Notes under the pieces: generated by a model
The model's input: only the letters and a program-made list of their open reading frames with translations
Databases searched by the model: none
Told to the model about the DNA's origin: nothing
Shown: positions 1 to 64,000 of the stretch, in pieces
How positions within the stretch are numbered: the first letter of the stretch is position 1
How the letters are laid out: the number at the start of each line of letters is the position of its first letter
Translations under genes and position numbers: made by a program
NCBI GenBank assembly: GCA_033762625.1
Contig: JANRLI010000016.1
Coordinates: 1-64,000, forward strand
Length of the DNA: 64,000 bases
Source of the DNA: Alphaproteobacteria bacterium
GTDB taxonomy: Bacteria; Pseudomonadota; Alphaproteobacteria; UBA9219; RGZA01
Reading direction: 5' to 3'

Positions 1-1366
<1,366 letters not shown>

Positions 1367-1396
1367 TTAGGAAACTTCAAAAATTTTCTGAAAACC

Positions 1397-1416
1397 GCCG
1401 GAGCGTTTGCTCCGGC
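1397..1416 (-). promoter_or_regulatory. rpoB-rpoC intercistronic hairpin
   Basis: A perfect 8-bp stem (GCCGGAGC / GCTCCGGC) with a 4-nt loop lies between the rpoB stop and the rpoC start. On the minus strand it is followed only by a short GGTTTTC run, so it is at best a weak or partial terminator. RNase processing or attenuation between the two genes is an alternative. Confidence 0.55.
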
Positions 1417-1423
1417 AATTCCG

Positions 1424-4400
1424 TTATTCCTTACCAATCAACAAAGCTGGTTTACCCGGTGTGTCGTCATTGGCTGCTGGTGCGCCTTCCAATGCTTGGC
1501 CTTCCGCGCCCAAATCCTGGCGGGTAAGCTCGACATTAAGACCAAGTGAACGCATTTCCTTAACCAAGACGTTGAAGGATTCAGGGATACCTGCCTCGAA
1601 ATTGTCTTCGCCGCGGATGATGCTTTCATAAACCTTGGTACGACCGGAAACGTCATCCGACTTAACGGTGAGAATTTCCTGCAAGGTGTATGCAGCGCCG
1701 TAAGCTTCAAGTGCCCACACTTCCATTTCACCAAAGCGCTGACCACCAAAGTGCGCTTTACCGCCCAGCGGTTGCTGCGTAACAAGCGAGTAAGGCCCGA
1801 TCGAACGTGCGTGGATCTTGTCATCAACCAAGTGATGCAGCTTCAGAATATAAATGAAACCAACGGTCACCTTGCGGTCAAACGGTTCGCCCGTGCGGCC
1901 ATCGATTAGTGTAACTTGGCCGGAGCTATCAAGGCCGGCTTGTTTCAACATGCCGACGATATCGTCTTCGCGTGCGCCATCAAACACTGGCGTTGCAAAC
2001 GGAACACCCTTACGCAGGTTATTCGCCAGCAACATCAGCTGATCGTCATCCATGCGTTTGATGTCACGGTTATAAATATCTTCGCCATAGACTTCGCGAA
2101 GACGCTCACGCACCGCTTTCAAATCACCGCGCTTGTAATAATACGCATCGAGCATTTCGCCGATTTGCTTACCAATACCGGCAGAAGCCCAACCCAAATG
2201 GGTTTCCAGAATTTGGCCCACATTCATACGTGAAGGCACGCCGAGCGGATTAAGCACAACGTCAACCGGTGTACCGTCTTCAAGGCATGGCATGTCTTCA
2301 ATCGGGTTGATCTTGGAGATAACACCTTTGTTACCGTGACGACCGGCCATCTTATCGCCGGGTTGCAGCTTGCGCTTCACGGCAATAAATACCTTCACCA
2401 TCTTCATCACGCCGGGGGACAATTCATCGCCGCGTTGCAGCTTTGAAACCTTGTCTTCAAAACGCTTCTTTAATGCATCAATTGCTGCATCAAAGCTCTT
2501 TGAAACGGCTTCAATTTGCTCCATCACGCCGTCATCTTTAAGCGCAATTTGGCGCCATTGGCCATGGGTGTAGTCCGCGAGCAATGCTTCGGTGATTTCT
2601 TTGCCAGCCGGGAAGTTCTTAGGACCCGATACGGCCTTTTGGCCGATGAGCAAGTTCTTCAACTGGTCAAAGAAGCCGCGTTCCAGAATGGCGCGTTCAT
2701 CATCACGGTCTTTTGCAAGACGGGTGATTTCTTCGCGTTCAATCGCAACGGCGCGTTGATCCTTATCAACGCCGCGGCGGTTAAACACGCGCACCTCAAC
2801 GATGGTACCGGAAACGCCGGGCGGCACTTTCAAGCTGCTATCGCGAACGTCGGCAGATTTTTCACCGAAAATGGCGCGCAGCAATTTTTCTTCTGGCGTC
2901 ATTGGGCTTTCACCCTTTGGTGTGACCTTACCAACGAGGATATCGCCGGGGTTCACTTCTGCGCCGATGTAAACAATACCTGCTTCATCGAGGTTCTTCA
3001 GTGCTTCTTCGCCCACGTTTGGAATATCGCGGGTAATTTCTTCCTGACCCAGTTTGGTATCACGCGCCATCACTTCGAATTCTTCGATGTGGATGGAGGT
3101 GAACACGTCATCGCGCACGATGCGTTCGGAGATCAAGATACTATCTTCGAAGTTGTATCCGTTCCATGGCATGAACGCGACGAGCACGTTGCGGCCAAGC
3201 GCCAATTCACCCAGCTGCGTGGATGGGCCGTCAGCGATGATATCGCCGGCCTTTACCACATCGCCTACGCGCACCAATGGGCGCTGCGTAATACAGGTGT
3301 TTTGGTTGGAACGCTGGAACTTCAGGAGGTTGTAAATATCAACGCCAAGACCACCGTTCTTTGCGGCCTTATCATCATTGACGCGGACAACCACGCGGGT
3401 GGCATCCACTTGGTCAACAATACCGGCACGTTTTGCAACTACGGTCACGCCGCTATCGCGTGCTACGGTGCCTTCCATACCTGTACCAACAAGCGGCGCA
3501 TCACTTTGTAATAAAGGTACGGCTTGGCGTTGCATGTTGGAGCCCATGAGCGCGCGGTTCGCGTCATCGTTTTCAAGGAACGGAATAAGCGCAGCAGCAA
3601 CCGAAACCAGCTGCTTGGGCGATACGTCGATGAATTCGATTTGGTCTGGTGGCAGCATCATGTACTCACCGCCCTTACGGCAGGAGACGAGTTCTGCAGT
3701 CAATTTGCCCGATGCGTCCAGCGCAGCGTTGGCTTGCGCCACCACATGCTGGCCTTCTTCCATCGCGCTCATATACACAACTTCATCCATCACCTTGCTC
3801 TTGGAAACGCGGCGATATGGCGTTTCAATAAAGCCGTATGGGTTTACCTGTGCGTAGGTTGCAAGCGAGTTGATCAAACCAATATTCGGACCTTCCGGTG
3901 TTTCAATCGGGCAGATGCGACCATAATGGGTTGGATGGACGTCGCGCACTTCAAAGCCAGCGCGTTCACGCGTCAAACCACCTGGGCCAAGGGCCGATAG
4001 ACGGCGCTTATGGGTGATTTCCGACAATGGGTTGGTTTGATCCATAAACTGTGAAAGCTGTGATGAACCAAAGAATTCACGAACAGCTGCCGCTGCTGGT
4101 TTTGCGTTCACAAGGTCAGATGGCATCACGGTATCGATTTCAACCGAACCCATGCGTTCCTTGATCGCACGTTCCATGCGCAACAACCCAACACGGTATT
4201 GGTTTTCCATCAATTCACCGACCGAGCGAACACGGCGGTTACCCAAGTGATCGATATCATCCACTTCGCCGCGGCCATCTTTCAGGTCGTGCAAAATCTT
4301 GATGATCTGAATGATGTCGGCCTTGCGCAACACGCGTACGGTGTCAGCAGCCTGAACATTCAAACGGCCATTGATTTTAACGCGGCCAACGGGTGAAAGG

Positions 4401-5722
4401 TCATAGCGTTCCAAATCAAAGAATAATCCGCGGAATAAGGCTTCAGCCGATTCAAGAGTTGGCGGTTCACCGGGGCGCATCACGCGGTAGATATCGATCA
4501 GCGCTTCTTCGCGGGTGGAGTTGCGGTCAACCATCATGGTGGAGCGCAAATATGGGCCCACATTCACATGGTCGATTGCCAGAACAGGAATTTCCTTCGT
4601 GTTCAATTCAGCAAAGTTTTCCAGCATGTCCTTGGTGATTTCATCGCCAGCTTCGTGCAATACAAGGCCGGTCTTGGCATCAATCACGTCTTGGGCAAGG
4701 TATTGGCCCATGAGTTGTTCGGATTGAATGAGGATTTCACGCAGACCTTCTTCTTCCAACTGCTTTGCCTTGCGGGCGGTAATCTTCGCGCCGGCTTCCA
4801 CTACCACTTCACCGCCCTTGGCGTTGACAAGGTCATGGGTCAGCTTCACGCCGCGCCAGTTTTCTGGGATGTAGCGGGTCTTCCAACCGGTCTTGGTGCG
4901 GTCGTAAGTTTTGGTTTCGTAGATGGAGGAGAGGATTTCTTCCTTGCTCATCCCAATCGCTTCACCGGGAGCGAGTGGCTTTTCCTGCGCATCGCGTTTT
5001 GCGCGCATCTTTTCGGTCGCTTCATCGTCCAGCGCATACATCAATGTGGTCACTGGAAGTTTACGGCGACGGTCGATACGAACATACAAAATATCCTTCG
5101 CATCGAATTCAAAGTCGAGCCATGAACCGCGGTAAGGAATAACGCGCGCAGCAAACAGGAATTTACCCGAAGCATGGGTCTTGCCATTGTCATGGTCAAA
5201 GAACACGCCAGGTGAGCGATGCATCTGGGATACGATCACGCGTTCGGTTCCGTTGATAACAAACGTACCGTTATTCGTCATCAATGGCATATCGCCCATA
5301 TACACATCTTGTTCTTTGATGTCGCGGATGGAGCGAAGGCCCGTGGTTTCATCCACGTCAAATACGGATAAACGAAGGGTTACACGCAATGGCGCGGCAA
5401 AGGTCATGCCGCGTTGCTGGCATTCTTCAACGTCGTATTTTGGTTCTTCGAGTTCATAAGAAACGAAATCAAGAACAGCGCGCTCAGCAAAATCTTTAAT
5501 CGGGAAAACGGATTTGAAAACTTCCTGAAGACCAGTCACCGTGCGGCCAGTTGCAGGTGTGCCCATCTGCAAGAATGCTTCGTAAGATTGGCGTTGCACT
5601 TCGATGAGGTTTGGCATCGAGACAACTTCGCTGATGCGACCAAAACTTTTACGGATGCGTTGGCGTCCGGTGAAGCTGTTTGTATCTGGGAGAATTTCTT
5701 TTGTTTTTAGAATCGTGGCCAT
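1424..5722 (-). CDS. rpoB: RNA polymerase beta subunit
   Basis: This is the beta subunit of RNA polymerase, which forms half of the active-site cleft and is the rifampicin target. At 1432 residues it is about 90 longer than the E. coli protein; part of the extra length is in the middle and in a C-terminal tail rich in Ala, Gly and Asp. The rifampicin cluster ([16 protein letters not shown] then [12 protein letters not shown], near residues 545-585) has the sensitive residues at the usual Gln, Asp, His and Ser positions. The active-centre [13 protein letters not shown] motif is near residue 1120. The ATG at 5722 has an AAGGGA ribosome binding site. No ribosomal protein gene lies upstream, which is unusual. 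Confidence 0.98.
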
Positions 5723-6004
5723 GTCATTCCCTTAAGGGTCAAAAGTTTTTGCGCGGCGCATTTGCGAAAAAGACAAAAAGCGAAAACGACCGATAGTAAA
5801 AAAAATTCTGCCACGCGGCCTATCACCTTTGATCAGTGATGCGTGTCATCGGGTATCTTTATTGTCAGCAAGTGTGCACGAGGGGTGAATCACCATATTT
5901 TAGAGGGGCATGCAAGCACAATTTACAGATTTTTAATGCCCGGGGTTTAACGCGCGAAATAGGGGAATTTTAATCTTTAGCCAGCATGGGCTGATCGCCC
6001 TATT
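5723..6004 (-). other. rpoB upstream region
   Basis: This 282-bp gap must hold the promoter and leader of rpoBC, because the next gene upstream is an unrelated small one. I see AT-rich patches and TTGxxx-like hexamers around 5860-5920, but no pair of hexamers good enough to call. No small ORF with a ribosome binding site was found. Confidence 0.4.
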
Positions 6005-6352
6005 TTATTGAAGCTTTTGCTTCACACATTCGGCAATACGCCTGCCAATGCTGCACGATGGGCGCGCAGCCGCCCCTTCGGTCATATTTCCCTCGTAATC
6101 AAAGCGGCATGGCTCGAATGTATCGGTTTTGGGGTTGGTGGTTAGCACGTTATACCCCCTAGAACCGCCAATAAAATGGAACTTTTGCGGAATTACAGGC
6201 TTTAAGTCATCCGCGCATAGCCGTGCCAATGCCGATGGGTCTTTCAAAGCATGCTGCCCATGCGCCGGGGGAATGGGCATCGTCACCACCAGCCCGCCTA
6301 CAAAAGCAAGGTCTGCAAAAAACTGCGCCGTTCTAAATCTTAAAAAATGCAT
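6005..6352 (-). CDS. small predicted exported protein, unknown
   Basis: I do not recognise this 115-residue protein. The N-terminus (HFLRFRTAQFF, then a stretch rich in Val, Gly and Leu ending near AHG) looks like a signal peptide or anchor. The mature part has four cysteines (LCADD, PCRFD, SCSIG, ECVKQ) that could form two disulfides. I start it at the ATG at 6352; a GTG lies one codon further upstream. It stands alone between rpoB and rpmE, with an AATGAT/ATCATT inverted repeat just upstream. Its coding status rests on length and composition only. Confidence 0.55.
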   Translation of the reverse strand: MHFLRFRTAQFFADLAFVGGLVVTMPIPPAHGQHALKDPSALARLCADDLKPVIPQKFHFIGGSRGYNVLTTNPKTDTFEPCRFDYEGNMTEGAAARPSCSIGRRIAECVKQKLQ

Positions 6353-6379
6353 CACTACTCTTTAACACTCATATCATTG

Positions 6380-6395
6380 AATGATAAGCATCATT
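6380..6395. promoter_or_regulatory. inverted repeat upstream of small exported protein
   Basis: AATGAT-AAGC-ATCATT is a perfect 6-bp inverted repeat 28 bp upstream of the start at 6352. It has the look of a small-dimer operator and faintly resembles Fur-family half-sites, but the match is too short to assign a regulator. Confidence 0.3.
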
Positions 6396-6503
6396 TCCAG
6401 TATCGTTTTCTTGGCGGACAGAATTAATGAATTCACTGCGAAAAGCCCTTGCGTTGCAAGGTTTGGCTGTCTATAAACGCCGCTTGCCGAACATTTAAAG
6501 GGC

Positions 6504-6557
6504 GGCGACTGCCGACCCGCGAGCTAATGCGAGCGAAGCCCCCATAAAAAACAATAC
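6504..6557 (+). repeat. dispersed short repeat, copy A
   Basis: GGCGACTGCC followed by an ACCCGCGAGCTAATGCGAGCG-like block and a TAAAAAACAATAC tail. Nearly the same sequence, with a ~9-base deletion, occurs at 47398-47442. Here it lies directly upstream of the rpmE ribosome binding site. It looks like a short extragenic repeat. Confidence 0.6.
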
Positions 6558-6585
6558 GGCGTTTGAGCGATTTAAGGACAATACT

Positions 6586-6897
6586 ATGAAAGAAAAAATT
6601 CACCCCGATTATCACACCATCAAGGTCATTATGACCGATGGCAGCGAATTCGAAACCCGTACCACCTGGGGTAAGCCTGGCGATACCATGCGCCTCGACA
6701 TCGACCCAAAGACCCATCCCGCTTGGACAGGTATTTCCAAGTTGATTGGCAGAGGCGGTCAGCTCGACAAATTCAAAAACCGTTTTGCTGGCATCGTTGA
6801 TGTTAAAGGCCACAAAGAAGGCGAAAAAGTAACCGGCAGCGTAAACAAGGCCGAAAAGAAAGCCGCCGACAAGGCAGACGCCAAGAAGAAGAAATAA
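6586..6897 (+). CDS. rpmE: 50S ribosomal protein L31 (bL31)
   Basis: This is large-subunit protein L31, recognisable from the start [19 protein letters not shown] and from [13 protein letters not shown]. At 103 residues it is longer than the usual 70-90 because of a lysine- and alanine-rich tail (about the last 25 residues). It has no CxxC zinc pair, so it is the zinc-independent form. The ATG at 6586 has an AAGGA ribosome binding site, and a strong terminator follows. It is a single-gene unit placed close to rpoBC. Confidence 0.95.
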
Positions 6898-6960
6898 TTT
6901 AAGAGCAGGGCCGGTTGCGGGAACCGCAGAGGCATCGCTCAAACAACTATAGAATTTAAA

Positions 6961-6987
6961 AACCCCGCTCTAAGGCGGGGTTTTTTT
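6961..6987. terminator. bidirectional rho-independent terminator
   Basis: AACCCCGC / GCGGGGTT stem with a 6-nt loop, followed by seven T on the plus strand and preceded by a run of A. It ends rpmE and can also end the minus-strand gene stopping at 7007. Confidence 0.9.
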
Positions 6988-7006
6988 CCCTTATATATAA
7001 ATCCGG

Positions 7007-7591
7007 TTACGCAGGCTGTGGCATCGCTTTAATCGCAGCAATAATCGCTGCTGGAATTTGTTTTCGGTAAGCCCCCAGCTCTGTGGCATCGCTGGCAATT
7101 CGTGGCAATTGCGCACCGACCAACTGCACCACCTTTCCAAACACCGCATCAATATCTGGGCGATGCGTCGGGTTCATCGCTCTCGCTGGCGCAACCGGCA
7201 GGCGGCTTGCAAGAATGCCAACAGCCGCATAAACCGCCTGGCCTTGGCGAATGGCATCGGGAATACCTTCTCTGATTTTTGCAATTTCAGCGGCATCGGT
7301 TGGCATTTCAACACCAAGGATGGGTGTTGGCTTCTTCAAATCTTCCTCAATCGTCGCAACAACCGCATCAAAGACGTACTGAATGTCATCGGGGTTGTGC
7401 GGGTCTAAATGCAGTTCGCCATTCGCAATTGCGCGGCGCGTAATTTCCATCGCGGTCAATACCGCTTGCCCCAAAATACCGGTCACACAGGATGAAACAT
7501 GCGTTGCACACGTGCCGCATTCGGTTAACCCCAAATTACCTTGCGGGCCTGCGCCGGGTGTTGCGCCATTATCGATATTCAATTGTACCAT
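7007..7591 (-). CDS. unknown protein with N-terminal CxxCx6C motif
   Basis: I do not recognise this 194-residue protein. It has no signal peptide. Near residues 25-35 it carries ECGTCATHVSSC, a compact cysteine cluster; the rest is alanine-rich and predicted helical. It is the last gene of a three-gene operon (785-residue protein, 50-residue protein, this one), all with clustered cysteines. The shared feature suggests metal binding or mutual disulfide/metal bridging, which is inference. The ATG at 7591 has a GGAGCG ribosome binding site. Confidence 0.7.
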   Translation of the reverse strand: MVQLNIDNGATPGAGPQGNLGLTECGTCATHVSSCVTGILGQAVLTAMEITRRAIANGELHLDPHNPDDIQYVFDAVVATIEEDLKKPTPILGVEMPTDAAEIAKIREGIPDAIRQGQAVYAAVGILASRLPVAPARAMNPTHRPDIDAVFGKVVQLVGAQLPRIASDATELGAYRKQIPAAIIAAIKAMPQPA

Positions 7592-7632
7592 TATACGCTC
7601 CTTTAAAAAACGAAGTTAAAAATATCGCGCCG

Positions 7633-7785
7633 CTACTTCGCGGTTTGATTATATTGCTGCAAGATCAGTGCAACCTGTTCCTGCATGGCAGCCAATTGCC
7701 CCTGCCGGCTTTGGCAGTTATTACAATCGCCTGAACATTCTTTGGTTTTTTCTGTCACCTGCGTGACGTGGTTTGTTTCACACAT
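7633..7785 (-). CDS. 50-residue cysteine-motif protein
   Basis: This is a small gene easily missed by annotation. It starts one base after the stop codon of the 785-residue gene, has an AAAGG ribosome binding site, and runs 50 codons from MCETNHVTQV to a stop at 7633. It contains CSGDCNNCQ, a Cx3Cx2C cluster, then a helical segment (GQLAAMQEQVALILQQYNQ). The tight spacing and the cysteine cluster shared with both neighbours support it as real. No family is recognised. Confidence 0.65.
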   Translation of the reverse strand: MCETNHVTQVTEKTKECSGDCNNCQSRQGQLAAMQEQVALILQQYNQTAK

Positions 7786-7786
7786 A

Positions 7787-10144
7787 TTATGCTGCCTTTC
7801 CTGGTGCTGGCGCTGGTGGCGCAGCTTTGGCCCGCGGCGCCAGTTTATCCAGCGCTGCGTTACGTACTTGGGATGCTAGATTTGGGTCTGCGGCCGTGCG
7901 GCTGCACCCGCCGGGCCCGCATCCCGCGCAACCGGTGCAAGGGCCTTTGTTTTTATCAAAATCTTTTTTTGCTTCTGCAACATTTTGATCGCTAACCCTC
8001 AACTGAACGACCGTCGATCCATTGCCAGTAAGCGAAGCCCCCTTGCATCCGATACAACCCGATCCCTTGCTGGGGCAAACATCGCATCCGCTTTCGACTT
8101 TTACGTCTTTCTTATCTTTGGAATCCTTGTTATCGGCCTTCGCTTCTTGTGCGCGATCATTCGGGCGTTCCGGTAATTTCTGTTCTTTGGGGTCCGCTGT
8201 TTTTGCTTCACCCGCTTTGGGATCACCTGCCTTCGCTTCTCCACCCTTTGCATCACCTTGCCTTGCTTCGATGCGCGTTTCTTCACGCGCTTCGTGACGC
8301 GCTTCGTGACGCATGTGAACTGGCTGGCCTTTGGTAACATTTGCATCTGTGCCTGACGGAACGGAACGCGCTTCAACACCCTTCGCGCCCGTATCTGCAC
8401 CCATGGGCTGAACTGTGGTATCAACAGCCGTTTGAACCTGCACAGCAGCTTGGCCTTGCTGCACGGCAACGATTGGCGCATTCCCGGTTACTTGTGTGCC
8501 ACTAACTTGCGTTCCTCTAATCGGTGCTGCCGTTTGCTGCATGACAGGTTGAGATGCGATCGGCTGCGAGCCGTTCACTTGTGTAACCACCGGCTGTGTA
8601 ACCACGGGCTGTGCACCTGTCGGCTGCATTCCAGCTGGTTGCACATGTTGCTGGACGCTGGGTTCACGATGTTGGGGTGTCTGAACAACCGCCTGAACAA
8701 CCGGCTGAACAACCATTGGCGTACTGCGCGCAGGTGTTGTTTGAACAGAAGTGCTTTGCAGCGCTGCGTCTGCACTTGCAACAAGCGTTGTCACTCCGTT
8801 AGCGGGACGCGTGATGTTAAGCGCATTCGCGAGTGATTCCTGCATGGTGTGCACAGGTGATGTCACAACTGCTGCTCTGGCAACGGCCTGTTCTAGCGAA
8901 ACATTTGGCGAAATAGCGGTTACGGTTGTGCCTTTTGGTGTTTGCCGCGCCGCATCCACGCGCACTTGTTCAACTGCAACCGGCGCAGATTGTGCGCGCG
9001 CTTGAACATGCACATTTGCGGTTGCATTTAGCTGCACGCCGGTTGCTGACGCTTTTACGCCTGCATCAATGCGCGCCGCTGCATCAACGCGCGTTTGCGG
9101 CGTTGCGATTGGCGCAGTTTTGACTAGCACATCACCCTTTGTCACAGGCGCAATCGGTTGGCCTTTTGCATCAACGCGCACTTCTGCGATTTGGCCTTTT
9201 GCAATAGGCATTGTTTTTGCTTCTGCAGTTATTCGCGCATCCATTCTTGTGGGCGGTGTTGTCTTTATGTCAGCAGCTACTTTTACATCACCCTTCACAG
9301 CCGCATCAGCGCCTTTAGCAGCTGGAGCTATTTTTGCTTCCACCACTGGCGCTTTCATTTGCAAAATGGTTGCGGATGCACGCGGCGCGGTTGACACCAT
9401 GTTGAATTTTGCCTGCAAGCGTTCTACCTGCTGCATGACCATATTTTTAACGGCGATATGGCGCGGATCAACCGCAGGCAATGCGCGGATTGCTTGCGTA
9501 ATCGCAGCAATGGCCGCCGTTTTTTGCTCAGCGGTGGGCAGTTCCGCCTTGTTCTGCAAGCCTTTTTCAATCTGCTTGGTAAGCGCTTCAACCTGCTTGA
9601 ACACCGCCGTGAGGCCTTGCACGAATTTCTGTCCAGCAGCAATCATGCCCTGCACCACTTGCGATGAACCGCTGCGATCGGTCATCTCCAATTGCTTCAT
9701 CACCACATGTTGCAGGTATTGGATGCGGCGCAATTCCATCAGCAACCGCGTATCTTCTTTTTGTTCTTCGGTATAGTAAATGTATTGTGCGGTGACGCCG
9801 GCATCCGGAAACTTCAATTGCGCATCGGGCCCGTTTTTTAATGCGTCTTCCCCCTGCACCACTTCCAGCAAGACGCGCCGTTCCTTATTGCCGAATTTTT
9901 CCGCGCCATCAGCAATTTGATTGATTTGAAGTTGAGTGAGTTCTTTAATCGCTTCGCCCAGCTTTGCTCTGGTTTCGGCAGCCACGATGACGGGCTTTCC
10001 ATCCACCGTGAAACGATTCGAACCCATACGTTCAATCGTATCTTCAAGCTCGCGGAGAAATTCTACTTCACTGTCGTTATGGTTCTCCGGAGCATCAATC
10101 TCTGCTTCGGCCTTTGATAATACTGAATAATTGCGGGGTCTCAC
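7787..10144 (-). CDS. large unknown protein, disordered middle, C-terminal Cys clusters
   Basis: I do not recognise this ~785-residue protein. I place the start at the GTG at 10144. The frame stays open to an ATG at 10231, but that adds an isoleucine-rich stretch translated from AT-rich promoter-like DNA. The first ~230 residues are helical and charged. The middle ~450 are rich in Ala, Val, Gln, Pro and Thr and probably disordered, with many short TQPVV- and VDA-type near-repeats. The tail has two cysteine clusters: CDVCPSKGSGCIGC and CTGCAGCGPGGC. It heads the operon with the 50- and 194-residue cysteine proteins. A scaffold with metal-binding knuckles is a fair guess, no more. Confidence 0.75.
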   Translation of the reverse strand: MRPRNYSVLSKAEAEIDAPENHNDSEVEFLRELEDTIERMGSNRFTVDGKPVIVAAETRAKLGEAIKELTQLQINQIADGAEKFGNKERRVLLEVVQGEDALKNGPDAQLKFPDAGVTAQYIYYTEEQKEDTRLLMELRRIQYLQHVVMKQLEMTDRSGSSQVVQGMIAAGQKFVQGLTAVFKQVEALTKQIEKGLQNKAELPTAEQKTAAIAAITQAIRALPAVDPRHIAVKNMVMQQVERLQAKFNMVSTAPRASATILQMKAPVVEAKIAPAAKGADAAVKGDVKVAADIKTTPPTRMDARITAEAKTMPIAKGQIAEVRVDAKGQPIAPVTKGDVLVKTAPIATPQTRVDAAARIDAGVKASATGVQLNATANVHVQARAQSAPVAVEQVRVDAARQTPKGTTVTAISPNVSLEQAVARAAVVTSPVHTMQESLANALNITRPANGVTTLVASADAALQSTSVQTTPARSTPMVVQPVVQAVVQTPQHREPSVQQHVQPAGMQPTGAQPVVTQPVVTQVNGSQPIASQPVMQQTAAPIRGTQVSGTQVTGNAPIVAVQQGQAAVQVQTAVDTTVQPMGADTGAKGVEARSVPSGTDANVTKGQPVHMRHEARHEAREETRIEARQGDAKGGEAKAGDPKAGEAKTADPKEQKLPERPNDRAQEAKADNKDSKDKKDVKVESGCDVCPSKGSGCIGCKGASLTGNGSTVVQLRVSDQNVAEAKKDFDKNKGPCTGCAGCGPGGCSRTAADPNLASQVRNAALDKLAPRAKAAPPAPAPGKAA

Positions 10145-10325
10145 GATAAAGCCTATCTGGTACAGGGTGGTTATGCGACTAAGAATGATTATTAATAATG
10201 GTGTTATAATGATAATGATCCTTAATATCAATAAGGATCTTTATTAAATTATAATTTTGCTAAGTTGTTGTTTCTATGTATTATTTTCATTAATTGCCAT
10301 CCGCATCACAGCCACCAAACCGCGC

Positions 10326-11297
10326 ATGAACAACCTCGAGAAAATAGTCATCATTGCTGGCGCTTCGCTCGTTATCGGGCTCAGCGCCGCCGTGTTCTGG
10401 CCAAAACCAGAAGTAGTGGTCGTGGATTTGCGCACCGTGCGCATTGGGCGCGTCGGCCAATCGGTCAGCTACGCACCTTTTTATGTCGCCAAGCATAACA
10501 AGAAATTCGAAGAAGCATTTGGCGAGTATGGCTACAAGGTCGAATATTCAACCTTCACCACACCTGAAGAAGTCAACATGGCGTTTTTAAATGATCAGGT
10601 TGATGTGGTATTTCAAAGCGACATCGTGCCGGTCATCATGGCGAAAGCGCAAAAAATTCCGGTGTTCATCGCGCAGGTCACATCCACCTATCAAGAACAA
10701 TTGATGATACCCACAGACAGCACTATCAAAACGGTTGAGGAAATGCGCAACCGCAAGGTGATTGTGCAAAAAAATACCACCAATCACTACAACTTGCGCA
10801 AAATGCTGGGCGTGGTTGGCGTTACACCAAATGATTACGACATCACTGAAATGCCGCTGCGGGAAGCAATTGCCGCAATGAAAGAAGGCAGCGTGGATGG
10901 CTGGGCGGTAAACTCCCCTTATGCGGAATTGGGCGAATTAAATCGCTATATGCGTCTGCTTCCGAAAAGCGAGGCCAAGGCTTACAGCATCATGGTGGTG
11001 CGCGATGCGTTCAAAGCGCAAAAATCCAAAGCCTTTGTCGATTTGGTCAACGTGCTGGATGAAGCAAAAGCATGGATACCCTTTAACGAGATTACCGCGA
11101 TTACGATTACAGCACAGGAATTAAACATGCCGGTCGAAGTTGTGCGCAAGGCCTTCTGGCGCCACAACTGGGGCGCAAAACTTGATGAATCGGCGGTCAA
11201 CATCATGCAGCCCTTTGCCGATTTCCTTCGCGAGCAAAAAGTGATTGATGACGCCGTCGATATCCGCGGGACGTTGATTAAAACCAATCTGGAATAA
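10326..11297 (+). CDS. ABC-type substrate-binding protein, NMT1/SsuA-like
   Basis: A 323-residue substrate-binding protein of the NMT1/SsuA/TauA-like type II fold, which delivers nitrate, sulfonates, thiamine precursors or similar to an ABC importer. The N-terminus (KIVIIAGASLVIGLSAAVFW) is a membrane anchor rather than a cleaved signal. SYAPFYVAKHNKKFEEAFG is the typical first ligand-loop region, and VDVVFQSDIVPVIMAKA the second. The ATG at 10326 is chosen over a TTG at 10257 because the anchor then begins at residue 5. No permease or ATPase gene lies beside it, so it is an orphan. It is divergent from the cysteine-motif operon. The substrate cannot be told. Confidence 0.8.
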   Translation: MNNLEKIVIIAGASLVIGLSAAVFWPKPEVVVVDLRTVRIGRVGQSVSYAPFYVAKHNKKFEEAFGEYGYKVEYSTFTTPEEVNMAFLNDQVDVVFQSDIVPVIMAKAQKIPVFIAQVTSTYQEQLMIPTDSTIKTVEEMRNRKVIVQKNTTNHYNLRKMLGVVGVTPNDYDITEMPLREAIAAMKEGSVDGWAVNSPYAELGELNRYMRLLPKSEAKAYSIMVVRDAFKAQKSKAFVDLVNVLDEAKAWIPFNEITAITITAQELNMPVEVVRKAFWRHNWGAKLDESAVNIMQPFADFLREQKVIDDAVDIRGTLIKTNLE

Positions 11298-11378
11298 AAT
11301 GTGCAGTGCAGATTACTTTAGCTTACTGTAAAAATGCATGACTGCACCGTAAAAAAGCTGATAACGCATTGATTACGA

Positions 11379-12200
11379 CTAGAACAGCTTCAGCACATTC
11401 TGCTGTGCCTGATTTGAAATACTAAGCGCGGAGATGCCAAGCGAGTTTTTAACTTGCAGCGCAAGCAGATTTGCCGCCTGCTCGTTAATATCATCCAACG
11501 TCAGATTATCCGATGCTTCCTTCAAGGTGTTAATCGAGTTGGAAATAAAATCCGAACGGGTGCTGATAATTGTCGCATTATCGCTGATATTTGCCGCGGT
11601 CGTGCGAAGCTTGGTCGATGCCGTTGTTAAATTGCTGAATGCAGCATTGATATCGCTGTCATTGGCAAACGCATTTGTTGATGCAGCAACCCCCAAACCT
11701 GTGGACGTCAAATCCGTATTTGCGATTGTCAGAGTGCTGGTGCTGGTTTCATTGAAATTGACGGTAAGTGCACTTGATGTGCCATCAATCAGGTTACGGC
11801 CATTTAAACTTGAATCCGCAACAATCCCGTCAATCTGGCTGCGCAAATCATCAAATTGCTGGGCAAAGGCCGCTCTGGCGGTCGGGTCTTGGGTTTGCAA
11901 AGCAGCGGTGGCAATACCCTTTGCCTGATCCACCAGTTTGGATACTGCATCAATTCCGTTATTGGCCGCATTCACGGTTTGCAACGCAGTTGAAACGCCG
12001 TCTTTGACATTCGATAAATCGTTGGCGCGGTCTAAAAATGCCTGACTTGCGAAGAATGCGGTTGCGCCGTCCAGTGCCGAATTGACCTTTTTGCCGGTTG
12101 CCAGTTTTTGCTGCGCGGATTGCAGCGCATTGGCTGTCTGTTGCAGCGAGGTTAAACTGGTTTTGGCAGAAGACGATAAGGATACATTTGAAACAGCCAT
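11379..12200 (-). CDS. flagellin
   Basis: Filament protein of the flagellum. The D0/D1 helices are clear: the start MAVSNVSLSSSAKTSLTSLQQTA at the N-terminus and LLALQVKNSLGISALSISNQAQQ at the C-terminus, with a short variable middle. At 273 residues it matches the short alphaproteobacterial flagellins. The ATG at 12200 follows GGGGAA; codons upstream of it are open but AT-rich and implausible. A terminator separates it from the RcdA-like gene upstream, so it is transcribed on its own. No other flagellar gene is in the window. Confidence 0.93.
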   Translation of the reverse strand: MAVSNVSLSSSAKTSLTSLQQTANALQSAQQKLATGKKVNSALDGATAFFASQAFLDRANDLSNVKDGVSTALQTVNAANNGIDAVSKLVDQAKGIATAALQTQDPTARAAFAQQFDDLRSQIDGIVADSSLNGRNLIDGTSSALTVNFNETSTSTLTIANTDLTSTGLGVAASTNAFANDSDINAAFSNLTTASTKLRTTAANISDNATIISTRSDFISNSINTLKEASDNLTLDDINEQAANLLALQVKNSLGISALSISNQAQQNVLKLF

Positions 12201-12263
12201 CGGATATTCCCCTAAAAAATAACACTTAAAATAAATAAACCAAAAAACCACAGTCCAAATAGC

Positions 12264-12296
12264 AAAAAGCCTGGCCAAAAACGACCAGGACTTTTT
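12264..12296. terminator. terminator between RcdA-like gene and flagellin
   Basis: AAAAAGCCTGGCC ... GACCAGGACTTTTT: a CCTGG/CCAGG stem flanked by A and T runs, usable in both directions. It ends the RcdA-like transcript before the flagellin gene. Confidence 0.65.
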
Positions 12297-12323
12297 CCCG
12301 TAACTTAAAAAACCAAAACTTTT

Positions 12324-12791
12324 TTAATTCGCGATCTGCAATGCCGTCACGCCCATCTTTGAAAGACGTGCGGGGTCAATGCCGTGCGCGGGCTGGCCAC
12401 GTACTTGTTCATCAAGACGTGCAACACGCATATACAATTTGTGAGTGCGGTCTAAAAGACTGCGCAACCCTTGTGGCAATTCTTCCATATCCGGGCCGGT
12501 ATCATCGGTGCATTCAGGGCCACCGCCAAGCGCAAAGGCCGGAGCCTGAAATTGTTCACGGGTGATTTCACCGCTGTTCACGGCTTTCATCGCAAGCAAC
12601 CAGGTCATGATTTGAATAAGGCGCGCAGAAACGCGGGTGTGGTGATAGCCAATATGCAGGCAATCAGGAAGGTTTAAACTTTTACGATCCGATTGTTCGT
12701 GGAATGCGATATAATTACGCGCTTCCAGCGTCAAGGCAACACCTTCATCAAAGGTGCGGTCAATCGGGTTCTTGATCACGGACTTTTTCAT
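12324..12791 (-). CDS. rcdA: DUF1465 protein, RcdA-like regulator of CtrA degradation
   Basis: A 155-residue DUF1465 protein. The family includes Caulobacter RcdA, an adaptor that helps ClpXP degrade CtrA at the swarmer-to-stalked transition. The core signature is visible as SARLIQIMTWLLAMKAVNSGEIT in the middle, followed by ELPQGLRSLL and a run of helices (HKLYMRVARLDEQV). The N-terminal region is longer than in some members. The gene lies just upstream of flagellin on the same strand, separated by a terminator. Together with the SciP-like protein at 47.0 kb it points to a CtrA circuit. The exact role in this organism is inferred from the family. Confidence 0.8.
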   Translation of the reverse strand: MKKSVIKNPIDRTFDEGVALTLEARNYIAFHEQSDRKSLNLPDCLHIGYHHTRVSARLIQIMTWLLAMKAVNSGEITREQFQAPAFALGGGPECTDDTGPDMEELPQGLRSLLDRTHKLYMRVARLDEQVRGQPAHGIDPARLSKMGVTALQIAN

Positions 12792-13371
12792 TGGATAGAA
12801 GCTCCCCTAGTTAACTAGCCTAACGTCATCCCGTGAATGATTGGTTATTTTTACACCGCATTTGAGGTATTTACCTTGCTGGATACTTCCAAGGTAATCC
12901 CACATTGCGGCCTTCACTGGTTTATGCGCTGGCTTGTGGTTTAGTCGGGGCATCATGCGGGTAAGTCCTTAAAAAAAATCCAAGAAAACCTTAGCAAAAG
13001 GTGAAAATGGAATTATGAATAATGCCCTTAAACCGCCCTGCACCGTAGGCAGAATCAGGCTTTTTTCGGGGGCAGCGCCGGGGTCGTTCACCTTTCATTT
13101 ACGAAAAACTTGTGGGAAGGCATCCGAAAAATGCAAGCCTGTGGCTCACTTCTTTAACAAAGCAAAAAAATGTCGTTAAAACACTATGAACATCTTGCGT
13201 TCAGGCGTCAGTCATGGTTCAAAGATGGCTCTTTTCCGCCCACGCGGAGAATAATCTGGCGTAGTCGCGGTTGTGCCATAAGGTACAGAGCAGTCACGCA
13301 AAAGACGGCCTTGAGTGGTTGCGTCACCCGCGTAGCGGAAGACGCAGAACGAATGGCCAAAAATGAATTAT
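12792..13371. other. intergenic region, no gene seen
   Basis: No convincing ORF or ribosome binding site on either strand. The only structure I noted is a hairpin at 13320-13346 (TGCGTC ... GACGCA, with an inner CCGC-GTA-GCGG), 26 bp upstream of the tRNA. It may terminate upstream transcription or belong to the tRNA leader. Confidence 0.5.
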
Positions 13372-13446
13372 TGGGGTGTAGCCAAGCGGTAAGGCAACGG
13401 ATTTTGATTCCGTCATTCCTAGGTTCGATCCCTAGCACCCCAACCA
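13372..13446 (+). tRNA. tRNA-Gln (anticodon TTG)
   Basis: A complete cloverleaf: acceptor TGGGGTG / CACCCCA, anticodon stem ACGGA/TCCGT around TTTTGAT, and T-arm CTAGG-TTCGATC-CCTAG. The anticodon TTG reads CAA and, by wobble, CAG. The discriminator A and the CCA tail are encoded. No integrase or duplicated tRNA end lies next to it, so there is no sign of an integrated element. Confidence 0.96.
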
Positions 13447-13649
13447 TTTACTCTGTCCTCCTTGATAACGCTCTAAGCCATATCTGACATTACGAACCTT
13501 TTATCACGTGAGGATGCGATGTCATAGTTCGGCGCTTGCAGATGCAAGACAAATGCCGCCCTGTGAGCATCCTTCGCGCGGATGCAAACTAATGCTTTAG
13601 CTGTATTTGATATGTGCTTTAGGCACTAAGGTGGCGGTTGCTGCGTTTC

Positions 13650-13669
13650 ATATGGCGCATGCGCCATAT
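13650..13669. promoter_or_regulatory. perfect 20-bp palindrome
   Basis: ATATGGCGCATGCGCCATAT reads the same on both strands with no spacer. It may be an operator or a cruciform-forming element; no factor can be assigned. Confidence 0.45.
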
Positions 13670-13793
13670 CCAGTGAACAGGTTCAGGATATTACTTAAGG
13701 AATAATTGCTGAGCATTGCTTTTTCCTGCATCACACCCTGCTTTCATACATCGAGCTGGCTCAACATTACAACAAATGGCGCAATAATTTAGC

Positions 13794-13810
13794 GTGGGAA
13801 ATTTTTCCAC
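13794..13810. promoter_or_regulatory. 17-bp palindromic site A (GTGGGAA-N3-TTyCCAC)
   Basis: GTGGGAAATTTTTCCAC, 74 bp upstream of the outer-membrane protein start. The same 17-bp pattern occurs twice upstream of the EK-repeat gene at 17356. Three matching sites in one 4-kb locus make this a probable operator of a shared regulator. Confidence 0.6.
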
Positions 13811-13839
13811 TTTACTTTTTTGCCAATATAATTGAGGTT

Positions 13840-13860
13840 TGGTCACAAATTCGTTGACCA
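13840..13860. promoter_or_regulatory. inverted repeat TGGTCA-N9-TGACCA
   Basis: Perfect 6-bp arms with a 9-nt spacer, ending 24 bp before the start codon at 13885. It probably overlaps the promoter or transcript start, as a repressor site would. Confidence 0.4.
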
Positions 13861-13884
13861 TCAATTTTAATCTAAGGATTAGTT

Positions 13885-14715
13885 ATGAAAAAATTGCGCT
13901 TCTTAACTGCCGCTGCATGTGCACTTATTCTCTGCGGCACACAGGCTGAAGCAGCAGCATCCGCGAAACCTGTAAAGCCGTCCAAAGAGGTTGAGCAAAG
14001 CGTTGGTGAATCCAACGGGTATAAGTTCAAGGTCGGCACCGGATTTGATTATAGCTCTGGCAATTACGGAAGCGCGAGCAATACCGAAATATGGTACGTA
14101 CCCGTTACTGGTAAAGTTGAACGTGATAACTGGACATTGAAGTTGACCATTCCCTGGCTCAGCATCACTGGCCCCGGCGCTGTTGTTGGCGGCGGTGGAA
14201 CAGGCGTGACACGCGCTCCTGCTGTCGTAACCACGACTGAATCCGGATTGGGTGATATGGTAGGATCGCTGGGTTACAGCCTTGAATTACCCAATGCGTT
14301 TTTTGTTGATGTGACAGGTAAAATTAAATTCCCAACAGGTGATTTCAACAAAGGCCTGGGGACGGGCGAAGCCGACTATACAGGCCTTATCGATATCACC
14401 AAACAAATCGGCATCGTGTCGTTGTTTGCAGGCGGTGGATACAAGATTACCGGCACTAACAGCACCCTTAATCTACACAATGTGCCATTGGCAAATGTTG
14501 GCGCAGGTATTGACGCAACCCCGCAGCTAAACCTTGGCACATCGTATGATTGGCGTGAATCTGCATCGGGCCGCGATAACCCCAGCGAAAGTACCTTCTA
14601 TGCTAATTATAAGCTGACCAAGCAAATAAATGTACAAGGCTACGGCGTTGTTGGTTATTCCGATGGCAGTCCGGATTATGGCATTGGCTTAATGCTGGGA
14701 TACAAGTTCCAGTAA
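13885..14715 (+). CDS. outer-membrane beta-barrel protein, transporter-like
   Basis: A 276-residue exported protein with a clear signal peptide (KKLRFLTAAACALILCGTQAEA, cut after AEA). The mature part is built of alternating strands (EIWYVPVTGKVERDNWTLKLTIPW) and glycine-rich turns. It ends YGIGLMLGYKFQ, close to the usual aromatic C-terminus of barrels except for the final Gln. It resembles the MetA/transporter family of small outer-membrane channels (PF13557-like), though I cannot fix the family. The ATG has an AAGGA ribosome binding site. A strong terminator follows. The upstream 17-bp palindrome links it to the DUF6502/EK-repeat locus. Confidence 0.75.
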   Translation: MKKLRFLTAAACALILCGTQAEAAASAKPVKPSKEVEQSVGESNGYKFKVGTGFDYSSGNYGSASNTEIWYVPVTGKVERDNWTLKLTIPWLSITGPGAVVGGGGTGVTRAPAVVTTTESGLGDMVGSLGYSLELPNAFFVDVTGKIKFPTGDFNKGLGTGEADYTGLIDITKQIGIVSLFAGGGYKITGTNSTLNLHNVPLANVGAGIDATPQLNLGTSYDWRESASGRDNPSESTFYANYKLTKQINVQGYGVVGYSDGSPDYGIGLMLGYKFQ

Positions 14716-14740
14716 GCACCTTTTCATACATTAAATAAAA

Positions 14741-14770
14741 AGGCCCCTCCAATAATGAAGGGGCCTTTTT
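14741..14770 (+). terminator. rho-independent terminator
   Basis: AGGCCCCT / AGGGGCCT stem with a 10-nt loop, then TTTTT. It ends the barrel gene; a run of A before the stem lets it also act on minus-strand transcripts. Confidence 0.9.
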
Positions 14771-14801
14771 CGTTTGCACAACACCGAACACATCACAGTT
14801 A

Positions 14802-16367
14802 TTAATGCCTGCTACCGTGACCGCTATGGTCTTCTTTTTCAGGCTTTTCGACTTTCTCCGGTGTTTCTATCTTTTCAACTTTCTCTGGCTTTTCAACTTT
14901 TTCAACCTTCTCAACTTTCTCTACCTTTTCAACTTTTTCAACCTTCTCGACTTTTTCTACCTTTTCTACCTTTTCTACCTTTTCAACTTTTTCAACTTTC
15001 TCGACCTTCTCGACTTTTTCTACAGCTTCAATTTTTTCTACGCGTTCTACGCCACTGCCATGCCCACTATTATCGGTGCGTTCGATTTTTTCATTCGGCA
15101 GCACCTCGTGACCAGAGCCATTACTGCCTGATCCACCGCTACCCGAATGATCTTCATGCCCAGAACCACCCGAAGATGAACCGCTATTAGAGTTTTCATC
15201 ATGCGAACCTTCATGGCTAGAACTTCCGTGGCCAGAGCTATCACCACTGGAATTGATATCGCCATCTGTTGTTCGCCCACCATGCGATCCAGATGAATCA
15301 TCGCCCCTGCCTTCATCGCGGCTGCGTTCATGGTTTTGATGGGTGATTGGTTCAGGACTATCCTTAAACGAACGTACATCCACCCCATCATCCGTGCCGC
15401 GCGGGCCAGAAAGAATAACGCGCTCACCTGAACGGAGATTCCGCCCATGCACAGCCACATCATCGATAACAGCTTTACCTTGCGCATCATGGCCAGCATA
15501 GCCTTCCAGTGAAATAAAATCTGCCTTCTTACGTGCATCATCATTTTCACGTGATATATCATCGGCCACCAATTCACGGCCATTCCATGCACCTTTCACA
15601 ACCACGCGTTCGGCGGCCCGTATGCTCGGCAAGGCGGATTTATCAATCACAACGGGGGTCTCACCCACGCGTGCCAAGCCAGCCGCATTAATGGCCAGAC
15701 GCCCAATCACACGATCCGGAAGCGAAGGTGCTTTGGGTTCCACATGGCTTGCAACCAAACGCCCAAGCGGATCTCGCAAGCCACTCACCCGTATATTCTG
15801 GCCAAGCGCAAGGCCATGCCACGCAGGCGAATTGATGCGAACCTGTTCATTCATGACACGCACCAAATGCCGTGCCGGATCAATATGCGTTACAGGACCT
15901 TCGACTGAACGATGCACCTCGATGGAACGCGCTACCAATGATGTTGAACGCGGCATAGTCTCCGCAATAACTTTGACATATTGGCCAAGTTTCAAATTTT
16001 TTGCCTGCGTTTTGCTTTCACCATCTGTGACAGGAGTATCGTCGTCATAGGTCACGCGTAGCCCGTTTATGCAAACACTGCCATAGGCATAAATGGTACC
16101 GCTGATATAGATGGTCTTTATATCATCATCATTGTTGATACCCGTACCGCCAACCCCGCGATCTGCGCGCACTCCTGTGCCGCCAAATCCTTTATCATCA
16201 CCATGACCTGTACCGCCAATCGCGCCGGGTTGAATACCCGTACCGCCAAATCCTTTATCTAAATATCCATTTGCCATGCGGCATGGGTTGTCGGCTGCGC
16301 GCAACGGTCCGGCAACACCAAGCAATGCCAACAACAACCACAAAAGCAGCTTATTTTTTTGTACCAT
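14802..16367 (-). CDS. DUF5666 exported protein with GGTG motifs and a VEK repeat tail
   Basis: A 521-residue secreted protein. After a signal peptide (LLLWLLLALLGVAGPLRAA) come four GGTG motifs within 45 residues (GFGGTG, AIGGTG, GFGGTG, GVGGTG). Then follow OB-like repeats of the DUF5666 type (YISGTIYAYGSVCINGLRV, with related strands to about residue 320), a long Ser/Gly/His-rich linker and a C-terminal run of 15 VEK triplets with EKPEK variants. The ATG at 16367 has an AGGAAG site and overlaps the DUF6502 gene by 17 bp, so the two are translationally coupled. DUF5666 proteins with GGTG motifs often sit beside DUF6502 genes; their function is unknown. A surface or periplasmic location is likely. 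Confidence 0.8.
   Translation of the reverse strand: MVQKNKLLLWLLLALLGVAGPLRAADNPCRMANGYLDKGFGGTGIQPGAIGGTGHGDDKGFGGTGVRADRGVGGTGINNDDDIKTIYISGTIYAYGSVCINGLRVTYDDDTPVTDGESKTQAKNLKLGQYVKVIAETMPRSTSLVARSIEVHRSVEGPVTHIDPARHLVRVMNEQVRINSPAWHGLALGQNIRVSGLRDPLGRLVASHVEPKAPSLPDRVIGRLAINAAGLARVGETPVVIDKSALPSIRAAERVVVKGAWNGRELVADDISRENDDARKKADFISLEGYAGHDAQGKAVIDDVAVHGRNLRSGERVILSGPRGTDDGVDVRSFKDSPEPITHQNHERSRDEGRGDDSSGSHGGRTTDGDINSSGDSSGHGSSSHEGSHDENSNSGSSSGGSGHEDHSGSGGSGSNGSGHEVLPNEKIERTDNSGHGSGVERVEKIEAVEKVEKVEKVEKVEKVEKVEKVEKVEKVEKVEKVEKVEKVEKVEKPEKVEKIETPEKVEKPEKEDHSGHGSRH
14890..15024 (-). repeat. 9-bp tandem repeat coding VEK x15
   Basis: About fifteen 9-bp units coding Val-Glu-Lys, with silent variation in the valine codon (GTT, GTA, GTC). 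The frame is kept throughout, so the array is coding and probably changes length by slippage. Confidence 0.85.
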
Positions 16368-17181
16368 GCTTCTCTTCCTGCTCGTCATACAGATACATGC
16401 CAAGCGTCATCCGATGACGAGGCCCTGCGCGCCCTTTGTCCGTAGTTGCCAGTTCTTCAGCGCGGCGATAGACCTTCTTTAAAAGCTCCATACCCTCCGT
16501 ATTCACTAATGTGCGCAGCTCAAGGATGGCCGCTTCAGATAAACCGTCATGAAAAGCACTACGATCAAAATGACCGCCGTGCTCCAGCTCCATATTCGTG
16601 GCAGAGGCCGCCATGTGATCGTGGATCTGCCGCGTAAAGAACCGAAGTTTATTGGTAAAGTCCTGCGTTGGTAAAAACGCTTCTTTCTTCAACGTAAGAA
16701 GATTATCCGCATCCACATCAACCAAACCCAACCGCTGCAATTCTTCCAGATGCACTTTGGCCCGAACATCTTTGGAGACGCTCTCTACCAGCATGGTAAA
16801 GGTTTTTGTTTTGGTATCGGTGCTAGCATAGGGAAGTTTTAACGGCACCTTGTGCTTATCCAAAAAAATTGGATTGGTCATCCATTCGGCTATCACCGCA
16901 AACAACGGCGAACTTTCTTTTGGTGATTCTTCGGAGCCTTCAGCCTCTTCCATCAAGCTGGTAATATCTTTGCGATGCAAACCGGTCAGTACAGCCAACT
17001 GGCTATGTGATATTTTCGCGGGCTGCGCTTCCAAAATCTTGCGGCCACTTTCAAAAAATACGCGCTTAGACAAATCCACAAACTCGCGGTGCGAAACGCC
17101 ATGCTGTAGCAACAGCCGCACCAATGGCTGCAGCAGGTGGCGCAACGCTTGCTTCAACAGATTTTTCTTATTTTTTTTCAC
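16351..17181 (-). CDS. DUF6502 family protein, HTH-like
   Basis: A 276-residue cytoplasmic protein matching the DUF6502 pattern: LRHLLQPLVRLLLQHGVSHREFVDLSKRVF near the N-terminus, then ISHSQLAVLTGLHRKDITSLM, which reads as a helix-turn-helix (residues ~58-78). No signal or membrane segment is present. It begins with GTG at 17181, divergent from the EK-repeat gene, and its 3' end overlaps the start of the DUF5666 gene. The HTH and position make it the natural candidate for a regulator of this locus, acting at the GTGGGAA palindromes in its own upstream region. That is inference; the family has no established function I can cite. Confidence 0.75.
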   Translation of the reverse strand: MKKNKKNLLKQALRHLLQPLVRLLLQHGVSHREFVDLSKRVFFESGRKILEAQPAKISHSQLAVLTGLHRKDITSLMEEAEGSEESPKESSPLFAVIAEWMTNPIFLDKHKVPLKLPYASTDTKTKTFTMLVESVSKDVRAKVHLEELQRLGLVDVDADNLLTLKKEAFLPTQDFTNKLRFFTRQIHDHMAASATNMELEHGGHFDRSAFHDGLSEAAILELRTLVNTEGMELLKKVYRRAEELATTDKGRAGPRHRMTLGMYLYDEQEEKHGTKK

Positions 17182-17271
17182 CCGTCTATTTCCCTACTAA
17201 GCCTATGAATTTGCAACCAAGTTTATCAACGGAGCTCGTTTATTTACATGGTACCACAAAAGCGTATTGAC

Positions 17272-17288
17272 GTGGGAAAAAATTCCAC
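17272..17288. promoter_or_regulatory. 17-bp palindromic site B
   Basis: GTGGGAAAAAATTCCAC in the divergent gap between the DUF6502 and EK-repeat genes, 34 bp from site C (start to start, about three helical turns). Same pattern as the site at 13794. Confidence 0.6.
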
Positions 17289-17305
17289 ATATAACATCTT
17301 TATTC

Positions 17306-17322
17306 GTGGGAATGTTTCCCAC
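17306..17322. promoter_or_regulatory. 17-bp palindromic site C
   Basis: GTGGGAA-TGT-TTCCCAC, the best copy: perfect 7-bp arms. It ends 33 bp before the start codon at 17356, so it likely overlaps the core promoter or transcript start. Confidence 0.65.
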
Positions 17323-17355
17323 GTTGTATTTATGTCTCTTTAGCGAGGTTTTACA

Positions 17356-17895
17356 ATGACTTATAAAGCAATTGCTCTTGGTTTGGCCCTGGGCCTTATG
17401 GCTGGAACCAGCCTATCCACCACCGCACATGCCGCCTTTATGGTGGAGCGGGTAGAAACCGTCCGTCAGGAAAAAGTAGAAAAGCCAGAAAAGGCTGAAA
17501 AGGCAGCGCGTCCTGAAAAAGCGGAAAAAGTAGAAAAAGCAGAGCGTCCTGAAAAAGCAGAAAAGGTAGAAAAAGCCGAACGTCCTGAAAAAGCAGAAAA
17601 GGTAGAAAAAGCAGAGCGTCCTGAAAAAGCAGAAAAAGTAGAAAAAGCAGAACGTCCTGAAAAAGCAGAAAAAGTAGAAAAAGCAGAACGCCCTGAAAAA
17701 GCAGAAAAGGTAGAAAAAGCAGAGCGTCCTGAAAAAGCAGAAAAAGTAGAAAAAGCAGAACGCCCTGAAAAAGCAGAAAAGGTAGAAAAAGCAGAACGCC
17801 CTGAACATGCAGAACGTCCAGAGCACGCTGAACGTCCAGAACATGCTGAACACCCAGAGCATGCTGAACGTCCAGAACATGGCAGCCACGATTAA
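17356..17895 (+). CDS. exported EK-rich repeat protein
   Basis: A 179-residue protein with a signal peptide (AIALGLALGLMAGTSLSTTAHA, cut after AHA). The mature part is almost entirely repeats: eight exact 12-residue units KAEKVEKAERPE, then five shorter PEHAER-like units ending in GSHD. It is extremely charged, predicted helical, and without cysteines or aromatics. The KVEK core recurs in the DUF5666 protein two genes away. The ATG has a GAGG site. Two 17-bp palindromes lie upstream. A periplasmic or surface spacer, polyelectrolyte or histidine-tipped metal binder are possibilities; no function is established. Confidence 0.8.
   Translation: MTYKAIALGLALGLMAGTSLSTTAHAAFMVERVETVRQEKVEKPEKAEKAARPEKAEKVEKAERPEKAEKVEKAERPEKAEKVEKAERPEKAEKVEKAERPEKAEKVEKAERPEKAEKVEKAERPEKAEKVEKAERPEKAEKVEKAERPEHAERPEHAERPEHAEHPEHAERPEHGSHD
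17518..17805 (+). repeat. 36-bp tandem repeat, 8 units
   Basis: Eight in-frame 36-bp units with only synonymous differences (GCA/GCC/GCG, GAG/GAA, CGT/CGC). Near identity suggests recent expansion or gene conversion. Confidence 0.9.
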
Positions 17896-17922
17896 TTCGC
17901 TGAACATGTTACTGTTCAATAA

Positions 17923-17947
17923 AAACGGGGGCTTTATGCCCCCGTTT
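17923..17947. terminator. bidirectional terminator
   Basis: AAACGGGGGC / GCCCCCGTTT 10-bp stem with a 5-nt loop. The T run is better on the minus strand (CGTTTTTATTG), so it serves the TerC operon as well as the EK-repeat gene. Confidence 0.85.
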
Positions 17948-18040
17948 CACTATTATATGACTGAAGGCATTAGCCCAACTTCAATCAAAATTGAAAGTCT
18001 GGCAAAAGCGAGATGATTGAAAGTTCAGCAGCGCGCGGTT

Positions 18041-19036
18041 TTATAATCGCGCGACCTTGGTGGTCTTAAGTAGAGAAAAAATAATCCCCGAAGCCAGAAT
18101 AGCAAAGGTGATAGACAAGGAAATGCTTGGATCCATCTTACCTACCAGTTGGTTCCAGAAAATTTTTCCGCCGATAAAAATCAGAACAGCCGAAAGGGCG
18201 TATTTCAAATAAACAAAGCGATGCATCATCGCCGCCAGCGCAAAATAAAGCGCCCGCAAGCCTAAAATTGCAAAGATATTGCTCGTATAAACAATATAAG
18301 GATCGGTTGTGATAGCAAAGATTGCTGGCACTGAATCAACCGCAAAAATGATATCCACAAACTCGATCATCAGCAGCGCAAGAAATAGCGGAGTTGCAAA
18401 ACGCGCCATTTTTCCAGTAGCCGGATCTGTCTTTTTAATGAAAAACTTTTCGCCATGCAGATCATCGGTTACGCGCATGTGCTTGCGCAGAAACTTAACA
18501 AGCTTATTTTCACCCATATCCTTTTGATGGGCGCTGGCAAAAAGCATTTTAATGCCTGTCAGCACTAAGAACGTACCAAAGACATAAAGCACCCAGCTAA
18601 ACTGCGTTACAAGCGTAGCGCCAAGGGCAATCATGATGCCGCGCAGGATTACAACACCCAGAATGCCCCAAAACAGCACACGGTATTGATACTTCTGCGG
18701 GATCGCGAAATACGTAAAAATCAGAGAGATAACAAATATATTATCCAGGGCTAAGGTTTTCTCGACAATAAAGCCTGTCAGATAATTCATGCCGGAATCC
18801 GGCCCCATTTCCCACCATATCCAACCGCCAAACAACAGCGCAATCGCGATATAGCCTGCGCTCATCCACAGGCTCTCTTGTGCGTTAATCACATGATGGT
18901 CTTTATGCAAAAGACCCAGATCAGCCACAAGCAATGTTATCACGATGCCAATAAACAGAAACCATACCCATGCTTCCTTACCCAAAAAATCAGAGTTCAG
19001 AAGTTCCATCACAGAATCCATGGGTATCATTTCCAT
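18041..19036 (-). CDS. TerC family integral membrane protein (Alx-like)
   Basis: A polytopic TerC/Alx family protein of ~331 residues with about nine membrane segments. Both family signatures are present: EKTLALDNIFVISLIF near residue 90 and FVDIIFAVDSVPAIFAIT near residue 220, whose acidic residues line the ion path. Studied members export manganese or take part in metal handling during membrane protein maturation. I start it at the ATG at 19036; the ATG at 19021, with GGAA upstream, is equally possible. It lies 12 bp after the amphi-Trp gene and is the last gene of a three-gene operon with a structured leader. Confidence 0.9.
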   Translation of the reverse strand: MEMIPMDSVMELLNSDFLGKEAWVWFLFIGIVITLLVADLGLLHKDHHVINAQESLWMSAGYIAIALLFGGWIWWEMGPDSGMNYLTGFIVEKTLALDNIFVISLIFTYFAIPQKYQYRVLFWGILGVVILRGIMIALGATLVTQFSWVLYVFGTFLVLTGIKMLFASAHQKDMGENKLVKFLRKHMRVTDDLHGEKFFIKKTDPATGKMARFATPLFLALLMIEFVDIIFAVDSVPAIFAITTDPYIVYTSNIFAILGLRALYFALAAMMHRFVYLKYALSAVLIFIGGKIFWNQLVGKMDPSISLSITFAILASGIIFSLLKTTKVARL

Positions 19037-19048
19037 CAAAGTCGGCAG

Positions 19049-19276
19049 TTAGTTTTTCCATTTAATCTGGAATTCGATCTCCTCGTTACGCCCTTCACGC
19101 TCATGCTCCACATTAACGGTTGCATGAGACGGTACATAGATGCGCTCGCCTTGAATTTGAATTTCGAACCGATCGCCTTTTTCAAGGCAATCGGCCAGAC
19201 GGCGCAACTTCTCAACAAACTGTTCAACGGGATAGCTTTTCTCGATATCGCGGCTTTTTAGTTTAGCGATAGCCAT
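19049..19276 (-). CDS. amphi-Trp domain protein
   Basis: A 75-residue protein matching the amphi-Trp domain: VEQFVEKLRRLADCLEKGDRFEIQIQGERIYVP, then VNVEHEREGRNEEIEFQIKW, with the terminal tryptophan. The function of the domain is unknown. The ATG at 19276 has a perfect AAGGAG site; a further ATG at 19291 has none. It sits between the DUF465-like gene and terC in a tight operon. Confidence 0.85.
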   Translation of the reverse strand: MAIAKLKSRDIEKSYPVEQFVEKLRRLADCLEKGDRFEIQIQGERIYVPSHATVNVEHEREGRNEEIEFQIKWKN

Positions 19277-19303
19277 GTTGTTCTCCTTCAAAAGTTGATT
19301 GGT

Positions 19304-19540
19304 TTAGCTCGCGTGCATGCGCCGGTTTTTATGAATACGCACTCTAATCGGCATGGGCTGGAGCGCGACACGAGAGCCAGCGTCAAACAGCATTTGCATG
19401 CGGTCTTTAATCGCAAGGCGAAGTTTTTTAAGCTTGAGTAAGCGTATCCAGTCCGGCAAGCGGCGCTGATATTCGCGGTCTATCTCCTGCTGAACGCGGG
19501 CAGATTTGAAGAGCAATGAGTTGAAGTACTGAGCTGACAT
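19304..19540 (-). CDS. DUF465/YdcH-like small protein
   Basis: A 78-residue basic protein. The segment EIDREYQRRLPDWIRLLKLKKLRLAIKDRM fits the coiled-coil YdcH/DUF465 pattern (acidic helix, PD turn, LKK-KL-LKD). A short basic tail (IRVRIHKNRRMHAS) follows. First gene of the TerC operon, with an AGGAGG site before the ATG at 19540. The family has no fixed function. Confidence 0.65.
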   Translation of the reverse strand: MSAQYFNSLLFKSARVQQEIDREYQRRLPDWIRLLKLKKLRLAIKDRMQMLFDAGSRVALQPMPIRVRIHKNRRMHAS

Positions 19541-19701
19541 TTTATCCTCCTATATCATCAAGGTTAACTTGATCAGGAGGGTTAGGGCGTGAGTTCGTTT
19601 CAATAAATCAAGAACCAACACCGGAAAACTTACTCCCGATGCGGTCCGACATCACAATAAGGGTATTCACTACTTATTGTCAGAGGGGCCCGGCCCGCTA
19701 A
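19541..19701 (-). promoter_or_regulatory. structured leader of the TerC operon
   Basis: About 160 nt of predicted 5' untranslated RNA. It contains a perfect 8-bp stem (ACAATAAG / CTTATTGT, 11-nt loop, 19654-19680), a small GATG/CATC stem right after it (19638-19653), and a GC-rich GGGCCGGGCCCC segment. TerC/Alx genes in other bacteria are often controlled by a manganese (yybP-ykoY) riboswitch; I could not find that motif's conserved GGGGAGUAG core here. A different leader-based control is possible. Confidence 0.4.
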
Positions 19702-19708
19702 TGATTTG

Positions 19709-19736
19709 AACATAACATGATTTTTTAAAATTTCAA
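19709..19736 (-). promoter_or_regulatory. predicted sigma-70 promoter of the TerC operon
   Basis: On the minus strand, TTGAAA (-35, 19731-19736), a 16-bp AT-rich spacer and TATGTT (-10, 19709-19714). It would start RNA near 19702. Confidence 0.45.
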
Positions 19737-20108
19737 GCAAAACCGGAAAACATTTTTAAAAAAATTATTTCTTAAAATGTTCATTGTCATTTTAACGCAC
19801 TAATAATTTTTTTGAAAAATTACTTCATGCTCGGCGAATAACACGCGTGCCGTAAATTTGACAAAATTTATGCAACACGGTTTTTAGTACTTAATAATCT
19901 ATCCATATCGACAGACCCAATCCCGCATAAGTTAAACTCAAAAATTATCAGCAACCTTTTAGGAATTTCTGCACAGTCACGACACAAGAAATTGCACGTC
20001 TGTTAATCCGAAACATTGAACGCGAAAAAATGATTTATTCATCGCCAATAAAGGTCATGCCGCTTGCGGCAACCCCATCCAGCGCAATACCGAAAGCTTT
20101 TACTGCTT
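19737..20108. other. AT-rich intergenic region, no gene seen
   Basis: A 370-bp AT-rich stretch between the TerC operon promoter and the 3' end of the autotransporter-like gene. No credible ORF, RNA gene or strong terminator; a short GCCGC/GCGGC palindrome at 20059-20070 is the only hairpin. Confidence 0.45.
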
Positions 20109-22058
20109 TTAAAACTTCATCTTCACGCCAAGCGCAAATGTTTGCTCAAACGTGTTACCTGTTGGCAGGTTGACATCATAAGACCCAAACGCATCTACCG
20201 TCTCATCAAGCTTTACGGAAGTGCCAAAGCCAATAGCCAGCATATGGGAAGATGGCGTAACGCCTTTGCTTGAAAAACCCGTGCCAAGAACAGTTCCGGT
20301 TGTCGCTGAAATAGCATCAAGTGTTTCGTAGCTATATTTAATGCGTGCTTCGGGGGTTACATCCCATTCGCGAATGGTCGTGGGGCGGGCCACTGTTAGG
20401 CCAGTGATAAGACGCAGAGAGTGCGTGTCTTTGTCAGAAACCGTTGCATTAAAAATGCCTGCTCCTGTTTCCGTATAACCATCTTCGGCAAGAAGCACAT
20501 AACTTAACCCTGCTTTGGGAGTAAATGTATAACCATGCATGTTAATTTTTTTGCTGAGCTGTAGCCCGCTTGAAAATTCATGGCCGTCATGGCTGCTGCG
20601 CCCGATAAGGCCATTATTGGTTTCAAGGCGCTCTGTATCAATCATGTGCAGGGCATAGCCCAAGCGGGCATGCACGGAAATGTTATCGTCCAATTCTTTG
20701 CTGCCATACAACCCGAAGCGACCGGTGTTGCTTTCGCCCCCTGTGCTTGCGCTGTTGGTGGCAGTAATGCTTGTGTGCTCATACCCGCCCGCAGCACCAA
20801 TGCGCAGTCCTTTTTCCACTTCGCGGTCAACGCCAAACATAAACCCGCCTGTTTCGCTGTCATACCCTGATCCAGCCCCGCTGCTTTCAAGGCTCGCCAA
20901 ATTCCCGGTTGCCTTAAACCACCCGCCATATTGCTTCATCGCATTGGGCAAACCTTTAACAAGGTGGTTAAGTCCTTGGGTGTTTTCTTCAAGCGCGACG
21001 CCCTTCTGCGTCAAGGATGCAAATGACATCGGGTTATTTTGCGTGCCGCCACCCACGCCGCCAAGGTGATCAAAAATAGTTTCGCCCGCTTGGTGTGCCG
21101 CGCTAATGGTTGGGAAAGCAAACGTGCTGAATACATCTGTTTGTGTGGCAGATGCCAGCACATCAAATGTCACGGATGTGGGGTTATAGTTAAGCGCACT
21201 CACGGCAAGCCCTGCGGGCGCTGTCAAATTCACACTCGAAAATGTACCGGTCACAGTACCTGCAGTGAGCACTGTAAATGTTTTTGCAACATAAGTACCC
21301 GGATTGAATGTTACCACCAAACGACCATCCAACGCAGCAGTGCCCGCGACCGCAAGTTTGGATGCCGTTGTAGGCGATACCGTTATGGCAAGTGTTGCGC
21401 CCGAACCTTGTACATAATTTCCGCCCACTGCCAGAGTGCCAATGGTGCCGCTGCCAGGCGAAACCGTGCCGGAGTTGTTGGTTACATTCATATTTACTGT
21501 GCCATGCCCTGAAAGGGTCCCGCCCAACAGCGTGGTGGTATTTGTGCCATCACCAAAAACGGCGGTGCTATGCGCGACATCACCAATAATCAGTTCACCG
21601 TCAAAAACGGTCATCCCGCCCGCGTATGAACTGCTGATGCCGTTCAGTAAAAACCGGAAATTCGATTGCATGGTCAAACTACCGGTCGATGAAAACGCGC
21701 CATCAAAGGCAACAAGCCCGGCTGCGCCTATCGGCAGATTCTGATCCAAGGCAAAGTTACCACCGGTAATGGTAATACTTGTTGGGGTAAGTATTGAAAA
21801 ATCGGCAAGGTCAGTCAGTGCAGGCAAATTGCTAAGCAGCGTTATGGTGCCGCCATCAATGCTGCTACTAAAAAAAATGGTGTCAGATCCACCCAACGAA
21901 TTAGCATCCAAAATGGCTTGGCGCAAAGACCCCGCCCCGGAATCGTTTGTGTTGGTCACAAAAACAGAACTAGCTAATGCGGGAGAAGCCAGCAGGCCGA
22001 AAAGCGCACCCAACGCCGCACCAAAAAAATGGCAGGTTTTTTTAGAAAAAGAAAACAT
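20109..22058 (-). CDS. autotransporter-domain outer-membrane protein
   Basis: A 649-residue type V (autotransporter-like) protein. Signal peptide at residues ~10-30 (FFGAALGALFGLLASPALAS), then a passenger of ~300 residues rich in Gly, Thr, Ser and Asn that begins with VTNTNDSGAGSLRQAILDAN, a motif typical of beta-helix surface proteins. From about residue 380 comes a ~270-residue autotransporter beta-barrel (QYGGWFKATGNLASLES start, GGYEHTSI, TPEARIKYSYETLD), ending in ALGVKMKF with the required C-terminal Phe. The ATG at 22058 has a GAGG site. It is monocistronic. The passenger is too short and generic to assign an activity. Confidence 0.88.
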   Translation of the reverse strand: MFSFSKKTCHFFGAALGALFGLLASPALASSVFVTNTNDSGAGSLRQAILDANSLGGSDTIFFSSSIDGGTITLLSNLPALTDLADFSILTPTSITITGGNFALDQNLPIGAAGLVAFDGAFSSTGSLTMQSNFRFLLNGISSSYAGGMTVFDGELIIGDVAHSTAVFGDGTNTTTLLGGTLSGHGTVNMNVTNNSGTVSPGSGTIGTLAVGGNYVQGSGATLAITVSPTTASKLAVAGTAALDGRLVVTFNPGTYVAKTFTVLTAGTVTGTFSSVNLTAPAGLAVSALNYNPTSVTFDVLASATQTDVFSTFAFPTISAAHQAGETIFDHLGGVGGGTQNNPMSFASLTQKGVALEENTQGLNHLVKGLPNAMKQYGGWFKATGNLASLESSGAGSGYDSETGGFMFGVDREVEKGLRIGAAGGYEHTSITATNSASTGGESNTGRFGLYGSKELDDNISVHARLGYALHMIDTERLETNNGLIGRSSHDGHEFSSGLQLSKKINMHGYTFTPKAGLSYVLLAEDGYTETGAGIFNATVSDKDTHSLRLITGLTVARPTTIREWDVTPEARIKYSYETLDAISATTGTVLGTGFSSKGVTPSSHMLAIGFGTSVKLDETVDAFGSYDVNLPTGNTFEQTFALGVKMKF

Positions 22059-22308
22059 GTGGGGCCTCTTGCATTCAGTCAGGAAGGGATGGCGCTGACA
22101 GGCCCATAGAATAATAAAAAAACGCAAGAGGCCCATAGGAAAAATCATTCCCTGCCGTATATTGTGCAGACTTGTTGCTTATATGGCAGCCTTTGTGCAG
22201 CTATGAACCCGCTGAAATTCCTTCATTTATTGGCATTAAACTTACAAAAACCAATTATTGCTAAGATTTGCCTAATTATTTTTTAAGGCATTTTTAAAAG
22301 CATTTCTT

Positions 22309-23223
22309 ATGAGCGACCCAACACCCAAACGGCGCCCCGGATCGCCTTTGCCTAACGATTATAAAGGCGCGCGCGTGCAAACACGGCGCGGTGATGATGG
22401 GCTGCTTACCTATTACACACAATCCGGCAATGCCACAAATTATTCAGTTACCAATTTGCTACCCACGCCTGATGGTCTTTTTATTCCAACGCAACAGAAC
22501 TTTTTTACCAATGATTCAAATGGCCGGCGCAGGGATTTTTCGCTCAGTTTCACCAATGGTGAAATAACCGCTGCGCATCAATTCACCTATCGACCCGATG
22601 GAACACCCTTAGGCCGCATCACCACACAACGCGAAGCCAACCGCACCGCATCAATCGAAAGTACTTACAACAGCGCCGCCAATCGCTGGGAAGATCGGTC
22701 ACGCACCGTTCGCAATCCCGATGGCGCGATTAACAACATCATCAGATATGCTTCACATGATCAACGCACCGGCAGACCAAATGTCAGCATCACCACGCTT
22801 GGCAACGGTTTTTTGCATCATTCGGATAAAACACTGCATCGCCCCGAAGGTGCATTGACCATCACCACCGATCATTTAGGTAACCAGCGCTGGCTGCTTG
22901 AGGATAAAGACGGGCGCCCCATCAGCTCCGGCGACGGCAATCTGCCTGATCCAAAGACCAATCCGGCGCTTGCACCATTCTTGACATCAGAAGGGTTTGC
23001 CGAATTACGAAGGCTGGATGCGGTGCGCCAACAAGCGGTGGATGGGTTAAAGCGCTCGCCAATCCAACCCACGCCAAGCGTGCCGTTTGATACTGCGGAA
23101 ATCAGCAGGCTGCACCGCGACGGCGATCGAATTCCATCCACACTGCCACCTACAATTCCATCAACAGGAACGCCTACTGCTGCGCCCTCAACACGCAAAC
23201 CACCGGCGGGATTGACGCGTTAG
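22309..23223 (+). CDS. unknown protein with YD-like motifs
   Basis: I do not recognise this 304-residue protein. There is no signal peptide. The middle holds repeated strands of the type TYRPDGTPLGRITTQREANR and RTVRNPDGAINNIIRYASHD, with recurrent xxPDG turns reminiscent of RHS/YD repeats but not a clean match. The C-terminal ~60 residues are rich in Pro and Thr. It stands alone between the autotransporter and the photolyase cluster. The ribosome binding site is weak. Confidence 0.65.
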   Translation: MSDPTPKRRPGSPLPNDYKGARVQTRRGDDGLLTYYTQSGNATNYSVTNLLPTPDGLFIPTQQNFFTNDSNGRRRDFSLSFTNGEITAAHQFTYRPDGTPLGRITTQREANRTASIESTYNSAANRWEDRSRTVRNPDGAINNIIRYASHDQRTGRPNVSITTLGNGFLHHSDKTLHRPEGALTITTDHLGNQRWLLEDKDGRPISSGDGNLPDPKTNPALAPFLTSEGFAELRRLDAVRQQAVDGLKRSPIQPTPSVPFDTAEISRLHRDGDRIPSTLPPTIPSTGTPTAAPSTRKPPAGLTR

Positions 23224-23229
23224 CGCATC

Positions 23230-24765
23230 CTACAGGCTATCAATGTTGTCCAGCAATTCTTGCGCTTTTTGAAGGGTTGCCGTGCGCTTCTGGGCATCCA
23301 TCTTGTCCCATGTGCGGTACATCTGCATCATTCGTGGATTACCAGAAAGTTTTGGACGATGCTTCTCCAGAAACGCCCAATACAGCGAATTGAACGGGCA
23401 TGCGTTTTCGCCCACCCCATCTTTGACATCATACGCGCAATGTTTGCAATGATCCGACATGCGGTTGATATACGCACCCGACGATACATACGGTTTTGAT
23501 GCTAACAATCCGCCATCGGCAAACTGGCTCATGCCCAGTGTGTTGGGCAATTCCACCCATTCATACGCATCGGCATATACCATCAAATACCATTCATGCA
23601 GGGCGTGCGGTAAAACCCCCGCCAGCAATGCAAAATTCCCCGTCAGCATCAGCCGCTGGATATGATGCGCATAAGCTTCTTCTTTGGTCTGGGTAATGGC
23701 CGCGCGCAGACACGCCATGCGCGTTTCCGCCGTCCAATAAAAATCCGGCACGGGGCGATTGGCAGCAAAGAAATTTTGCTTCACATAGTCCGGCATTTTA
23801 AGCCAGTAAATACCGCGGATATATTCGCGCCAACCGATAATCTGGCGGATATAACCTTCCGCCGCATTAAGCGGCACATGTCCTTCACGCCATGCGCGTT
23901 CGACCTTTTGGCATATTTCCATCGGCGATAACAATCCGGCATTCATATAAACCGACAGCACCGAATGATATAAAAAGCGCTGCCCTTCCAGCATCGCATC
24001 CTGATAATCACCAAATCGCGGCAAGGCTTTTTCGATAAAGCCATCCAGCGCGCAAAGCGCATCATGCCGCGTTACGGCAAACCAGAACGGCTCCAGATTA
24101 CCAAAATGGCTGGAAAAATCACGCGCCACCAGTTGCATAACATCTTGCGTGATGGCATCCGGCGTAATGCGCAACGGTTGCGGCATGAACAGATCAGGCT
24201 TTGCCGCGCTGCGGTTATCATGATCGTAATTCCATTGTCCTCCGGCCGGCTCATCCCCGTCCATCAGCAAGCCGGTTTTGCGGCGCATCTCGCGGTAGAA
24301 ATATTCCATTCGCAACTGCTTGCGCCCATCTGCCCACGCCGCAAATTCGCCGCGCGAACAGATGAAGCGGTCATCTTGCAGCACGTCAACCGCACATGGC
24401 AAATGCGCGTTCCAGCTTTCAATTTCCTGCAGCACGCGCCATTCACCGGGTTCGGTTACAATAAGACGCGCCGGGCTTATTTCGCGAACAGCCTTGCTCA
24501 CTTCATCGGTAAAGCTGCTGCCTGAACCTGTCTGATCCAGTTTGCGGTAGATGACGCGCCACCCTTGTTCGCGCAAACTTTGCGCAAAATGCCGCATCGC
24601 CGAAAACAGAAACGCGATTTTTTTCTTATGGTGTTTGACATAGCGTGTTTCACTGCCAACTTCAGCCATCAACACCACATCGTGTGCGGAATTCCCACAC
24701 CGCAAGCTGGACAATTCCAGCGTCAATTGGTCACCAAGCACCAGAATTAAATTCGGGTTTGGCAT
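23230..24765 (-). CDS. FeS-containing photolyase-like protein (PhrB / CryB type)
   Basis: A 511-residue member of the FeS bacterial cryptochrome/photolyase family, whose Agrobacterium member PhrB repairs (6-4) photoproducts with light. The four iron-sulfur cysteines are all present: C352 (MACLRAA), C440, C443 (HCKHCAYD) and C456 (ENACPFN), with spacing equal to the known protein. NLILVLGDQLTLELSSL opens the antenna-binding domain, and GNFALLAG and HEWYLMVYADAYEWVELPN form the FAD-binding helices. It is the last gene of the long minus-strand stress cluster, one base after the NDUFA9-like gene. Confidence 0.93.
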   Translation of the reverse strand: MPNPNLILVLGDQLTLELSSLRCGNSAHDVVLMAEVGSETRYVKHHKKKIAFLFSAMRHFAQSLREQGWRVIYRKLDQTGSGSSFTDEVSKAVREISPARLIVTEPGEWRVLQEIESWNAHLPCAVDVLQDDRFICSRGEFAAWADGRKQLRMEYFYREMRRKTGLLMDGDEPAGGQWNYDHDNRSAAKPDLFMPQPLRITPDAITQDVMQLVARDFSSHFGNLEPFWFAVTRHDALCALDGFIEKALPRFGDYQDAMLEGQRFLYHSVLSVYMNAGLLSPMEICQKVERAWREGHVPLNAAEGYIRQIIGWREYIRGIYWLKMPDYVKQNFFAANRPVPDFYWTAETRMACLRAAITQTKEEAYAHHIQRLMLTGNFALLAGVLPHALHEWYLMVYADAYEWVELPNTLGMSQFADGGLLASKPYVSSGAYINRMSDHCKHCAYDVKDGVGENACPFNSLYWAFLEKHRPKLSGNPRMMQMYRTWDKMDAQKRTATLQKAQELLDNIDSL

Positions 24766-24766
24766 G

Positions 24767-25639
24767 TCATGCCTTCAGATAGCCCGGCACAATATCTGCC
24801 ACCCGTCGCGGCACGATGCCCAGATCGTCAAAACCAATTGATGCTGGCGGTACTATATTATCGGTGCGCAATAACTTAAGCTGGTCGCGGGTCAGAATTT
24901 TTCCCGGCAATCGTTCCAATAGCGATGCCTGTATTTCGGCGATCCACCACGGCAAAGGCAACAAGATGCGCTTTTTTCGTGTAGTTTCTAAAATGAACTG
25001 CATCAATTCCTTAAACGTAAACATATCCGGCCCGCCCAGATTGAAAATCCGGTCATAACCTTCTTTCATCAGCACAATACGCCAGACCGCCAAGACCACA
25101 TCATTCACATATACCGGCTGGAATTTGCTGACCCCGCCACCAATCAATGGCAAAAACGGTGAAAGCTTTGCCATCTGCGCAAAGCGGTTAAAAAAACTAT
25201 CATCCGGCCCAAATACAATCGATGGCCGCAAAATGCTTGCATGGGGATATGCCGCCAGTACCGCCGCTTCGCCTTGCGCTTTGCTGCGCGCATATACCGA
25301 CGCACTGTTTGCATCCGCGCCCAATGCCGAAATATGCACAACCCGCGTAATGCCTTTTTTGGCTGCTGCGCGTGCAATCCGTTCAGGCAAATCGCGGTGA
25401 ATCCGGTCAAACGTATCCGCGCCGGATGGCGCAAGAATTCCTACACAATTCACAACCAGATCCATATCCGTCATCGCGGATTCAAGATCACCCGCTTCCA
25501 TACTGAACGGGATACGCCCGTCTGCGGCTGCGCTGTGCACGCTGCGCGTTGGCACCGTCACGTGCCATCCCCCACGTTCCAATTCAGCACGTAGCGCGCG
25601 CCCGATTTGCCCTGTTCCGCCAAAAATTATCGCACGCAT
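24767..25639 (-). CDS. NDUFA9-like NAD(P)-binding protein (atypical SDR)
   Basis: A 290-residue extended/atypical SDR protein of the complex I NDUFA9-like group. The Rossmann motif is IIFGGTGQIGRAL at the N-terminus, with VVHISALGAD and the YARSKAQGEAAVLAA segment carrying the Tyr-x3-Lys pair. ILRPSIVFGPDDSFFNRFAQMA is typical of the family. In mitochondria and alphaproteobacteria such proteins bind NADPH next to complex I, but many bacterial members sit in unrelated operons. Here it lies between glutathione peroxidase (2-bp gap) and photolyase (1-bp gap), so a stress-related role is more likely. Confidence 0.8.
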   Translation of the reverse strand: MRAIIFGGTGQIGRALRAELERGGWHVTVPTRSVHSAAADGRIPFSMEAGDLESAMTDMDLVVNCVGILAPSGADTFDRIHRDLPERIARAAAKKGITRVVHISALGADANSASVYARSKAQGEAAVLAAYPHASILRPSIVFGPDDSFFNRFAQMAKLSPFLPLIGGGVSKFQPVYVNDVVLAVWRIVLMKEGYDRIFNLGGPDMFTFKELMQFILETTRKKRILLPLPWWIAEIQASLLERLPGKILTRDQLKLLRTDNIVPPASIGFDDLGIVPRRVADIVPGYLKA

Positions 25640-25641
25640 GA

Positions 25642-26205
25642 CTATTGTTCGTTCAATGCTTTTTCAACATCACCCGTAATCGTATCGCCCATGGGCGATA
25701 TGCTGGAGATATAGCTGCCCACTAACAACCCATTGCGGCCGATCAGGAATTTATGAAAATTCCAGCGCGGGCGCGCACCCAGCAGTCCTGAGTTTTCCTG
25801 GCGCGCCGCCCAATCATAAAACGGGTGCGGTTTATCACCTGTCACTTCTGTTTTGGTCGTTAGCGGAAATGTCACATGAAATTTATTGTGGGTGAATGCT
25901 TTGATCTCGCGCTCATTGCCTGGCTCTTGCCCGCCAAAATCGTTGGATGGCACACCCAGAACAACAAGGCCTTTATCTTTATACTTTTCATGCAGCTTCT
26001 GAAGCTCTTCATATTGCGGGGTAAATCCGCATTGCGATGCGGTGTTGACCACCAGAATGACTTTCCCGGCATAAGCGGAGAGCGGCAAGGGCTTTCCTTC
26101 GATAGACGTGAAGGTGAACGCATACGCATTATCGACGGGCGTCATTTCGGCAGCAATGGCTTGGCTTGATAGGAACAAGCCGAACAGCGCGATAATAAAA
26201 TGCAT
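25642..26205 (-). CDS. glutathione peroxidase family protein, exported
   Basis: A 187-residue thiol peroxidase of the GPx family that reduces lipid or hydrogen peroxides. The peroxidatic Cys59 is in NTASQCGFTPQYEEL (most members have K in place of the Q before Cys); the Gln is in LGVPSNDFGGQEPG and the Trp in WNFHKFLIGRNG. A signal peptide (FIIALFGLFLSSQAIAAE) places it in the periplasm, where it could protect membrane lipids. It is in the run of stress genes between SOUL and the NDUFA9-like gene. Members of this family are also part of the singlet-oxygen response in Rhodobacter. Confidence 0.92.
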   Translation of the reverse strand: MHFIIALFGLFLSSQAIAAEMTPVDNAYAFTFTSIEGKPLPLSAYAGKVILVVNTASQCGFTPQYEELQKLHEKYKDKGLVVLGVPSNDFGGQEPGNEREIKAFTHNKFHVTFPLTTKTEVTGDKPHPFYDWAARQENSGLLGARPRWNFHKFLIGRNGLLVGSYISSISPMGDTITGDVEKALNEQ

Positions 26206-26227
26206 GAATGCTCCATGGGTTAGATGT

Positions 26228-26908
26228 TTATTTTTTGATTTCGATCATGATTTCATTGCGCCGCAAGAAGGGCAGCGTATAAGGCGGGTTAAAGAACGCA
26301 TAGACGGGCTCCGCCACCCGCTTGAGCGATTTCGAATTAACGTAATCCTGCAATTTCGCTTCTTTTTCTGCCATCACCTCCGGTGTGGCTCGGCCAGAAT
26401 AGCGGATTACAGCAAAGCGCTTTTCGCCCTGCTCGCGCATTCGGATCTTGCTGTTATTGGGAACCGGTAAATCGGCAAGTTTATACTGCGATGGCATCAT
26501 GAAGGTGATTGTCCAGTTCGAACCTTTTGATTGCTGCATGACAGGTGCAGTCATGGCAATTTTTTCTGATGCGATTTTTTCTGATGCTGTTTTTTCCGCT
26601 TTAGACGGGCTTGCGGGTTGTTGCATCACGGGCGCGGTCATTGCGATTTTGCCTGTCGCCTGATTATCGCCGAAAATATATCCCGCCAGACTTCTAAAGC
26701 CCTCTTTAATGGAAACTTCTCGTGGGCCGCTCGCATCCACTTCGGCAACAATCATCGGTGGATATGACCGTATCTCGATATCCCCTTGCGTCTCGACCAC
26801 ATCATAGCGCGCATGCTCCGCTTCGCTGCCCAATATGCTCCACGCCAATGACAAGATGCCTGCCACAATCGCAACAACAGACACAGTAATTATGATTGGT
26901 TTCATCAT
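26228..26908 (-). CDS. SOUL family heme-binding-like protein
   Basis: A 226-residue SOUL/HEBP domain protein with an N-terminal membrane anchor (IIITVSVVAIVAGILSLAW). VVETQGDIEIRSYPPMIVAEV opens the domain and SGRATPEVMAEKEAKL is a conserved helix. The family pattern KIAMTAPVMQQ occurs twice, at either side of a short SEKIASEKI linker, so a segment of about 25 residues was duplicated in place. The anchor suggests a periplasmic domain. SOUL proteins occur often with light-stress gene sets, which fits the photolyase, CFA and GPx neighbours. Heme binding is not shown by sequence. Confidence 0.85.
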   Translation of the reverse strand: MMKPIIITVSVVAIVAGILSLAWSILGSEAEHARYDVVETQGDIEIRSYPPMIVAEVDASGPREVSIKEGFRSLAGYIFGDNQATGKIAMTAPVMQQPASPSKAEKTASEKIASEKIAMTAPVMQQSKGSNWTITFMMPSQYKLADLPVPNNSKIRMREQGEKRFAVIRYSGRATPEVMAEKEAKLQDYVNSKSLKRVAEPVYAFFNPPYTLPFLRRNEIMIEIKK

Positions 26909-26940
26909 GATGTTCTCTCTTTCAATATCATTACCATCGT

Positions 26941-27708
26941 TTATGTATGCTTAGACTCAATGACCGGTTTAGACTGCCCATCCCGCACAATCGCGAAATA
27001 GAGCTTTGCAGGTAAGAATGACAGCCACCGCAACACGGTTGGGAACACAAAAGGAAAACGGATTTCAAATGCATTCCCCTTCATCCCGCTGATGATTTCA
27101 CGCGCGGCCCGTTCCGGCTCGATAATGCCTGGCATATGGAAATTGTTTTTTGCCGTAAGGCGTGTGCGCACAAAACCCGGACTTACCACCTGTACCTTGA
27201 CACCGGACCCATAAAGATCCACCGCCAGATTTTCAGCAAGATGCAATAGCGCTGCTTTGCTTGCACCATAGCCGATAGCACCCGGCAAACCGCGATACGC
27301 AGCGATGCTGCCAACCAGCACCAGATGGCCTTTATTCCCTTTGATAAAATCCGGCAAAACATGGCTTAACATGCGCATGCAGCCATTGAAATTGATGTCC
27401 TGCATCTTTTCGGCCTCTGCAAGATTAAACTGCTGCGCCGTCATTGGTTCATAATAGCCCGCATTATAAATGACGATGTCGGGCATGCCCCACGTCCTGC
27501 GCAGCGCTTCATATGCGCTAGCCAAGGAGGACATGTTCTGCACATCCGCTGGCAGTGCCAGCGCCGAAATTGTTTGCGCCAGCGCATCAAGCTTATCGGC
27601 TTGGCGCGCGCTTACCGCAAGCATAGCGCCTTCTTTGGCCAGCGCCTCAGCAAGGCATTTGCCAATCCCTTCACTTGCGCCAATCAGCCAGATTTTTTTA
27701 CCGCGCAT
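26941..27708 (-). CDS. short-chain dehydrogenase/reductase
   Basis: A 255-residue classical SDR using NAD(P)H. The cofactor motif is GASEGIGKCLAEAL, with NAG at IYNAGYY. The active site is S (LVLVGSIAAYRG) and the YGASKAALLH pair (Tyr-x3-Lys). The substrate is unknown. The start lies one base after the DUF3833 stop. An SDR of this type is a regular part of the DUF1365 / FAD oxidoreductase / CFA synthase clusters of proteobacteria, where a lipid substrate is presumed. Confidence 0.9.
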   Translation of the reverse strand: MRGKKIWLIGASEGIGKCLAEALAKEGAMLAVSARQADKLDALAQTISALALPADVQNMSSLASAYEALRRTWGMPDIVIYNAGYYEPMTAQQFNLAEAEKMQDINFNGCMRMLSHVLPDFIKGNKGHLVLVGSIAAYRGLPGAIGYGASKAALLHLAENLAVDLYGSGVKVQVVSPGFVRTRLTAKNNFHMPGIIEPERAAREIISGMKGNAFEIRFPFVFPTVLRWLSFLPAKLYFAIVRDGQSKPVIESKHT

Positions 27709-27709
27709 A

Positions 27710-28231
27710 TCAATCCTTTTTCATGAACAGCGTCAGCTCGGCAACCGTAAATCCGAATTTTTTCAGATACGAACGGTTGATCATCACGCCGTCATTCATG
27801 CGCCACATCCAGTCATCAAACGTAATGCGGAACGTCTTACCATCAATCGGTACATTCATATCGTAACTCCAGCGCACGGCATTGCCTTTGGTTGCGCCTT
27901 CCGCCTTACCGATAATATCCGATGCAGTGCCTTCATAGGTTCCATCGGCGGTGCGGGTGATGGTCCAGATGCGCTGCTGTTTGGTTCCGTCATAATACGT
28001 GAAATCTTCTTTTAATGTGCCGACATCACCTTTCCATGATCCGTGCATGGTGACATCAAACCGGCTAACCACCTTGCCGCTGAAATCCTGAATAAGCCCC
28101 CACGCCTTGATCGTGCCGGTGAAATACGATTTAAGATCGGCTTTGGGCTCTACCCCTGCATAATCTTCCAGTTTTTGTGACGCGCACGCACTAAGCAGCA
28201 TAAGCATCACTACGCACAGAAATTTTTTCAT
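27710..28231 (-). CDS. DUF3833 lipoprotein
   Basis: A 173-residue lipoprotein with the lipobox LLSAC (Cys ~16) after a short hydrophobic signal. The body matches DUF3833: YFTGTIKAWGLIQDFSGKVVSRF, then FTYYDGTKQQRIWTITR and FDDWMWRMNDGVMINRSYLKKFG. It forms a small lipocalin-like barrel by prediction. It overlaps the end of the MFS-like gene by ~40 bp. DUF3833 genes are constant companions of DUF1365 and CFA-synthase genes; their role is undefined but envelope lipid work is likely. Confidence 0.88.
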   Translation of the reverse strand: MKKFLCVVMLMLLSACASQKLEDYAGVEPKADLKSYFTGTIKAWGLIQDFSGKVVSRFDVTMHGSWKGDVGTLKEDFTYYDGTKQQRIWTITRTADGTYEGTASDIIGKAEGATKGNAVRWSYDMNVPIDGKTFRITFDDWMWRMNDGVMINRSYLKKFGFTVAELTLFMKKD

Positions 28232-28835
28232 ACGCTCCTCCATTTTTACTTATCCAGCGGGACCATCCGCCAACAGCCACCATCTTGATAAGGCAAGGAA
28301 GCGCCACATAGGCAACAATTAACGCCACATGCTGTTCATCGCTGGTCATCTCCTGCCATACGCCGATAAACAATAATGGCAAACAGCCAAGCATTGCCGC
28401 CCCTTTGCCCACAGCCGCCATCATCGCCCAGTTTCGGCGGCGCTGCGGTTCATCATCCACGGATTGGTTCATTTGTTTCATGATATCAATCGGCATAAAA
28501 AAGTCGGCGCCGCTGGCAAATCCCGAGATAACGCACAGTGCGGCAAACGCCATATCATCGCCTGACTTTAAAAAGGCAGCGGCGCTGAACGTCAGAATAC
28601 TATAGACCATCGCCAGCCGCCACGTACGCAGCAGCCCGACATAGGACGCGATTTTATTCCACACCAGCATTCCGGTTGCGCCAGATGCAATGTAAAGCAA
28701 CAGGAATATCACCAGCATCGGCTCGGAATGGATAATGTCGCGCACATAAAAATAAAATAGCGTCGCAGCGATGGACGAGCCAAACATGCCCATCCCATAC
28801 CAGATTAGAAACTGGCCCACCGCATCAGGTCGCAT
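28191..28835 (-). CDS. half-size MFS transporter (C-terminal half only)
   Basis: A 214-residue membrane protein with about six segments. The sequence corresponds to the second half of a GPH/MFS-type transporter: GQFLIWYGMGMFGSSIAATL looks like helix 7 and FLLLYIASGATGMLVWNKIA like helix 8 of the full proteins found at this place in related clusters. The first six helices are missing. The gene starts cleanly by an 11-bp overlap with the CFA gene and has no frameshifted remnant upstream. It is either a functional half that dimerises or a decayed remnant. Confidence 0.7.
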   Translation of the reverse strand: MRPDAVGQFLIWYGMGMFGSSIAATLFYFYVRDIIHSEPMLVIFLLLYIASGATGMLVWNKIASYVGLLRTWRLAMVYSILTFSAAAFLKSGDDMAFAALCVISGFASGADFFMPIDIMKQMNQSVDDEPQRRRNWAMMAAVGKGAAMLGCLPLLFIGVWQEMTSDEQHVALIVAYVALPCLIKMVAVGGWSRWISKNGGAYEKISVRSDAYAA

Positions 28836-29988
28836 GGCGCAACTCCACCTGCATCACATCGGTGCGCCCCACATCGAATGATGCGGCACAAGCGGCCAGA
28901 TAAAGCCGCCACAACCGGATGAATGCATCGTCAAACCCAAGCGCACGCACCTCCGCGATCTTGGTATCGAAATTGGCAAGCCAACGTCTCAGTGTTTGCG
29001 CGTAATGCGTGCCGAAATGGAACTGATCGGCGATGCGTAATCCCACTTTTTGCGCCTCGGCTGCAAAACGCTCTGCGCTTGGCAACATACCGCCCGGAAA
29101 AATATAGGTGCGGATAAAATCGCCGCCCTTGCGGTAACTTTCGAAATATTTCTCCTGAATAAGAATGGTCTGAACCAGTGCGCGTCCTTGACGGCGCAAC
29201 CCTTCGCCCAACTTCTTGAAATAATCGCCCCAGTATTCTTCACCAACCGCCTCGAACATTTCGATGGATACAATGTTGTCGTACTGCTGTTTTTCGTGAC
29301 GGTAGTCCTGAAGCGCGATCTGCACCGGCTTATCCTTCAACCGTGTATCGGCATAATGCTTTTGTTCGTGGGAAAGCGTCAGTCCCTTGATGCGGTAATC
29401 CCCGCGGGCCACCGCGCGTTCGGCAAAACCGCCCCATCCGCACCCGATTTCCAACACATCGCCGCTCGGCAACATCCTATCAACCAAACGGTCATATTTG
29501 TTATGCTGCGCTTGTTCCAGCGATTGGTCATGGCCATCAAACAGCGCTGCCGAATACGTCATGCTGGGATCCAGCCATAAACTATAAAACGCATTGCCGA
29601 GATCGTAATGTGCTTCGATATTTTTTTTGCTGCCCTGCATGGTGTTGCGGCGGAATACGTATGACAACTTCACCAAGGCGCGTGAAAGAAAATTACCATA
29701 GATGTATTGTTCAAGCGCGGCTTCATTCTTGAGCCCCACCATCATAAACGCATAAAGATCATCGGCGTCCCACAATCCTTTGCGATAATCCTCGGCAAGG
29801 CCGATATCGCCTTTTCGCGCCATGTTCGGAATAACATCCCAACTGTAGAGACGCAGCGTCGCAACTGCGCCCGGCTCGCTTCCTGAAAACACATGCGATT
29901 TGCCGTTGGGCAGCACCACCGTCAGCGTGCCATAGCGCAGCAACGCAAGTGCTTTTAAAAATCCGTACGTAATTGTTTGGTTAAGCAT
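28825..29988 (-). CDS. cfa: cyclopropane-fatty-acyl-phospholipid synthase family methyltransferase
   Basis: A 387-residue SAM-dependent enzyme that adds a methylene or methyl group to the double bonds of phospholipid acyl chains. The SAM motif is LEIGCGWGGFAE; EAHYDLGNAFYSLWLD, MTYSAALF and VSIEMFEAVGEEYW are family marks of the active site. It sits between DUF1365 and the half MFS. Relatives in such clusters make cyclopropane or methylated/furan precursors of unsaturated lipids, so the product could be other than a cyclopropane. It has a 57-bp gap upstream, with a possible own promoter. Confidence 0.93.
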   Translation of the reverse strand: MLNQTITYGFLKALALLRYGTLTVVLPNGKSHVFSGSEPGAVATLRLYSWDVIPNMARKGDIGLAEDYRKGLWDADDLYAFMMVGLKNEAALEQYIYGNFLSRALVKLSYVFRRNTMQGSKKNIEAHYDLGNAFYSLWLDPSMTYSAALFDGHDQSLEQAQHNKYDRLVDRMLPSGDVLEIGCGWGGFAERAVARGDYRIKGLTLSHEQKHYADTRLKDKPVQIALQDYRHEKQQYDNIVSIEMFEAVGEEYWGDYFKKLGEGLRRQGRALVQTILIQEKYFESYRKGGDFIRTYIFPGGMLPSAERFAAEAQKVGLRIADQFHFGTHYAQTLRRWLANFDTKIAEVRALGFDDAFIRLWRLYLAACAASFDVGRTDVMQVELRHAT

Positions 29989-30045
29989 AGTTGGCCTTCT
30001 TGTATTAACAGGATGATTATAGTGTGCCCAGCCCTTGATGGCACA

Positions 30046-30840
30046 TTACAAATTCGTAAGCTTGGAACCAGCGCGGCTGGTTTGTTCAGGCAATTGTGGC
30101 GGCTTGTTAATATAACGAATGCGTTTCCACACCAGTTTGACTGCCTGCCAATGGATCAACAATACGGTCTTGATGGTCACAAACGGAATCGTGATGAACG
30201 CCTCAAGCAGCGCCGCAGCGGTCAGTGGCCGCAGATCACCGATGAGCGATGTGGCCAGCTGCTTTTCACCATTCGCATGGAAATAATCGATCCAGATACC
30301 AAGCTGGCGCGCGCCAGATGCGAAACGGAACGCATAATCCCCGCTGCGTTCCAGAAACGGCGATACATGAAACAGCTTTTCTCCGCGCAGAATCATGTCC
30401 TGATCAATCACATCACCCTCTGGCGGCAAGCATACATAGCTATGCGTTTCGCCGAATGTATTATTCACTTCTGCAATAACCGCGCACAGCTTCCCGTTTG
30501 GATGGTGCACCATCCAGAAACTGACCGGATTAAACACAAACCCCATAATGCGCGGCATGGCAACCAGACTTACAATTTTATCCGCTATATCCACGCCATG
30601 CTGGGCAAATAGCCGCGCAGCCCATTGACGCAAATCGCCGCCATCACGCGCGCCATGATCTTTGCGATAAAAACTGAACAGGGCGGGACGATCAACGCCG
30701 AATATCAAACCATGATTGCATTCATCCAGCTGGGTTAACGGCAAAACCATGTAATAGACATTATAGGTAAACCCATTCACGCGCGGAAAAAACCGCTTGT
30801 GCATCACCTTGGCCATAAATAGCTGCGGGCTTAGTTCCAT
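30046..30840 (-). CDS. DUF1365 protein
   Basis: A 264-residue DUF1365 protein. Conserved blocks: VMHKRFFPRVNGFTYNVYYM near the start, MPRIMGFVFNPVSFWMVHHP in the middle, and GEKLFHVSPFLERSGDYAFRF with an envelope-type strand. No enzyme activity is fixed for the family, though it always travels with the FAD oxidoreductase found just upstream and a CFA-type synthase just downstream. The start overlaps the oxidoreductase stop by 10 bp, so translation is coupled. A lipid-modifying role is inferred from context. Confidence 0.9.
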   Translation of the reverse strand: MELSPQLFMAKVMHKRFFPRVNGFTYNVYYMVLPLTQLDECNHGLIFGVDRPALFSFYRKDHGARDGGDLRQWAARLFAQHGVDIADKIVSLVAMPRIMGFVFNPVSFWMVHHPNGKLCAVIAEVNNTFGETHSYVCLPPEGDVIDQDMILRGEKLFHVSPFLERSGDYAFRFASGARQLGIWIDYFHANGEKQLATSLIGDLRPLTAAALLEAFITIPFVTIKTVLLIHWQAVKLVWKRIRYINKPPQLPEQTSRAGSKLTNL

Positions 30841-32084
30841 GGCACCACCGCGCCAAGCTGCCTTGCCACTTCCACCCCGCTGGAAAGACCGTCCTCATGA
30901 AAGCCATAGCGCGTCCATGCCCCGCAAAACCACATGTTATCTACACCTTGAATACGGCTTATCTCTTCTTGGGTTTGCATGGCGCCAGCATCAAATACCG
31001 GATGCTCAAAATGATGGATATTATAAATTTTATCTTCTGCCGGCATACGCGATGGATTAAGCGTGACAATCACCGGCGGCACATGTCGCAGATTTTGCAA
31101 ATTGTTCATCCAATAGCTTAACGAAACTGCCTGACCATTATCTTCGCGCTCCTCGCACAGATATACCCAGCTTGCCCAGCACGCGGCATTCTTTGGCATA
31201 AAACTGGTATCACTATGCAATACAACCTTGTTTGGCTGATAGCGCACGCGCGATAATAACCGGCGCTGATCTTGGGTGGGCTGCTTTAATAATGCCAAGG
31301 CCTGATCGGCATGGCATGCAAAAATCACCTGATCAAAACGGCGCACACCGCTCTGGCTTTCGATAACCACGCCATTGCTATCCGTGCTCACCGATATCAC
31401 GCCATCATTCAGCAATATGCGGTCGTTGAACGGCGCCGTGATGCGGGCAACATATTCGCGGCTACCCCCAGTTACCGTATGCCATTGCGGCTGGTCATTG
31501 ATGGTCAGCAAGCCATGATTATGAAAAAAGCGTACAAAGCTGCGCGCCGGAAATTCCAGCATTTGCTTTAACGGACAGCTCCAGATCGCGCCGCCCATGG
31601 CCAAAATAAAATAACGCCGGAACCACTCACCCATCTTCAGAGCATCAAGACACTGCCCCAGCGTGATGTCAGGTGCCGCATCCAGATACGCCAGCGCCTG
31701 TTTATGAAAGCGCAGCACATCGCTAACCATTTTCCAGAATTGCGGGCGCAAAATATTCCGGCACTGCGCAAAAATACTTTTTAAATCCTTGGTTCCGTAT
31801 TCCAGCCAACCATCATCAATGCTCGCTGCAAACGACATATCGCTGGGTTCATACGGAACGCCGGCATGGCTAAACAATCCCAGCAGGTTGGGGTAATTGC
31901 GTTTGTTGAATACAATAAATCCGGTATCGACGGGAACCTTGCCCTGCGGCGTTACAACATCCAGCGTGCGGCTATGCCCGCCGATATAATCGTTTTTTTC
32001 ATAGAGCGTTAATTGATGCTGAGGATGCAACAGATACGCCGCGCCAAGTCCTGAGATACCGGTTCCGATGATTGCAATGTTCAT
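30831..32084 (-). CDS. FAD-dependent amine-oxidase-like oxidoreductase
   Basis: A 417-residue flavoprotein with the dinucleotide motif IIGTGISGLGAAYLL and the GG doublet (EKNDYIGGHSRTLDV). It also has VPVDTGFIVFNKRNYPNLLG and a C-terminal FAD contact (NMWFCGAWTRYGFHEDGLSSGVEVARQL). It is related to phytoene-desaturase-like and amine oxidases; in DUF1365/CFA clusters such enzymes act on fatty acyl chains. It is the first gene of the ten-gene run, with a TTGTAA/TTACAA palindrome just upstream, and lies 49 bp after the histidine kinase. Confidence 0.9.
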   Translation of the reverse strand: MNIAIIGTGISGLGAAYLLHPQHQLTLYEKNDYIGGHSRTLDVVTPQGKVPVDTGFIVFNKRNYPNLLGLFSHAGVPYEPSDMSFAASIDDGWLEYGTKDLKSIFAQCRNILRPQFWKMVSDVLRFHKQALAYLDAAPDITLGQCLDALKMGEWFRRYFILAMGGAIWSCPLKQMLEFPARSFVRFFHNHGLLTINDQPQWHTVTGGSREYVARITAPFNDRILLNDGVISVSTDSNGVVIESQSGVRRFDQVIFACHADQALALLKQPTQDQRRLLSRVRYQPNKVVLHSDTSFMPKNAACWASWVYLCEEREDNGQAVSLSYWMNNLQNLRHVPPVIVTLNPSRMPAEDKIYNIHHFEHPVFDAGAMQTQEEISRIQGVDNMWFCGAWTRYGFHEDGLSSGVEVARQLGAVVPWN

Positions 32085-32111
32085 GAAGCTAAAATGCCTG
32101 ATTATGTTGAA

Positions 32112-32125
32112 TTGTAAAATTACAA
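32112..32125. promoter_or_regulatory. palindrome TTGTAA-AA-TTACAA
   Basis: A perfect 14-bp inverted repeat in the 49-bp gap between the histidine kinase and the FAD oxidoreductase. The related string AATTTGTAAT recurs upstream of the CFA gene, near 30050. It is a candidate operator for the stress gene run. Confidence 0.4.
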
Positions 32126-32133
32126 ATTGGTAA

Positions 32134-33135
32134 TTATCCGAACGTCACCTTAACAACCAATCCGGGCACGGCATCTTCCAACCGTATTGATGCTTTGTGC
32201 AGGTCTGCCACCGCCCGCACCAGCGAAAGGCCCAGCCCGTTGCCGGGGGTATGACGACTGCTATCGGCGCGATACAACCGGTCAAACACGCGCATTTTTT
32301 CATCATCCGCAATACCCGGGCCGCTATCCGCAATGGCTGCGCTGATAACACCATCCTGCTGGGCAAGCGTTACTGTAATCCGACCATTTTGCGGCGTGAA
32401 TTTTACTGCATTATCGACCAGATTGGCAAAAAGCTGAAACAGCAGATCCCTGTCACCCTTCATCTCTACCGCGCTGATGCGGCTGGAAACGGCAATCGCT
32501 TTTTCTTCGGCAATGGGCGCGTATAATTCCAACACATCATATAAAATTGTATGCAGTGCGACCGGCTTGAAGGCCTGCTGGTGCATGCCCTTTTCGATAT
32601 TGGCAATACGCAGCAATGCCTGAAAGGTTGAAAGAATGCGGTCCGTTTCCTGCAACGCGATGTCCACGCCAGCATGATCGCTCGCATCCGCCATTTTTTG
32701 CAACTGGCCGCGCAACCGTGACAACGGTGTTCTTAAATCATGCGCGATATTGTCGGAAACATCGCGCACATTCTGGATTAATTGCTCCATGCGCGACAAA
32801 AAGCTGTTCAGCAATTGCGCGAGATCGCTTAAATCGTCCCAGCGGTTTTCTACCTCGATGCGGCGCGTCAAATCACCCGTCTCGATAATCTGCCGCGCGG
32901 TTTCAGCAATCTGGTTCACGCGCCCCACCACAAAGAGGCTGATGTAAAAGCTTATAACAACAATAATCACCATCGCCGCCAGCGCCGCGCCGCCCAGCCA
33001 GAAGAATAACGGATCTTCAATTGGCGAATGCACGCCTAGGGCATAAATCACAAATGCGGCAGCAAGCGCGAGCAGCATCAAGAACAACGATGCCATGACA
33101 AAGCTGGAGCTGGTAAAATATCCCCTACGTTTCAT
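32134..33135 (-). CDS. sensor histidine kinase (OmpR-system type)
   Basis: A 333-residue membrane kinase. Two membrane segments (near residues 10-32 and 43-67) enclose only a very short periplasmic loop, so it probably senses in the membrane. Then come HAMP, the H-box NIAHDLRTPLSRLRGQL, the N-box FANLVDNAVKFTPQNG, and the G boxes IADSGPGI and GNGLGLSLV. I start it at the ATG at 33135, inside the last codons of the response regulator; an ATG at 33144 is also open. The missing loop hints at lipid- or membrane-state sensing, which would suit the lipid-modification genes downstream (inference). Confidence 0.92.
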   Translation of the reverse strand: MKRRGYFTSSSFVMASLFLMLLALAAAFVIYALGVHSPIEDPLFFWLGGAALAAMVIIVVISFYISLFVVGRVNQIAETARQIIETGDLTRRIEVENRWDDLSDLAQLLNSFLSRMEQLIQNVRDVSDNIAHDLRTPLSRLRGQLQKMADASDHAGVDIALQETDRILSTFQALLRIANIEKGMHQQAFKPVALHTILYDVLELYAPIAEEKAIAVSSRISAVEMKGDRDLLFQLFANLVDNAVKFTPQNGRITVTLAQQDGVISAAIADSGPGIADDEKMRVFDRLYRADSSRHTPGNGLGLSLVRAVADLHKASIRLEDAVPGLVVKVTFG

Positions 33136-33799
33136 CAAGTACATACCCCGCGCCGCGAATGGTTTTTAACAGCTGCACGTCAAACCCTTTATCGATTTTG
33201 CTGCGCAATCGGCTGATATGCACGTCAATCACATTGGTCTGCGGATCAAACATATAATCCCATACCGCTTCCAGCAGCATCGCGCGCGTAACGGTCTGCC
33301 CGCGATTACGGGCCAGATATTCCAACAGCCGGAATTCACGTCCCTGCAAGCCGATAATCTTTCCGCCGCGCGTGACTTTGCGCGCCAAAAGATCGATCAC
33401 CAGATCACCGATGACAATGCGCGTTTCGCCCGCATTGGCACTTGCGCGCCGCGCCAGAATTTCCAGCCGTGCCAGCAGCTCTTCAATCGCAACCGGCTTA
33501 ACCAGATAATCATCCCCGCCGCTGCGCAGCCCTTTCACACGGTCATCCACCTCACCCAATGCGCTCAGGATCAATATCGGCGTGGTTTGTCCGTTCGCAC
33601 GGAGCGCCGCAATAATTTCCAACCCATCCATTTTCGGCAACATGCGGTCAATGACCAGCACATCATGCGTATTGGATTTGGCTGACTTTAAGCCGGCCAC
33701 ACCATCATCGGCACAGCTCACTTTGTGGCCCGCTGCTTCCAATGCTTCGGCAAGCTGCTGGCTTTGTGCCTTATCGTCTTCGATGAGAAGGATCTTCAT
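33125..33799 (-). CDS. OmpR/PhoB family response regulator
   Basis: A 224-residue two-domain regulator: receiver with the acidic pair ED (IEDDKAQ), phosphorylated Asp51 (LVIDRMLPKMDGLE) and Lys of the LVKPVAIEELLAR segment, then a winged-helix DNA-binding domain (GREFRLLEYLARNRGQTVTRAMLLEAVW, VIDVHISRLRSKID). It overlaps the kinase at its 3' end and ArsC at its 5' end by 4 bp. It is a probable regulator of adjacent genes in the same run. Confidence 0.95.
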   Translation of the reverse strand: MKILLIEDDKAQSQQLAEALEAAGHKVSCADDGVAGLKSAKSNTHDVLVIDRMLPKMDGLEIIAALRANGQTTPILILSALGEVDDRVKGLRSGGDDYLVKPVAIEELLARLEILARRASANAGETRIVIGDLVIDLLARKVTRGGKIIGLQGREFRLLEYLARNRGQTVTRAMLLEAVWDYMFDPQTNVIDVHISRLRSKIDKGFDVQLLKTIRGAGYVLDET

Positions 33800-34209
33800 G
33801 GTTTTTTCTGAAACACCACAACCTCGCCATCTTCCTTGGTGAATGTGCCGATATGGGGGTTGGGTAAAAGTTCCAGCACTGTTTCAGAAGGTCGGCATAG
33901 CCGCGCGCCTTTTTCCGTCACGACAATGGGACGGTTCATCAAGATAGGATGCGCCACCATGAAATCGATGAGTTGATGTTCAGTCCATTTCGGATCAGCC
34001 AATTGCAGTTCGTGATAAGGCGTTCCTTTTTCGCGCAGCAATTCGCGCGCCGTGATACCCATCGCCTTAATCAGTTCCACCAGCCGTTCGCGCGGTGGCG
34101 GATTTTTCAGATATTCGATAACTTCAGGTTCCACGCCCGATTGGCGGATCATCGCCAACGTATTTCGTGACGTTCCACAGGCGGGGTTATGATAAATAAT
34201 TATCGACAT
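33796..34209 (-). CDS. arsC: arsenate reductase (ArsC, glutaredoxin-dependent)
   Basis: A 137-residue ArsC of the thioredoxin fold that reduces arsenate to arsenite with glutathione and glutaredoxin. The catalytic cysteine is in NPACGTSRNTL; the anion site residues occur in LMNRPIVVTEKGARLCRP. The ATG at 34209 (or 34212) has an AAGG site. It is not next to arsB or acr3, and lies between the ABC exporter and the two-component genes, overlapping the regulator by 4 bp. Such isolated ArsC genes may also serve other redox roles. Confidence 0.92.
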   Translation of the reverse strand: MSIIIYHNPACGTSRNTLAMIRQSGVEPEVIEYLKNPPPRERLVELIKAMGITARELLREKGTPYHELQLADPKWTEHQLIDFMVAHPILMNRPIVVTEKGARLCRPSETVLELLPNPHIGTFTKEDGEVVVFQKKP

Positions 34210-34225
34210 CATGTAGCCTTGTTGC

Positions 34226-34987
34226 CTATTTGCGCAAGCGATAACCGGTTCTAAACATCCATGCGATAATCGCAATTGAAATGGTTGTGAAAGCGGTAAT
34301 CATGATGACGCTGGTGGCAAGGCTGACATCGCCATGCTCGTAAAAACTCCAGCGAAACCCGCTAACCAGATACACAACCGGGTTCAGCATGGACACACCG
34401 CGCCAGAATTCCGGCAACATGTTCACCGAATAAAAGCTGCCGCCAAGAAAGGTCAGCGGCGTAACGATAAGTAAGGGTATAAGTTGTAATTTTTCAAACC
34501 CGTCCGCCCAGATGCCGATAATAAAGCCCATCAAACTGAAGGTCACGCTGGTCATCACCAGAAAAAACAGCATCCAGAACGGATGCATGATGCGCATCGG
34601 CACAAAAAACGCGGCGGTAATCAGCACAATCGAACCAATAAGCACCGATTTACTGGCGGCCGCGCCAACATACCCGATGATGATTTCAACATAAGATAAC
34701 GGCGCAGAAAGAATTTCATAAATCGTGCCTGTAAACCTTGGAAAATAAATGCCAAACGAAGCATTGGAAATGCTTTGCCCCAAAATGGTCAACATGACGA
34801 GGCCCGGCACAATAAATGCGCCATACGGAATATCATTTATCGACTGAATACGCGAACCGATTGCCGCGCCAAACACAATAAAATATAAAACGGTTGAAAT
34901 CACCGGCGATGCAATACTTTGCCCAATCGTGCGCCAGGTACGGCTCATTTCGAAATTATAGATCGCTGCAATGCCACGTGTATTCAT
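34226..34987 (-). CDS. ABC-2 type transporter permease
   Basis: A 253-residue permease of the ABC-2 family (YadH-like) with six membrane segments (for example [47 protein letters not shown]). It pairs with the ATPase gene immediately upstream, sharing a stop/start TAATG. Members export polysaccharide, lipid or drug substrates; the substrate here is unknown. Confidence 0.92.
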
Positions 34988-35937
34988 TAAACACCTACCA
35001 ATTGGATAAAGATTTCTTCAAGGCTGCTTTGGCGGCTGTCAATTTCCTTGGGGCGGATATTATTTGCCCGCAACACCTCCATCATATCGGAAACGTCATG
35101 CGTCACATGGTGGGAATTATACGTGTAAATCAGCTTGGCGCCATTTTCAGCAAGCGCCATGTCATAGCCTGACAGCCCGGCAGGAATGGTTTGGATCGCA
35201 TCGCGCAGCGTGAACACCATCTGGCGCTTGCCCATTTTTTGCATCAGCACTTCTTTTGCTTCGGTTAATATCAGCTTGCCTTTGTTGATCACGCCAATCC
35301 GGTCGGCCATTTCTTCGGCTTCTTCAATATAATGTGTTGTCAAAATCACCGTCACGCCGGTTTCACGTAAGCTGCGCACCTGCGCCCACATCGATTTACG
35401 CAGCTCAACATCAACGCCTGCCGTTGGCTCATCAAGAAACAGAACCTCCGGTTCATGCGATAACGCCTTGGCAATCATCACGCGGCGCTTCATTCCGCCC
35501 GACAGCTTGCGGATTTGTTCATCTTTTTTATCCCACAGCGATAAGTCTTTCAGCGTTTTTTCGATGATATCGGGATTTTTTGGTTTGCCGAATAATCCGC
35601 GGCTGAAACTTACGGTGTTCCATACGGATTCAAACGCATCGGTGGTCAGTTCCTGCGGCACCAGCCCGATTGCGATGCGCGCTGCGCGGTAATTACGAAT
35701 AGTGTCATGCCCGCAGACCGTAATACTTCCGCTGCTGGGCTGCACAATACCGCATACCGCATTAATCAGCGTTGTCTTGCCCGCACCATTGGGACCAAGC
35801 AATGCAAAAATTTCACCGCGTTTAATTTCAAGATTGATGTCGGCAAGCGCTTTAAATCCATTATCATAACTTTTACTAAGGGCAGAAATGACAATCGCAT
35901 TCGCATTAACACTGGGGTCAGGCATAAAATCGGGCAT
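34987..35937 (-). CDS. ABC transporter ATP-binding protein
   Basis: A 316-residue ATPase with Walker A ([14 protein letters not shown]), signature ([15 protein letters not shown]), Walker B ([12 protein letters not shown]) and the switch His ([12 protein letters not shown]). It has a ~90-residue C-terminal extension as in YadG-type exporters. First gene of the long minus-strand run; its upstream 160-bp gap to the divergent gene at 36098 should hold the promoter. Confidence 0.95.
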
Positions 35938-36097
35938 GAAAGGCTTTCCAAGGAAGCAGCTTAAAGACCTTAATATATATACTGAAAGCCCAATTTAAAG
36001 GCCATGCGTATATTTCATATCCCAAACCTTGTTGTGGATATGGAAGAACTAGTGCAGATTAGCAGCATATTTTTAAAACCATAAATCACCGGCATAT

Positions 36098-37240
36098 ATG
36101 TCTATTTATAGTGAATTACCAACCCTGTCAGAACTGCGTAACAGCAGCGCATTTTTAAAACTCGCCAAGGTTCACCAGCGTCTTAAAAACGGTGGGCACG
36201 ACAAACGCTCGTTCCGCACAGCAGAAGAAGCGATTGTCGAACTGAACAGACTGAAGGGCTTTGTCGGTCAGGGATCCAGCGATACGTCCGATGCGCTGGG
36301 CAATCATCCGAAAAAAGTAGAGGAATGGGGTTTTTCATCCTCCAATTTCTTCTTTGTACGCGATGATACGCGCGGCGGCGCTAGCGATAACGCGAATGAT
36401 ACCCGTGAATGGGTTTATCTGGTTTGCATCCGCTCCGATATGCAGCATAAATTCGGCGCACTGAGCATGCGGCGTTTTCCGGTACGCATGCAATTCAAGC
36501 ATATACGCGAGCGCTTGCTGCAACGGTCCGGTACGTTGCTGGATCTCAATAGCGATCCGATCATTTTTACCGCGTTGGCAGGAACGCTTCTTGCGCATCA
36601 ATTACCATTGATTGCCAAAGCTCCCAAACACGAAGGCATGTATCCGGTTTTCCTGCCACAGCCACAAGGCATGTTTTTGTGTTACGGCAAACCGTGCGCA
36701 ACCGATGATTTTAACTACACCTATGGTGAATTCATCCGCTGGATAAAAGATGCGCCGCTGGCGGCACCCGCAGGAAAAAAAGCTTTGCCCGGCCTTGGTG
36801 CGCCGATGAAACCAGCGCTTCCTGGCCTACCTGGTATTACGCCATCATCGCCTGCATCACGGCCATTTTTACAAGCCGCGTTGCCGGAGCGATGTGTGAT
36901 TTCTGAAATCAAGCCAACTTTTTTCCCTGCACTTGAACTTGAGATCAACACCTACATCGATGCACGAATGATGAAGGGTGCGCAGCGTGGTCTGTTTAAC
37001 CAGCAGCTAGTCCAGTTACTGGATGATGCAGAATTCTTAGCCAGCACAAGCATCATTGTGAGCACTTATACGATTGGTAATATACCCATCTCACAAGCAG
37101 ACAAAGCAATGATTGGCAGAATTGCCTATGCAGAAAACATGCTGCGCGGTATTATTCTTGGGCGTGAATGGGCGGATGCATCAAAACATTCCATCCGTTC
37201 TTACATCAACAAGACTGATCCGCTTAACGATCCCACCTAA
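36098..37240 (+). CDS. unknown cytoplasmic protein
   Basis: I do not recognise this 380-residue protein. It has no signal peptide or membrane segment. Residues 1-215 form one folded unit (SNFFFVRDDTRGG, WVYLVCIRSDMQHKFG, RFPVRMQFKHIRERLL); a Pro/Ala/Gly linker (PAGKKALPGLGAPMKPALPG) near residues 225-255 leads to a helical C-terminal unit ending SYINKTDPLNDPT. It precedes ohr by 20 bp on the same strand and may be cotranscribed with it. Confidence 0.7.
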   Translation: MSIYSELPTLSELRNSSAFLKLAKVHQRLKNGGHDKRSFRTAEEAIVELNRLKGFVGQGSSDTSDALGNHPKKVEEWGFSSSNFFFVRDDTRGGASDNANDTREWVYLVCIRSDMQHKFGALSMRRFPVRMQFKHIRERLLQRSGTLLDLNSDPIIFTALAGTLLAHQLPLIAKAPKHEGMYPVFLPQPQGMFLCYGKPCATDDFNYTYGEFIRWIKDAPLAAPAGKKALPGLGAPMKPALPGLPGITPSSPASRPFLQAALPERCVISEIKPTFFPALELEINTYIDARMMKGAQRGLFNQQLVQLLDDAEFLASTSIIVSTYTIGNIPISQADKAMIGRIAYAENMLRGIILGREWADASKHSIRSYINKTDPLNDPT

Positions 37241-37260
37241 CCCGCTAGAGGAGAACCATC

Positions 37261-37716
37261 ATGGCTGCATACACCATCAAACCGCTCGTAACTGCTACTG
37301 CAAACTCAACAGGCGGCCGCAACGGTCACTCGGAAACAACCGATGGATCGGTCAGCGTGAATTTATCCGTGCGCAAGGAAATGGGCGGCCCCGGCCTTCC
37401 AAATACCACAACTCCTGAACATTTATTTGCTGCGGGTTATGCGGCATGCTTTGGCGGCGCGCTTGATTTCATTGCCACCAAACATAAAAAAGACGCATCA
37501 GGCGCAACGGTTACCTGCGAAACATCGGTTGGTCCACGCGAAGGCGGCGGGTTTGGCATTGCGGTAAAAATGCGCGTGAAGGTTCCAAACCTTTCCCAAG
37601 CAGATGCACAGCAACTGGTGAATGAAGCGCACGAAACCATCTGCCCTTACAGCCATGCAACGCGCGGCAATATCGATGTAAGCTTTGCTGTTGAAGGAAT
37701 GGCGCAGGCCGCCTAA
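37261..37716 (+). CDS. ohr: Ohr/OsmC family peroxiredoxin, organic hydroperoxide resistance
   Basis: A 151-residue thiol peroxidase of the Ohr group that reduces organic (lipid) hydroperoxides using lipoyl protein partners. The two catalytic cysteines are Cys63 (YAACFGGAL) and Cys128 (ETICPYSHATRGN); the conserved Arg is in VRKEMGGPG. The ATG has an AGAGGAG site. A strong terminator follows. It is close to, but on the other strand from, the photo-oxidative run. Confidence 0.95.
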   Translation: MAAYTIKPLVTATANSTGGRNGHSETTDGSVSVNLSVRKEMGGPGLPNTTTPEHLFAAGYAACFGGALDFIATKHKKDASGATVTCETSVGPREGGGFGIAVKMRVKVPNLSQADAQQLVNEAHETICPYSHATRGNIDVSFAVEGMAQAA

Positions 37717-37742
37717 GCAAGCCGAATATCAGGCCAACTATC

Positions 37743-37791
37743 AGGCCACAATCCCGTTACGCGCTACGCGGATGGGGTTGTGGCCTTTTTT
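37743..37791 (+). terminator. rho-independent terminator after ohr
   Basis: AGGCCACAA-t-CCC pairs with GGG-g-TTGTGGCCT, a 12-bp stem, then TTTTTT. The loop contains a second short GCG/CGC stem. Confidence 0.88.
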
Positions 37792-37933
37792 GTGTAAAAC
37801 CACCACATCACATAGGCAGTTAACGCGCACCATACCTTCGTAAAACCGCCATCAAATAGTGGCTTTTCATATCCACTTGGCATCAGCACATGAAACAGCG
37901 ATAGTCAGCAGCACAAACCGGATTCAAGAAACG

Positions 37934-39448
37934 ATGACTGACTACATAAAAAAAATTACTGCCGCGCAGGTTTATGATATTGCATTAAAAACGTCACTGG
38001 ATGAAATGCCGCGCCTTAGCCGGCGTCTTAACGCCGATGTGTTGCTCAAACGCGAAGATCTGCAACCTGTGTTCTCGTTTAAATTGCGCGGCGCCTATAA
38101 CCGCATTGTGCAATTATCGCAATCTGCGCGAAATTCCGGCGTCATCTGCGCATCCGCAGGCAATCATGCGCAGGGCGTCGCATTATCCGCGCAGCGCCTT
38201 GGCATCAAGGCGATGATTGTTATGCCCATCACCACCCCGCCAATTAAAATCGATGCCGTTAGGTATTTTGGCGGTGATGTAGTATTGCATGGTGATACCT
38301 TTGATGAAGCTTATTTGCACGCGCGCGATTTGGAAAAAAAGCATCAACTCACCTTTATTCACCCCTACGATGATGAAGATGTAATTGCAGGCCAGGGCAC
38401 GATTGGCATGGAAATCCTGCAACAATATCAGGGCCCGATTGAAGCGGTGTTTGTCCCCATTGGTGGCGGCGGTCTGGCTGCGGGTGTTGCGGCGTACATC
38501 AAACATTTTCAGCCGCATGTAAAAGTCATCGGCGTTGAACCGGTTGATGCCGCATCCATGAAAGCTGCAATTGATGCAGGCGAACGCGTTACCCTAAGCC
38601 GTGTCGGTTTATTCGCAGACGGTGTTGCGGTGCGTCAGGTCGGCGAAGAAACCTTCCGCATTTGCCGTGAATTGCTGGATGATGTGCTTACCGCCAATAC
38701 CGATGAAATGTGCGCTGCCATCAAGGATATTTTCGAGGATACACGCGTGCTGTCCGAAGCAGCGGGCGCGCTCGCATTGGCCGGACTTAAAACCTACGTT
38801 GAACAGCATCCGCAGCGCAAAGGCGCGCTCATCGCCATCAACAGCGGCGCAAATATGAACTTTGACCGCCTGCGCCATGTGGCAGAACGCGCCGATATCG
38901 GCGAAGACCGCGAAATTTTGCTTGGCGTTACGATTCCCGAAGAACCCGGCAGCTATCGCCGCTTTGTGCAATTGCTGGGGCCGCGCATCGTGACCGAGTT
39001 CAACTACCGCTATGCGGCTGGGCATGATGCGCATGTCTTTGTGGGCCTGCGCATGGATCATGCGCACACCGAAAAAGAAAAAATCATCACCGAACTTGCC
39101 AAAGCCGGATATAAGGCAATTGACATGAGCGCGGATGAAACCGCGAAGCTGCACATCCGCTACATGGTCGGTGGGCGCGCGCCAAATCTGCACAATGAAA
39201 TGCTGCTACGTTTTGAATTTCCGGAACGCCCCGGCGCGCTCATGAAATTTCTGGATAGCATGGAAGCCAGCTGGAACATTACACTGTTCCATTACCGCAA
39301 TCACGGTGCGGATTATGGCCGCGTGCTGGTCGGTGTTGAAATTCCGCACCAAGACCGCCAGCATTTCATCGCGCAATTGAACAAATTGGGTTATCCCTAT
39401 GAAGAAGAAACCAACAACCCGGTCTATCAAATGTTCTTGGGGCACTAA
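37934..39448 (+). CDS. ilvA: threonine ammonia-lyase, biosynthetic type
   Basis: A 504-residue PLP enzyme that deaminates threonine to 2-oxobutanoate, the first step to isoleucine. The PLP lysine is Lys50 (SFKLRGAYN), the phosphate loop is VPIGGGGLAAG, and SEAAGALALAG closes the core near residue 300. The C-terminal ~180 residues form two ACT-like regulatory units (TIPEEPGSYRRFVQLL and FEFPERPGALMKFLDSM), as in the isoleucine-inhibited biosynthetic enzyme. I start it at the ATG at 37934 after AAGAAA. Monocistronic. Confidence 0.95.
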   Translation: MTDYIKKITAAQVYDIALKTSLDEMPRLSRRLNADVLLKREDLQPVFSFKLRGAYNRIVQLSQSARNSGVICASAGNHAQGVALSAQRLGIKAMIVMPITTPPIKIDAVRYFGGDVVLHGDTFDEAYLHARDLEKKHQLTFIHPYDDEDVIAGQGTIGMEILQQYQGPIEAVFVPIGGGGLAAGVAAYIKHFQPHVKVIGVEPVDAASMKAAIDAGERVTLSRVGLFADGVAVRQVGEETFRICRELLDDVLTANTDEMCAAIKDIFEDTRVLSEAAGALALAGLKTYVEQHPQRKGALIAINSGANMNFDRLRHVAERADIGEDREILLGVTIPEEPGSYRRFVQLLGPRIVTEFNYRYAAGHDAHVFVGLRMDHAHTEKEKIITELAKAGYKAIDMSADETAKLHIRYMVGGRAPNLHNEMLLRFEFPERPGALMKFLDSMEASWNITLFHYRNHGADYGRVLVGVEIPHQDRQHFIAQLNKLGYPYEEETNNPVYQMFLGH

Positions 39449-39473
39449 TCTGTTACGCCGCGTACTGCGTGCT

Positions 39474-41675
39474 TTATTCCACTCTGTCAAATCCCCACAC
39501 AGCATTATTGATGCCGGGCTGGGTTGCTGCGCCAACCAGTTCAAGACGCAAATTATTATTCATATGGCGCGGTAATCCAAAGCGCAGCGTACGGTCAGAT
39601 AATTGCCATTCATGCACGCGGCGAACAACACCCGATGCCAGATCAGCCGAAAGTGTTTCGGTAAACGTGCCTTCCACTACATTGGTCGTGGGTCGGCCGT
39701 AAATGCGCACCAGCTCGCTCAGGATATTTTTATAATCACGCTCCAGTGCCGATGAACTATCGCTGGTGTTTTCAAACACCACACCATGGCGAACCAGCTT
39801 GCCGTTCTTTGTTTCATACACCACGCGTTGCGGGGTTGAAAGACGCGTGAACACATCATCGCTGACCACAATCATGCCATTTGATACATTCGCGCTAAGA
39901 TTTTCTTTTTTCAACTTTTCAAGCAGCGCGGTTTGCGTCATGCCCAATTCCGGCTTGCGCAGCAATTCATCGCTGGATACTTCCAGCGCCTCGGTTGCTG
40001 CCTTGCCTTCAACCGGCACAGCCACAGTTGCATCCGGCGCATTGCTGAAATGCACCGTATAATTCATGCCTACACGCCATGCGTGGGTGTCTTGGGCTGC
40101 GTCAGGATAGCGCTGGAAATAATCGCCCGATAGCGAAACGGTATGAATACCGGTGGTATAGCTATAACGGCCCGATGCGGTTTCACTGAAAATATGGTTG
40201 CTGGGCGGCACATATTCTTCTGTGTTGTTATTCTGGTAATTCACATTGAATGAATGGCCATAATAATTTGCATTCGCCGAAATCTGCGGGCCATATTGCA
40301 ATGAATGGCGCGCGCCGGTTGTGCTTTCGGTAATCACCATACCAGGACTTAAGGTTCCTGATAATTCACCAAAGGTCCATCGCCAATCCGCGCCCAGGGA
40401 ATGATCATGCGCCTCGGTTATCGCAGCGGTAATATTGTTATGCAGCTTGCGGTAACGAAAGCCATACCGGCCTGATACATCATCGGTAATCGTTTTCGTT
40501 ACATTCAATCCGGTTGTATAGGTTTGCGAATGCGTGGTTACGCTTTCATTGCGCAAATGCGTGGATGATGCATCAACCGACCCCGTCAGCCCATCAACCA
40601 GTGTGCCAAGCAGCGGCCCCGTTAAACGCACACCGTAAGTATTTTCAGTTAACGGGTTTGCCGTCTCCAGCGCGGATTCCGTGCGGTTCTGGCGGCCCGT
40701 TAAGCGAAGCCCGCCATCAAACTTCCAGCCAATCTGTGTTTCAAGATGGCTTTGGTTAGACTGCACACTACCCCCCGCAGGCTGATAATTCGTGCCATAG
40801 CGTTCAAACAAAACACTATAGGTCAGCGGGATTTTGCTGTGCCCCTCCAGACGCGTGAACAATCCCACATCCGTCTGATTGGTTTTGGGTGATGTGACCA
40901 CCGCGCCGGGTAAATCGCCATTCAATATACCAACTTCATTTTCAAAGCTCAGGCTTTGCCCCAACAGGTTCATATCGGTTGATGCGCCCAGCGACGTTAC
41001 ATTTTGTTGTAAGTCCAGCGATGAAACCGCGCTATCGGGTTTCTTGTAGTTATAAACATGATTGATAATGAACGAGCCATAGGCATCGTTTTCAGCAAGG
41101 TACGATGCACCGGTGAAAAAACTTTTATCAAAATTGACCTGACGGTAAATGCTCTGGTCAAACCCCGCCATGGCGTTAACAGAATGCGACCACGCACCGG
41201 AACTGCTTGGCTGCAATTCAATATTTGCGCCTTTTAACGGTAACTGCATGGAACGCGGCGAGAAGCTGGCATAAAAATCACCGGCATCAACCACATACGG
41301 CACTGCGCTTTCGCCGTTTTCCCATGTGGTTGAAAATTGCTCCACGCTTCCATTGCGGTACTGGCTGCGATAGTCGCTGCGGTTATAAAGTCCGTTAAAG
41401 CGGCCCTTGATGGATTGGTAAGGGGAAATTTCTTTTGAAAACTGCGCGTTGGTTTCGCCGTAAATCTGGTTGCCTGTATTCTGATACGGACTACCCGCCA
41501 GCGCGCCCGAATACTGGTAATTCGAAACATCCACTGACGCATCACCTTCAATCAGCCAGCCCGAAAGCGGGTCGAATGACACAGCATTTCCTTGGGCGCT
41601 TTCTTCTGCAAATGCTGGCGCAGCCAGCAGTAAGCCGGCCAGTGCGCATGATGTGAAAAGGAAGCGTTTAGTCAT
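39474..41675 (-). CDS. predicted outer-membrane beta-barrel with C-terminal soluble domain
   Basis: I do not recognise this 733-residue protein. A signal peptide (FLFTSCALAGLLLAAPAFAEE) is followed by ~530 residues of alternating amphipathic strands with Tyr/Trp girdles (YRSQYRNGSVEQFSTTW, SGRYGFRYRKLHNNIT, GRYSYTTGIHTVSLSGDYF). This is consistent with a large barrel of about 20-24 strands. The last ~180 residues are soluble (ELGMTQTALLEKLKKENLSANV; RYGRPTTNVVEGTFTETL) and would lie in the periplasm. It is the last of four consecutive genes for exported proteins, 8 bp after the previous one. It may be a channel or assembly platform for the secreted proteins upstream. Confidence 0.75.
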   Translation of the reverse strand: MTKRFLFTSCALAGLLLAAPAFAEESAQGNAVSFDPLSGWLIEGDASVDVSNYQYSGALAGSPYQNTGNQIYGETNAQFSKEISPYQSIKGRFNGLYNRSDYRSQYRNGSVEQFSTTWENGESAVPYVVDAGDFYASFSPRSMQLPLKGANIELQPSSSGAWSHSVNAMAGFDQSIYRQVNFDKSFFTGASYLAENDAYGSFIINHVYNYKKPDSAVSSLDLQQNVTSLGASTDMNLLGQSLSFENEVGILNGDLPGAVVTSPKTNQTDVGLFTRLEGHSKIPLTYSVLFERYGTNYQPAGGSVQSNQSHLETQIGWKFDGGLRLTGRQNRTESALETANPLTENTYGVRLTGPLLGTLVDGLTGSVDASSTHLRNESVTTHSQTYTTGLNVTKTITDDVSGRYGFRYRKLHNNITAAITEAHDHSLGADWRWTFGELSGTLSPGMVITESTTGARHSLQYGPQISANANYYGHSFNVNYQNNNTEEYVPPSNHIFSETASGRYSYTTGIHTVSLSGDYFQRYPDAAQDTHAWRVGMNYTVHFSNAPDATVAVPVEGKAATEALEVSSDELLRKPELGMTQTALLEKLKKENLSANVSNGMIVVSDDVFTRLSTPQRVVYETKNGKLVRHGVVFENTSDSSSALERDYKNILSELVRIYGRPTTNVVEGTFTETLSADLASGVVRRVHEWQLSDRTLRFGLPRHMNNNLRLELVGAATQPGINNAVWGFDRVE

Positions 41676-41683
41676 TTATGGTG

Positions 41684-42199
41684 CTAGCTCTTCTGGCGCG
41701 TCGTCAATTCAAACAGATATTCGCCCGACCCGCGAAGGCGGGTATTGCCGATACGCGCATCCTGGTAATGCACATCGGTCTCAACTTCGGCGGACACAAC
41801 GCTGACCAATAGCGGCCTACCATCATCGCCCTGCTTGGTTTTCTGGCCAATCACCTTGATGGCGCGGATGCTTTTAACCTCGATGCGCGCATCAAATGGC
41901 ACATGGTTATTCAGCGCGCTGATCAATTCACTACGGTTTGGAAAACGCTCGCCCAGATAGTTTTCAATATCCCCCGTGCCCCAATTCGCCATCAGCTTTT
42001 CAATCGCCTTGCGGATGAATTCCTGATCAAGTGATACGGTTGGCGCGCCGACAGGACCGCCGCTCTTGTCATCGGCCTGTAACACGCTGTCATTTTCAAA
42101 CGGGGTTTTGATGGCGCGTTTTTCACGGAATTCACGTGCATCCACGGGCGATGCCACCAGCATCAATCCGGCAACCAGCATCAGAATAATTTTTTTCAT
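41684..42199 (-). CDS. small exported protein, possibly NTF2-like
   Basis: A 171-residue protein with a signal peptide (KKIILMLVAGLMLVASPVDA). The body (FIRKAIEKLMANWGTGDIENYLGERFPNR; ARIEVKSIRAIKVIGQKT; VSAEVETDVHYQDARIG) has the helix-then-four-strand order of an NTF2-like fold, but this is a weak guess. It lies 13 bp after the 237-residue protein and 8 bp before the barrel gene. The ATG at 42199 has a GGAG site. No family is recognised. Confidence 0.7.
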   Translation of the reverse strand: MKKIILMLVAGLMLVASPVDAREFREKRAIKTPFENDSVLQADDKSGGPVGAPTVSLDQEFIRKAIEKLMANWGTGDIENYLGERFPNRSELISALNNHVPFDARIEVKSIRAIKVIGQKTKQGDDGRPLLVSVVSAEVETDVHYQDARIGNTRLRGSGEYLFELTTRQKS

Positions 42200-42212
42200 A
42201 TGCACTCTCCCG

Positions 42213-42926
42213 TTACAGTTTTACAAAACTACTGATGATCACGCTGCCACCGCCTGCCCCGTTGGTTTGTACCGTCAGTGTCATGCGATAGGTCACGCCG
42301 CCCTTTGAAATCTGTACATTCGGCGTTGCAAGCCCGCCGCCAAGTCCGGGGATAAGCGTTGTGATATTTGCAACCCAACCATTCAATCCGGTCACGGCTG
42401 CACTTACAGTGGTAAAGCTATCCACCTGTAATACACCGTTCAGCGCGGAAGGTCCTGCCGCCATCGAACATGCGCCATTACCCGACGCCGGGAACACCAG
42501 ATCCACCGATGGCGCAAATGCAAATGCCGCCGGAAAACGCGTACCATCAGGACAGGTCACAAGAGCTGTTGTTGCAGACGAAGATGTTGTCGTAACCGAA
42601 CGGGTTTCGGGGTCAATCTGGTTACGCACATCACTGACGCGGAAGGGGAGAATTCCGCCCGCACCTGCTGGGCGTTGCTTGAGCAATTTAATATCGACCA
42701 GTTCCTGATTGCGGCCATCGATTTTTATGGTTTGCAGTGTAGGTGCGGATTTTGAAACGGATTTTACTTCCGGTACCGCTGGCACAGGCTTGGGCGCCTG
42801 CACTTGACTAGGCGCTTGCGTAATCGAATAGGTTGCAACGCCTTCAAATTGCTTGAACGGCACAGCATGCGCAGGCAATGCCAGCAGCGCAACACTTATG
42901 CATGGAATGATAAAACTGCGGGTCAT
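42213..42926 (-). CDS. exported protein sharing a motif with the 980-residue protein
   Basis: A 237-residue protein with a signal peptide (IIPCISVALLALPAHA). A Pro/Val/Ala linker follows, then LVDIKLLKQRP...LPFRVSDVRNQIDP at residues ~76-108. This closely matches LVDIRLMKVKP...SPFTIGDVKNKIDP in the 980-residue protein upstream. The C-terminal ~100 residues are strands rich in Ala, Thr and Val with a Cys pair (VTCPDG, NGACSM), resembling a small beta-sandwich such as those of pilin-like or secreted fibre proteins. The function is unknown; the shared motif implies a common partner. Confidence 0.75.
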   Translation of the reverse strand: MTRSFIIPCISVALLALPAHAVPFKQFEGVATYSITQAPSQVQAPKPVPAVPEVKSVSKSAPTLQTIKIDGRNQELVDIKLLKQRPAGAGGILPFRVSDVRNQIDPETRSVTTTSSSATTALVTCPDGTRFPAAFAFAPSVDLVFPASGNGACSMAAGPSALNGVLQVDSFTTVSAAVTGLNGWVANITTLIPGLGGGLATPNVQISKGGVTYRMTLTVQTNGAGGGSVIISSFVKL

Positions 42927-43016
42927 TAAAGGGGGATGCCTCTACACAATTTGATTATTTTGGGTAACAAAATGGCGGTTTTTTTACAAGAAATGATTGC
43001 GCTAAGCCTGATAATA

Positions 43017-43054
43017 ATGGGGCAAGTCGTCATGAAAACCACAACCTGCCCCAT
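43017..43054 (-). promoter_or_regulatory. intercistronic hairpin
   Basis: ATGGGGCA-x-GTxGT arms pair over 14 positions (two as G-U) around a 10-nt loop, in the 174-bp gap between the 980- and 237-residue genes. The T run is poor, so partial termination or RNA processing is likely rather than a full stop. Confidence 0.5.
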
Positions 43055-43100
43055 CATACTCAAAAGTAAACCTCAAAAGCACCCATGCGCTAAGTTTTTA

Positions 43101-46043
43101 TTAAGGCTTATACGGATTGCATGCACGCGCCGCAGCATCACACCCTGATGGGCACGGCGCTACATTCATCGCCGCATCATGATAACAGGTGGTGAGTGTA
43201 TTGGCATCGGAGCAATAATTTCCATCCGCCTTTCCGGAACAAAATGGTGCAGAACCGCCTGATGCCGGGCCGGATGTACTGCGCAAACTACGTGGCGCAA
43301 TGGGCGCAGCAGGGGCGGTTGGCGCAATTCCATCATTGCCAAGACCTTTAGGCGCAGGTTTTCCATTACCTGCATCCGCATTTTCATTTGCCGCAGGGTC
43401 GATTTTGTTTTTTACATCGCCAATGGTGAAAGGCGACACACCGCTTAAGGGTTTTACCTTCATCAAGCGGATATCGACCAGCACATTATCCTTATCACCC
43501 ACTGCGCGCTTGTCACCGCCAGCGCGTTTGGGTTTTGCGGCATTCAGTGCGTTATCCAGATTTTTGCCATTGCCCAGCTTGTCTTTCAGATTTCCCTTCG
43601 CTGCGGCCTTGGTCAGATCATCGGCATGGGCTTCACCCTCGCGCTTATTCTTTTTGGTATCTAACGGGTCTGTATCCAGCCCGTTTTTCGACATGCCGCC
43701 AACCCAAGGCTTGATGTCCTTTGCTTTGGTTGCGCCGTTTTTGCCAATACCTTTTTCAATCAGCTTGCGCTCCTGTTCTTTGATTTTGCTGTAATCGGAA
43801 TAATACAATGATGTATCAGGTGCACAGCATGGGCTTTGCACATATCCGCTCTTGGTCAAATGGCACTTGGCGCGCGCATCCGTGCCTTTACCCGCAGCTT
43901 TCACGCACGCCTTGAGCGCGGCGGGCGTTTTGCATACCACGCGGAACAAATCCGGCTTGCCGTCAAACGCAGTACCAAAAGTGCAATTACCGTTTGAATC
44001 ATCCACCAGCTTCTTTGCCGCTGCCAGTTCTTCAGGTGTACGCTGCGATGGGTCATACGTATCTACATATGCGCTGCCGCCGCCAAATACTGCCGCCACA
44101 CAACATGGTTTTTCGACTAACCCTCCAGCGCCGATTTTGCATTTTTCCTGTCCGAAGGTGTTTTTACACGTGGTGCGATTGGCTTCGCTGCCGCATGAAA
44201 TAATGCGCGGGTCATAGGTCAACAGATTGTCCACCGAATAGCCGCCAACCGAACATGCCTGCGCAGGTTCGCCGCCATGCGTTTCCACAAATTTCTTGAC
44301 GACCGCAACACCTTCCACACTGTCCAGCCCATCCGGATTGAATGAACAGCATACGGTGGTGGCACGGCCCAAATCATCAACCGCCTTGGGGTCGCATACG
44401 CGCTGGTTCATCCAGCTGAAATGATTCTGGCATGCCTCATAGGTTTGCTTCAGCGTGCACACAACTTTCAACGGATCATTAGGCGTGGTGGTACAGAACG
44501 GTCCACCACTTTCCTTGGCAACCTTGGCTGCAAACTCCATCGCCATTTGCTCGCCCTGGCTGGGTTTTTCGCCGCCCTTACAACATGGAATTTCATTTCC
44601 GCCCAATTCCAGCGTGCTGGATACGCAAGCTTTGGGGTATGCCTTTGTACATACATCTAACCCTTGGCCATCCTGACATTTAATCAGGTTACGCATGGCG
44701 GAATCCGTGCTGCACAGCCCGCCGGTTTTTCCGGTCATCGCATAGGTCAGGTTTTTCTGAATGGTATTGCGCGCCTTATCCATATCCCATGGATGATAGC
44801 TAGATGGGCTATAACTCACAAAATCATCGCAGACGGTTTCAATCGGCACATCATTGAACGCCGCAGCAAAGATATTCGCTTGCGGATAACGCTGCACGAA
44901 ATACTGCTTACAGGTTGCGCGCACCTCTTCCTTGACTTTCTTGAACTCCGCATCGCCAATCAACGCCGCGCCTTCGGCTTTGGGCTTCACGTTCTTTTTG
45001 TAATAATCGCCGCGTTCCACCTGGAATTCGGCCCATTGCAATTTGCCCATGGATTGCACGATGTAGCGGTCACGCAATATCGCACATACTTTTTTGGAAT
45101 TGCTTGCCGACAAATTGGTAGGCTCAAAATAATCATAGCATTTTTGGTAAAGCGTATTGGCTAAATCCTTATAGCCATCCTTACCCAATTCGGGCACAAA
45201 CATCTGCGCATAATATTGTTCGAACGGAATGTGATCGCCGCCAATCAATCCCAAACCTTCCGCCAGTGCGCCGCCCGCTGAAACTACAAATCCCACAACC
45301 TTACCGGCAACGCTTTCGCATGCAGCAGCCGCCACATCACTCACGATGGGAATGGAACCAATGCCGGAATATTCTTCAGCCAGCTTGCAGGCCACTTTGG
45401 GCCCCATGGTGGTAATCATGGTTTCAAGGGCCGCGCCGTAATTTCCATCCTTAATCGACTTCAAGATGGAAATGGTTGTTCCTACAATCTGATCAACCAG
45501 TTTTTCAGACGGGAAGTTACTGTCAAACGCGGCATCGCATTCGCAATCCCAATTCGTCAGAATTGGCCCCAGATAAGGAATGGCGGAGATTTCGGAATCT
45601 ACCGCACTTTTACCCTCACTGATCTGGTCAGCCAGCAAGTTGCGCAGAAAATCCGCTTTGCTCTTGCCCAGATATTCATCGCCCTTGCGGTCGATAAACT
45701 GATAAGCCTGCTGGATGGGCTGATAGCTTTTGCAATTCCCGCCGTTGATGGGCAACAGCTTGGGGATGCTTTGCAGTTTGGTAACTTTCAACGCGCCAAT
45801 AAATCCAACCAGCGAATAATCCTGCTCCAGCGTATAGGCTACAATGGTGCTGGCACATACCGGATGCTTGATTGCGAAAATGGTAGCTTCGCGTTGGTCA
45901 TTATCCAGCCCCAATAACGGACTAATTTTTTCGAGCACATCTTCCCATGATGGCCATCCGGCATGCGCAGGTGGTGCGCCAAGCACCATAAAACATGCAA
46001 AGCTTGCAGCGATTATCCGCTGGAATAGGTGTATCTTGGCCAT
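43101..46043 (-). CDS. 980-residue exported protein with four six-cysteine modules
   Basis: I do not recognise this protein. A signal peptide (IIAASFACFMVLGAPPAHAG) is followed by ~400 mostly helical residues with scattered cysteines. Then come four tandem modules (residues ~444-488, 517-566, 597-648, 687-740), each with the order C-x(11-19)-C-x8-C-x(7-13)-C-x(11-14)-CC. After a basic Lys/Gly linker comes LVDIRLMKVKP...DVKNKIDP (~855-888), a motif shared with the 237-residue protein, then a Pro/Ala stretch and a final six-Cys knot. The regular cysteines imply disulfide-bonded repeats, outside the cytoplasm. It heads the four-gene export locus, with a GGTCAAG/CTTGACC repeat upstream. Confidence 0.8.
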   Translation of the reverse strand: MAKIHLFQRIIAASFACFMVLGAPPAHAGWPSWEDVLEKISPLLGLDNDQREATIFAIKHPVCASTIVAYTLEQDYSLVGFIGALKVTKLQSIPKLLPINGGNCKSYQPIQQAYQFIDRKGDEYLGKSKADFLRNLLADQISEGKSAVDSEISAIPYLGPILTNWDCECDAAFDSNFPSEKLVDQIVGTTISILKSIKDGNYGAALETMITTMGPKVACKLAEEYSGIGSIPIVSDVAAAACESVAGKVVGFVVSAGGALAEGLGLIGGDHIPFEQYYAQMFVPELGKDGYKDLANTLYQKCYDYFEPTNLSASNSKKVCAILRDRYIVQSMGKLQWAEFQVERGDYYKKNVKPKAEGAALIGDAEFKKVKEEVRATCKQYFVQRYPQANIFAAAFNDVPIETVCDDFVSYSPSSYHPWDMDKARNTIQKNLTYAMTGKTGGLCSTDSAMRNLIKCQDGQGLDVCTKAYPKACVSSTLELGGNEIPCCKGGEKPSQGEQMAMEFAAKVAKESGGPFCTTTPNDPLKVVCTLKQTYEACQNHFSWMNQRVCDPKAVDDLGRATTVCCSFNPDGLDSVEGVAVVKKFVETHGGEPAQACSVGGYSVDNLLTYDPRIISCGSEANRTTCKNTFGQEKCKIGAGGLVEKPCCVAAVFGGGSAYVDTYDPSQRTPEELAAAKKLVDDSNGNCTFGTAFDGKPDLFRVVCKTPAALKACVKAAGKGTDARAKCHLTKSGYVQSPCCAPDTSLYYSDYSKIKEQERKLIEKGIGKNGATKAKDIKPWVGGMSKNGLDTDPLDTKKNKREGEAHADDLTKAAAKGNLKDKLGNGKNLDNALNAAKPKRAGGDKRAVGDKDNVLVDIRLMKVKPLSGVSPFTIGDVKNKIDPAANENADAGNGKPAPKGLGNDGIAPTAPAAPIAPRSLRSTSGPASGGSAPFCSGKADGNYCSDANTLTTCYHDAAMNVAPCPSGCDAAARACNPYKP

Positions 46044-46116
46044 GAAGGGTCTCGGTCGAAGGAACAGAAATTAGGAGCGTTATTGCCCCTAAACCTTGCC
46101 GGACTCTTGTTGTTTT

Positions 46117-46139
46117 GGTCAAGACAGGATTACTTGACC
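46117..46139. promoter_or_regulatory. inverted repeat GGTCAAG-N9-CTTGACC
   Basis: Perfect 7-bp arms about 75-95 bp upstream of the 980-residue gene. On the minus strand its right arm includes TTGACC, a plausible -35, so a bound repressor would cover the promoter. Confidence 0.45.
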
Positions 46140-46150
46140 GGTCCGTCTGA

Positions 46151-46363
46151 CTACCTGTTCATTTCCGGGGTGTGGCCTGAAAGCTCGTCACGTAATGCTA
46201 AAAGCACATTACGATGAATATCCGCAAGCATGCGGGTAGTGGGTGAAATCATACCGGCAGGTAACGGGGCGCCTGCACATTTCAACGCTTCCGCACCGTG
46301 CCATTCGCGCTTCGTGCCAAGGCTCGATAACTGGGTCAGCTTCACTTCAGTGATAATACTCAC
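46151..46363 (-). CDS. small unknown protein
   Basis: A 70-residue protein starting with GTG at 46363, with a strong GGGGAGGGG site. It overlaps the end of the upstream gene (GTGA), which supports coupled translation. One cysteine (LKCAGAP); the C-terminal half is helical (MLADIHRNVLLALRDELSGH). No family is recognised. Confidence 0.55.
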   Translation of the reverse strand: MSIITEVKLTQLSSLGTKREWHGAEALKCAGAPLPAGMISPTTRMLADIHRNVLLALRDELSGHTPEMNR

Positions 46364-46692
46364 AGCCCCTCCCCTAACGGATCTTCCGTTTGGCGCGCGG
46401 TGAGCAGCATTTTTTTAACCGGATCAAAATGGAACAGGATATCTTCGGAAATACCGTTCTCATGCGTTTTGGCAATCGTCACCGTAACTGGCTTATCCTT
46501 GGCTGATGATGCGATGCTAATCATCGCATCATTGCATTGATAAGTGGAGAAGCGTTCGCTTGGACGTTTCGATGTTCCCTGAGTCGTCGGAGCAGAGGCT
46601 GTAACCAAATTCAGGTCAAAATAATTCATCGCCGCTAAAATTTTTCTCGCAGCTTCGGGAATATTGTGATTTGACGCCCCAAAATATTTCAT
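46360..46692 (-). CDS. small unknown protein
   Basis: A 110-residue protein, no signal peptide. A short helical N-terminus (PEAARKILAAMNYFD) is followed by strands (AMISIASSAKDKPVTVTIAKT, DILFHFDPVKKMLLTAR), the last of which ends close to the overlapping small gene. It forms a two-gene unit with the 70-residue protein. No family is recognised; the ribosome binding site is weak. Confidence 0.55.
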   Translation of the reverse strand: MKYFGASNHNIPEAARKILAAMNYFDLNLVTASAPTTQGTSKRPSERFSTYQCNDAMISIASSAKDKPVTVTIAKTHENGISEDILFHFDPVKKMLLTARQTEDPLGEGL

Positions 46693-47008
46693 AATTTTTT
46701 ATCGGTTGCTTCATAAAGCGTTCATCTTCGAACCACTAACCACTCAACGCATGAGCTGGTGCACCTCGCTTCATTCTATGGAAAAATCACAAAGAAAGCG
46801 TGAAACCGCCTTAACCAACTGATATTGTTAAGGTTATTCGCGCATTAACCAGGTATGAATTTTCTGTTCAATTTGTGTAAAAAATCGCCTGTATTTATCT
46901 AAAATGCCAATGATTTCAATGATTTAATTCAGTTTTTTTTAATACGGCGCAGTTATGCTGTCCGGATAACAAGAAAATTATTTTTTAAGTCACAAAAGGG
47001 GTACGACT
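46693..47008. other. divergent intergenic region upstream of sciP
   Basis: 316 bp without a gene. It holds a CCTTAAC-N11-GTTAAGG inverted repeat (46809-46833) and several TTAA tetramers that recall CtrA half-sites, but none has the standard TTAA-N7-TTAA spacing. AT-rich DNA just before sciP probably carries its promoter. Confidence 0.45.
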
Positions 47009-47320
47009 ATGACAATGAATAACGCCAATGCTGGCGCAACTCAAAATCCGGAATTCAAGGCACGCGGTAATGTTGATTTATCGCATTTGCCACCACCCGA
47101 TACCAAGCGCTGGGTTATCAGCCGCAAAGCCATCGTGGTTGACGCAGTCCGCAAGGGCCACATCACCTTGGCTGAAGTATGCGCACGCTATTCACTATCG
47201 GAAGAAGAAATTCGTTCATGGATGAAATTATCCGAACGTGGCGGTTCACGTGCATTGCGCGTTACCCGTCTGCAAGACTATCGCCGCAAGACCACCACAA
47301 CGGGTACTGCGCAAGCTTAA
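47009..47320 (+). CDS. sciP: DUF1153 protein, SciP-like CtrA inhibitor
   Basis: A 103-residue DUF1153 protein. Caulobacter SciP binds CtrA and keeps it from activating transcription in swarmer cells. The core is present: LPPPDTKRWVISRKAIVVDA, then GHITLAEVCARYSLSEEEI (a helix-turn-helix-like segment) and LRVTRLQDYR. The ATG has a GGGG site, and a strong terminator follows. With the RcdA-like protein it indicates a CtrA-based cell-cycle circuit. Confidence 0.88.
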   Translation: MTMNNANAGATQNPEFKARGNVDLSHLPPPDTKRWVISRKAIVVDAVRKGHITLAEVCARYSLSEEEIRSWMKLSERGGSRALRVTRLQDYRRKTTTTGTAQA

Positions 47321-47357
47321 ATACCGATTTTCTTGTTATACCAGTTTGTTCCCTACA

Positions 47358-47391
47358 AACCACGCGGATCGCAAGCCGCGTGGTTTTTTTT
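47358..47391 (+). terminator. rho-independent terminator after sciP
   Basis: AACCACGCGG / CCGCGTGGTT 10-bp stem, 8-nt loop, then eight T. Confidence 0.93.
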
Positions 47392-47397
47392 AAGTTT

Positions 47398-47442
47398 GGC
47401 GACTGCCAAACCGCGGGCTTATGCGAGCGTAAAAAACGATAC
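47398..47442 (+). repeat. dispersed short repeat, copy B
   Basis: GGCGACTGCC then an ACCGCGGGCTTATGCGAGCG block and TAAAAAACGATAC, the partner of the copy at 6504. It lies directly between the sciP terminator and the stop codon of the convergent methyltransferase gene. Confidence 0.6.
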
Positions 47443-48155
47443 TACTCTTCTTCGGGTGCCAGAAGCTTATAGATAGTCGTGTGTTTGATCTCGCTATCTT
47501 CAACCTCTAACGGCGTTGCCACATCATATTCCGCCAGCTTTTCCAATCCCTCTTTGGGCAGATAATTACGCCCGGGATCAGCCAACAATACCGTTTTACC
47601 CTGCTTTATTTGCGCGCGCAGCCATTCAATCGCATAACCGGCCATCGGCCATTCATAACAAAAATCACCCGCCAAAATCACATCAATATCGGGTAAATCG
47701 CGGTTGATTTTATTATCGTGCAAGACATCCACGCTCACATTATTCGCTGCCGCGTTCATCCCCACTGCCACGATGGATAAAGGGTCCACATCATTCGCAA
47801 CCACCGATGCCGCACCCGCCATTTTCGCGGCAATCGCGCACAGGCCCGACCCTGATGCAAAATCAAACACCCGCTTGCCGCGAACGATTTCTGCATTATC
47901 CAGAACATACCGCGCAAGCGCCTGCCCGCCGGGCCATGCAAACGACCAGAAGGGCGGCGGGATATTTTTGGCTTCAAAGCGTTCTTCGGTTACGCGCCAC
48001 AGCGCATTGAACACGTCACTTAAATGCAACTTAATCTCGGGAAGCAGCGGCGGATTTTTCAACTGCGTATTGGTGATGATGAACTCGCTATTCTGGGTGA
48101 TATAGCTTGGCCAATCCTCAACCTTTTTCACGCGTTTGGTTTTTATTGCTGTCAT
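47442..48155 (-). CDS. class I SAM methyltransferase, ETFB-lysine-methyltransferase-like
   Basis: A 237-residue methyltransferase. PPFWSFAWPGGQALARYVLDN, then VFDFASGSGLCAIAAKMAGA (SAM motif I) and VVANDVDPLS resemble the METTL20/ETFB methyltransferase and L11-methyltransferase-like group. In that group the bacterial members methylate lysines of the electron-transfer flavoprotein beta subunit. The GDFCYEWPM segment replaces the usual DxxY. Its ATG overlaps the ubiA stop by 4 bp. Confidence 0.82.
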   Translation of the reverse strand: MTAIKTKRVKKVEDWPSYITQNSEFIITNTQLKNPPLLPEIKLHLSDVFNALWRVTEERFEAKNIPPPFWSFAWPGGQALARYVLDNAEIVRGKRVFDFASGSGLCAIAAKMAGAASVVANDVDPLSIVAVGMNAAANNVSVDVLHDNKINRDLPDIDVILAGDFCYEWPMAGYAIEWLRAQIKQGKTVLLADPGRNYLPKEGLEKLAEYDVATPLEVEDSEIKHTTIYKLLAPEEE

Positions 48156-49036
48156 ACGATTACCCGTCCTAAAACCATCGCTGCTAATACGATCCAGCCA
48201 AAGGTAGTGTTGGCCTTGAATGCGGCAAGGCTACTCGCACGATCATCCATGCGCCAGTTTTTTAATATCCACGCCATATAAACGAACGCAATCGCCATCC
48301 CGCCATAAAACAAGGGGCTAAGATGCGCCAGCGCGCCAGCCACCAGCAATAAGGCAAAACTAATTCCCGCCCAGATAACAATGGTTTTCTGTGCGCTATT
48401 CCCCAGCACCCGCGCGGTCGATTTAATGCCCGCAACCTCATCATCCGCCTTATCTTGAAATGCGTAGATGGTATCGTAAGCAAGCGTCCAGAAAAAACAT
48501 GCGGCATATAATACAAATGCCGCAAAGGGCAAGGCGTTTTGCACCGCAGTGAATCCCATCATCGCGCCCCAATTGAAAATCACGCCGAGAAAAACCTGTG
48601 GCCACCATGTGATGCGTTTCATCAACGGGTAAAGGGCAATCAGTGGCAGTGATGCCACTGCCAGCACAAACGTAAACCCGTTCATACACAGCACCACCAG
48701 CAACCCGATGATGCAGCAGCCGATTGCAAACGCAATTCCCTGCCATGGGCTAATCTCGCCGCTGGCAATCGGGCGTTGTCTGGTGCGCTCTACCTGCGCA
48801 TCCAATTTACGGTCGATGACATCATTCACCGCGCAGCCTGCCGCGCGCATCACCACCGCGCCAACAAAGAACAGAATAAAAATCCAAACGCTCGGGATCT
48901 CCCCTTCCAGTGTTGCAAGCGTTTGCGCCCACCATGCGGGGAATAGCAACAGCATAAAGCCCGCTGGCTTATCAAGGCGCGCCAAACGCGCATAGGGCTG
49001 CGCCGCAGCAGGAAGGTGATTTATCAAAAAAGACAT
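48152..49036 (-). CDS. ubiA: 4-hydroxybenzoate polyprenyltransferase
   Basis: A 294-residue intramembrane prenyltransferase that joins the isoprenoid tail to 4-hydroxybenzoate in ubiquinone synthesis. Both aspartate-rich motifs are present: NDVIDRKLDAQVERTRQRP and YDTIYAFQDKADDEVAGIKS, with the usual YPLMKRITWWPQ between them. About eight membrane helices. It is followed by the methyltransferase gene in an overlapping pair. The structured repeat lies just upstream. Confidence 0.95.
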   Translation of the reverse strand: MSFLINHLPAAAQPYARLARLDKPAGFMLLLFPAWWAQTLATLEGEIPSVWIFILFFVGAVVMRAAGCAVNDVIDRKLDAQVERTRQRPIASGEISPWQGIAFAIGCCIIGLLVVLCMNGFTFVLAVASLPLIALYPLMKRITWWPQVFLGVIFNWGAMMGFTAVQNALPFAAFVLYAACFFWTLAYDTIYAFQDKADDEVAGIKSTARVLGNSAQKTIVIWAGISFALLLVAGALAHLSPLFYGGMAIAFVYMAWILKNWRMDDRASSLAAFKANTTFGWIVLAAMVLGRVIV

Positions 49037-49104
49037 ATTTACCGCGTAATTTTCGTGAATTGTAATCGGCGCTCAAGCCGCATACACTATAAATCTCGAT
49101 CGCA

Positions 49105-49234
49105 TTGTCAATTGCGTCAGAATGAGGCGAAAATGCGGGGTTCCGAGAACCGGAGCGCAGCGTACATTTAAGTACGTGAGCACCGGAAGCGCAGGAATAC
49201 CTTCATTTGCAGCCCATTATCACGCAATTAACAA
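49105..49234. repeat. structured dispersed repeat, copy 1
   Basis: A 130-bp element with long inverted ends (TTGTCAATTGCGT / ACGCAATTAACAA, 12 of 13 paired), an imperfect inner stem and two hairpins: GGTTC-CGA-GAACC and CCGGAGC...CGTAC-ATTTAA-GTACG...CCGG. It shares ~115 bp with the copy at 59782-59902; differences in the stems are paired. It lies in the divergent gap between ubiA and lemA. Confidence 0.85.
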
Positions 49235-49261
49235 GCATCCAACCCACTGAAGGAAACACAC

Positions 49262-49816
49262 ATGTTAGTTGTAGCCGTTGTTGCAGGGTTCATTATTCTA
49301 TTCATCATCGGGGTTTATAACCGCCTTGTCGCGCTGCGCCAGGAATGCAAAAACGCCTTTGCCGATGTCGATGTATATTTAAAGCAGCGCTTTGATTTAA
49401 TCCCGAATCTTGTCGAAACGGTGAAGGGTTATGCGGCGCATGAAAAATCGGTCTTTGAAGAAATCGCCAAAGCGCGCGCGGGTATTTCCAATGCGTCCAA
49501 CATCTCCGACCGCGTTCAGGCTGAAAACCAGCTCAGCATGGGTATGCGCGGACTATTTGCGGTTATGGAAAATTATCCAACCTTAAAGGCTGACGGAAAT
49601 TTCCAGCGGCTGATGGCGGAACTCTCCGACATTGAAAATAAAGTATCTGCTGCGCGTCGTTTCTTTAACAATGCGGTTGGCGAATACAATGCTTCCATCC
49701 AGCAATTCCCTGCGGTGCTGGTTGCACCAACGCTTGGCTTCAAACAGGAAACCATGTTTGACCTCGGCGATGCGGTGCGCGAACAACTTTCTACTGCACC
49801 GTCAGTCAAATTCTAA
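49262..49816 (+). CDS. lemA: LemA family protein
   Basis: A 184-residue LemA protein: N-terminal membrane anchor (VVAVVAGFIILFIIGVYNRLVAL), then the all-helical domain with NAFADVDVYLKQRFDLIPNLVETVKGY and FNNAVGEYNASIQQFPAVL. The role of LemA is not well established, but it commonly sits beside membrane M48 or HtpX peptidases, as here. The ATG has an AAGGA site; the peptidase gene starts 18 bp after. Confidence 0.95.
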   Translation: MLVVAVVAGFIILFIIGVYNRLVALRQECKNAFADVDVYLKQRFDLIPNLVETVKGYAAHEKSVFEEIAKARAGISNASNISDRVQAENQLSMGMRGLFAVMENYPTLKADGNFQRLMAELSDIENKVSAARRFFNNAVGEYNASIQQFPAVLVAPTLGFKQETMFDLGDAVREQLSTAPSVKF

Positions 49817-49834
49817 TTATTGCAAAGCAAATCC

Positions 49835-50899
49835 ATGCCTAAGCAAATATTGGGTTTAAAGACGTGGATATGGGCGAATAATTTCAAATCGACCCTGCTG
49901 TTGGTCTGCTTTCCCTTTATGCTTGCGCTGCTGTTTTTCATCGGCGCATATATTTTTGTCTATGGCAGCAATCCGCTTCAGGGTGAATTCTTTACGCCTG
50001 AATTATTTCAGGCCGCAACCACGCTAACCCTTCAAGGTTTGCCTGCTATTCTGGGCGCGGCCACCCTTTGGGTGTTGATTGCAACGCTATTCAACAGCTG
50101 GATGATAAGCGCGGCAACGGGTTCGCGCAGTGTCACGCGCCAAGAAGAACCAGAGCTTTACAATATCCTTGAAAACCTGTGCATCAGCCGCGGCCTTCCC
50201 ATGCCGCGCTTGGAAATCATTGAAGATGCGGCGCTCAATGCCTATGCCAGCGGCCTGACGCAAGACAGTTTTGCCATCACGGTCACGCGCGGCCTTATGC
50301 AAACACTGGACCGCGATGAAATGGAAGCCGTTATTGGCCATGAACTCACCCACATTATCAACCGCGATGTGCGTCTGCTGATTGTCACCACCGTGATTGT
50401 CGGAATGGTGTCGTTCCTCTCGCAGCTGGCGTGGCGCAATATGTTTTATACGAATTCCTATAATGACCGCTACACCTATAACAGCAGCGGCAGCGACGGG
50501 CGGCGTTCCAATCTGCCGCTGATGATTATTGCAACCGTGCTGCTTGCAATTGGATACTTACTCGCGCTGCTGTTGCGTTTTGCAATTTCACGCAAGCGCG
50601 AATACAACGCCGATGCAGGCAGTGTGGAGCTGACAAAAAATCCCGCGGCCCTTGCCAGTGCCCTGCGCAAAATCAGCGGGCAAAGCGATGTGCAAAACGT
50701 GCCGCCGGAAGTGAAGCAAATGTTCATCGAAAACAGTGGCGGGTTGCTTGATTTATTTGCAACCCACCCGCCAATTGCCAAACGCATCGCCATATTGGAC
50801 CAGCTGGCAGGGGATAAACATAATAGCAGTGCGCCTTTATCCCCATCTGGTGCACGCACACCACATACCGGCTCTGTTCCATCCGCCAGTGACCTATAA
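49835..50899 (+). CDS. membrane M48 family zinc metallopeptidase
   Basis: A 354-residue integral membrane peptidase. The zinc motif is HELTH in AVIGHELTHIINRD, with the third ligand Glu in the REYNADAGSVELT segment. Four membrane segments occur: two before and two after the motif. I start it at the ATG at 49835 in place of an upstream TTG. It follows lemA closely, the usual pair, and likely does quality control of membrane proteins. The C-terminal ~25 residues are Ser/Pro-rich. Confidence 0.93.
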   Translation: MPKQILGLKTWIWANNFKSTLLLVCFPFMLALLFFIGAYIFVYGSNPLQGEFFTPELFQAATTLTLQGLPAILGAATLWVLIATLFNSWMISAATGSRSVTRQEEPELYNILENLCISRGLPMPRLEIIEDAALNAYASGLTQDSFAITVTRGLMQTLDRDEMEAVIGHELTHIINRDVRLLIVTTVIVGMVSFLSQLAWRNMFYTNSYNDRYTYNSSGSDGRRSNLPLMIIATVLLAIGYLLALLLRFAISRKREYNADAGSVELTKNPAALASALRKISGQSDVQNVPPEVKQMFIENSGGLLDLFATHPPIAKRIAILDQLAGDKHNSSAPLSPSGARTPHTGSVPSASDL

Positions 50900-50986
50900 C
50901 CGATATTTAGCCCCTTAACATTAACGGGCTTGAACGGTAAGGTTGGGCACCTATTTCAACTAGACGCATAACCCTTGAACCACGCT

Positions 50987-51505
50987 ATGGCCTTGCTCGA
51001 AGCATATAAAAAGAATGATCCCGCTGCCCGCAGCCTTTTGGAAGTCGCGCTGCTGTATCCCGGCGTAAAAGCCGTCCTCCTGCACCGCGTGGCGCATCAG
51101 CTCTACACATGGGGCATTCCGTTTTTCCCGCGCTTGGTGTGTGAAATTTCACGCCTTATTACCGGTATTGAAATCCATCCCGGCGCGCGCATCGGCAAAA
51201 ATCTGGTGATTGATCACGGCATGGGCGTTGTTATTGGCGAAACTGCCGAAATTGGTGATGACTGCCTGATTTTCCACGGCGTCACCTTGGGCGGCAAAGG
51301 CGGCTTTGGCAAACGCCACCCCACCGTTGGCAACCGCGTGATGATTGGCGCAGGCGCAAAACTGATTGGCAATATCACCATTTCCGATGATGCAAAAATC
51401 GGCGCGAATTCGGTGGTCACCAAAAACATTCCAGCAGGCGCAACCGCATTCGGCATTCCAGCCAAGGTTTCATTGCCTACCGAAGCTTCAAACGCAGCTG
51501 AATAA
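50987..51505 (+). CDS. cysE: serine O-acetyltransferase
   Basis: A 172-residue acetyltransferase that makes O-acetylserine from serine and acetyl-CoA, the first step of cysteine synthesis. The left-handed beta-helix hexapeptides are clear (IEIHPGARIGKNLVIDHGMG, VVIGETAEIGDDCLIFHGVT), with the catalytic His and the GGKGGFGKRHPTVG loop. It is a short form lacking most of the N-terminal helical domain of E. coli CysE. ATG at 50987 is preferred over a TTG 12 bp upstream. It precedes cysK by 25 bp. Confidence 0.93.
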   Translation: MALLEAYKKNDPAARSLLEVALLYPGVKAVLLHRVAHQLYTWGIPFFPRLVCEISRLITGIEIHPGARIGKNLVIDHGMGVVIGETAEIGDDCLIFHGVTLGGKGGFGKRHPTVGNRVMIGAGAKLIGNITISDDAKIGANSVVTKNIPAGATAFGIPAKVSLPTEASNAAE

Positions 51506-51530
51506 TTTTCCATAACAAAACAGGTGTTCC

Positions 51531-52529
51531 ATGAACATTCACGCATCCATTCTTGATACGATTGGCAAGACGCCGCTTATCCGCGTGCCGGGGCTGCAAA
51601 GCGATGCGGATATCGTCCTTAAACTTGAATTCTTCAATCCGCTTGGCTCGGTCAAAGACCGCATCGGCAAAGCCATGCTGATCGAAGCCGAACAATCCGG
51701 CCGCCTCAAGAAAGGCATGCGCATTGTTGAACCCACATCAGGCAATACTGGAATTGGGTTGGCATTTATTGCTGCGGCCAAGGGGTATCACATCACCCTC
51801 ACCATGCCGGAAACCATGTCGATGGAACGCCGCTCGCTGTTATTACTGCTTGGCGCGGATGTTGTTCTTACGCCCGGCGCTTTGGGTATGCGCGGCGCCA
51901 TAGCCAAAGCCATGGAGATGTGCGCGGCCGATAAAAACTGCATCATGATGGAACAGTTTGATAACCCCGCCAATCCCGCGATTCACGCAAGCACCACTGC
52001 AAATGAAATCTGGGATGATACCGATGGCAAGGTGGATATTGTGGTTTCCGGCGTTGGCACCGGCGGCACATTATCGGGTATTGGCAAAACGCTGAAAAGC
52101 AAAAAGCCATCCATCAAAATGGTGGCAGTGGAACCCGAAGAATCCCCGATCATTTCCGGTGGCAAGCATTCGCCCCATAAAATTCAAGGCATCGGCGCAG
52201 GCTTTATTCCCAATACGCTCGACCGCTCGCAAATTGACAGCGTTGAGAAAGTGAATAGCGCCGATAGTTTGGCGATGGCGCGCACACTAATTAAACAGCA
52301 TGGTATTCCTGTTGGCATCAGCAGCGGCGCAGCCGTTACCGCCGCGCTTCGCGTTGGCGCATTGCCGGAAAACAAGGGCAAGATGATTGTCGTGATTATC
52401 CCAAGCTACACGGAGCGGTATTTATCAACCGTATTGGCAGAAGAAGAACGCGCCAAAGCAGGAACGCTTGTTGCATCCGAACCCCAAGCCCAGTTTCTGG
52501 AACAAGCCGGTAAGCGCTACGGTATTTAG
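51531..52529 (+). CDS. cysK: cysteine synthase
   Basis: A 332-residue PLP enzyme making cysteine from O-acetylserine and sulfide. PLP lysine is Lys42 (GSVKDRIGKAM), PTSGNTGIGLAF is the substrate loop, and GTGGTLSGIGK binds the phosphate. It is ~20 residues longer than E. coli CysK. It forms an operon with cysE. Its stop codon overlaps that of the convergent gene by 4 bp. Confidence 0.95.
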   Translation: MNIHASILDTIGKTPLIRVPGLQSDADIVLKLEFFNPLGSVKDRIGKAMLIEAEQSGRLKKGMRIVEPTSGNTGIGLAFIAAAKGYHITLTMPETMSMERRSLLLLLGADVVLTPGALGMRGAIAKAMEMCAADKNCIMMEQFDNPANPAIHASTTANEIWDDTDGKVDIVVSGVGTGGTLSGIGKTLKSKKPSIKMVAVEPEESPIISGGKHSPHKIQGIGAGFIPNTLDRSQIDSVEKVNSADSLAMARTLIKQHGIPVGISSGAAVTAALRVGALPENKGKMIVVIIPSYTERYLSTVLAEEERAKAGTLVASEPQAQFLEQAGKRYGI

Positions 52530-52999
52530 CCGGTAAACGGGTTGAACTGCGAACGCGCCGCAATCTGGCGGTTCTCAGGAACATAACCGGCATATTCGCG
52601 GGATGCACCAGCCTCACGCGGTTTAATGCCTTCAAGCTGGGAAATCAATTGCTGGCGCTCTGCGGGTATTTGCGCATCGCCATTGAATGGATCAGGCGCA
52701 TTCAGCGCAGAAAGAACATCTTTTTTGTTGCGTTGGAAAAATTCGCTGTTCCGCAACTGCTCCATCGCAACCGGATTACCTTTAAGCATTAAAGGATTGC
52801 TCATCAGGGTCTGGGTCAGTGCAGTCAGGTCATTACTTTGCAACGCCTGCTGCAATCGCACTTGCGGCGAAACCTGCTGGTCAAAGGCTTTGGATTTGCT
52901 CGCCAGACTATGCGCAAGACCTTGCTCATGCGTGGTCATCATGCCCAAGGGGCTGGTGCGTGGAACAGGTACGCCATTATACTCAAGCGGTGCGGCCAT
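52526..52999 (-). CDS. unknown small protein
   Basis: A 157-residue protein, no signal peptide or membrane segment. It is rich in Gln, Asn and Leu, with helices (LQQALQSNDLTALTQTLMSN; MEQLRNSEFFQRNKKDVLSAL) and a final ARSQFNPFTG. The stop overlaps cysK's. I recognise no family. The helical, Gln-rich character recalls small structural or secreted-effector-like proteins, but that is no more than an impression. Confidence 0.6.
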   Translation of the reverse strand: MAAPLEYNGVPVPRTSPLGMMTTHEQGLAHSLASKSKAFDQQVSPQVRLQQALQSNDLTALTQTLMSNPLMLKGNPVAMEQLRNSEFFQRNKKDVLSALNAPDPFNGDAQIPAERQQLISQLEGIKPREAGASREYAGYVPENRQIAARSQFNPFTG

Positions 53000-53088
53000 A
53001 TAACTTCCAAAAATTCAAATACCAAAAATATCCACTCATCCTATCGGTGAGTTCTAAATGACTGCTGAATAATTATGGTAAAGACGCG

Positions 53089-53445
53089 TTAAGTACTAAG
53101 CGTCGTATCTCTGGGCGGTGTTGGCCCGCCAAGCACCCGTGTCATACCAGCGGGTTCAGGCAAGGCCGCGACACGCGGGTTGCCATCTTCGCCTGTTGCT
53201 GAGGGTGTTGCATCTTCCGGCTTATTTTCACGCGCGGCGGCCCGTGCAGCCAAGGCTGCGGCCATTTGTTCTTTGGCAAGCTGCGCTGCTTTTTGCGCTT
53301 CAATTCTGTGTTGATCAGGCTCAAGCCCTACTTCACCGCGCTGCGCCAATGCTACAACACCCTGCTGCTTTGGACGTGATGTGCCGCCCAATGTATCATC
53401 GGCTACTTCATATTCCGGTTGTCTTGCAAAGGCGCTATAGGCCAT
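53089..53445 (-). CDS. unknown small Ala-rich protein
   Basis: A 118-residue protein with a probable coiled-coil (HRIEAQKAAQLAKEQMAAALAARAAAREN, residues ~47-74) and a Pro-rich, disordered tail. No family, no signal. It may be cotranscribed with the 157-residue gene downstream (89-bp gap). Confidence 0.5.
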   Translation of the reverse strand: MAYSAFARQPEYEVADDTLGGTSRPKQQGVVALAQRGEVGLEPDQHRIEAQKAAQLAKEQMAAALAARAAARENKPEDATPSATGEDGNPRVAALPEPAGMTRVLGGPTPPRDTTLST

Positions 53446-53580
53446 GACGTCCCGTCAAAAGGGTTTAACGCAGTATCCTAGCCTTCTAACCCTAAACAAT
53501 GTCTGAATATGCGTTAACATCCGGCTATTTCAACTATTTGTTAACCTCGTTTTCAGCACTTGCGCCCTAGGCTTGAGCAT

Positions 53581-54303
53581 ATGAGTCAGATTGTGCGCCC
53601 CCTCCTTCGTCCTGTCTTTTTTTTAGTGCTGCTTGCGCTAGGCGCCTTGATCGGCATGGCCCCGTTTGCGCATGCAGGCGGCGCGCGCACCATGCCCACC
53701 TATTCCGAATGCCAGAAATTGGCCAGTACTAAAACGAGCGCTCAGGAAAAAGCGCAGATTACCCAGATTTTTAAAACGCATGGGCTTTACTGCTCCATGG
53801 TGTCATCGCCGTTTCAAGCGCAACATGTATTCGGACAAGGACAAAGCAAGGCGCAGCTACGCATCGTCATGTCAAAATCCAACCATTACGTGATTGATGG
53901 AAAAACATTGCTCGACGCCTTGCTGCCCGACCGCAATGGCATCCCGCCCGCACAAATGGTCATGCTGGCTGGGCAGTTCTTCAGCATTGTGGGCGATTTG
54001 TTTGCATCCGATTTAAATGCAGATACCTTGCAGCGCATGAGCAAACATGTCGGCGCGTTAACCGGCATGCTTGGCGTGAATGCACGTGCGGCACAAATGC
54101 AGCTTGATGCGCTGCGCGCACAGACACGGCTGGGCGAAACGGACATCGAGCCATCGTTCTGGCTTACAAAACTAAGCATTATCCCTGCGCCAACCACGCA
54201 AACCGCAGCGCAGCAGCAAGCGCCAAAGGTTGGCCCCGCATGGATGCAGAAATTAATGGGTGCCGGCCAGCATATTATGGGTACGCTTCAGGGCGGCGAA
54301 TAA
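53581..54303 (+). CDS. exported unknown protein
   Basis: A 240-residue protein with a signal peptide (FFLVLLALGALIGMAPFAHAGG). Two cysteines (YSECQK, LYCSMV) may form a disulfide. The middle is helical, with a run around LAGQFFSIVGDLFASDLNADTLQRMSKHVG. I start it at the ATG at 53581 rather than a TTG 21 bp upstream. A GC-rich hairpin with a T-rich tail follows. No family is recognised. Confidence 0.65.
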   Translation: MSQIVRPLLRPVFFLVLLALGALIGMAPFAHAGGARTMPTYSECQKLASTKTSAQEKAQITQIFKTHGLYCSMVSSPFQAQHVFGQGQSKAQLRIVMSKSNHYVIDGKTLLDALLPDRNGIPPAQMVMLAGQFFSIVGDLFASDLNADTLQRMSKHVGALTGMLGVNARAAQMQLDALRAQTRLGETDIEPSFWLTKLSIIPAPTTQTAAQQQAPKVGPAWMQKLMGAGQHIMGTLQGGE

Positions 54304-54318
54304 AATAAATATTGCACG

Positions 54319-54336
54319 CACCAGCGCAAGCTGGTG
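54319..54336 (+). terminator. hairpin after the exported protein
   Basis: CACCAGC-GCAA-GCTGGTG: a perfect 7-bp stem with a GNRA tetraloop, 15 bp after the stop codon. The nearest T run is 13 bp beyond, so termination would be inefficient. Confidence 0.5.
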
Positions 54337-54367
54337 CCTAGTTTGGTTGTTTTTAATGAGTAACTGG

Positions 54368-54387
54368 GTCCCAGCTTTCGCTGGGAC
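54368..54387. repeat. short palindromic element
   Basis: GTCCCAGC-TTTC-GCTGGGAC, perfect 8-bp arms. Palindromes of this general type (CTGGGTCCC...GGGAC) are scattered in many proteobacterial genomes; the second copy needed to prove it is not in this window. Confidence 0.4.
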
Positions 54388-54400
54388 ATACGAAAAGGAA

Positions 54401-54907
54401 TTATCCCTTCACGTCTTCGCCCCAGATTTTACGTATCTCTGCTTGATTGGTTTTCATCTTCTGTAACTTGAATTCCGAAATACTGGTCAGCACTTGCGCA
54501 ACCACGGGCGGAATAAGCGTAAGCAGCGCAAGGCCGATACCCGCACCGCCCCACATGATCAGCCAGTTCAGCGGGTCTTGCAAAAGCATCATCGCGTAAT
54601 CAAGACGCATTCCTTTTTGAAAAAGCTGGACAACGATATAGGCAACGCCGGTCAAGTTCAGCGAACCCACCGCTACGGTCATACTGCGTGCACGACTTTT
54701 ATCGGTCAGCATCGTTGCAATCGTTGGAATGAACCCGCACAACGCCACAATGGTGGCGGGCAACACAAATACCGCGCCAATTCCAAGGATAACAAAGGAT
54801 ACCGCCAATCCCTTGGCCTTGCCGCCGCCTGACGCACCTTTACCGCCTTTTGGGGCGCCTTTTTTGGCGGGTACTTTTGCAGCGGGTTTGGCAGGTGCTT
54901 TAGACAT
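54401..54907 (-). CDS. three-pass membrane protein with a Lys/Pro/Gly N-terminus
   Basis: A 168-residue protein. The first ~34 residues are a disordered Lys/Pro/Ala/Gly tract (PAKPAAKVPAKKGAPKGGKG). Three membrane segments follow (LAVSFVILGIGAVFVLPATIVALC, MTVAVGSLNLTGVAYIVVQLF, LIMWGGAGIGLALLTLIPPVV), then a short basic tail. It lies 26 bp after the pseudokinase gene, so it is probably cotranscribed and possibly a partner. No family is recognised. Confidence 0.7.
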   Translation of the reverse strand: MSKAPAKPAAKVPAKKGAPKGGKGASGGGKAKGLAVSFVILGIGAVFVLPATIVALCGFIPTIATMLTDKSRARSMTVAVGSLNLTGVAYIVVQLFQKGMRLDYAMMLLQDPLNWLIMWGGAGIGLALLTLIPPVVAQVLTSISEFKLQKMKTNQAEIRKIWGEDVKG

Positions 54908-54933
54908 CGGTTGTTTCCTTCACTGAAACTCTA

Positions 54934-56925
54934 TTATTGAAACAGGCGCAGCAGGATAATCAGCATAATAAAAAACGAAATGCCCACCGCAATCACCGCG
55001 GCAAGCGGTTGTCCGGCCTGTTCCGCCAGCATTTTTTTGTTTTTGGCATATTCACCCAGACGTTCGGCCTCAGCTTCCATTTCCTTATACAGCATTTTGG
55101 CAGCAACAAATTCCTGCGCGTCCAGCACAACGGTATCGGTATCATCGACAAGATTAAGCAGGTTACTCAAACGTCCCGTAGCCGCTGCGGCTTTCAATTC
55201 TTTGCGCACGCGCTCCTGACGCGGGCGGTTATGGAACCGCTTCACCGCTTCTTCGGTCAACGGCAACAGGGTTGCCGCCAGATTTTTTAGATTATCCGGC
55301 CCGAAACTTTCCTGTAAATTGGCATAGAGATTCAAAATACCGATATTCCGGCGGGTCATATCGCGCATCTGGTCAATATTCTGCATCAATAGCAGCGAGA
55401 TGTTCTTGTCTTTTGCCATCAAAAACGCGGCGATATGCCTATCAATCAATTGCAATCCGCCCAGCGGCGCGCGGCGCTCCAACGCTTCCAAGAGCTGCTT
55501 GGGCGTTTGCACATAACGGTCGCGGATTTGCGGATTTAAACAGGGCAAACTCGGGTTACCATCGTACAGATATCGCTCAAGCCCGAAGCCCAGCGATTTA
55601 TTCTGCACAACATCAACGGCTTTTTCACACAGCTGCACCACAACAATCGAATTGCCGATTTTGCCATCCGGCTGGTATTCAAGCCATAAGGCAGGGAAAC
55701 GGTTGATGATGATTTCGGCAATAGTGGTCAGCTGCGCTTCACCCAGCATCATCTGCGCAAGCAGCACAGGCAAGCCGGATGGATAAACGCTAATCCCGCG
55801 ATACCGAATGGGCGCCAGCGGGTCTAGCGCCAGCTGCACATTACTGACCAACCGCTCCTCTTCACTGCCCAGCCGCTGCTGGCGCGTAGTCGCTATCGCC
55901 TGATCCAGATTTTTAATCGCCTTCTCATCCGAAAAGCCGTGGCTGATCCAGCGCGCCAATTCCTGATTGGCAATCATGCTTGCCGCCAATTTCGTATCGC
56001 TGCTCATTGCGGTCAGCAACTGGCGTAATTGCACAAAATCCTGCGTGCCGAATTTTAGCGGACGGCTGGCTTTTTTGGCAATCGTCGATTGGCGCGGCGT
56101 CAACCGGCGGCCCGCAACCCAATGTTCGAAATCTTCATGGGTCCAGCGCAGCGCAGGGTCATCGGTTAAAAGTCCGCGCAGTAATTCGATGATCGCTTGC
56201 GAAAATTTGCGCTCGCCTGCCAGTGCCGAATAACTACCACGTTCGATTTTCAATTGCACAATCGCTTCGGGTGTTAAATCACGCAGCGGCAGATCGCCAA
56301 TCAATGCCGTTAAAATCAATACACCAAAGGCGTAAAAATCATCGGCCGATGTTCCCATGCCGCGCGCAATATCGGGGGCAAGGGCGCGGTGCGGCGTTTC
56401 ATATTGCGCGGGCTGGCGGAATGCGCAAGGCGCGGTCAAACATTCGCCCAACGTCACACTATTACCATCGCCCATAAACACATTATCGGCGCGGATGGAG
56501 CCATGGAATAATCCCATCTTGGCAATCTGGCAAATAGCCTGGCCCAGCGGCTTGATGACCCCTTCGATCAGCGCCGCTTCTTTAATGGCCGGAAAGGGCC
56601 CGTGAATATAATCCGGCGCATCACCCAGCGGCGCAAGCCGCGCGCCTTTGATCATGTCATAAATAATCGCCATGTGGCGGTTGCCGGATAACGGCCAATC
56701 GATCACATGCGCTTCATGCACCAGACTTAAACTTTTATGGGAAAGCCCGTGAAATCCCGCCAACATGTCCACGCGCGTCGGCATGTGACCGTTCACCACA
56801 TACGCCATTAATGCAGCGCCGCTATTGACCTTGCCATGCACGGCATACGCCTTGGCCGTGCCGGTATCAAAATCGGGCAACGGTTGCATTTCATCAATGG
56901 TGTAGCGTTCGTTGAAGATGGCCAT
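54934..56925 (-). CDS. tail-anchored protein-kinase-like protein (predicted pseudokinase)
   Basis: A 663-residue protein with a kinase-like N-terminal domain (~1-270), a large helical middle and one C-terminal membrane segment (VIAVGISFFIMLIILLRLF). The fold shows in FHGSIRADNVFM (141-148), where kinases have the catalytic HRDxxxxN, and in SADDFYAFGVLILTALIGDLPL (subdomain IX). Key residues are lost: the catalytic Asp is Ser (HGS), DFG is LGE, and no VAIK lysine is found near residue 40. The middle region has no family I recognise. It is the first gene of a probable two-gene unit; a scaffold or allosteric role at the membrane is inferred. Confidence 0.78.
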   Translation of the reverse strand: MAIFNERYTIDEMQPLPDFDTGTAKAYAVHGKVNSGAALMAYVVNGHMPTRVDMLAGFHGLSHKSLSLVHEAHVIDWPLSGNRHMAIIYDMIKGARLAPLGDAPDYIHGPFPAIKEAALIEGVIKPLGQAICQIAKMGLFHGSIRADNVFMGDGNSVTLGECLTAPCAFRQPAQYETPHRALAPDIARGMGTSADDFYAFGVLILTALIGDLPLRDLTPEAIVQLKIERGSYSALAGERKFSQAIIELLRGLLTDDPALRWTHEDFEHWVAGRRLTPRQSTIAKKASRPLKFGTQDFVQLRQLLTAMSSDTKLAASMIANQELARWISHGFSDEKAIKNLDQAIATTRQQRLGSEEERLVSNVQLALDPLAPIRYRGISVYPSGLPVLLAQMMLGEAQLTTIAEIIINRFPALWLEYQPDGKIGNSIVVVQLCEKAVDVVQNKSLGFGLERYLYDGNPSLPCLNPQIRDRYVQTPKQLLEALERRAPLGGLQLIDRHIAAFLMAKDKNISLLLMQNIDQMRDMTRRNIGILNLYANLQESFGPDNLKNLAATLLPLTEEAVKRFHNRPRQERVRKELKAAAATGRLSNLLNLVDDTDTVVLDAQEFVAAKMLYKEMEAEAERLGEYAKNKKMLAEQAGQPLAAVIAVGISFFIMLIILLRLFQ

Positions 56926-56951
56926 AGAAGCAAACTATAGCCAGTTATGCG

Positions 56952-58244
56952 TCATCCTTCAAACGGGTCTTTCATCAAAATGGTATCTTCACGCTCGGGG
57001 CTGGTTGACAAAATGGTCACCGGTGCGCCGGTCAATTCTTCAATGCGGCGAACGTATTTGATTGCTTGCGCCGGCAATTGCGCCCAGCTGCGCGCACCTG
57101 CGGTCGTGCCTTGCCATCCTTCGATCGTTTCATAGATAGGTTCGATTTTTGCCTGCGCGAATTGGTCGGCCGGCAAATAATCAAGCGTATCTTTGCCGAT
57201 CTTGTATCCGGTGCAGATTTTTAATTCGGAAAAGCCATCAAGCACGTCAAGCTTGGTCAGCGTCAATCCATCTATGCCGCCGAACTTCACCGCTTGGCGC
57301 ACCATCACGCTATCAAACCAACCGCAGCGACGCTTGCGACCCGTGACGGTTCCAAATTCGCGGCCGCGCTCGCCAATCTTTTCGCCAATTGCGGTCAATT
57401 CTTCGGTTGGGAATGGGCCCGAACCCACGCGCGTTGTGTATGCCTTGCAAATGCCCAGCACCATGCCAATGGCCTTGGGGCCAATGCCACTTCCGGTTGA
57501 TGCTTGCGCCGCAACGGTGTTGGAGGATGTAACGAACGGATACGTTCCAAAATCCACATCCAGCATAATGCCTTGTGCACCTTCGAACAAAATGCGTTTG
57601 CCGGCGCGGTTCGCTTCATCCAGCACGCGCCATACCGGTGCAGCATGCGCCAATAACCGCGGCGCCATCTGCATCAATTCGCCATACAATTGGTCAACGC
57701 TGACCGTTTCCGCGCCATAGCCTTTCAGCAACAGATTATGATGATCAAGCAATTCCGCAATCTTGGTCTTTAAATGCTCCGGGTGCTGCAAATCGCAAAC
57801 CCTTATCGCGCGGCGTCCAACCTTGTCTTCATAGGCGGGGCCAATGCCGCGGCCAGTTGTGCCGATTTTTGAATTTCCTTTGGATGCTTCGCGTGCGCGG
57901 TCGAGCATGCCATGCACCGGCAAAATGAGCGCGGCATTTTCTGCCAGCAATAAATTCTTGGGTGTAATCGTTACGCCCTTTTCGGCAATGCCATCAATTT
58001 CTTTGAGCAAGGCAACCGGATCAACCACCACGCCATTGCCGATAATCGAAAGCTTGCCGCCGCGCACCACGCCCGATGGCAGCAATGATAATTTATAGGT
58101 TACGCCATCAATTACCAAGGTGTGCCCGGCGTTATGACCGCCTTGAAAACGCACCACGACATCTGCTCTGCTTGAAAGCCAATCAACGACTTTTCCTTTA
58201 CCTTCATCGCCCCATTGGGCTCCGACGACGGCGACATTTGGCAT
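56952..58244 (-). CDS. purA: adenylosuccinate synthetase
   Basis: A 430-residue GTP-dependent enzyme joining IMP and aspartate, the first committed step to [20 protein letters not shown] (P-loop), [21 protein letters not shown] and [14 protein letters not shown] are all intact. Normal length. In many alphaproteobacteria purA and hisZ are neighbours; here two unknown genes and a structured repeat separate them. Confidence 0.97.
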
Positions 58245-58389
58245 GATTTTTCCTTAAGATAATTAACAGGCAGTTCAAAGAAGGGCTTAATAAACCAAAG
58301 CTAATCGTAAAGAACAAGCAAAAAGGGCTTTTTGGTTTCACATCATATGATTAAGCTTTGCGCGCTAACATTTTAAACCGAGAAAGATT

Positions 58390-58809
58390 ATGTCTACCTA
58401 TGCAAACCGTGGTGCCCGTGCCGGATGGTCATCCTTCAACCCCGTAACATTTTGGACCAATCAGATATTTGGTCACCAGATTGATGGCGTGTGGACTCCC
58501 TCCCTGAATGTCTCTGTCTCGGATATGGGCGGCTTTCCCGAGGTTACGTTTTCATATGTCGGTGATGCGGGGGATGAAGGCGGACCTTACGTTCCTGCCA
58601 AAGAGCAATTCATCACATTCATGTCCAACCCGAAAGTTGCTGAACAGGCGCTCGATTTAATTGGTCAGCACCTTGGCTGGAAAGCAAAGCATTATATCAG
58701 GCTGTTTATTGATTTAGAGACCACCGCATTACCGCCGCGCCCGCAAAGCCGCGAAACAGGAATTGAAAAATTACGTGCGATTGCAAAAGGCACACCGCCA
58801 AATCCTTAA
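58390..58809 (+). CDS. unknown small protein
   Basis: A 139-residue protein without signal or membrane segment. Aromatic-rich N-terminus (GWSSFNPVTFWTNQIFG), strands (PEVTFSYVGDAGDEGG), then helix and LFIDLETTALPP. No family is recognised. It lies 22 bp before the 313-residue gene on the same strand, divergent from purA; probably an operon. Confidence 0.6.
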   Translation: MSTYANRGARAGWSSFNPVTFWTNQIFGHQIDGVWTPSLNVSVSDMGGFPEVTFSYVGDAGDEGGPYVPAKEQFITFMSNPKVAEQALDLIGQHLGWKAKHYIRLFIDLETTALPPRPQSRETGIEKLRAIAKGTPPNP

Positions 58810-58831
58810 ACGATTTTGATAGTTATTATTC

Positions 58832-59773
58832 ATGTTTGATTTTGAAACCCTAACCCAAGCGATCCTCGATCGCATGAATAAACGTCCCTCGCAGACGGTG
58901 ATGGAAAGCAGCTGCATTCCATTTAACGTGGCATGGAATATGTTTTTAGAAAGCCCTGCCGATAATCCTTCCGATTTCACCGCGCGGTTTTATGCAACGC
59001 AGCGCGGGGTATCCCGCGCGCTGCCCGCGCTGCAAAGCATCGAAGGTACCATCCAGCATGCAACGCGCTATGCCTCCATGGGCTATATTACCTGCGGGAT
59101 TATCAAAGCGATGCAGCACAACAGCAACGGCACAGCGTCTGATTTATTCGTTGCCACCGATATTGGCGCGACCGCAGTTCTGCTGATGGATTTGAATGAA
59201 AAGGTCAAATCCTTCATGAACAATCATCGTCCGGTGGACTCTGCACCACTTGACAAAAAATTGCTTGCCGCGCTCAGTGATTTTTATACCGTGTTGCTGA
59301 TTGCGCTTAATGAAACCAAGCCCATCGCCAGCCGTAACAAGGATACCGCAAAACAAATTGATGATGCGATCGCCGATTGTCTTATGATTGCAGATACCAA
59401 TGAACTCAGACTGCATATTCCGCGTGAGCTTGCGCGCCGTGTATCAGGCGATTTACTGGGCAAGCAACAAATGGGGGCAGACAGCGAATTTAAACTTCCG
59501 CTTGAAGATACCCCTTCTTATCAACCGGTTCCGCATGACCATGCGCTGGTTCCGCACCGCCCCGAACTGGCCCGCACGGGTTTTTATGGCCGCCCGCCCA
59601 AAGCCGCAGCAAAATCCGCAGCACCGCAGGGCAGTGGCGCGGTTATCTTGCAATTAGACGATGCTGCACGTGAACGAATTCGCAGAACGAAATTAGTCGA
59701 AGCGGCAAAGCGCAGAAATCCCGCCGATCCCGGAAAGCCGCCAAAGCCGGATGCACCACCTACACCAGTCTAA
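58832..59773 (+). CDS. unknown protein
   Basis: A 313-residue protein, no signal. The first ~215 residues are mostly helical (FETLTQAILDRMNKRPSQTV; ATDIGATAVLLMDLNEKVKSF; LLAALSDFYTVLLIALNETK). After residue ~225 comes a Pro-rich linker, a short Q-LDDAARERIRRTKLVEAAKRR helix and a Pro tail. No family is recognised. Second gene of a two-gene unit ending at the structured repeat. Confidence 0.65.
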   Translation: MFDFETLTQAILDRMNKRPSQTVMESSCIPFNVAWNMFLESPADNPSDFTARFYATQRGVSRALPALQSIEGTIQHATRYASMGYITCGIIKAMQHNSNGTASDLFVATDIGATAVLLMDLNEKVKSFMNNHRPVDSAPLDKKLLAALSDFYTVLLIALNETKPIASRNKDTAKQIDDAIADCLMIADTNELRLHIPRELARRVSGDLLGKQQMGADSEFKLPLEDTPSYQPVPHDHALVPHRPELARTGFYGRPPKAAAKSAAPQGSGAVILQLDDAARERIRRTKLVEAAKRRNPADPGKPPKPDAPPTPV

Positions 59774-59781
59774 TCAACCAT

Positions 59782-59902
59782 AAGTTACGTCAGAATGAGA
59801 CGAAAATGCGTGGTTCCGAGAACCGGAGCGCAGCGTACATTTAAGTACGTGAGCACCGGAAGCGGAGGAACAGCGCATTTGCAGTCCATTATCACGTAAC
59901 TT
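59782..59902. repeat. structured dispersed repeat, copy 2
   Basis: A 121-bp element, partner of 49105-49234. The ends AAGTTACGT / ACGTAACTT pair perfectly, and the same two inner hairpins are kept. It sits in a convergent gap and ends 2 bp before the hisZ stop codon, so it is the 3' untranslated part of hisZ mRNA on the minus strand. Confidence 0.85.
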
Positions 59903-59904
59903 TT

Positions 59905-61035
59905 TTAGATCATCTTGGCTTTATTGTTTTCGTAAATTACATGGCACGCCTGACGTTTTGCTTCTGCGGTCAAATCAGTGTCCTTGGAAAGATTGCGCAG
60001 CACGACATACCCTTCCTTCACCAAGGCCGCGGTTTGCGCGGGCGCGGTATCAAACGGCACCAGAATACGCGCGCGGGGTTTGGCGCGCGGCAACACCGGC
60101 ATCAAACTTTCGGCATAGAATGTGAAACCGGTTGCAGGTTCATTGGTGGCGGTGCGATATCTGCCGCCGCGTCCCAATTCGGCGCGAATGGCCTTGGAAA
60201 AAAGCGCAAAGCTCAATCCGGTTTGGTATTCAAAGCCGCGATATTCCACAAGATCGACCGTCATGGTGCTGCGCAGATCATGCGGCAATAAATCATATAC
60301 ACGTTGCAAGCGTGTGCGGTCCAATGCCGCTTTTTCGGGTAAATCCATCGCGGCCAATGCGGCAAGCGCGTCTCCGGCATCACCGCTTGCACGCAATAAT
60401 CCCACTGCAAGCGCGCATGCTTTTTCCATTCCTGCGGTTTTACCCAATCCCTGCACCAAGGCTTCATTCTTGCGGTCGAGTGCGGCGTGTAATTTTGCCC
60501 GTGCATCGCCTTCTACATGAAATGCTTCGCAAATACTTGGAATAAGCGTGGGCAAGGTAATGTCGAGCGCAACACCGGTCACGCCAATACGCGCCAAACT
60601 TTGCATCGCCAATAAAATAACTTCGGCATCCGCTTCGGCATCCAGACTACCGATGATTTCTGCGCCCACTTGCGTCACTTGGCGCGCGTGGTTTTGTTCA
60701 TGGCCTGTGATGCGTAAAATGGGCCCCGCATAGGATAAGCGCAAAGGGCGCGGCGCGGTGGAAAGACGCGTTGCGGCAATGCGGCCGATTTGCAAGGTGT
60801 GATCGCTGCGGCATGCCAGCATGCGCTGCGAATTGGGGTCCATCACGCGGAAGGTGGTGCGGTTCAAACTGGCACCGGGGCCCGATAATAATGTTTCTTC
60901 AAATTCCATAATGGGCGGCGCAACGCGTCCATAACCGTTTTCGGCAAACACCGCTAACAGCGTTTGCGTGGCGGCGGCTTCGCTTTCCGCATCGGGGCTT
61001 AATACGTCATAAAATCCGGCAGGAAGAAGGTTCAT
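59905..61035 (-). CDS. hisZ: ATP phosphoribosyltransferase regulatory subunit
   Basis: A 376-residue HisZ, a catalytically inactive paralog of histidyl-tRNA synthetase needed by short-form HisG in the first step of histidine synthesis. PAGFYDVLSPDAESEAAATQ opens it; FRVMDPNSQRMLACRSDHTLQIGRIAATRL and HEQNHARQVTQVGAEIIGS are the class II aaRS-like motifs. The end is the expected short anticodon-domain-free tail. The repeat starts right after its stop codon. Confidence 0.9.
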   Translation of the reverse strand: MNLLPAGFYDVLSPDAESEAAATQTLLAVFAENGYGRVAPPIMEFEETLLSGPGASLNRTTFRVMDPNSQRMLACRSDHTLQIGRIAATRLSTAPRPLRLSYAGPILRITGHEQNHARQVTQVGAEIIGSLDAEADAEVILLAMQSLARIGVTGVALDITLPTLIPSICEAFHVEGDARAKLHAALDRKNEALVQGLGKTAGMEKACALAVGLLRASGDAGDALAALAAMDLPEKAALDRTRLQRVYDLLPHDLRSTMTVDLVEYRGFEYQTGLSFALFSKAIRAELGRGGRYRTATNEPATGFTFYAESLMPVLPRAKPRARILVPFDTAPAQTAALVKEGYVVLRNLSKDTDLTAEAKRQACHVIYENNKAKMI

Positions 61036-61151
61036 GGCAAAAACATTCGCTAAAACGCTGATTATTAAACTCTGGTAGAAAATAAAGATATTCAGTAAAA
61101 ATACCAGTGCTTAAAAGCCAAGCGCCAAAAATATAACAAAGCAGCATATTT

Positions 61152-62144
61152 ATGAACCCGTCATTCCCCTCCACCCGCCTTCGCCGCACCCGCCAAACGC
61201 CATGGCTGCGCAACCTTGTTGCGGAAAATACCGTCACCGTGAACGACCTGATCTGGACGGGTTTTGTGATCGAAGGCAAAGCTGTGCGCGAACCCATTCA
61301 TTCGCTTCCCGGTGTTGCGCGGCTTTCTATTGATGAATTGGTGGCCGAAGCACAAGAGCTTAAATCATTGGGCATTAATGCGATGGCGATATTCCCCGCG
61401 CTTGATGCCAAATTGAAAAACGCAAAAGGCAGCGAAGCGGTTAATCCTGACAATTTAATTTGCCGTGCGGTTGCTGCGGTGAAAAAAGCCGTGCCGGAAA
61501 TGGGCATCATCTGCGATGTAGCATTGGATCCGTTCACCGATCACGCGCATGACGGATTATTGGTGGATGGAAAAATCCTCAATGATGAAACCGTTGAAAT
61601 TCTATGCCAACAAGCCTTGGTGCAGGTAAAGGCGGGCTGCGATATCATCGCTCCATCCGATATGATGGATGGGCGCGTTGGTGCTATTCGCAAGGCATTA
61701 GACGCAGCGGGCTTTCAAGACAAACTTATTTTGTCCTATGCCGCCAAATACGCATCGGGTTTTTACGGCCCGTTCCGCGATGCCTTGAATAATAAGGGCA
61801 GTTTGAAGGGCGATAAAAAAACCTATCAGATGGATACCGCGAATAGCGATGAAGCCTTGCGCGAAGTGGCCATGGATATCAACGAAGGCGCGGATATGGT
61901 CATGGTGAAACCCGGCCTGCCATACCTTGATATCGTGTCGCGCGTGAAAACCACATTCAACATGCCCACCTTTGTGTATCAGGTGAGCGGTGAATACGCG
62001 ATGATGAAAGCCGCAGCCGCCAATGGCTGGATCGATGGCGACCGCATTCTCATGGAAACCATGCTGTGCTTCAAACGCGCGGGAGCGGATGCTGTGTTGA
62101 CCTACGCCGCAAAAGACGTGGCGAAGTTGCTAGGAAAAATCTAG
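61152..62144 (+). CDS. hemB: delta-aminolevulinic acid dehydratase (porphobilinogen synthase)
   Basis: A 330-residue enzyme condensing two 5-aminolevulinate to porphobilinogen for heme and related tetrapyrroles. The two catalytic lysines occur in SYAAKYASGFYGPF and MVKPGLPYLD. The metal site reads CDVALDPFTDHAHDG, with Ala/Asp in place of the cysteines of zinc enzymes, so it is the magnesium-type form common in alphaproteobacteria. Its end overlaps the convergent gene by 4 bp. Confidence 0.97.
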   Translation: MNPSFPSTRLRRTRQTPWLRNLVAENTVTVNDLIWTGFVIEGKAVREPIHSLPGVARLSIDELVAEAQELKSLGINAMAIFPALDAKLKNAKGSEAVNPDNLICRAVAAVKKAVPEMGIICDVALDPFTDHAHDGLLVDGKILNDETVEILCQQALVQVKAGCDIIAPSDMMDGRVGAIRKALDAAGFQDKLILSYAAKYASGFYGPFRDALNNKGSLKGDKKTYQMDTANSDEALREVAMDINEGADMVMVKPGLPYLDIVSRVKTTFNMPTFVYQVSGEYAMMKAAAANGWIDGDRILMETMLCFKRAGADAVLTYAAKDVAKLLGKI

Positions 62145-62977
62145 GAAGAAAGTGTCCGGTCTTTGCGCCATGGCGCAACCCATGTGCGGGTGCGTTTTGG
62201 TGGCTCTTGAACATTGAGCGCGCCGGAAAGGCTGGCTGATTCAATCGCCAACACCCCATATAATCTACTTTTACTGCTAAAGGGGCTGCGCGTGACACTG
62301 CCATCAGGATTAAACGTGATAAAGCGTCCTTTTTGATGGAATAAAAGTGAAGTCGCGCCGCTGATGCGCACATTATGCTTCATCGCAGCTTCACTCACCA
62401 CCGCGCATAAATCCTGCTGCTCATCACGGCCTCTGAAATGAATACTCGAAAACACGTCACATGCCGCCAACACAATATGCTCCGCAGGTTTTTTGCCATT
62501 TGCAAACAGCTGATCCAGTAATTCTTTGATGGTAAACGCCTCTTCAGCCCTCAGCGTAGTGCTCATCAGCCCATCCGTGCCATGCCCTGCAATAACCAAT
62601 GTCTTGAACGGCGCTGCCCGCTTATTCCGCAATTCATCAATATGCGCGATTGCATCTTCAAGCTTGGTCACATGGTCTGGAACAACACTGATGCTGCTGC
62701 CATAAAGAAGCGGTAGATTGATAACGTGCTTCGTTGCGCCATCTTTTTTGAGGTGGCTCATGGCGTCCCCTGGCAACTTCACTTCCATAATATCGGGGTC
62801 GGGCCTGCGGAAGCGCGAATAGAACATATGGCGCGGTATTTGAACAGCATAGCGATTTAACATTGTGCTGTTATGCACGATTTCGGTACGCGCCCGGTGA
62901 TACATGCTGGTGAACAGTCTTTCCAGCCGTCCTGTGAGCGATTTATCTTCAACGCCAAGAATTTTTGGTTTGCGCAT
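62141..62977 (-). CDS. unknown protein with clan-CD-like His/Cys pair
   Basis: A 278-residue protein without signal peptide. FKTLVIAGHGTDGLMST (His132) followed ~40 residues later by EHIVLAACDVFSS (Cys173) matches the order and strand context of caspase-like (clan CD) peptidases, where a GHG histidine and a cysteine after a hydrophobic strand form the dyad. HVINLPLLYGSSISVVPD lies before it. No family is named with confidence; a peptidase-like or related hydrolase role is inferred. The ATG at 62977 is a good start. Confidence 0.6.
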   Translation of the reverse strand: MRKPKILGVEDKSLTGRLERLFTSMYHRARTEIVHNSTMLNRYAVQIPRHMFYSRFRRPDPDIMEVKLPGDAMSHLKKDGATKHVINLPLLYGSSISVVPDHVTKLEDAIAHIDELRNKRAAPFKTLVIAGHGTDGLMSTTLRAEEAFTIKELLDQLFANGKKPAEHIVLAACDVFSSIHFRGRDEQQDLCAVVSEAAMKHNVRISGATSLLFHQKGRFITFNPDGSVTRSPFSSKSRLYGVLAIESASLSGALNVQEPPKRTRTWVAPWRKDRTLSS

Positions 62978-63044
62978 ACCGACTATTATACATGGCTAAA
63001 CCGAAAGTAATGCGCCGCACCGGTTTTATATTAACCATACCACG

Positions 63045-63809
63045 CTATTTTTTTCCCAAAAATTCCGTGATCGCCTTACTCACGGTTGCCGATTTTGTGA
63101 AATCCACCCGCGGGTGGCGGAACGGCACCCATTGAAAGCGTTCATACCATAACGTGCCTTCATGCGGCGGTTTGGCATAATCATACTGCGCGATGGGCCG
63201 GAAGCTTTCATAGCGCACATCGATATCGCCCAGATTTTTTTGTTCCGATGCGTATAATGCTAACGCCGCGCGTTTCATGTTCTGTTCATCCGGCGACAGC
63301 GTCAGCGTGGTTTCATTGCCTTTAATTGCCAGAAATGCGTTAGAATGCGGAATACCGCTAATAAAATTATATTCGGCGACTTCATAAACGGGCACGTTTT
63401 TGATGGTCGATGCCAATGCATTTAATGCGTCATGGTCGGGGTTGCCACCTTCATAGGCTGGCACCCATATGCAATCGGGCGCGCAGTGCTGCATCGCTTG
63501 CATCACTTCGCCATACACGGTTTGCAAATCGGGCCAGATTTCACGCGCGGCGCGCGCATTATTTCCGCCCACCATTTTTATGCCCAGAAAATCCGCCACA
63601 CGTGCAAATTCGCTTAGGCGTGTTTCAACATCGCGTTCGTAATTGCCGCGTTCCCACCACCACATGGTTTGTTTGGCCAAGCACCCATGCGATAGATTCA
63701 CACCATACACCCGCGCGCCCTGCGCCCGTGCACGCGCGATTGCGGCAGCGCAGCCCACGACTTCATCATCCGGATGCGGGATTAAAATTAAAATGCGTTT
63801 GCCGAACAT
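63045..63809 (-). CDS. PIG-L family deacetylase
   Basis: A 254-residue LmbE/PIG-L metal-dependent de-N-acetylase. The zinc motif is IPHPDDEVVG (residues 10-19), and YEGGNPDHDALNALAS gives the second His-containing motif. Members remove acetyl groups from sugars such as GlcNAc linked to inositol, nucleotides or lipids. It overlaps the upstream gene by one base (TAATG); that gene may act on the same substrate. Confidence 0.9.
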   Translation of the reverse strand: MFGKRILILIPHPDDEVVGCAAAIARARAQGARVYGVNLSHGCLAKQTMWWWERGNYERDVETRLSEFARVADFLGIKMVGGNNARAAREIWPDLQTVYGEVMQAMQHCAPDCIWVPAYEGGNPDHDALNALASTIKNVPVYEVAEYNFISGIPHSNAFLAIKGNETTLTLSPDEQNMKRAALALYASEQKNLGDIDVRYESFRPIAQYDYAKPPHEGTLWYERFQWVPFRHPRVDFTKSATVSKAITEFLGKK

Positions 63810-64000
63810 TATCTGCGCTTTCGTACAGCTTGCCAGACGGGAATTAAATCTTCCTGCAACGCCTCTAGCCAGGTGGGGAAATGCCTATCCGCCAGCAGCA
63901 TCGCATTATCACGCAAATTGGTATTGCCGCGAAGGCCATCGGCCTGATGCAATGCCTGCGCCCATGCGCGCGCGGTATCTTCATGCACCAGCTCTCCCGC
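63809..64000 (-). CDS. C-terminal end of a gene cut by the window edge
   Basis: The last 63 codons of a minus-strand gene, from AGELVHEDTARAWAQAL to a stop that overlaps the PIG-L start (TAATG). It is a charged helical tail (LLADRHFPTWLEALQEDLIPVW) with no clear signature. The overlap with a PIG-L gene suggests a glycosyltransferase or similar sugar enzyme, but I cannot tell. Confidence 0.6.
   Translation of the reverse strand, partial: AGELVHEDTARAWAQALHQADGLRGNTNLRDNAMLLADRHFPTWLEALQEDLIPVWQAVRKRR

Follow-up and report, generated by a model that had tools for sequence, protein, structure and literature searches.

DUF6502 proteins as probable regulators of their own genes and of exported surface proteins through a conserved 17-bp palindrome

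DUF6502 is, very probably, a hitherto unrecognised gene switch acting on itself and on a set of exported surface proteins. Members of the family are likely to be sequence-specific transcription regulators acting on GTGGGA-N5-TCCCAC, with a dimeric autorepressor as the likeliest form. The evidence is drawn from sequence comparison and modelling around one stretch of 64,000 nucleotides ("the window"; JANRLI010000016.1, positions 1 to 64,000) from an alphaproteobacterium. Literature searches found no paper mentioning DUF6502, and unrelated papers only for the half-sites.

The block in question comprises four genes and three palindromic sites (Table 1). Its DUF6502 protein matches PF20112 over residues 9-270 with 104.8 bits, against a curated cut-off of 27. 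Since the DUF5666 gene starts at ATG 16367, it shares 17 nt with the DUF6502 gene. The EK-gene promoter is absent from a generic promoter scan because that scan demands T as the last base of the -10 element. A PADLOC match to a methyltransferase falls in the EK repeat and was set aside as low-complexity.

Table 1. Features of the DUF6502 block in window coordinates
Feature	Position	Strand	Details
Operator 1	13794..13810	.	GTGGGA-AATTT-TTCCAC; right arm overlaps -35 of outer-membrane protein promoter
Predicted sigma-70 promoter, outer-membrane protein gene	13804..13832	+	TTTCCA-17-TATAAT
Outer-membrane beta-barrel protein, 276 aa	13885..14715	+	start ATG 13885; homologs adjoin DUF6502 in other loci
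Exported DUF5666 protein	14802..16367	-	four N-terminal GGTG motifs, C-terminal EK-rich repeat; overlaps end of DUF6502 gene
GGTG repeat segment	16140..16260	-	DKGFGGTGI..GAIGGTGH..DKGFGGTGV..DRGVGGTGI, behind signal peptide
DUF6502 protein (PF20112), predicted operator-binding regulator	16351..17181	-	start GTG 17181
EK-gene promoter	17267..17295	+	TTGACG (17267-17272)-17-TATAAC (17290-17295); operator 2 fills spacer
Operator 2	17272..17288	.	GTGGGA-AAAAA-TTCCAC
Operator 3	17306..17322	.	GTGGGA-ATGTT-TCCCAC, perfect; 34 bp from operator 2
EK-repeat exported protein, 179 aa	17356..17895	+	start ATG 17356

The three palindromes lie where the original prediction had placed them, at 13794 (GTGGGAAATTTTTCCAC), 17272 (GTGGGAAAAAATTCCAC) and 17306 (GTGGGAATGTTTCCCAC), and each is close to a start codon, as had been claimed, with gaps of about 74 bp to the outer-membrane protein, 33 bp to the EK gene and 90 bp to DUF6502. 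With up to two mismatches the window holds seven matches, strands counted separately, while window shuffles give 0.68 and none reached seven. The claim that no other copy was noticed in intergenic DNA of the window extends to the whole 2.23-Mb genome (26 contigs), where the three operators are the only copies at 0-1 mismatch; random copies in coding DNA, which would have spoken against a regulatory role, are likewise missing at that threshold. Further regulon members sought in the 2.23-Mb genome at two mismatches appear at chance level only, with totals of 18 and 16 on the two strands against 23 and 28 for a backward control pattern. Of the proposed target genes, those for the outer-membrane protein, the EK protein and DUF6502 are reached directly, while the DUF5666 gene is reached only via its coupling to DUF6502. 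The palindrome itself stands; its proposed consensus, GTGGGAA-N3-TTYCCAC, gives way in the comparative data to GTGGGA-N5-TCCCAC.

For the comparison, 122 DUF6502 loci were gathered from genomes, plasmids and genome contigs, a few of them duplicates (L045 and L064, for example), and the motif GTGGGA-N5-TCCCAC was scored at up to two mismatches within 450 bp upstream of DUF6502. It is present in 99 of the 122 loci, so that the neighbourhoods elsewhere, which the original prediction had proposed to check, do carry the palindrome. The 187 upstream sites occupy 56 kb, a density about 66-fold higher than elsewhere; the rest of the loci holds 50 sites in 996 kb, many of them tandem pairs near other genes. 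In a palindrome count that presupposes no motif, GTGGGA with a spacer of 5 bp comes out on top, exact in 34 loci, against at most 4 in the coding control. At up to one mismatch there are 130 sites, where permuted arms average 0.03. The loci in which the motif precedes DUF6502 span Alpha-, Beta- and Gammaproteobacteria, together with records that carry the label Deltaproteobacteria or another. The motif often comes in two or three tandem copies; the distances between them are most commonly 28-30 or 33-34 bp and also group near 55 and 62-66 bp.

It is extremely unlikely that the palindromes act in RNA, as hairpins or terminators, instead of as operators. The sites at 13794 and 17305 did score as terminator-like in scans of the window, but the palindromes are located within promoter spacers and ahead of start codons, come as tandem copies, and keep base identity beyond what pairing alone would require, G occupying position 3 in 152 of 152 sites.

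As operators, the palindromes have a characteristic place in the promoter. The sequence TTGAC abuts the operator at 60 of 179 non-redundant upstream sites, 57 of which read away from DUF6502; shifted controls mostly give 1-5, and 13 and 17 where the offset is 15. A recognisable -10 element accompanies 42 of the TTGAC-abutting cases and lies at exactly 17 nt in 39 of them. The order -35, operator, -10 seen at the EK gene of the window is repeated in dozens of relatives. Placement of the operator within the -35/-10 spacer is a repressor-type layout and points to repression. Operator 2 lies between the -35 and -10 elements and operator 1 over a -35, and therefore a block of RNA polymerase is predicted at both promoters. 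MerR-type activators also bind the -35/-10 spacer, usually at promoters with a spacing of 19-20 bp. Activation of the targets by DUF6502, either alone or combined with repression of its own gene, is accordingly a reading to be weighed, and it is an unlikely one: tandem sites 28-66 bp apart would suit an activator, and HetR, the cyanobacterial heterocyst regulator and a weak neighbour in structure, is mostly presented as an activator (PMC4649674), but the operators either take up the 17-bp spacer in promoters close to consensus or overlap the -35, and a protein bound there normally excludes RNA polymerase.

For the repressor reading, we infer operator binding by DUF6502 itself, dimer formation, repression and induction, in the following scheme. 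The N-terminal helix-turn-helix of DUF6502 would read the half-site GTGGGA, two half-sites making up the 17-bp operator. Dimers on operators 2 and 3, which are 34 bp or about three helical turns apart, would cover the shared intergenic region. Bound operators 1 and 2 would block RNA polymerase at the promoters of the outer-membrane protein and the EK gene, and the bound operators would also limit transcription of DUF6502 and the overlapping DUF5666 gene. Some signal would release DUF6502, and the cell would then make the exported envelope proteins.

An upstream site does not by itself reveal its binder, and the palindrome might be bound by another transcription factor, encoded elsewhere, with DUF6502 as one of its targets. 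This is very unlikely, since all sites of this genome at 0-1 mismatch fall in the DUF6502 block, since the presence of the motif tracks that of DUF6502 between genomes, and since the operator varies with the recognition helix of DUF6502. As to presence, a class sample of 385 genomes has DUF6502 in 15, and a phylum sample of 398 has it in 21. The perfect palindrome is found in 9 of the 15 class genomes with DUF6502 but in only 11 of 352 without it (Fisher P 2e-9, a value that overstates independence because the loci are phylogenetically related). DUF5666 shows the same association: it is present in 7 of 142 genomes, six of which are DUF6502 genomes with DUF5666 adjoining DUF6502 in each, and the match in the seventh scores below the family cut-off.

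The recognition helix lies in a modelled helix-turn-helix at residues ~59-80 of the window protein, which is followed by a winged helix at ~128-164. This helix, HRKDI, carries His69, Arg70 and Lys71 (window numbering), and in the window protein it is somewhat unlike that of the family (SQLAVLTGLHRKDI). His69 is present in 98 of 98 proteins whose locus has the motif, and the motif is present in none of the 11 loci without His69, kinship among the loci inflating these covariation statistics. Several of the proteins that lack His69 are paired with different 17-bp palindromes, again built as 6-5-6. With the helix TRREV the palindrome is ATGTGC (L052); with QRRDI it is ATGTGT or ATGTGC (L053 and L054) or GTGTGT (L127). 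Such a joint change of helix and palindrome is as expected if DUF6502 binds the operator. The GTGGGA-type motif is missing in 23 of the 122 loci, and a divergent helix does not account for all of these. The original prediction had put DUF6502 forward as the candidate binder; conservation, co-occurrence, helix covariation, the modelled fold and recurring partners argue for it.

Structures predicted with AlphaFold have a mean pLDDT of 86.5 and a pTM of 0.69 for the window protein, and 91 and 0.78 for DUF6502 of Rhodoferax lacus (L078). Both models consist of a helix-turn-helix module, a winged helix and then long helices. Model residues ~27-86 and 85-171 align with helix-turn-helix and winged-helix domains at Z values of about 6-7.4, which are middling (below 8), and an rmsd of mostly 1.3-3.5 Å; the domain matches are helix-turn-helix and winged-helix regulators and sigma region 4. 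The models thus give DUF6502 a predicted helix-turn-helix fold. No match to a known regulator family was found in Pfam or NCBIfam, and sequence searches of the PDB found no relative.

The top Foldseek match for both models is HetR, weakly so (E 0.029 and 0.17). The alignment is colinear over most of the chain, and HetR is nearly the sole full-length match, with a TM of ~0.3, an rmsd of ~11 Å over ~200 residues and a Z of 6.2-6.7. The HetR profile PF03574 matches none of 75 DUF6502 members at E up to 10, and hhalign of DUF6502 against HetR, with the HetR query sequence corrected against PDB chains and only two sequences on the HetR side, gives a probability of 0.1-0.2%. Homology of DUF6502 to HetR was dropped for want of any signal between the profiles. 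The DNA target of HetR is a 17-bp inverted repeat rich in G, GAGGGGTCTAACCCCTC; HetR also binds its own promoter (PMC4192349) and needs a GGG-N5-CCC core (PMC4192349, PMC4649674). Counted from the dyad, HetR contacts bases at -8, -6, -5 and -4/-5 (PMC4649674, numbering converted), and these coincide with the four conserved Gs of the DUF6502 half-site, whereas the core of the latter is GGG-N7-CCC; the idea that both sites share one core spacing was dropped, as the GGG/CCC spacing differs by 2 bp (PMC4649674, PMC4192349). The HetR fold comprises DNA-binding, flap and hood domains, and its hood is alpha-beta-alpha-beta, while the modelled C-terminus of DUF6502 is helical instead. Given the weak structural match, the lack of a profile relation and the different core, HetR is the nearest lead and not a family assignment.

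Two other systems resemble the DUF6502 locus in part. It is like those of autoregulated helix-turn-helix repressors in its divergent gene pair, inverted-repeat operators, operator between -35 and -10, and predicted autoregulation, and differs from them in having two modules of the helix-turn-helix type and no match to a known family. An operator in the -35/-10 spacer of such repressors is a TetR-like arrangement. MraZ has the half-site TGGGA or GTGGGA with 5-bp spacing, and its sites are direct repeats. The half-site and spacing resemble those of the DUF6502 operator, but the DUF6502 sites are inverted. A literature search on MraZ sites found nothing useful.

The genes beside DUF6502 recur as well. 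A GxGGTG motif is encoded in the gene downstream of or divergent from DUF6502 in 71 of 85 loci, and in none of 1,133 open reading frames more than 3 kb away. The motif lies behind the signal peptide of the exported protein, and it is kept in several loci where that protein is short (~95-120 aa) or lacks DUF5666. Homologs of the outer-membrane barrel adjoin DUF6502 in 36 of the 64 loci that have enough flank. Of 21 barrel homologs tested, 12 match Pfam PF13557 with E no higher than 1, the best at 3.6e-11, and no match was obtained for the barrel of the window itself. Operators lie within ~110 bp of the barrel start in three loci (L022, L085 and L110), and an ER/EK-repeat protein resembling the EK protein of the window is divergent from DUF6502 in another (L136). 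Based on these sequences, the regulon is recurrent, its predicted members being DUF6502, the exported DUF5666/GGTG-motif protein, the outer-membrane barrel and repeat-rich exported proteins. Distant operator copies in other genomes precede exported-type proteins, for example an RTX-type calcium-binding protein (G356). Since partners and distant copies are both of exported type, the predicted targets are mainly envelope or secreted proteins.

The GxGGTG motif recalls the PatS/PatX peptides of HetR, in which a small conserved glycine-rich motif is likewise found in an exported protein beside the regulator. In PatS/PatX this motif is RG(S/T)GR, while the neighbours of DUF6502 have GxGGTG and most carriers are large DUF5666 proteins; RG(S/T)GR was found in no neighbouring protein of 85 DUF6502 loci. 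A HetR/PatX-like scheme with the GGTG motif as ligand is speculative. In its full form, DUF6502 would be the counterpart of HetR outside cyanobacteria, with exported GxGGTG as the peptide ligand that releases DUF6502 from its operators in a self-contained surface-sensing or cell-cell signalling switch; this is quite improbable. Literature searches returned nothing useful on GIGGTG and passing mentions only of DUF5666.

In a sister species (G002), synteny with the window runs up to the tRNA-Gln gene (13372-13446; the match ends at 13502) and resumes at 34224; a segment of about 20.7 kb, DUF6502 block included, is therefore missing from that species. DUF6502 was not found in any relative searched of the same genus, family or order. 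Gain by transfer beside the tRNA gene and loss in the sisters both fit.

A family without known function, present in about 4-5% of the sampled class and phylum genomes, thereby receives a concrete predicted role, site and target set. This would also open a first way into DUF5666, the exported proteins with the GGTG motif and an envelope programme that takes in barrels of the outer membrane, exported proteins rich in repeats and, in a single genome, a protein of the RTX type. The link to HetR, if true, would connect a famous regulator of development with a family that is widespread beyond cyanobacteria.

The sister species (G002) lacks the segment at 13503-34223 in a synteny comparison, a stretch of about 20.7 kb that lies immediately after tRNA-Gln. 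In the sister genome, the two flanks, which correspond to the window through 13502 and again from 34224, are only 1.8 kb apart, and the DNA between them is other sequence. The difference between the two species suggests an island-like insertion or deletion, and a search within the window for a duplicate of the tRNA 3′ end found none.

The DUF5666 protein, at its C-terminus, has an EK-rich repeat in common with the exported EK protein encoded on the opposite strand. The two copies are inverted, with about 70% DNA identity, and could possibly serve for inversion of the DUF6502 block.

EK-rich repeats on the two strands
Feature	Position	Strand	Match
EK-rich repeat, DUF5666 protein C-terminus	14879-15023	-	DNA match to EK protein repeat
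EK-rich repeat, EK protein	17515-17791	+	DNA match to DUF5666 C-terminal repeat

Among DUF6502 loci of other bacteria, four (L113, L126, L140 and L143) have exported proteins of 92-97 aa downstream of DUF6502 in place of the DUF5666 protein. Their tails are acidic and rich in proline, and each carries one GxGGTG motif. A few loci (L029, L049 and L055) use ATGGGA-N5-TCCCAT palindromes instead of GTGGGA-N5-TCCCAC, the predicted operator. In genome G356, a perfect predicted operator precedes a large RTX-type calcium-binding repeat protein (L171:1937-3737), which sits on a different contig from the DUF6502 gene. In Nitrosomonas (L106, L120, L121, L124 and L130), the operator occupies the spacer of a predicted promoter that precedes, and is predicted to drive, the gene of an exported beta-propeller protein. 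This protein is about 610 aa long and gives a weak cupredoxin-like match.

Follow-up and report, generated by a model that had tools for sequence, protein, structure and literature searches.

A recurrent gene set for a very large outer-membrane barrel, an NTF2-like partner and motif-bearing secreted proteins: a candidate Sec-dependent export or display system

Outer-membrane routes and a four-gene locus

Chaperone-usher systems use a Sec-dependent two-step route in which a 24-stranded usher barrel with a C-terminal periplasmic part works together with a small dedicated periplasmic chaperone of the PapD type. In two-partner secretion (TpsA/TpsB, type Vb), a large exported protein with an N-terminal TPS domain is encoded in one operon with its cognate barrel, the 16-stranded, POTRA-bearing TpsB. 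Very large barrels also occur in MtrB/PioB, where MtrB surrounds the multihaem cytochrome MtrA, as well as in AlgE and in LptD, which has 26 strands and is associated with LptE. Slam (type XI) proteins, which combine TPR repeats with a 14-stranded barrel, provide a dedicated outer-membrane barrel for surface-exposed proteins.

We analyzed a locus that resembles each of these systems in part. It lies within a 64,000-nucleotide stretch of alphaproteobacterial DNA, hereafter the window, and consists of four consecutive open reading frames (ORFs) on the minus strand, running from 46043 to 39474. The intergenic gaps of 174, 7 and 8 bp leave the last three genes closely packed and the first one looser. 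Judged by eye at the N-termini, all four products carry textbook Sec signal peptides (...LLLAAPAFA/EE, ...VASPVDA/RE, ...LALPAHA/VP and ...VLGAPPAHA/GW). Gene order, small gaps and export signals thus agree with the original prediction, which had been made from the sequence alone. The features are as follows.

43101..46043, minus strand: Cys-module protein, 980 aa, with signal peptide, four 6-Cys modules (aa 444-740), shared motif and a short Cys-rich C-terminus; proposed cargo or surface protein
43383..43490, minus strand: shared motif inside the Cys-module protein, aa 852-887, DNVLVDIRLMKVKPLSGVSPFTIGDVKNKIDPAANE
42213..42926, minus strand: motif protein, 237 aa, with signal peptide, linker, motif (aa 73-110) and a C-terminal region presumed to be of beta type
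42597..42710, minus strand: shared motif inside the motif protein, aa 73-110, NQELVDIKLLKQRPAGAGGILPFRVSDVRNQIDPETRS
41684..42205, minus strand: small periplasmic protein, 173 aa, with signal peptide, EFRxxxxIxTP N-terminus and a predicted NTF2-like domain (aa 57-170)
39474..41675, minus strand: predicted outer-membrane barrel, 733 aa, with signal peptide, about 26 strands (aa 40-544) and a C-terminal alpha/beta domain (aa 570-716)

None of the four window proteins matched a Pfam family, and NCBIfam gave no meaningful match. The base composition along the locus is unremarkable, and a promoter and terminator scan of the locus performed no better than on shuffled sequences.

The Cys-module protein contains 41 cysteines and four 6-Cys modules of the form C..C..C..C..CC (aa 444-488, 517-566, 597-648 and 687-740), preceded by an N-terminal half and followed, after the motif, by a short Cys-rich C-terminus. 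Its motif stretch is 46% identical to that of the motif protein over 35 residues, with E-values of 3.5e-5 among 229 proteins and 1.6e-4 against the whole genome; the resemblance is therefore more than chance, and the motif of about 33 residues that had been proposed to link the two products is borne out. Outside the motif region, the Cys-module protein has no relative in the other loci described below, and a search of the genome contig collection returned no match, which marks it as a candidate cargo peculiar to the window organism. The fixed core of the system is the barrel, the NTF2-like protein and the motif.

Predicted folds of the barrel and its small partner

An AlphaFold2 model of moderate confidence (mean pLDDT 76, pTM 0.62) predicts about 26 barrel strands at aa 40-544, followed by a mixed alpha/beta domain at aa 570-716, in line with the large barrel with a periplasmic domain expected at the outset. 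The first modelled strand begins at residue 40, right behind the signal peptide, and the last one, WRVGMNYTVHF, resembles a beta-signal. Searches of the barrel family against Pfam (12 members, E<=0.5) and NCBIfam returned only sub-threshold, chance-level rows, so the original prediction does not founder on a known, unrelated porin family. Sequence-profile searches of solved structures with the barrel and the small protein likewise yielded nothing meaningful.

In the model of the small protein (pLDDT 85), helices pack against a long sheet of antiparallel strands. NTF2-like domains make up most of its best VIA matches, at Z 8-9, among them NTF2 itself (1gy7_D, Z 8.7 over 95 residues, rmsd 2.4), and its Foldseek E-values are weak. 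On the basis of this model, we assign it a predicted NTF2-like alpha/beta fold and place it provisionally in that superfamily. Its N-terminus, EFRxxxxIxTP, is extended, conserved and located directly after the signal peptide. Its family gave only sub-threshold, chance-level rows in Pfam (11 members) and in NCBIfam, with no chaperone family among the Pfam rows.

Structure searches with the full barrel model, in which the barrel part fills the match list and the C-terminal domain is not fairly represented, indicate that the nearest solved folds of the predicted barrel are large barrels in general. The FimD/PapC ushers came first by Foldseek E-value (1e-8), and FimD (9fxb_D) reached Z 16.0 in VIA over 330 residues (rmsd 4.2). 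This would be expected if the system were a remote chaperone-usher branch, with the barrel as a degenerate usher, the motif strand as donor strand and the NTF2-like protein replacing the PapD-type chaperone; the strand-like stretch with which the motif opens, as read from its sequence, and the Ig-like domains of several cargos would also fit. We regard this reading as quite improbable. AlgE and Occ porins stand at the same Z as the usher, which is thus a generic large-barrel match, and usher homology based on the top Foldseek matches was rejected since unrelated porins score equally. Pfam usher models matched none of the 12 barrel members (E<=0.5), and no usher, chaperone or pilin family was hit in Pfam by any member. 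Furthermore, the signal peptide leads directly into the barrel, which leaves no N-terminal chaperone-binding domain, and the partner fold is predicted to be NTF2-like rather than PapD-like, without a chaperone-family Pfam match in any of the 11 small-protein members. The likeness to chaperone-usher systems accordingly comprises the Sec-dependent two-step route, the large barrel with a C-terminal periplasmic part, the dedicated small periplasmic partner, a cargo with a strand-like element and the presence of ushers among the top structural matches. The system differs in its predicted strand number (about 26 against 24), in the lack of a predicted N-terminal domain, in its partner, in its large, non-pilin cargo and in the absence of any family-model match.

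The top VIA match of the barrel model was AlgE (Z 16.9, 318 aligned residues, rmsd 7.8). In addition, barrels of 26 strands are found among lipid and polysaccharide exporters, with LptD as one case and GfcD, the subject of a model paper (PMC11494523), as another. One might hence suppose an AlgE- or LptD/GfcD-like polysaccharide or lipid exporter, whose exported polymer is bound by the secreted proteins. This idea, too, appears improbable to us: inspection of the neighbourhoods, as ORF lists only, revealed no polysaccharide-pathway gene that recurs, the large proteins and the motif go specifically with the barrel, and what speaks for the idea does not go beyond generic fold similarity. Unlike LptD/LptE and AlgE-type proteins, with which it has barrel size in common, the system barrel bears its periplasmic domain at the C-terminus, lacks a sequence match to them and was found near no pathway neighbours in the ORF lists.

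By TM-score, MtrB (6r2q_B) ranked among the best Foldseek matches (0.37/0.41). MtrB/PioB proteins resemble the system barrel in their very large size and similar strand number; the system differs from them by the extra C-terminal domain on its barrel and by the lack of a multihaem cytochrome. In spite of the resemblance in fold, the MtrB/PioB family model matched none of the 12 barrel members (E<=0.5).

With two-partner secretion, the system shares a large exported protein and a cognate barrel encoded in an operon. Its barrel is, however, far larger than TpsB and has no POTRA domain, as the first strand follows the signal peptide directly and no POTRA/ShlB model matched. It further involves an extra NTF2-like protein, and its cargo bears the motif C-terminally instead of a TPS domain at the N-terminus; Pfam matched no such domain in the window proteins, and the cargos of other loci likewise gave no match of that type. 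The two-partner-like character suggested earlier is retained as an analogy only. Slam (type XI) is comparable as a dedicated outer-membrane barrel for surface-exposed proteins, whereas the system barrel is much larger (about 26 strands in the model), shows neither an N-terminal TPR nor a TPR match, and its proposed cargos in the window are not lipoproteins.

Membership in the usher, two-partner, Slam and porin-cytochrome systems thus fails in each case at a tested defining feature, and the likeness to chaperone-usher and two-partner systems is one of working principle, not of membership. This upholds the view that no known secretion family accounts for the locus. Literature searches turned up no description of the gene set, which is new as a gene system within the libraries and open-access papers searched.

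In one further locus (L030, 2893-3483, minus strand), the C-terminal domain of the barrel stands alone as a protein of about 196 aa with a lipoprotein-like signal (SACAG), next to a repeat protein that is FG-GAP-like in appearance. This suggests that the domain is able to act as a separable periplasmic adaptor.

Conservation of the core and specificity of the motif

Of 43 tabulated loci, several of which are close relatives or duplicates of one another, 40 have the gene for the small protein beside the barrel gene and in the same orientation; in the remaining three, the contig is truncated or the barrel fragmentary. In most loci the small gene is found immediately upstream of the barrel, and in four (L043, L045, L060 and L067) downstream of the motif protein. 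Barrel homologs were present in 7 of 398 genomes drawn from the phylum, own genome included. The small protein occurred in six of these seven and in none of the others, corresponding to a Fisher p of about 1e-12 (7e-11 without the window genome), with the kinship of genomes ignored. The two components are paired at near 1:1. The co-occurrence in other genomes that the original prediction had called for is found for the barrel and the small protein, and homologs do not mostly occur alone, the small protein never being encountered without the barrel among the 398 genomes.

A second complete copy resides on another contig of the same genome. Next to a motif-containing, coiled-coil-like secreted protein of 746 aa, it encodes homologs of the small protein (160 aa) and of the barrel (728 aa) that are 28-35% identical to their window counterparts. 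Barrel, NTF2-like protein and a motif-bearing secreted protein are thus encoded together in the window as well as in the second copy. Upstream of the latter (L006, 2-3647) are ORFs of 734, 171 and 295 aa, the first with CxC stretches near its end. In three other loci (L023, 8-634; L027, 16469-17344; L028, 2710-3546), the locus is adjoined by a gene whose product looks like a regulator and ends in a LuxR-type C-terminus (LMKKLGASSR.EVVAIAAR).

The distribution of the system is patchy. None of the 32 other genomes in the order contained a barrel homolog, and these comprise two congeners at 98-100% completeness; within the class, such homologs were present in 8 of 385 genomes, again including the own genome. 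A scan of 84,980 species genomes yielded 36 loci in Alpha-, Beta-, Gamma- and Zetaproteobacteria, Magnetococcales, Thermodesulfobacteriota, Nitrospirota and Nitrospinota. It was seeded by a single peptide pattern from a nine-member barrel alignment, a 12-barrel alignment being too diverged for a pattern, and the resulting distribution is therefore an undercount biased to that pattern. The barrel tree, many deep forks of which are weak, does not cleanly follow taxonomy and places the two copies of the window genome apart, which fits a patchy, possibly horizontal, acquisition. No copy was detected in a plasmid collection searched with three barrels or in viral contigs searched with the barrel.

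Across loci, the motif can be generalised as (strand)-GNNP[FL]N-(x)-P, that is, a strand-like stretch, the residues G-N-N-P-[FL]-N and, a few positions later, another proline. It sits in a secreted protein next to the small gene at most barrels and essentially nowhere else in the genomes tested. When the motif profile was compared with the 8,972 ORFs of the loci, significant matches were limited to ORFs of the system, and leave-one-locus-out profiles recovered the motif in nearly every other locus. Whole-genome searches gave exactly three matches in the window genome (the two window proteins plus the large protein from the second copy) and two in the complete genome of Kordiimonadales IMCC3096, one per locus; all of these lie inside loci, the next best match having E=2.3. 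Among the 398 genomes, five of the six that were motif-positive are barrel carriers.

The window motif itself has diverged, with SPF/LPF replacing NNPF, and is not recovered by a family profile built without the window sequences. A profile of the window motifs alone ranks the Magnetococcales motif protein first among other ORFs (E=0.015, next 2.5), and the motif of this protein is itself picked up by the family profile at E=2e-4; the link is thus transitive plus positional. Five loci (L027-L029, L072 and L081) have only a variant motif, GFxPL or GFDPY, and two Burkholderiales loci (L071 and L073) have no detectable one.

The divergence of the window motif, together with the lack of relatives of the Cys-module protein, could be taken to mean that an ordinary porin merely neighbours unrelated secreted proteins. 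Strong co-occurrence and synteny over at least four phyla and the second complete copy in the same genome make such a coincidence extremely improbable, and it was rejected for the barrel, the small protein and the motif protein.

Large variable proteins and the proposed working of the system

In several alphaproteobacteria, the motif is carried by a separate protein of about 250 aa. In other loci, the part corresponding to the window motif protein is fused to the C-terminus of a large protein, and the motif is situated C-terminally in the large proteins of the second copy, Gallionella, Sterolibacterium, Neptunomonas, Spongiibacteraceae and one Nitrospirae MAG. The large proteins of Gallionellales and Neptunomonas (L055 vs L078) share homology as far as the motif and continue beyond it into different C-terminal domains, so that the motif marks a domain boundary. 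Large proteins diverge faster than the barrel and the small protein, with 54-87% identity among close relatives whose barrels are 75-93% identical. They are the variable part of the system and often bear repeats: tandem repeats are present in some, adhesin-type Big_1 repeats in L071 and L073, adhesin-type HYR repeats in L060 and L067, and a Hydin-type Ig domain in L064. Tandem repeats were also seen within two motif proteins (L063 8396-8700, 57 bp x 5.4; L059 4395-4829, 165 bp x 2.6, encoding a Cys-containing repeat).

Accessory secreted proteins of several loci have in common a CYxxxEL-type C-terminal tail followed by a basic helix (L049 2362-3042; L067 3726-4238 and 4229-4936; L060 7543-8163; L043 6011-7186; L045 8134-9276), and in Mariprofundaceae this tail is joined to a FecR domain. 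The tail is a candidate second signature of the system. In three Thermodesulfobacteriota loci, a second protein of about 1000 aa is encoded near the cargo gene (L068 659-3655, L062 4996-8076, L074 2048-5500); these proteins are mutually related and partly match the large proteins of Gallionellales and Neptunomonas.

The main rival to an export function is a stable trans-envelope scaffold. Here, the barrel would form a permanent sleeve or anchor, comparable to MtrB enclosing MtrA or to the LptD/LptE pair, the motif protein would sit in or under it, and the large protein would be a structural element of the surface or periplasm. The structural match to MtrB, likewise a very large barrel, is compatible with this reading, as are the near 1:1 pairing of barrel and small protein and the fusion of motif domain and large protein, which fits a stoichiometric complex. 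On the other hand, the Big_1 and HYR repeats of the cognate proteins point to surface display, and not one CxxCH haem motif occurs in 24 large proteins of the loci that were checked, which excludes an electron conduit and led us to reject a porin-cytochrome reading. We consider a scaffold unlikely on balance, yet deserving of serious attention.

Our somewhat favored interpretation is instead that the locus represents one copy of a widespread and apparently undescribed Sec-dependent outer-membrane export or display system, whose cargo is recognised via the motif. As suggested by the signal peptides, Sec would carry all components to the periplasm. There, the NTF2-like protein could serve as a dedicated partner of the barrel, be it as chaperone or adaptor or as a gate of the barrel. 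The motif would act as a recognition or docking element that brings the cargo into contact with the barrel, with the C-terminal periplasmic domain of the barrel or with the NTF2-like protein, and the wide barrel would let the cargo through or retain it, exposing the long variable part of the cargo on the outside. The loci inspected show no inner-membrane or ATPase gene that recurs beside the core, and the lack of a recurrent inner-membrane energy component fits a two-step outer-membrane route like that of other Sec-dependent systems. What the computation establishes is the gene system with its conservation, the specificity of the motif, the predicted folds and the adhesin-like character of several large partners. 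The surface-assembly system originally envisaged holds good for the gene set as such, while transport of the motif proteins by the barrel is the hypothesis that we put forward. For the more far-reaching proposal, namely a new type of Sec-dependent outer-membrane secretion or display in several Gram-negative phyla, in which a barrel and its NTF2-like partner thread large adhesin-like, motif-recognised proteins to the surface or assemble them there, we see the chances as evenly poised.

If true, the few outer-membrane routes would be joined by one more secretion or display system, distinguished by an unusually large barrel, by a partner fold that is not so used in the systems compared, and by a compact, searchable cargo signature. 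Core families that are without description in the curated libraries searched would thereby gain a function. Surface proteins could also be sought by this means in environmental bacteria such as iron oxidisers, sulphate reducers, magnetococci and marine alphaproteobacteria.

Follow-up and report, generated by a model that had tools for sequence, protein, structure and literature searches.

The window, i.e., the whole stretch of 64,000 nucleotides analysed here, contains a cassette of four genes in the order P1-P2-P3-P4, all located on the minus strand and with P1 at the head (Table 1). The sequence-only reading had assigned a protein of 980 residues to the P1 interval; its coordinates and length hold, the strand being the minus one, and the plus-strand reading of the same interval is full of stops. 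P2, P3, and P4 are separated by just 7-8 nucleotides, whereas 174 nucleotides lie between P1 and P2, so that P1 may belong to a transcription unit of its own. Scans for promoters and terminators at the cassette gave results at or below the level of shuffled sequences and hence were not used. For P3, a better start is the ATG at 42199, preceded by GGGAG.

Table 1. Features of the P1-P4 cassette, of the P1 protein, and of the second P3-P4 locus of the same genome (window positions unless a contig is given).
Feature	Position	Strand	Description
Cassette	39448-46162		6.7 kb; homology with G002 ends at 39447 and returns at 46163
P1	43101-46043	-	980-aa secreted Cys-rich protein; reads 46043 to 43101
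P1 N-terminal region			to about residue 410; different from the modules, helical-looking
P1 module region			residues 414-746; four modules
Module 1	44571-44798	-	residues 416-491; Cys 444, 456, 465, 473, 487, 488
Module 2	44337-44555	-	residues 497-569; Cys 517, 529, 538, 550, 565, 566
Module 3	44091-44321	-	residues 575-651; Cys 597, 617, 626, 635, 647, 648
Module 4	43815-44039	-	residues 669-743; Cys 687, 704, 713, 727, 739, 740
P1 low-complexity linker			between the modules and segment 847-883
P1 segment shared with P2	43395-43505	-	residues 847-883, ...VDIRLMKVKPLSGVSPFTIGDVKNKIDP
P1 C-terminal six-Cys region	43104-43271	-	residues 925-980; Cys within 935-975
P2	42213-42926	-	237-aa secreted protein; GxxP[FL] segment and beta-rich-looking C-terminal domain
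P3	41684-42205	-	173-aa secreted protein; conserved partner immediately before P4
P4	39474-41675	-	733-aa outer-membrane protein; predicted barrel and C-terminal domain
C7 P3-P4 locus	G000:C7:245000-252000 (L005:7000-13900)		P3-P4 pair and 746-aa coiled coil with P2-like tail

The P1 protein starts with a signal peptide, judged by eye, that spans residues 1-28 (MAKIHLFQRIIAASFACFMVLGAPPAHA), and it contains 41 cysteines in total. The six cysteines that had been described at the end of the chain are present, and about 195 cysteine-free residues lie between them and the modules. Secretion and disulfide richness of P1, as had been proposed, are well supported, and DsbB is encoded in the genome. 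Taken as a whole, the sequence-only reading is supported in part: it agrees with the results on secretion, on disulfide richness, and, within the searches made, on the lack of a named domain (see below), and it overlooked the cassette, the N-terminal region, and the segment that P1 shares with P2.

The four modules had been defined by the pattern C-x(11-19)-C-x8-C-x(7-13)-C-x(11-14)-CC, with a constant x8 spacing and a terminal CC pair. A regular-expression search disclosed exactly four matches in P1, spanning residues 444-488, 517-566, 597-648, and 687-740. Even one match was obtained in just 1 of 5000 shuffles of the whole protein and, when residues 441-746 were shuffled keeping the number of cysteines, none of 20,000 shuffles reached four; thus, chance is excluded as the source of the four modules, and P1 really harbors four copies of one cysteine framework. 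Other features recur in all of them, that is, hydrophobic residues before the second cysteine (LIKC, KVVC, IISC, and RVVC in modules 1 to 4, respectively), a glycine six residues ahead of the CC pair (GGNEIPCC, GRATTVCC, GLVEKPCC, and GYVQSPCC), and a likely helix preceding the first cysteine.

In order to compare the modules, each pair was scored against shuffles in which the cysteines were held fixed. A clear similarity emerged between modules 3 and 4 (z 4.2, 4/1000), and a suggestive one between modules 1 and 4 (z 2.4); the remaining pairs are not significantly similar. A common descent of all four modules is likely on the basis of the shared cysteine framework and of the tandem order, residue similarity giving no proof of it. 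Since only the 3-4 pair, and weakly the 1-4 pair, rise above chance, one might think that modules 3 and 4 alone are the outcome of a true duplication, and that modules 1 and 2 reached the same cysteine spacing by convergence within a cysteine-rich stretch; this appears unlikely, given that the x8 spacing, the terminal CC, the glycine at -6 from it, and the preceding helix occur in four modules out of four, and that no shuffle of the module region produced four matches.

The search for relatives of P1 agrees with the earlier statement that no named domain shows this pattern. Neither the whole P1 nor the single modules matched Pfam; the whole P1 had no NCBIfam family at E<=1 and no match in PHROGs, and nothing among the PDB sequences was matched by P1 or by a profile built from the four modules. 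A profile of the modules, when searched against 385 genomes of the class, recovered only the four modules of P1 itself, the remaining weak matches being judged as chance (the two best contain stop codons). P1 is also absent from 58 related genomes, from viral contigs, from plasmids, and from the GTDB contigs scanned with the pattern. A phage or plasmid origin was considered and rejected, as neither P1 nor P4 has a match in viral contigs and plasmids, and P4 has none in phages.

An AlphaFold2 model of module 4, whose input was a four-row alignment with modules 1-3, is a compact alpha-beta-beta-alpha-beta arrangement (pLDDT 79, pTM 0.65). This fold is provisional for the modules, because it is predicted from one module, and because modules 1 and 2 are not perfectly placed in the alignment of four rows. 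The model had no convincing match in the PDB (best Foldseek E 0.79); a likeness to the SMC hinge was not counted, since the best VIA-align score (Z 4.2) was tied with unrelated folds. The cysteine module of P1 would represent a new small disulfide domain.

As to the six-cysteine end, a search for relatives disclosed just weak or stop-interrupted matches. The C-terminus (FCxGKADGxY...CP.G) bears a weak and tentative resemblance to the CBM14 (peritrophin-A) chitin-binding domain of human chitotriosidase, with just E 0.28 against 6so0 in phmmer; the cysteine spacing differs from that of CBM14, and P1 has no match to Pfam at E<=10.

The flanks of the cassette are 83-84% identical to those of a genome of the same genus (G002), in which the corresponding slot holds other genes (OmpA-like, glutamate-cysteine-ligase-like, and others, named by eye). 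Because the homology with this genome has sharp edges, and because P3 and P4 were not found in genomes G001-G004, the cassette is a discrete unit, either gained here or lost/replaced in G002. A 67-bp repeat is present in two copies, 97% identical, at window positions 49131-49197 and 59804-59870, outside the cassette genes; a copy of about 51 bp adjoins the slot in G002 (L074:14278-14328).

Within the cassette, P1 and P2 share a short segment (residues 847-883 and 69-106, respectively) with the consensus VDIxLxKxxP...G..PF...DV.N.IDP. Its Smith-Waterman score is 85, against a mean of 38.7 (sd 5.3) for shuffled sequences, none of which scored as high in 2000 trials. No match to the PADLOC models of anti-phage defence was obtained for P1, P2, and P4, and that of P3 (E 0.054) falls short of an anti-phage assignment; no description of the cassette was found in the literature.

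The P4 model obtained with AlphaFold2 from 11 homologues (pLDDT 77) is disordered up to residue 34 and is predicted, with moderate confidence, to contain 26 strands over residues 40-544, the first barrel strand being at residue 40, followed by a C-terminal alpha/beta domain at 567-716. Eleven members of the family matched nothing in Pfam or NCBIfam, and P4 carries no known secretion-pore signature. All the Foldseek matches of the model are outer-membrane barrels, and the lowest E-values include those to the FimD usher and to MtrB (TM 0.38/0.42 against 6r2q_B, MtrB). In VIA-align, AlgE ranked highest (Z 18, over 327 residues at 8 A), whereas the fit to FimD covers more residues at a lower rmsd (371 residues at 5.7 A). 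These are generic matches between barrels, and they assign no function. Nine members of the P3 family had no match in Pfam, and P3 had none among the PDB sequences, so that these searches gave no fold assignment for it.

Of the 289 genomes of the class searched with a P4 profile, seven matched, including the source genome, the others belonging to three families. In all the alphaproteobacterial loci that were read, P3 is located directly before P4; the same order is present in Minwuia and in the gammaproteobacterium Tamilnaduibacter salinus, and a sampling of the phylum added other gammaproteobacterial families. The named carriers of P4 are Minwuia species, Kordiimonadales bacterium IMCC3096 (a complete genome), and T. 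salinus. The source genome itself harbors a second P4 on contig C7, a paralogue 28% identical to the first, directly preceded by a paralogue of P3 (34%). Ahead of this pair lies a coiled-coil protein of 746 residues, the end of which consists of a P2-like segment and a tail that looks beta-rich, so that at this locus the long protein and P2 appear to be fused. Matches of this coiled coil to the PADLOC models LmuB/JetC are weak and probably compositional.

The gene ahead of P3 almost always encodes a secreted, P2-like protein carrying a Gx[N]P[FL] segment; in many cases, a large protein with a coiled coil or tandem repeats lies next to it or is fused to it. At some loci, the large proteins ahead of the P2-like genes are helical and about 1100-1700 residues long; the repeats of the upstream proteins differ, being PALRFG at one locus, KPMVVNVTRQG at another, and other short repeats elsewhere. 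A Pfam scan of eight neighbour proteins at other P4 loci gave a clear FecR match and one borderline, unrelated match. In the alignment of the P2-like proteins, the proline of GxxNP is the sole invariant residue besides the initial methionine, the glycine and the asparagine being nearly invariant. A short profile of this family-wide segment did not place P1 and P2 of the window above shuffled sequences, and a BLAST search with P2 retrieved two P2 proteins of the Minwuia type (E 2.5e-4 and 1e-3); their link to the family-wide segment thus rests on position and on the BLAST matches of P2.

A few gammaproteobacterial and Minwuia loci show further features. At locus L055, a FecR-domain protein (L055:6011-7141) and then a short-repeat P2-like protein stand between P4 and P3, and the P4 at L053:2390-5326 has an N-terminal extension that is SPOR-like by eye. 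A DFKPxN ... DRDG/DVD stretch is present in large secreted proteins at three P4 loci (L017:2621-5929, L019:15560-18820, and L020:2513-5944). The likeness of DFKPxN...DRDG in the large proteins of the Minwuia loci to a protein-kinase active site, seen by eye, was discarded, Pfam being empty for the two that were scanned.

On these grounds, we consider that there is about an even chance that P1, as a surface protein with a structural or adhesive role, is the variable passenger of a swapped and so far undescribed outer-membrane cassette for display or secretion. No homologue of P1 or of its modules is present at any other P4 locus, and hence the passenger role rests on position and on one segment of 37 residues. 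More tentatively, and with a probability clearly below even, the cassette might represent a new type of secretion or display, in which P4 and the constant P3 export diverse large proteins marked by GxxNP[FL], P1 being one such cargo, whose disulfide-rich repeats would have a fold not seen before. To our knowledge, families lacking a Pfam, NCBIfam, PHROGs, or PADLOC model rarely occur together with an outer-membrane barrel in a multigene unit that is conserved. The arrangement described here, in which P1 adjoins an undescribed barrel and two helper proteins with relatives beside other large repeat proteins elsewhere, points to a system for surface display or secretion that has not been recognised so far.

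In such a system, P1 would cross the inner membrane via its signal peptide, and its four modules, of 75-80 residues each, would be oxidised in the periplasm to give small disulfide-locked alpha/beta domains. These domains could form a protease-resistant stalk between the N-terminal helical region and a small six-cysteine tip, the latter possibly binding a ligand. P4, as a 26-strand barrel, would be the outer-membrane platform through which P1 might be exported or displayed, with P2 and P3 as its dedicated secreted partners, and the GxxP[FL] segment of P1 and P2 would dock on the P3/P4 machinery.

The absence of relatives of P1 wherever they were searched for, and the 174-nucleotide gap, might also suggest that P1 is an orphan secreted protein that merely lies beside P2-P3-P4 and acts alone in the envelope or in the extracellular matrix. 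We regard this as rather improbable: P1 and P2 have a highly significant segment in common, many P4 loci have large secreted proteins at the corresponding position, and the boundaries of the cassette enclose P1 together with P2-P4. Barrels of the size of P4 also handle non-protein substrates, as in the case of LptD. That P4 is a glycan or lipid exporter of the AlgE/LptD/GfcD kind, with P1-P3 as envelope proteins of the pathway rather than cargo, is quite unlikely, even though AlgE ranks first in VIA-align and LptD is likewise a 26-stranded barrel (PMC11494523), since the fit to AlgE is a generic one between barrels, with FimD aligning more residues at a lower rmsd, the loci read contain no consistent glycan-synthesis, flippase, or lipoprotein genes, and P4 loci bring large repeat proteins instead.

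Returning to P1 as a passenger, the cassette may work, by analogy, like a dedicated passenger/barrel pair, and by the tests run here it is not a member of any known family. It resembles two-partner secretion (type Vb, FHA/FhaC) in having a large secreted repeat protein beside a dedicated outer-membrane barrel. TpsB proteins carry N-terminal POTRA domains followed by a 16-strand barrel, and TpsA passengers an N-terminal TPS (haemagglutination activity) domain. P4 differs in its 26 predicted strands, in the lack of POTRA before the barrel, and in its additional C-terminal domain; the cassette also has two further secreted partners (P2 and P3), and Pfam disclosed no TPS domain in P1 or in the eight neighbours at other P4 loci. 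Chaperone-usher pili (FimD/PapC) share a large barrel with a C-terminal domain, which is among the best structural matches to P4, and a short segment common to the secreted subunits; however, P4 has no usher family match and 26 rather than 24 strands, and no Ig-like chaperone was recognised in the Pfam and PDB sequence searches with P3. MtrB/PioB are 26-strand barrels, a count that the P4 model reproduces with moderate confidence, but P4 has no family match, and CxxCH motifs, which would point to a multihaem cytochrome partner, do not occur in P1-P4. In Myxococcus TraA/TraB, tandem cysteine-rich surface repeats (TIGR04201), encoded beside an envelope partner, have been proposed to form a rigid stalk (PMC3325183). 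P1 would be similar as a surface protein with tandem cysteine-rich repeats and a partner gene for the envelope; nevertheless, it matches no NCBIfam model, TIGR04201 included, neither a PA14 domain nor MYXO-CTERM was found, and P4 is not OmpA-like.

Two other proteins encoded on the minus strand of the window deserve mention. The one at 7787-10231 (814 residues, no Pfam family) has a low-complexity middle part rich in Ala, Gln, Val, and Thr and a CxxC-rich end (CDVC, CIGC, CTGCAGC), and it is stylistically, though weakly (E 0.16), similar to one encoded close to the C7 locus. The other, at 20109-22148, is an autotransporter beta-domain protein (PF03797), i.e., a separate surface protein.

Follow-up and report, generated by a model that had tools for sequence, protein, structure and literature searches.

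Does a palindromic repeat found twice in a 64,000-nt stretch of an alphaproteobacterial contig (hereafter the window) represent a small RNA, an RNA control element or a mobile element, and is its pairing maintained by selection? The initial annotation had described two copies whose stems differ by changes on both sides. Both copies are present and are 91% identical over ~115 bp, and the two-sided stem changes between them are real. A 21-mer from the core matched the window twice, at these two copies, where 0 matches are expected by chance. Folding z-scores were -5.4 for copy 1 and -8.1 for copy 2, with 0/200 shuffles folding as well. The long pairing ends that had been reported were recovered, but the two separate internal hairpins were not; each element instead forms a single long interrupted hairpin made up of outer arms, inner arms, a core with two internal loops and an apical hairpin. 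Elements of this kind are 119-145 bp in length and contain no ORF, in agreement with the earlier claim. The coordinates of all features are given in Table 1.

Screening of the window and its relatives against Rfam, at both gathering and E-value level, gave no match at the element. Elsewhere in the window, a terC RNA (RF03067) was observed at 19637-19701 on the minus strand (60 bits). A literature search with strings of the core sequence returned unrelated papers only.

Table 1. Features of the two window copies and of the genes beside them. The reading strand is plus for both copies.
Feature	Position	Strand	Remarks
Copy 1, full palindromic element	49110..49229	+	Outer pairing ends AATTGCGT...ACGCAATT
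Divergent genes flanking copy 1: UbiA family / LemA family	48152-49036 / 49262-49816	- / +	
Copy 1, conserved 59-nt core	49140..49198	+	Model R1, 89.6 bits
Copy 1, C-GA-G strand of outer GA x GNA loop	49144..49147	+	G6, A7 and G8 invariant in alignment A2
Copy 1, C-GNA-G strand of inner loop, N = C	49156..49160	+	N is C, G or A across copies; flanking bases invariant
Copy 1, apical hairpin GCGTAC-ATTTAA-GTACGT with conserved G.U closing pair	49160..49177	+	G.U in 23/23 sequences
Copy 1, C-GNA-G strand of outer loop, N = C	49190..49194	+	Kept even where the preceding segment becomes a ~40-nt hairpin
Copy 2, full palindromic element	59782..59902	+	AAGTTACGT...ACGTAACTT; between convergent genes
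Copy 2, conserved 59-nt core	59813..59871	+	89 bits
TAA stop of histidyl-tRNA-synthetase-like gene (59905-61035, -)	59905..59907	-	3 nt from the reading-strand 3' end of copy 2

Architecture of the conserved core

A covariance model (R1) was built from the 59-nt core. On the reading strand the core carries two internal loops, in each of which C-GA-G faces C(U)-GNA-G; the two are in mutually inverted order, with N free and the remaining bases nearly invariant (alignment A2). The apical stem is closed by a G.U pair in every sequence aligned. In four loci of the same genus (L013, L086, L087 and L088) a ~40-nt hairpin of the CCCTGCTTTGCAGG...TGTCCTGCGAAGCAGGACA type replaces GGAAGCG on the 3' strand; its position within the core is identical in all four and the elements differ in arm type, and the GNA triplet is retained in these copies. 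One of them, L087, is the counterpart of copy 2 in the same-genus genome G002, and has an additional ~43-nt hairpin in its core. In Ochrobactrum-like genomes (L128-L135 in G249, G078 and G181) the apical loop is occupied by another palindrome (CCCGAAAAGTTGCAGACTTTTCGG), ~46 nt long.

The DNA sequence d(GCGNAGC) forms an unusually stable mini-hairpin, and GNA loops alone therefore cannot separate RNA from DNA. Our preferred reading of the core is that it acts as a folded RNA or single-stranded DNA (ssDNA) read by a conserved partner, with RNA slightly favoured because of the invariant G.U pair.

Distribution and mobility of the family

Searches of the genome and its relatives for further copies uncovered a large dispersed family. 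The 2.23 Mb genome to which the window belongs contains 15 copies by BLAST and 17 by model R1, one of them weak, and 22 were found in G002. Three Mesorhizobium genomes contain 34-54 copies and a fourth contains 20, whilst genomes encoding a protein with 82-84% identity to Brucella BP26 contain 10-72 (with BP26 as the probe, the best relatives reached no more than 84% identity). Across the Alphaproteobacteria the distribution is patchy, with a core match at 1e-5 in 32 of 385 genomes. The core is carried on plasmids of Sphingobium, Shinella, Agrobacterium and others, where some copies are situated within ABC-transporter operons. In a survey of the phylum, all strong matches (above about 45 bits) came from Alphaproteobacteria, with one borderline case at 45.2 bits. 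The weaker matches outside this class represent a short-core form (L262-L269) in which the core measures 46-49 nt. It has the two loops seen in the longer core and likewise lies in long palindromes, whose ends are, for example, AGGGCGTGTTGACATGTG or GGACCTGTTCACAATTG. Copies were also observed in two IMG/VR contigs (L022 and L023). A phage collection yielded only a 23-bp match to RNA ligase genes of the T4-like kind, which was put down to chance.

A mobile MITE-like element had been one of the possibilities raised for the repeat, and it is borne out by empty sites, terminal inverted repeats and direct repeats in relatives; the family is real and its mobility well supported. Copy 1 is missing from the orthologous site in G002, where the flanking genes share 78-90% identity and 40 bp replace ~190 bp, and copy 2 is common to both genomes. 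A reciprocal pattern was seen at two gene ends lying side by side, where G000 and G002 each carry a copy missing from the other; the one at L008 is absent from G002. A different small hairpin (ATCCCCGCGAAAGCGGGGAT) was observed in G000 (L008, 2042-2097) after the same gene where G002 has the element.

The outer arms pair as terminal inverted repeats in all lineages, and exact ends could be defined in G010 and G573. The G010 copies ending GARACC...GGTYTC have TAA or TTA (TWA) at both ends in 7 of 8 cases, and those of G573 ending in GAGGCCATTTCAAAAC have exact 5-bp direct repeats in 6 of 7; a clean target duplication was not seen at the window copies themselves. L210-L223 of G573 represent a recent amplification of near-identical copies, several with internal deletions and many at contig ends. 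The element ends differ between lineages and are unrelated around the same core, and therefore the ends get replaced whilst the core persists. Moreover, the occurrence of at least two kinds of target duplication (TWA and 5 bp) with one core suggests that different transposases are involved. No PF01609 transposase was found in G000, G002 or G010, and among the PF01609 (DDE_Tnp_1) loci of seven genomes none of those in G573, G249 and G059 had ends matching the element. Y1 transposases of the RAYT type (PF01797) gave 0 matches in the window's own genome, with positive controls.

Selection, placement and orientation

The data support selection on the pairing, and on one strand. The initial annotation had attributed the paired changes to selection and not to random decay; among 23 copies, 10 of 21 pairs show two-sided changes and 95% of cells pair, with no shuffle or slid register near the real value. 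Where a column was predominantly Watson-Crick, the imperfect pairs counted on the reading strand were 144 G.U cells (68 columns) against 26 A.C cells (19 columns); these column counts replace a raw count of imperfect pairs, which was inflated by fixed mismatches in the loops. G.U exceeded A.C in all six genome groups, and by zone the ratio was 64:6 (inner), 22:8 (middle) and 58:12 (outer). Overall transitions on the reading strand were symmetric (74 vs 70), so strand-biased mutation is not the cause, and the asymmetry of G.U over A.C combined with symmetric transitions therefore points to selection on the folding of one strand, as predicted. The copies are related and not independent, so that a nominal p of 1e-7 is overstated and the agreement of six groups out of six (sign test, 1/64) is preferred as the safer measure. 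The argument from the two window copies is weaker than it seemed, because their outer arms are terminal inverted repeats, matched for transposition, and because quasi-palindrome repair also yields paired changes.

Gene ends were located with a simple codon-bias gene finder. On the 3' side of the reading strand, 58 of the 68 gene ends that face the element are 30-55 nt away from the core, a distance which corresponds to the element end, compared with 21 of 46 on the opposite side. This placement may need no function, because TNA/YTAR targets overlap stop codons and duplication would leave a stop. The notion that the element supplies the gene's stop was rejected, being true solely in the sense that a stop is still present after insertion into a TA/TNA stop. 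Among tandem contexts, the folding strand runs antisense to the gene that it abuts in 33 cases vs 14.

Orientation follows the contig or replichore in several genomes, though not in all. Neighbours within 150 kb share the same orientation in G059 (Mesorhizobium, 25/25), G062 (20/23), G000 (8/8), G002 (9/10) and G078 (23/31), and the 15 copies on contig 1 of G010 form two clean orientation arcs; agreement is absent from G249 (22/48), G061 (8/16) and G042 (1/7). The reading strand is C-rich around 94% of loci in the window's own genome, which by the usual skew convention would mean that the strand which folds strongly is not the lagging-strand template. Orientation-dependent hairpin instability or a fork-linked transposase would explain such a bias. 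Selection against sense insertion in operons was set aside, the replichore predicting orientation in G010 better than the local genes.

We consider it reasonably probable that these repeats are a non-autonomous MITE-like family of interrupted hairpins with a conserved asymmetric core, the fold of the core being selected and the copies moved in trans. The enzymes responsible would be DDE-type transposases, IS5-like for TWA or TA repeats and different in type for 5-bp repeats. A copy entering a stop codon at T-N-A or Y-TA-R would duplicate the site and leave the stop, and copies at such sites, being harmless, would accumulate. The reading strand, whether as RNA or ssDNA, would have to fold so that a conserved partner is presented with two GA x GNA loops, and this would hold the core constant as the ends change. 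Copies that keep the strand of strong folding off the lagging-strand template would tend to survive, giving rise to the orientation bias. Counting against this reading, the mobilising enzyme was not found among the PF01609 loci of the seven genomes, and orientation agreement is lacking in G249, G061 and G042. A transcribed RNA is awkward because the folding strand is mostly antisense to the abutting gene, and an ssDNA intermediate because of the target duplications. We would go further only tentatively, and with rather more doubt than confidence, in proposing that the core is a folded nucleic acid presenting a double GA x GNA motif to a widely conserved protein, and that it is a module which hitchhikes between MITE backbones and different transposase types across Proteobacteria, with its orientation set by replication.

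The small RNA or RNA control element that had been suggested for the repeat was not demonstrated; the folding strand usually runs antisense to the gene it abuts. A trans-acting structured small RNA, or an RNA from mobile DNA, transcribed from the reading strand and bound by a conserved protein, with the repeats as its genes, is possible but doubtful. The near-invariant unpaired bases, the invariant G.U and the tolerance of G.U by the stems of one strand all suit such an RNA, and there is a precedent in Bradyrhizobium, where complementary small RNAs lie over a 3'-UTR repeat (PMC5082802). However, the copies have no conserved promoter or terminator, the single site at copy 1 that resembles a promoter is no better than chance, the arms vary by lineage, and in most tandem cases this RNA would be antisense to the abutting gene. 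We think it unlikely that the repeat is an mRNA 3'-end element, in which, as has been suggested for REP sequences, a hairpin after the stop codon protects the transcript or brings about its termination. Whilst copies do adjoin stop codons and occur within ABC-transporter operons on plasmids, the mRNA of the abutting gene usually has the complement, with A.C mismatches, a U tract is absent, and the TNA/YTAR target alone explains the placement at stops.

Similarly unlikely, in our judgement, is an ssDNA mobile hairpin resembling REPIN/RAYT or IS200/IS605, which would fold during replication and be moved by a single-strand transposase in a replication-linked orientation. Strand-specific folding and orientation by contig or replichore are consistent with this, but the window's own genome lacks a Y1 transposase, and direct repeats of TWA or 5 bp are indicative of staggered cuts in both strands. 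Moreover, IS608 has a replication-strand preference, of which a C-rich reading strand, if it is the leading-strand template under the usual skew convention, is the opposite. It is very improbable that folding is not selected at all and that the paired changes arise from quasi-palindrome template switching together with matched terminal repeats. Such repair is a known mutational source of paired changes, and the outer arms are indeed terminal repeats, yet no asymmetry between G.U and A.C would then be predicted, when it is seen in all three zones with symmetric transitions, and the invariant loops would be left unexplained.

Comparison with known repeat families

The family resembles MITEs such as RUP, Correia/NEMIS and QMITE2 in being short and ORF-less, with terminal repeats, direct repeats and a hairpin. 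The ends of a MITE are normally its conserved part, since they are read by the transposase. MITEs thus usually have constant ends and variable centres, whereas the present family shows the reverse, and a conserved centre with replaced ends implies that the centre has a function or a partner that reads it. QMITE2 shares a location mainly in 3' UTRs, but its GTAG REP and 7-11 bp repeats are its own (PMC5896051). REP and REPIN sequences with their RAYTs are likewise small, extragenic, palindromic mobile DNA; the present element is far larger, has target duplications in relatives and occurs in a genome without a Y1 transposase. The CIR repeats of Caulobacter and other alphaproteobacteria are also dispersed intergenic inverted repeats of >100 bp but are defined by GANTC sites (PMC2229807), none of which is present in either window copy. 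Br-REP1 and Br-REP2 of Bradyrhizobium are palindromic 3'-UTR repeats of an alphaproteobacterium, whose published consensus sequences differ (PMC5082802).

Taken as a whole, the analysis brings scattered alphaproteobacterial repeats together under one motif, with a core covariance model that Rfam does not have, and offers three testable regularities, namely selection on the folding of one strand, placement at stop codons and replication-linked orientation. The strongest candidates for identity with the family are Bru-RS1 and Bru-RS2 of Brucella (Halling and Bricker 1994), related intergenic palindromes of 103-106 bp in ~35-40 copies, which are hot spots for IS711, an element inserting at YTAR with duplication of TA (PMC2267715, PMC10800456, PMC3163539). 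On their published descriptions, they agree with the present family in length and copy number, in genus and in being linked through YTAR with IS711, and differ in that the present family spans a much wider range. Judged from these descriptions, the Bru-RS elements are probably members of the family. If they do match in sequence, the elements are already known in Brucella; what the literature consulted would leave as new is the family across the whole class, the swapping of its ends and the findings on strand.
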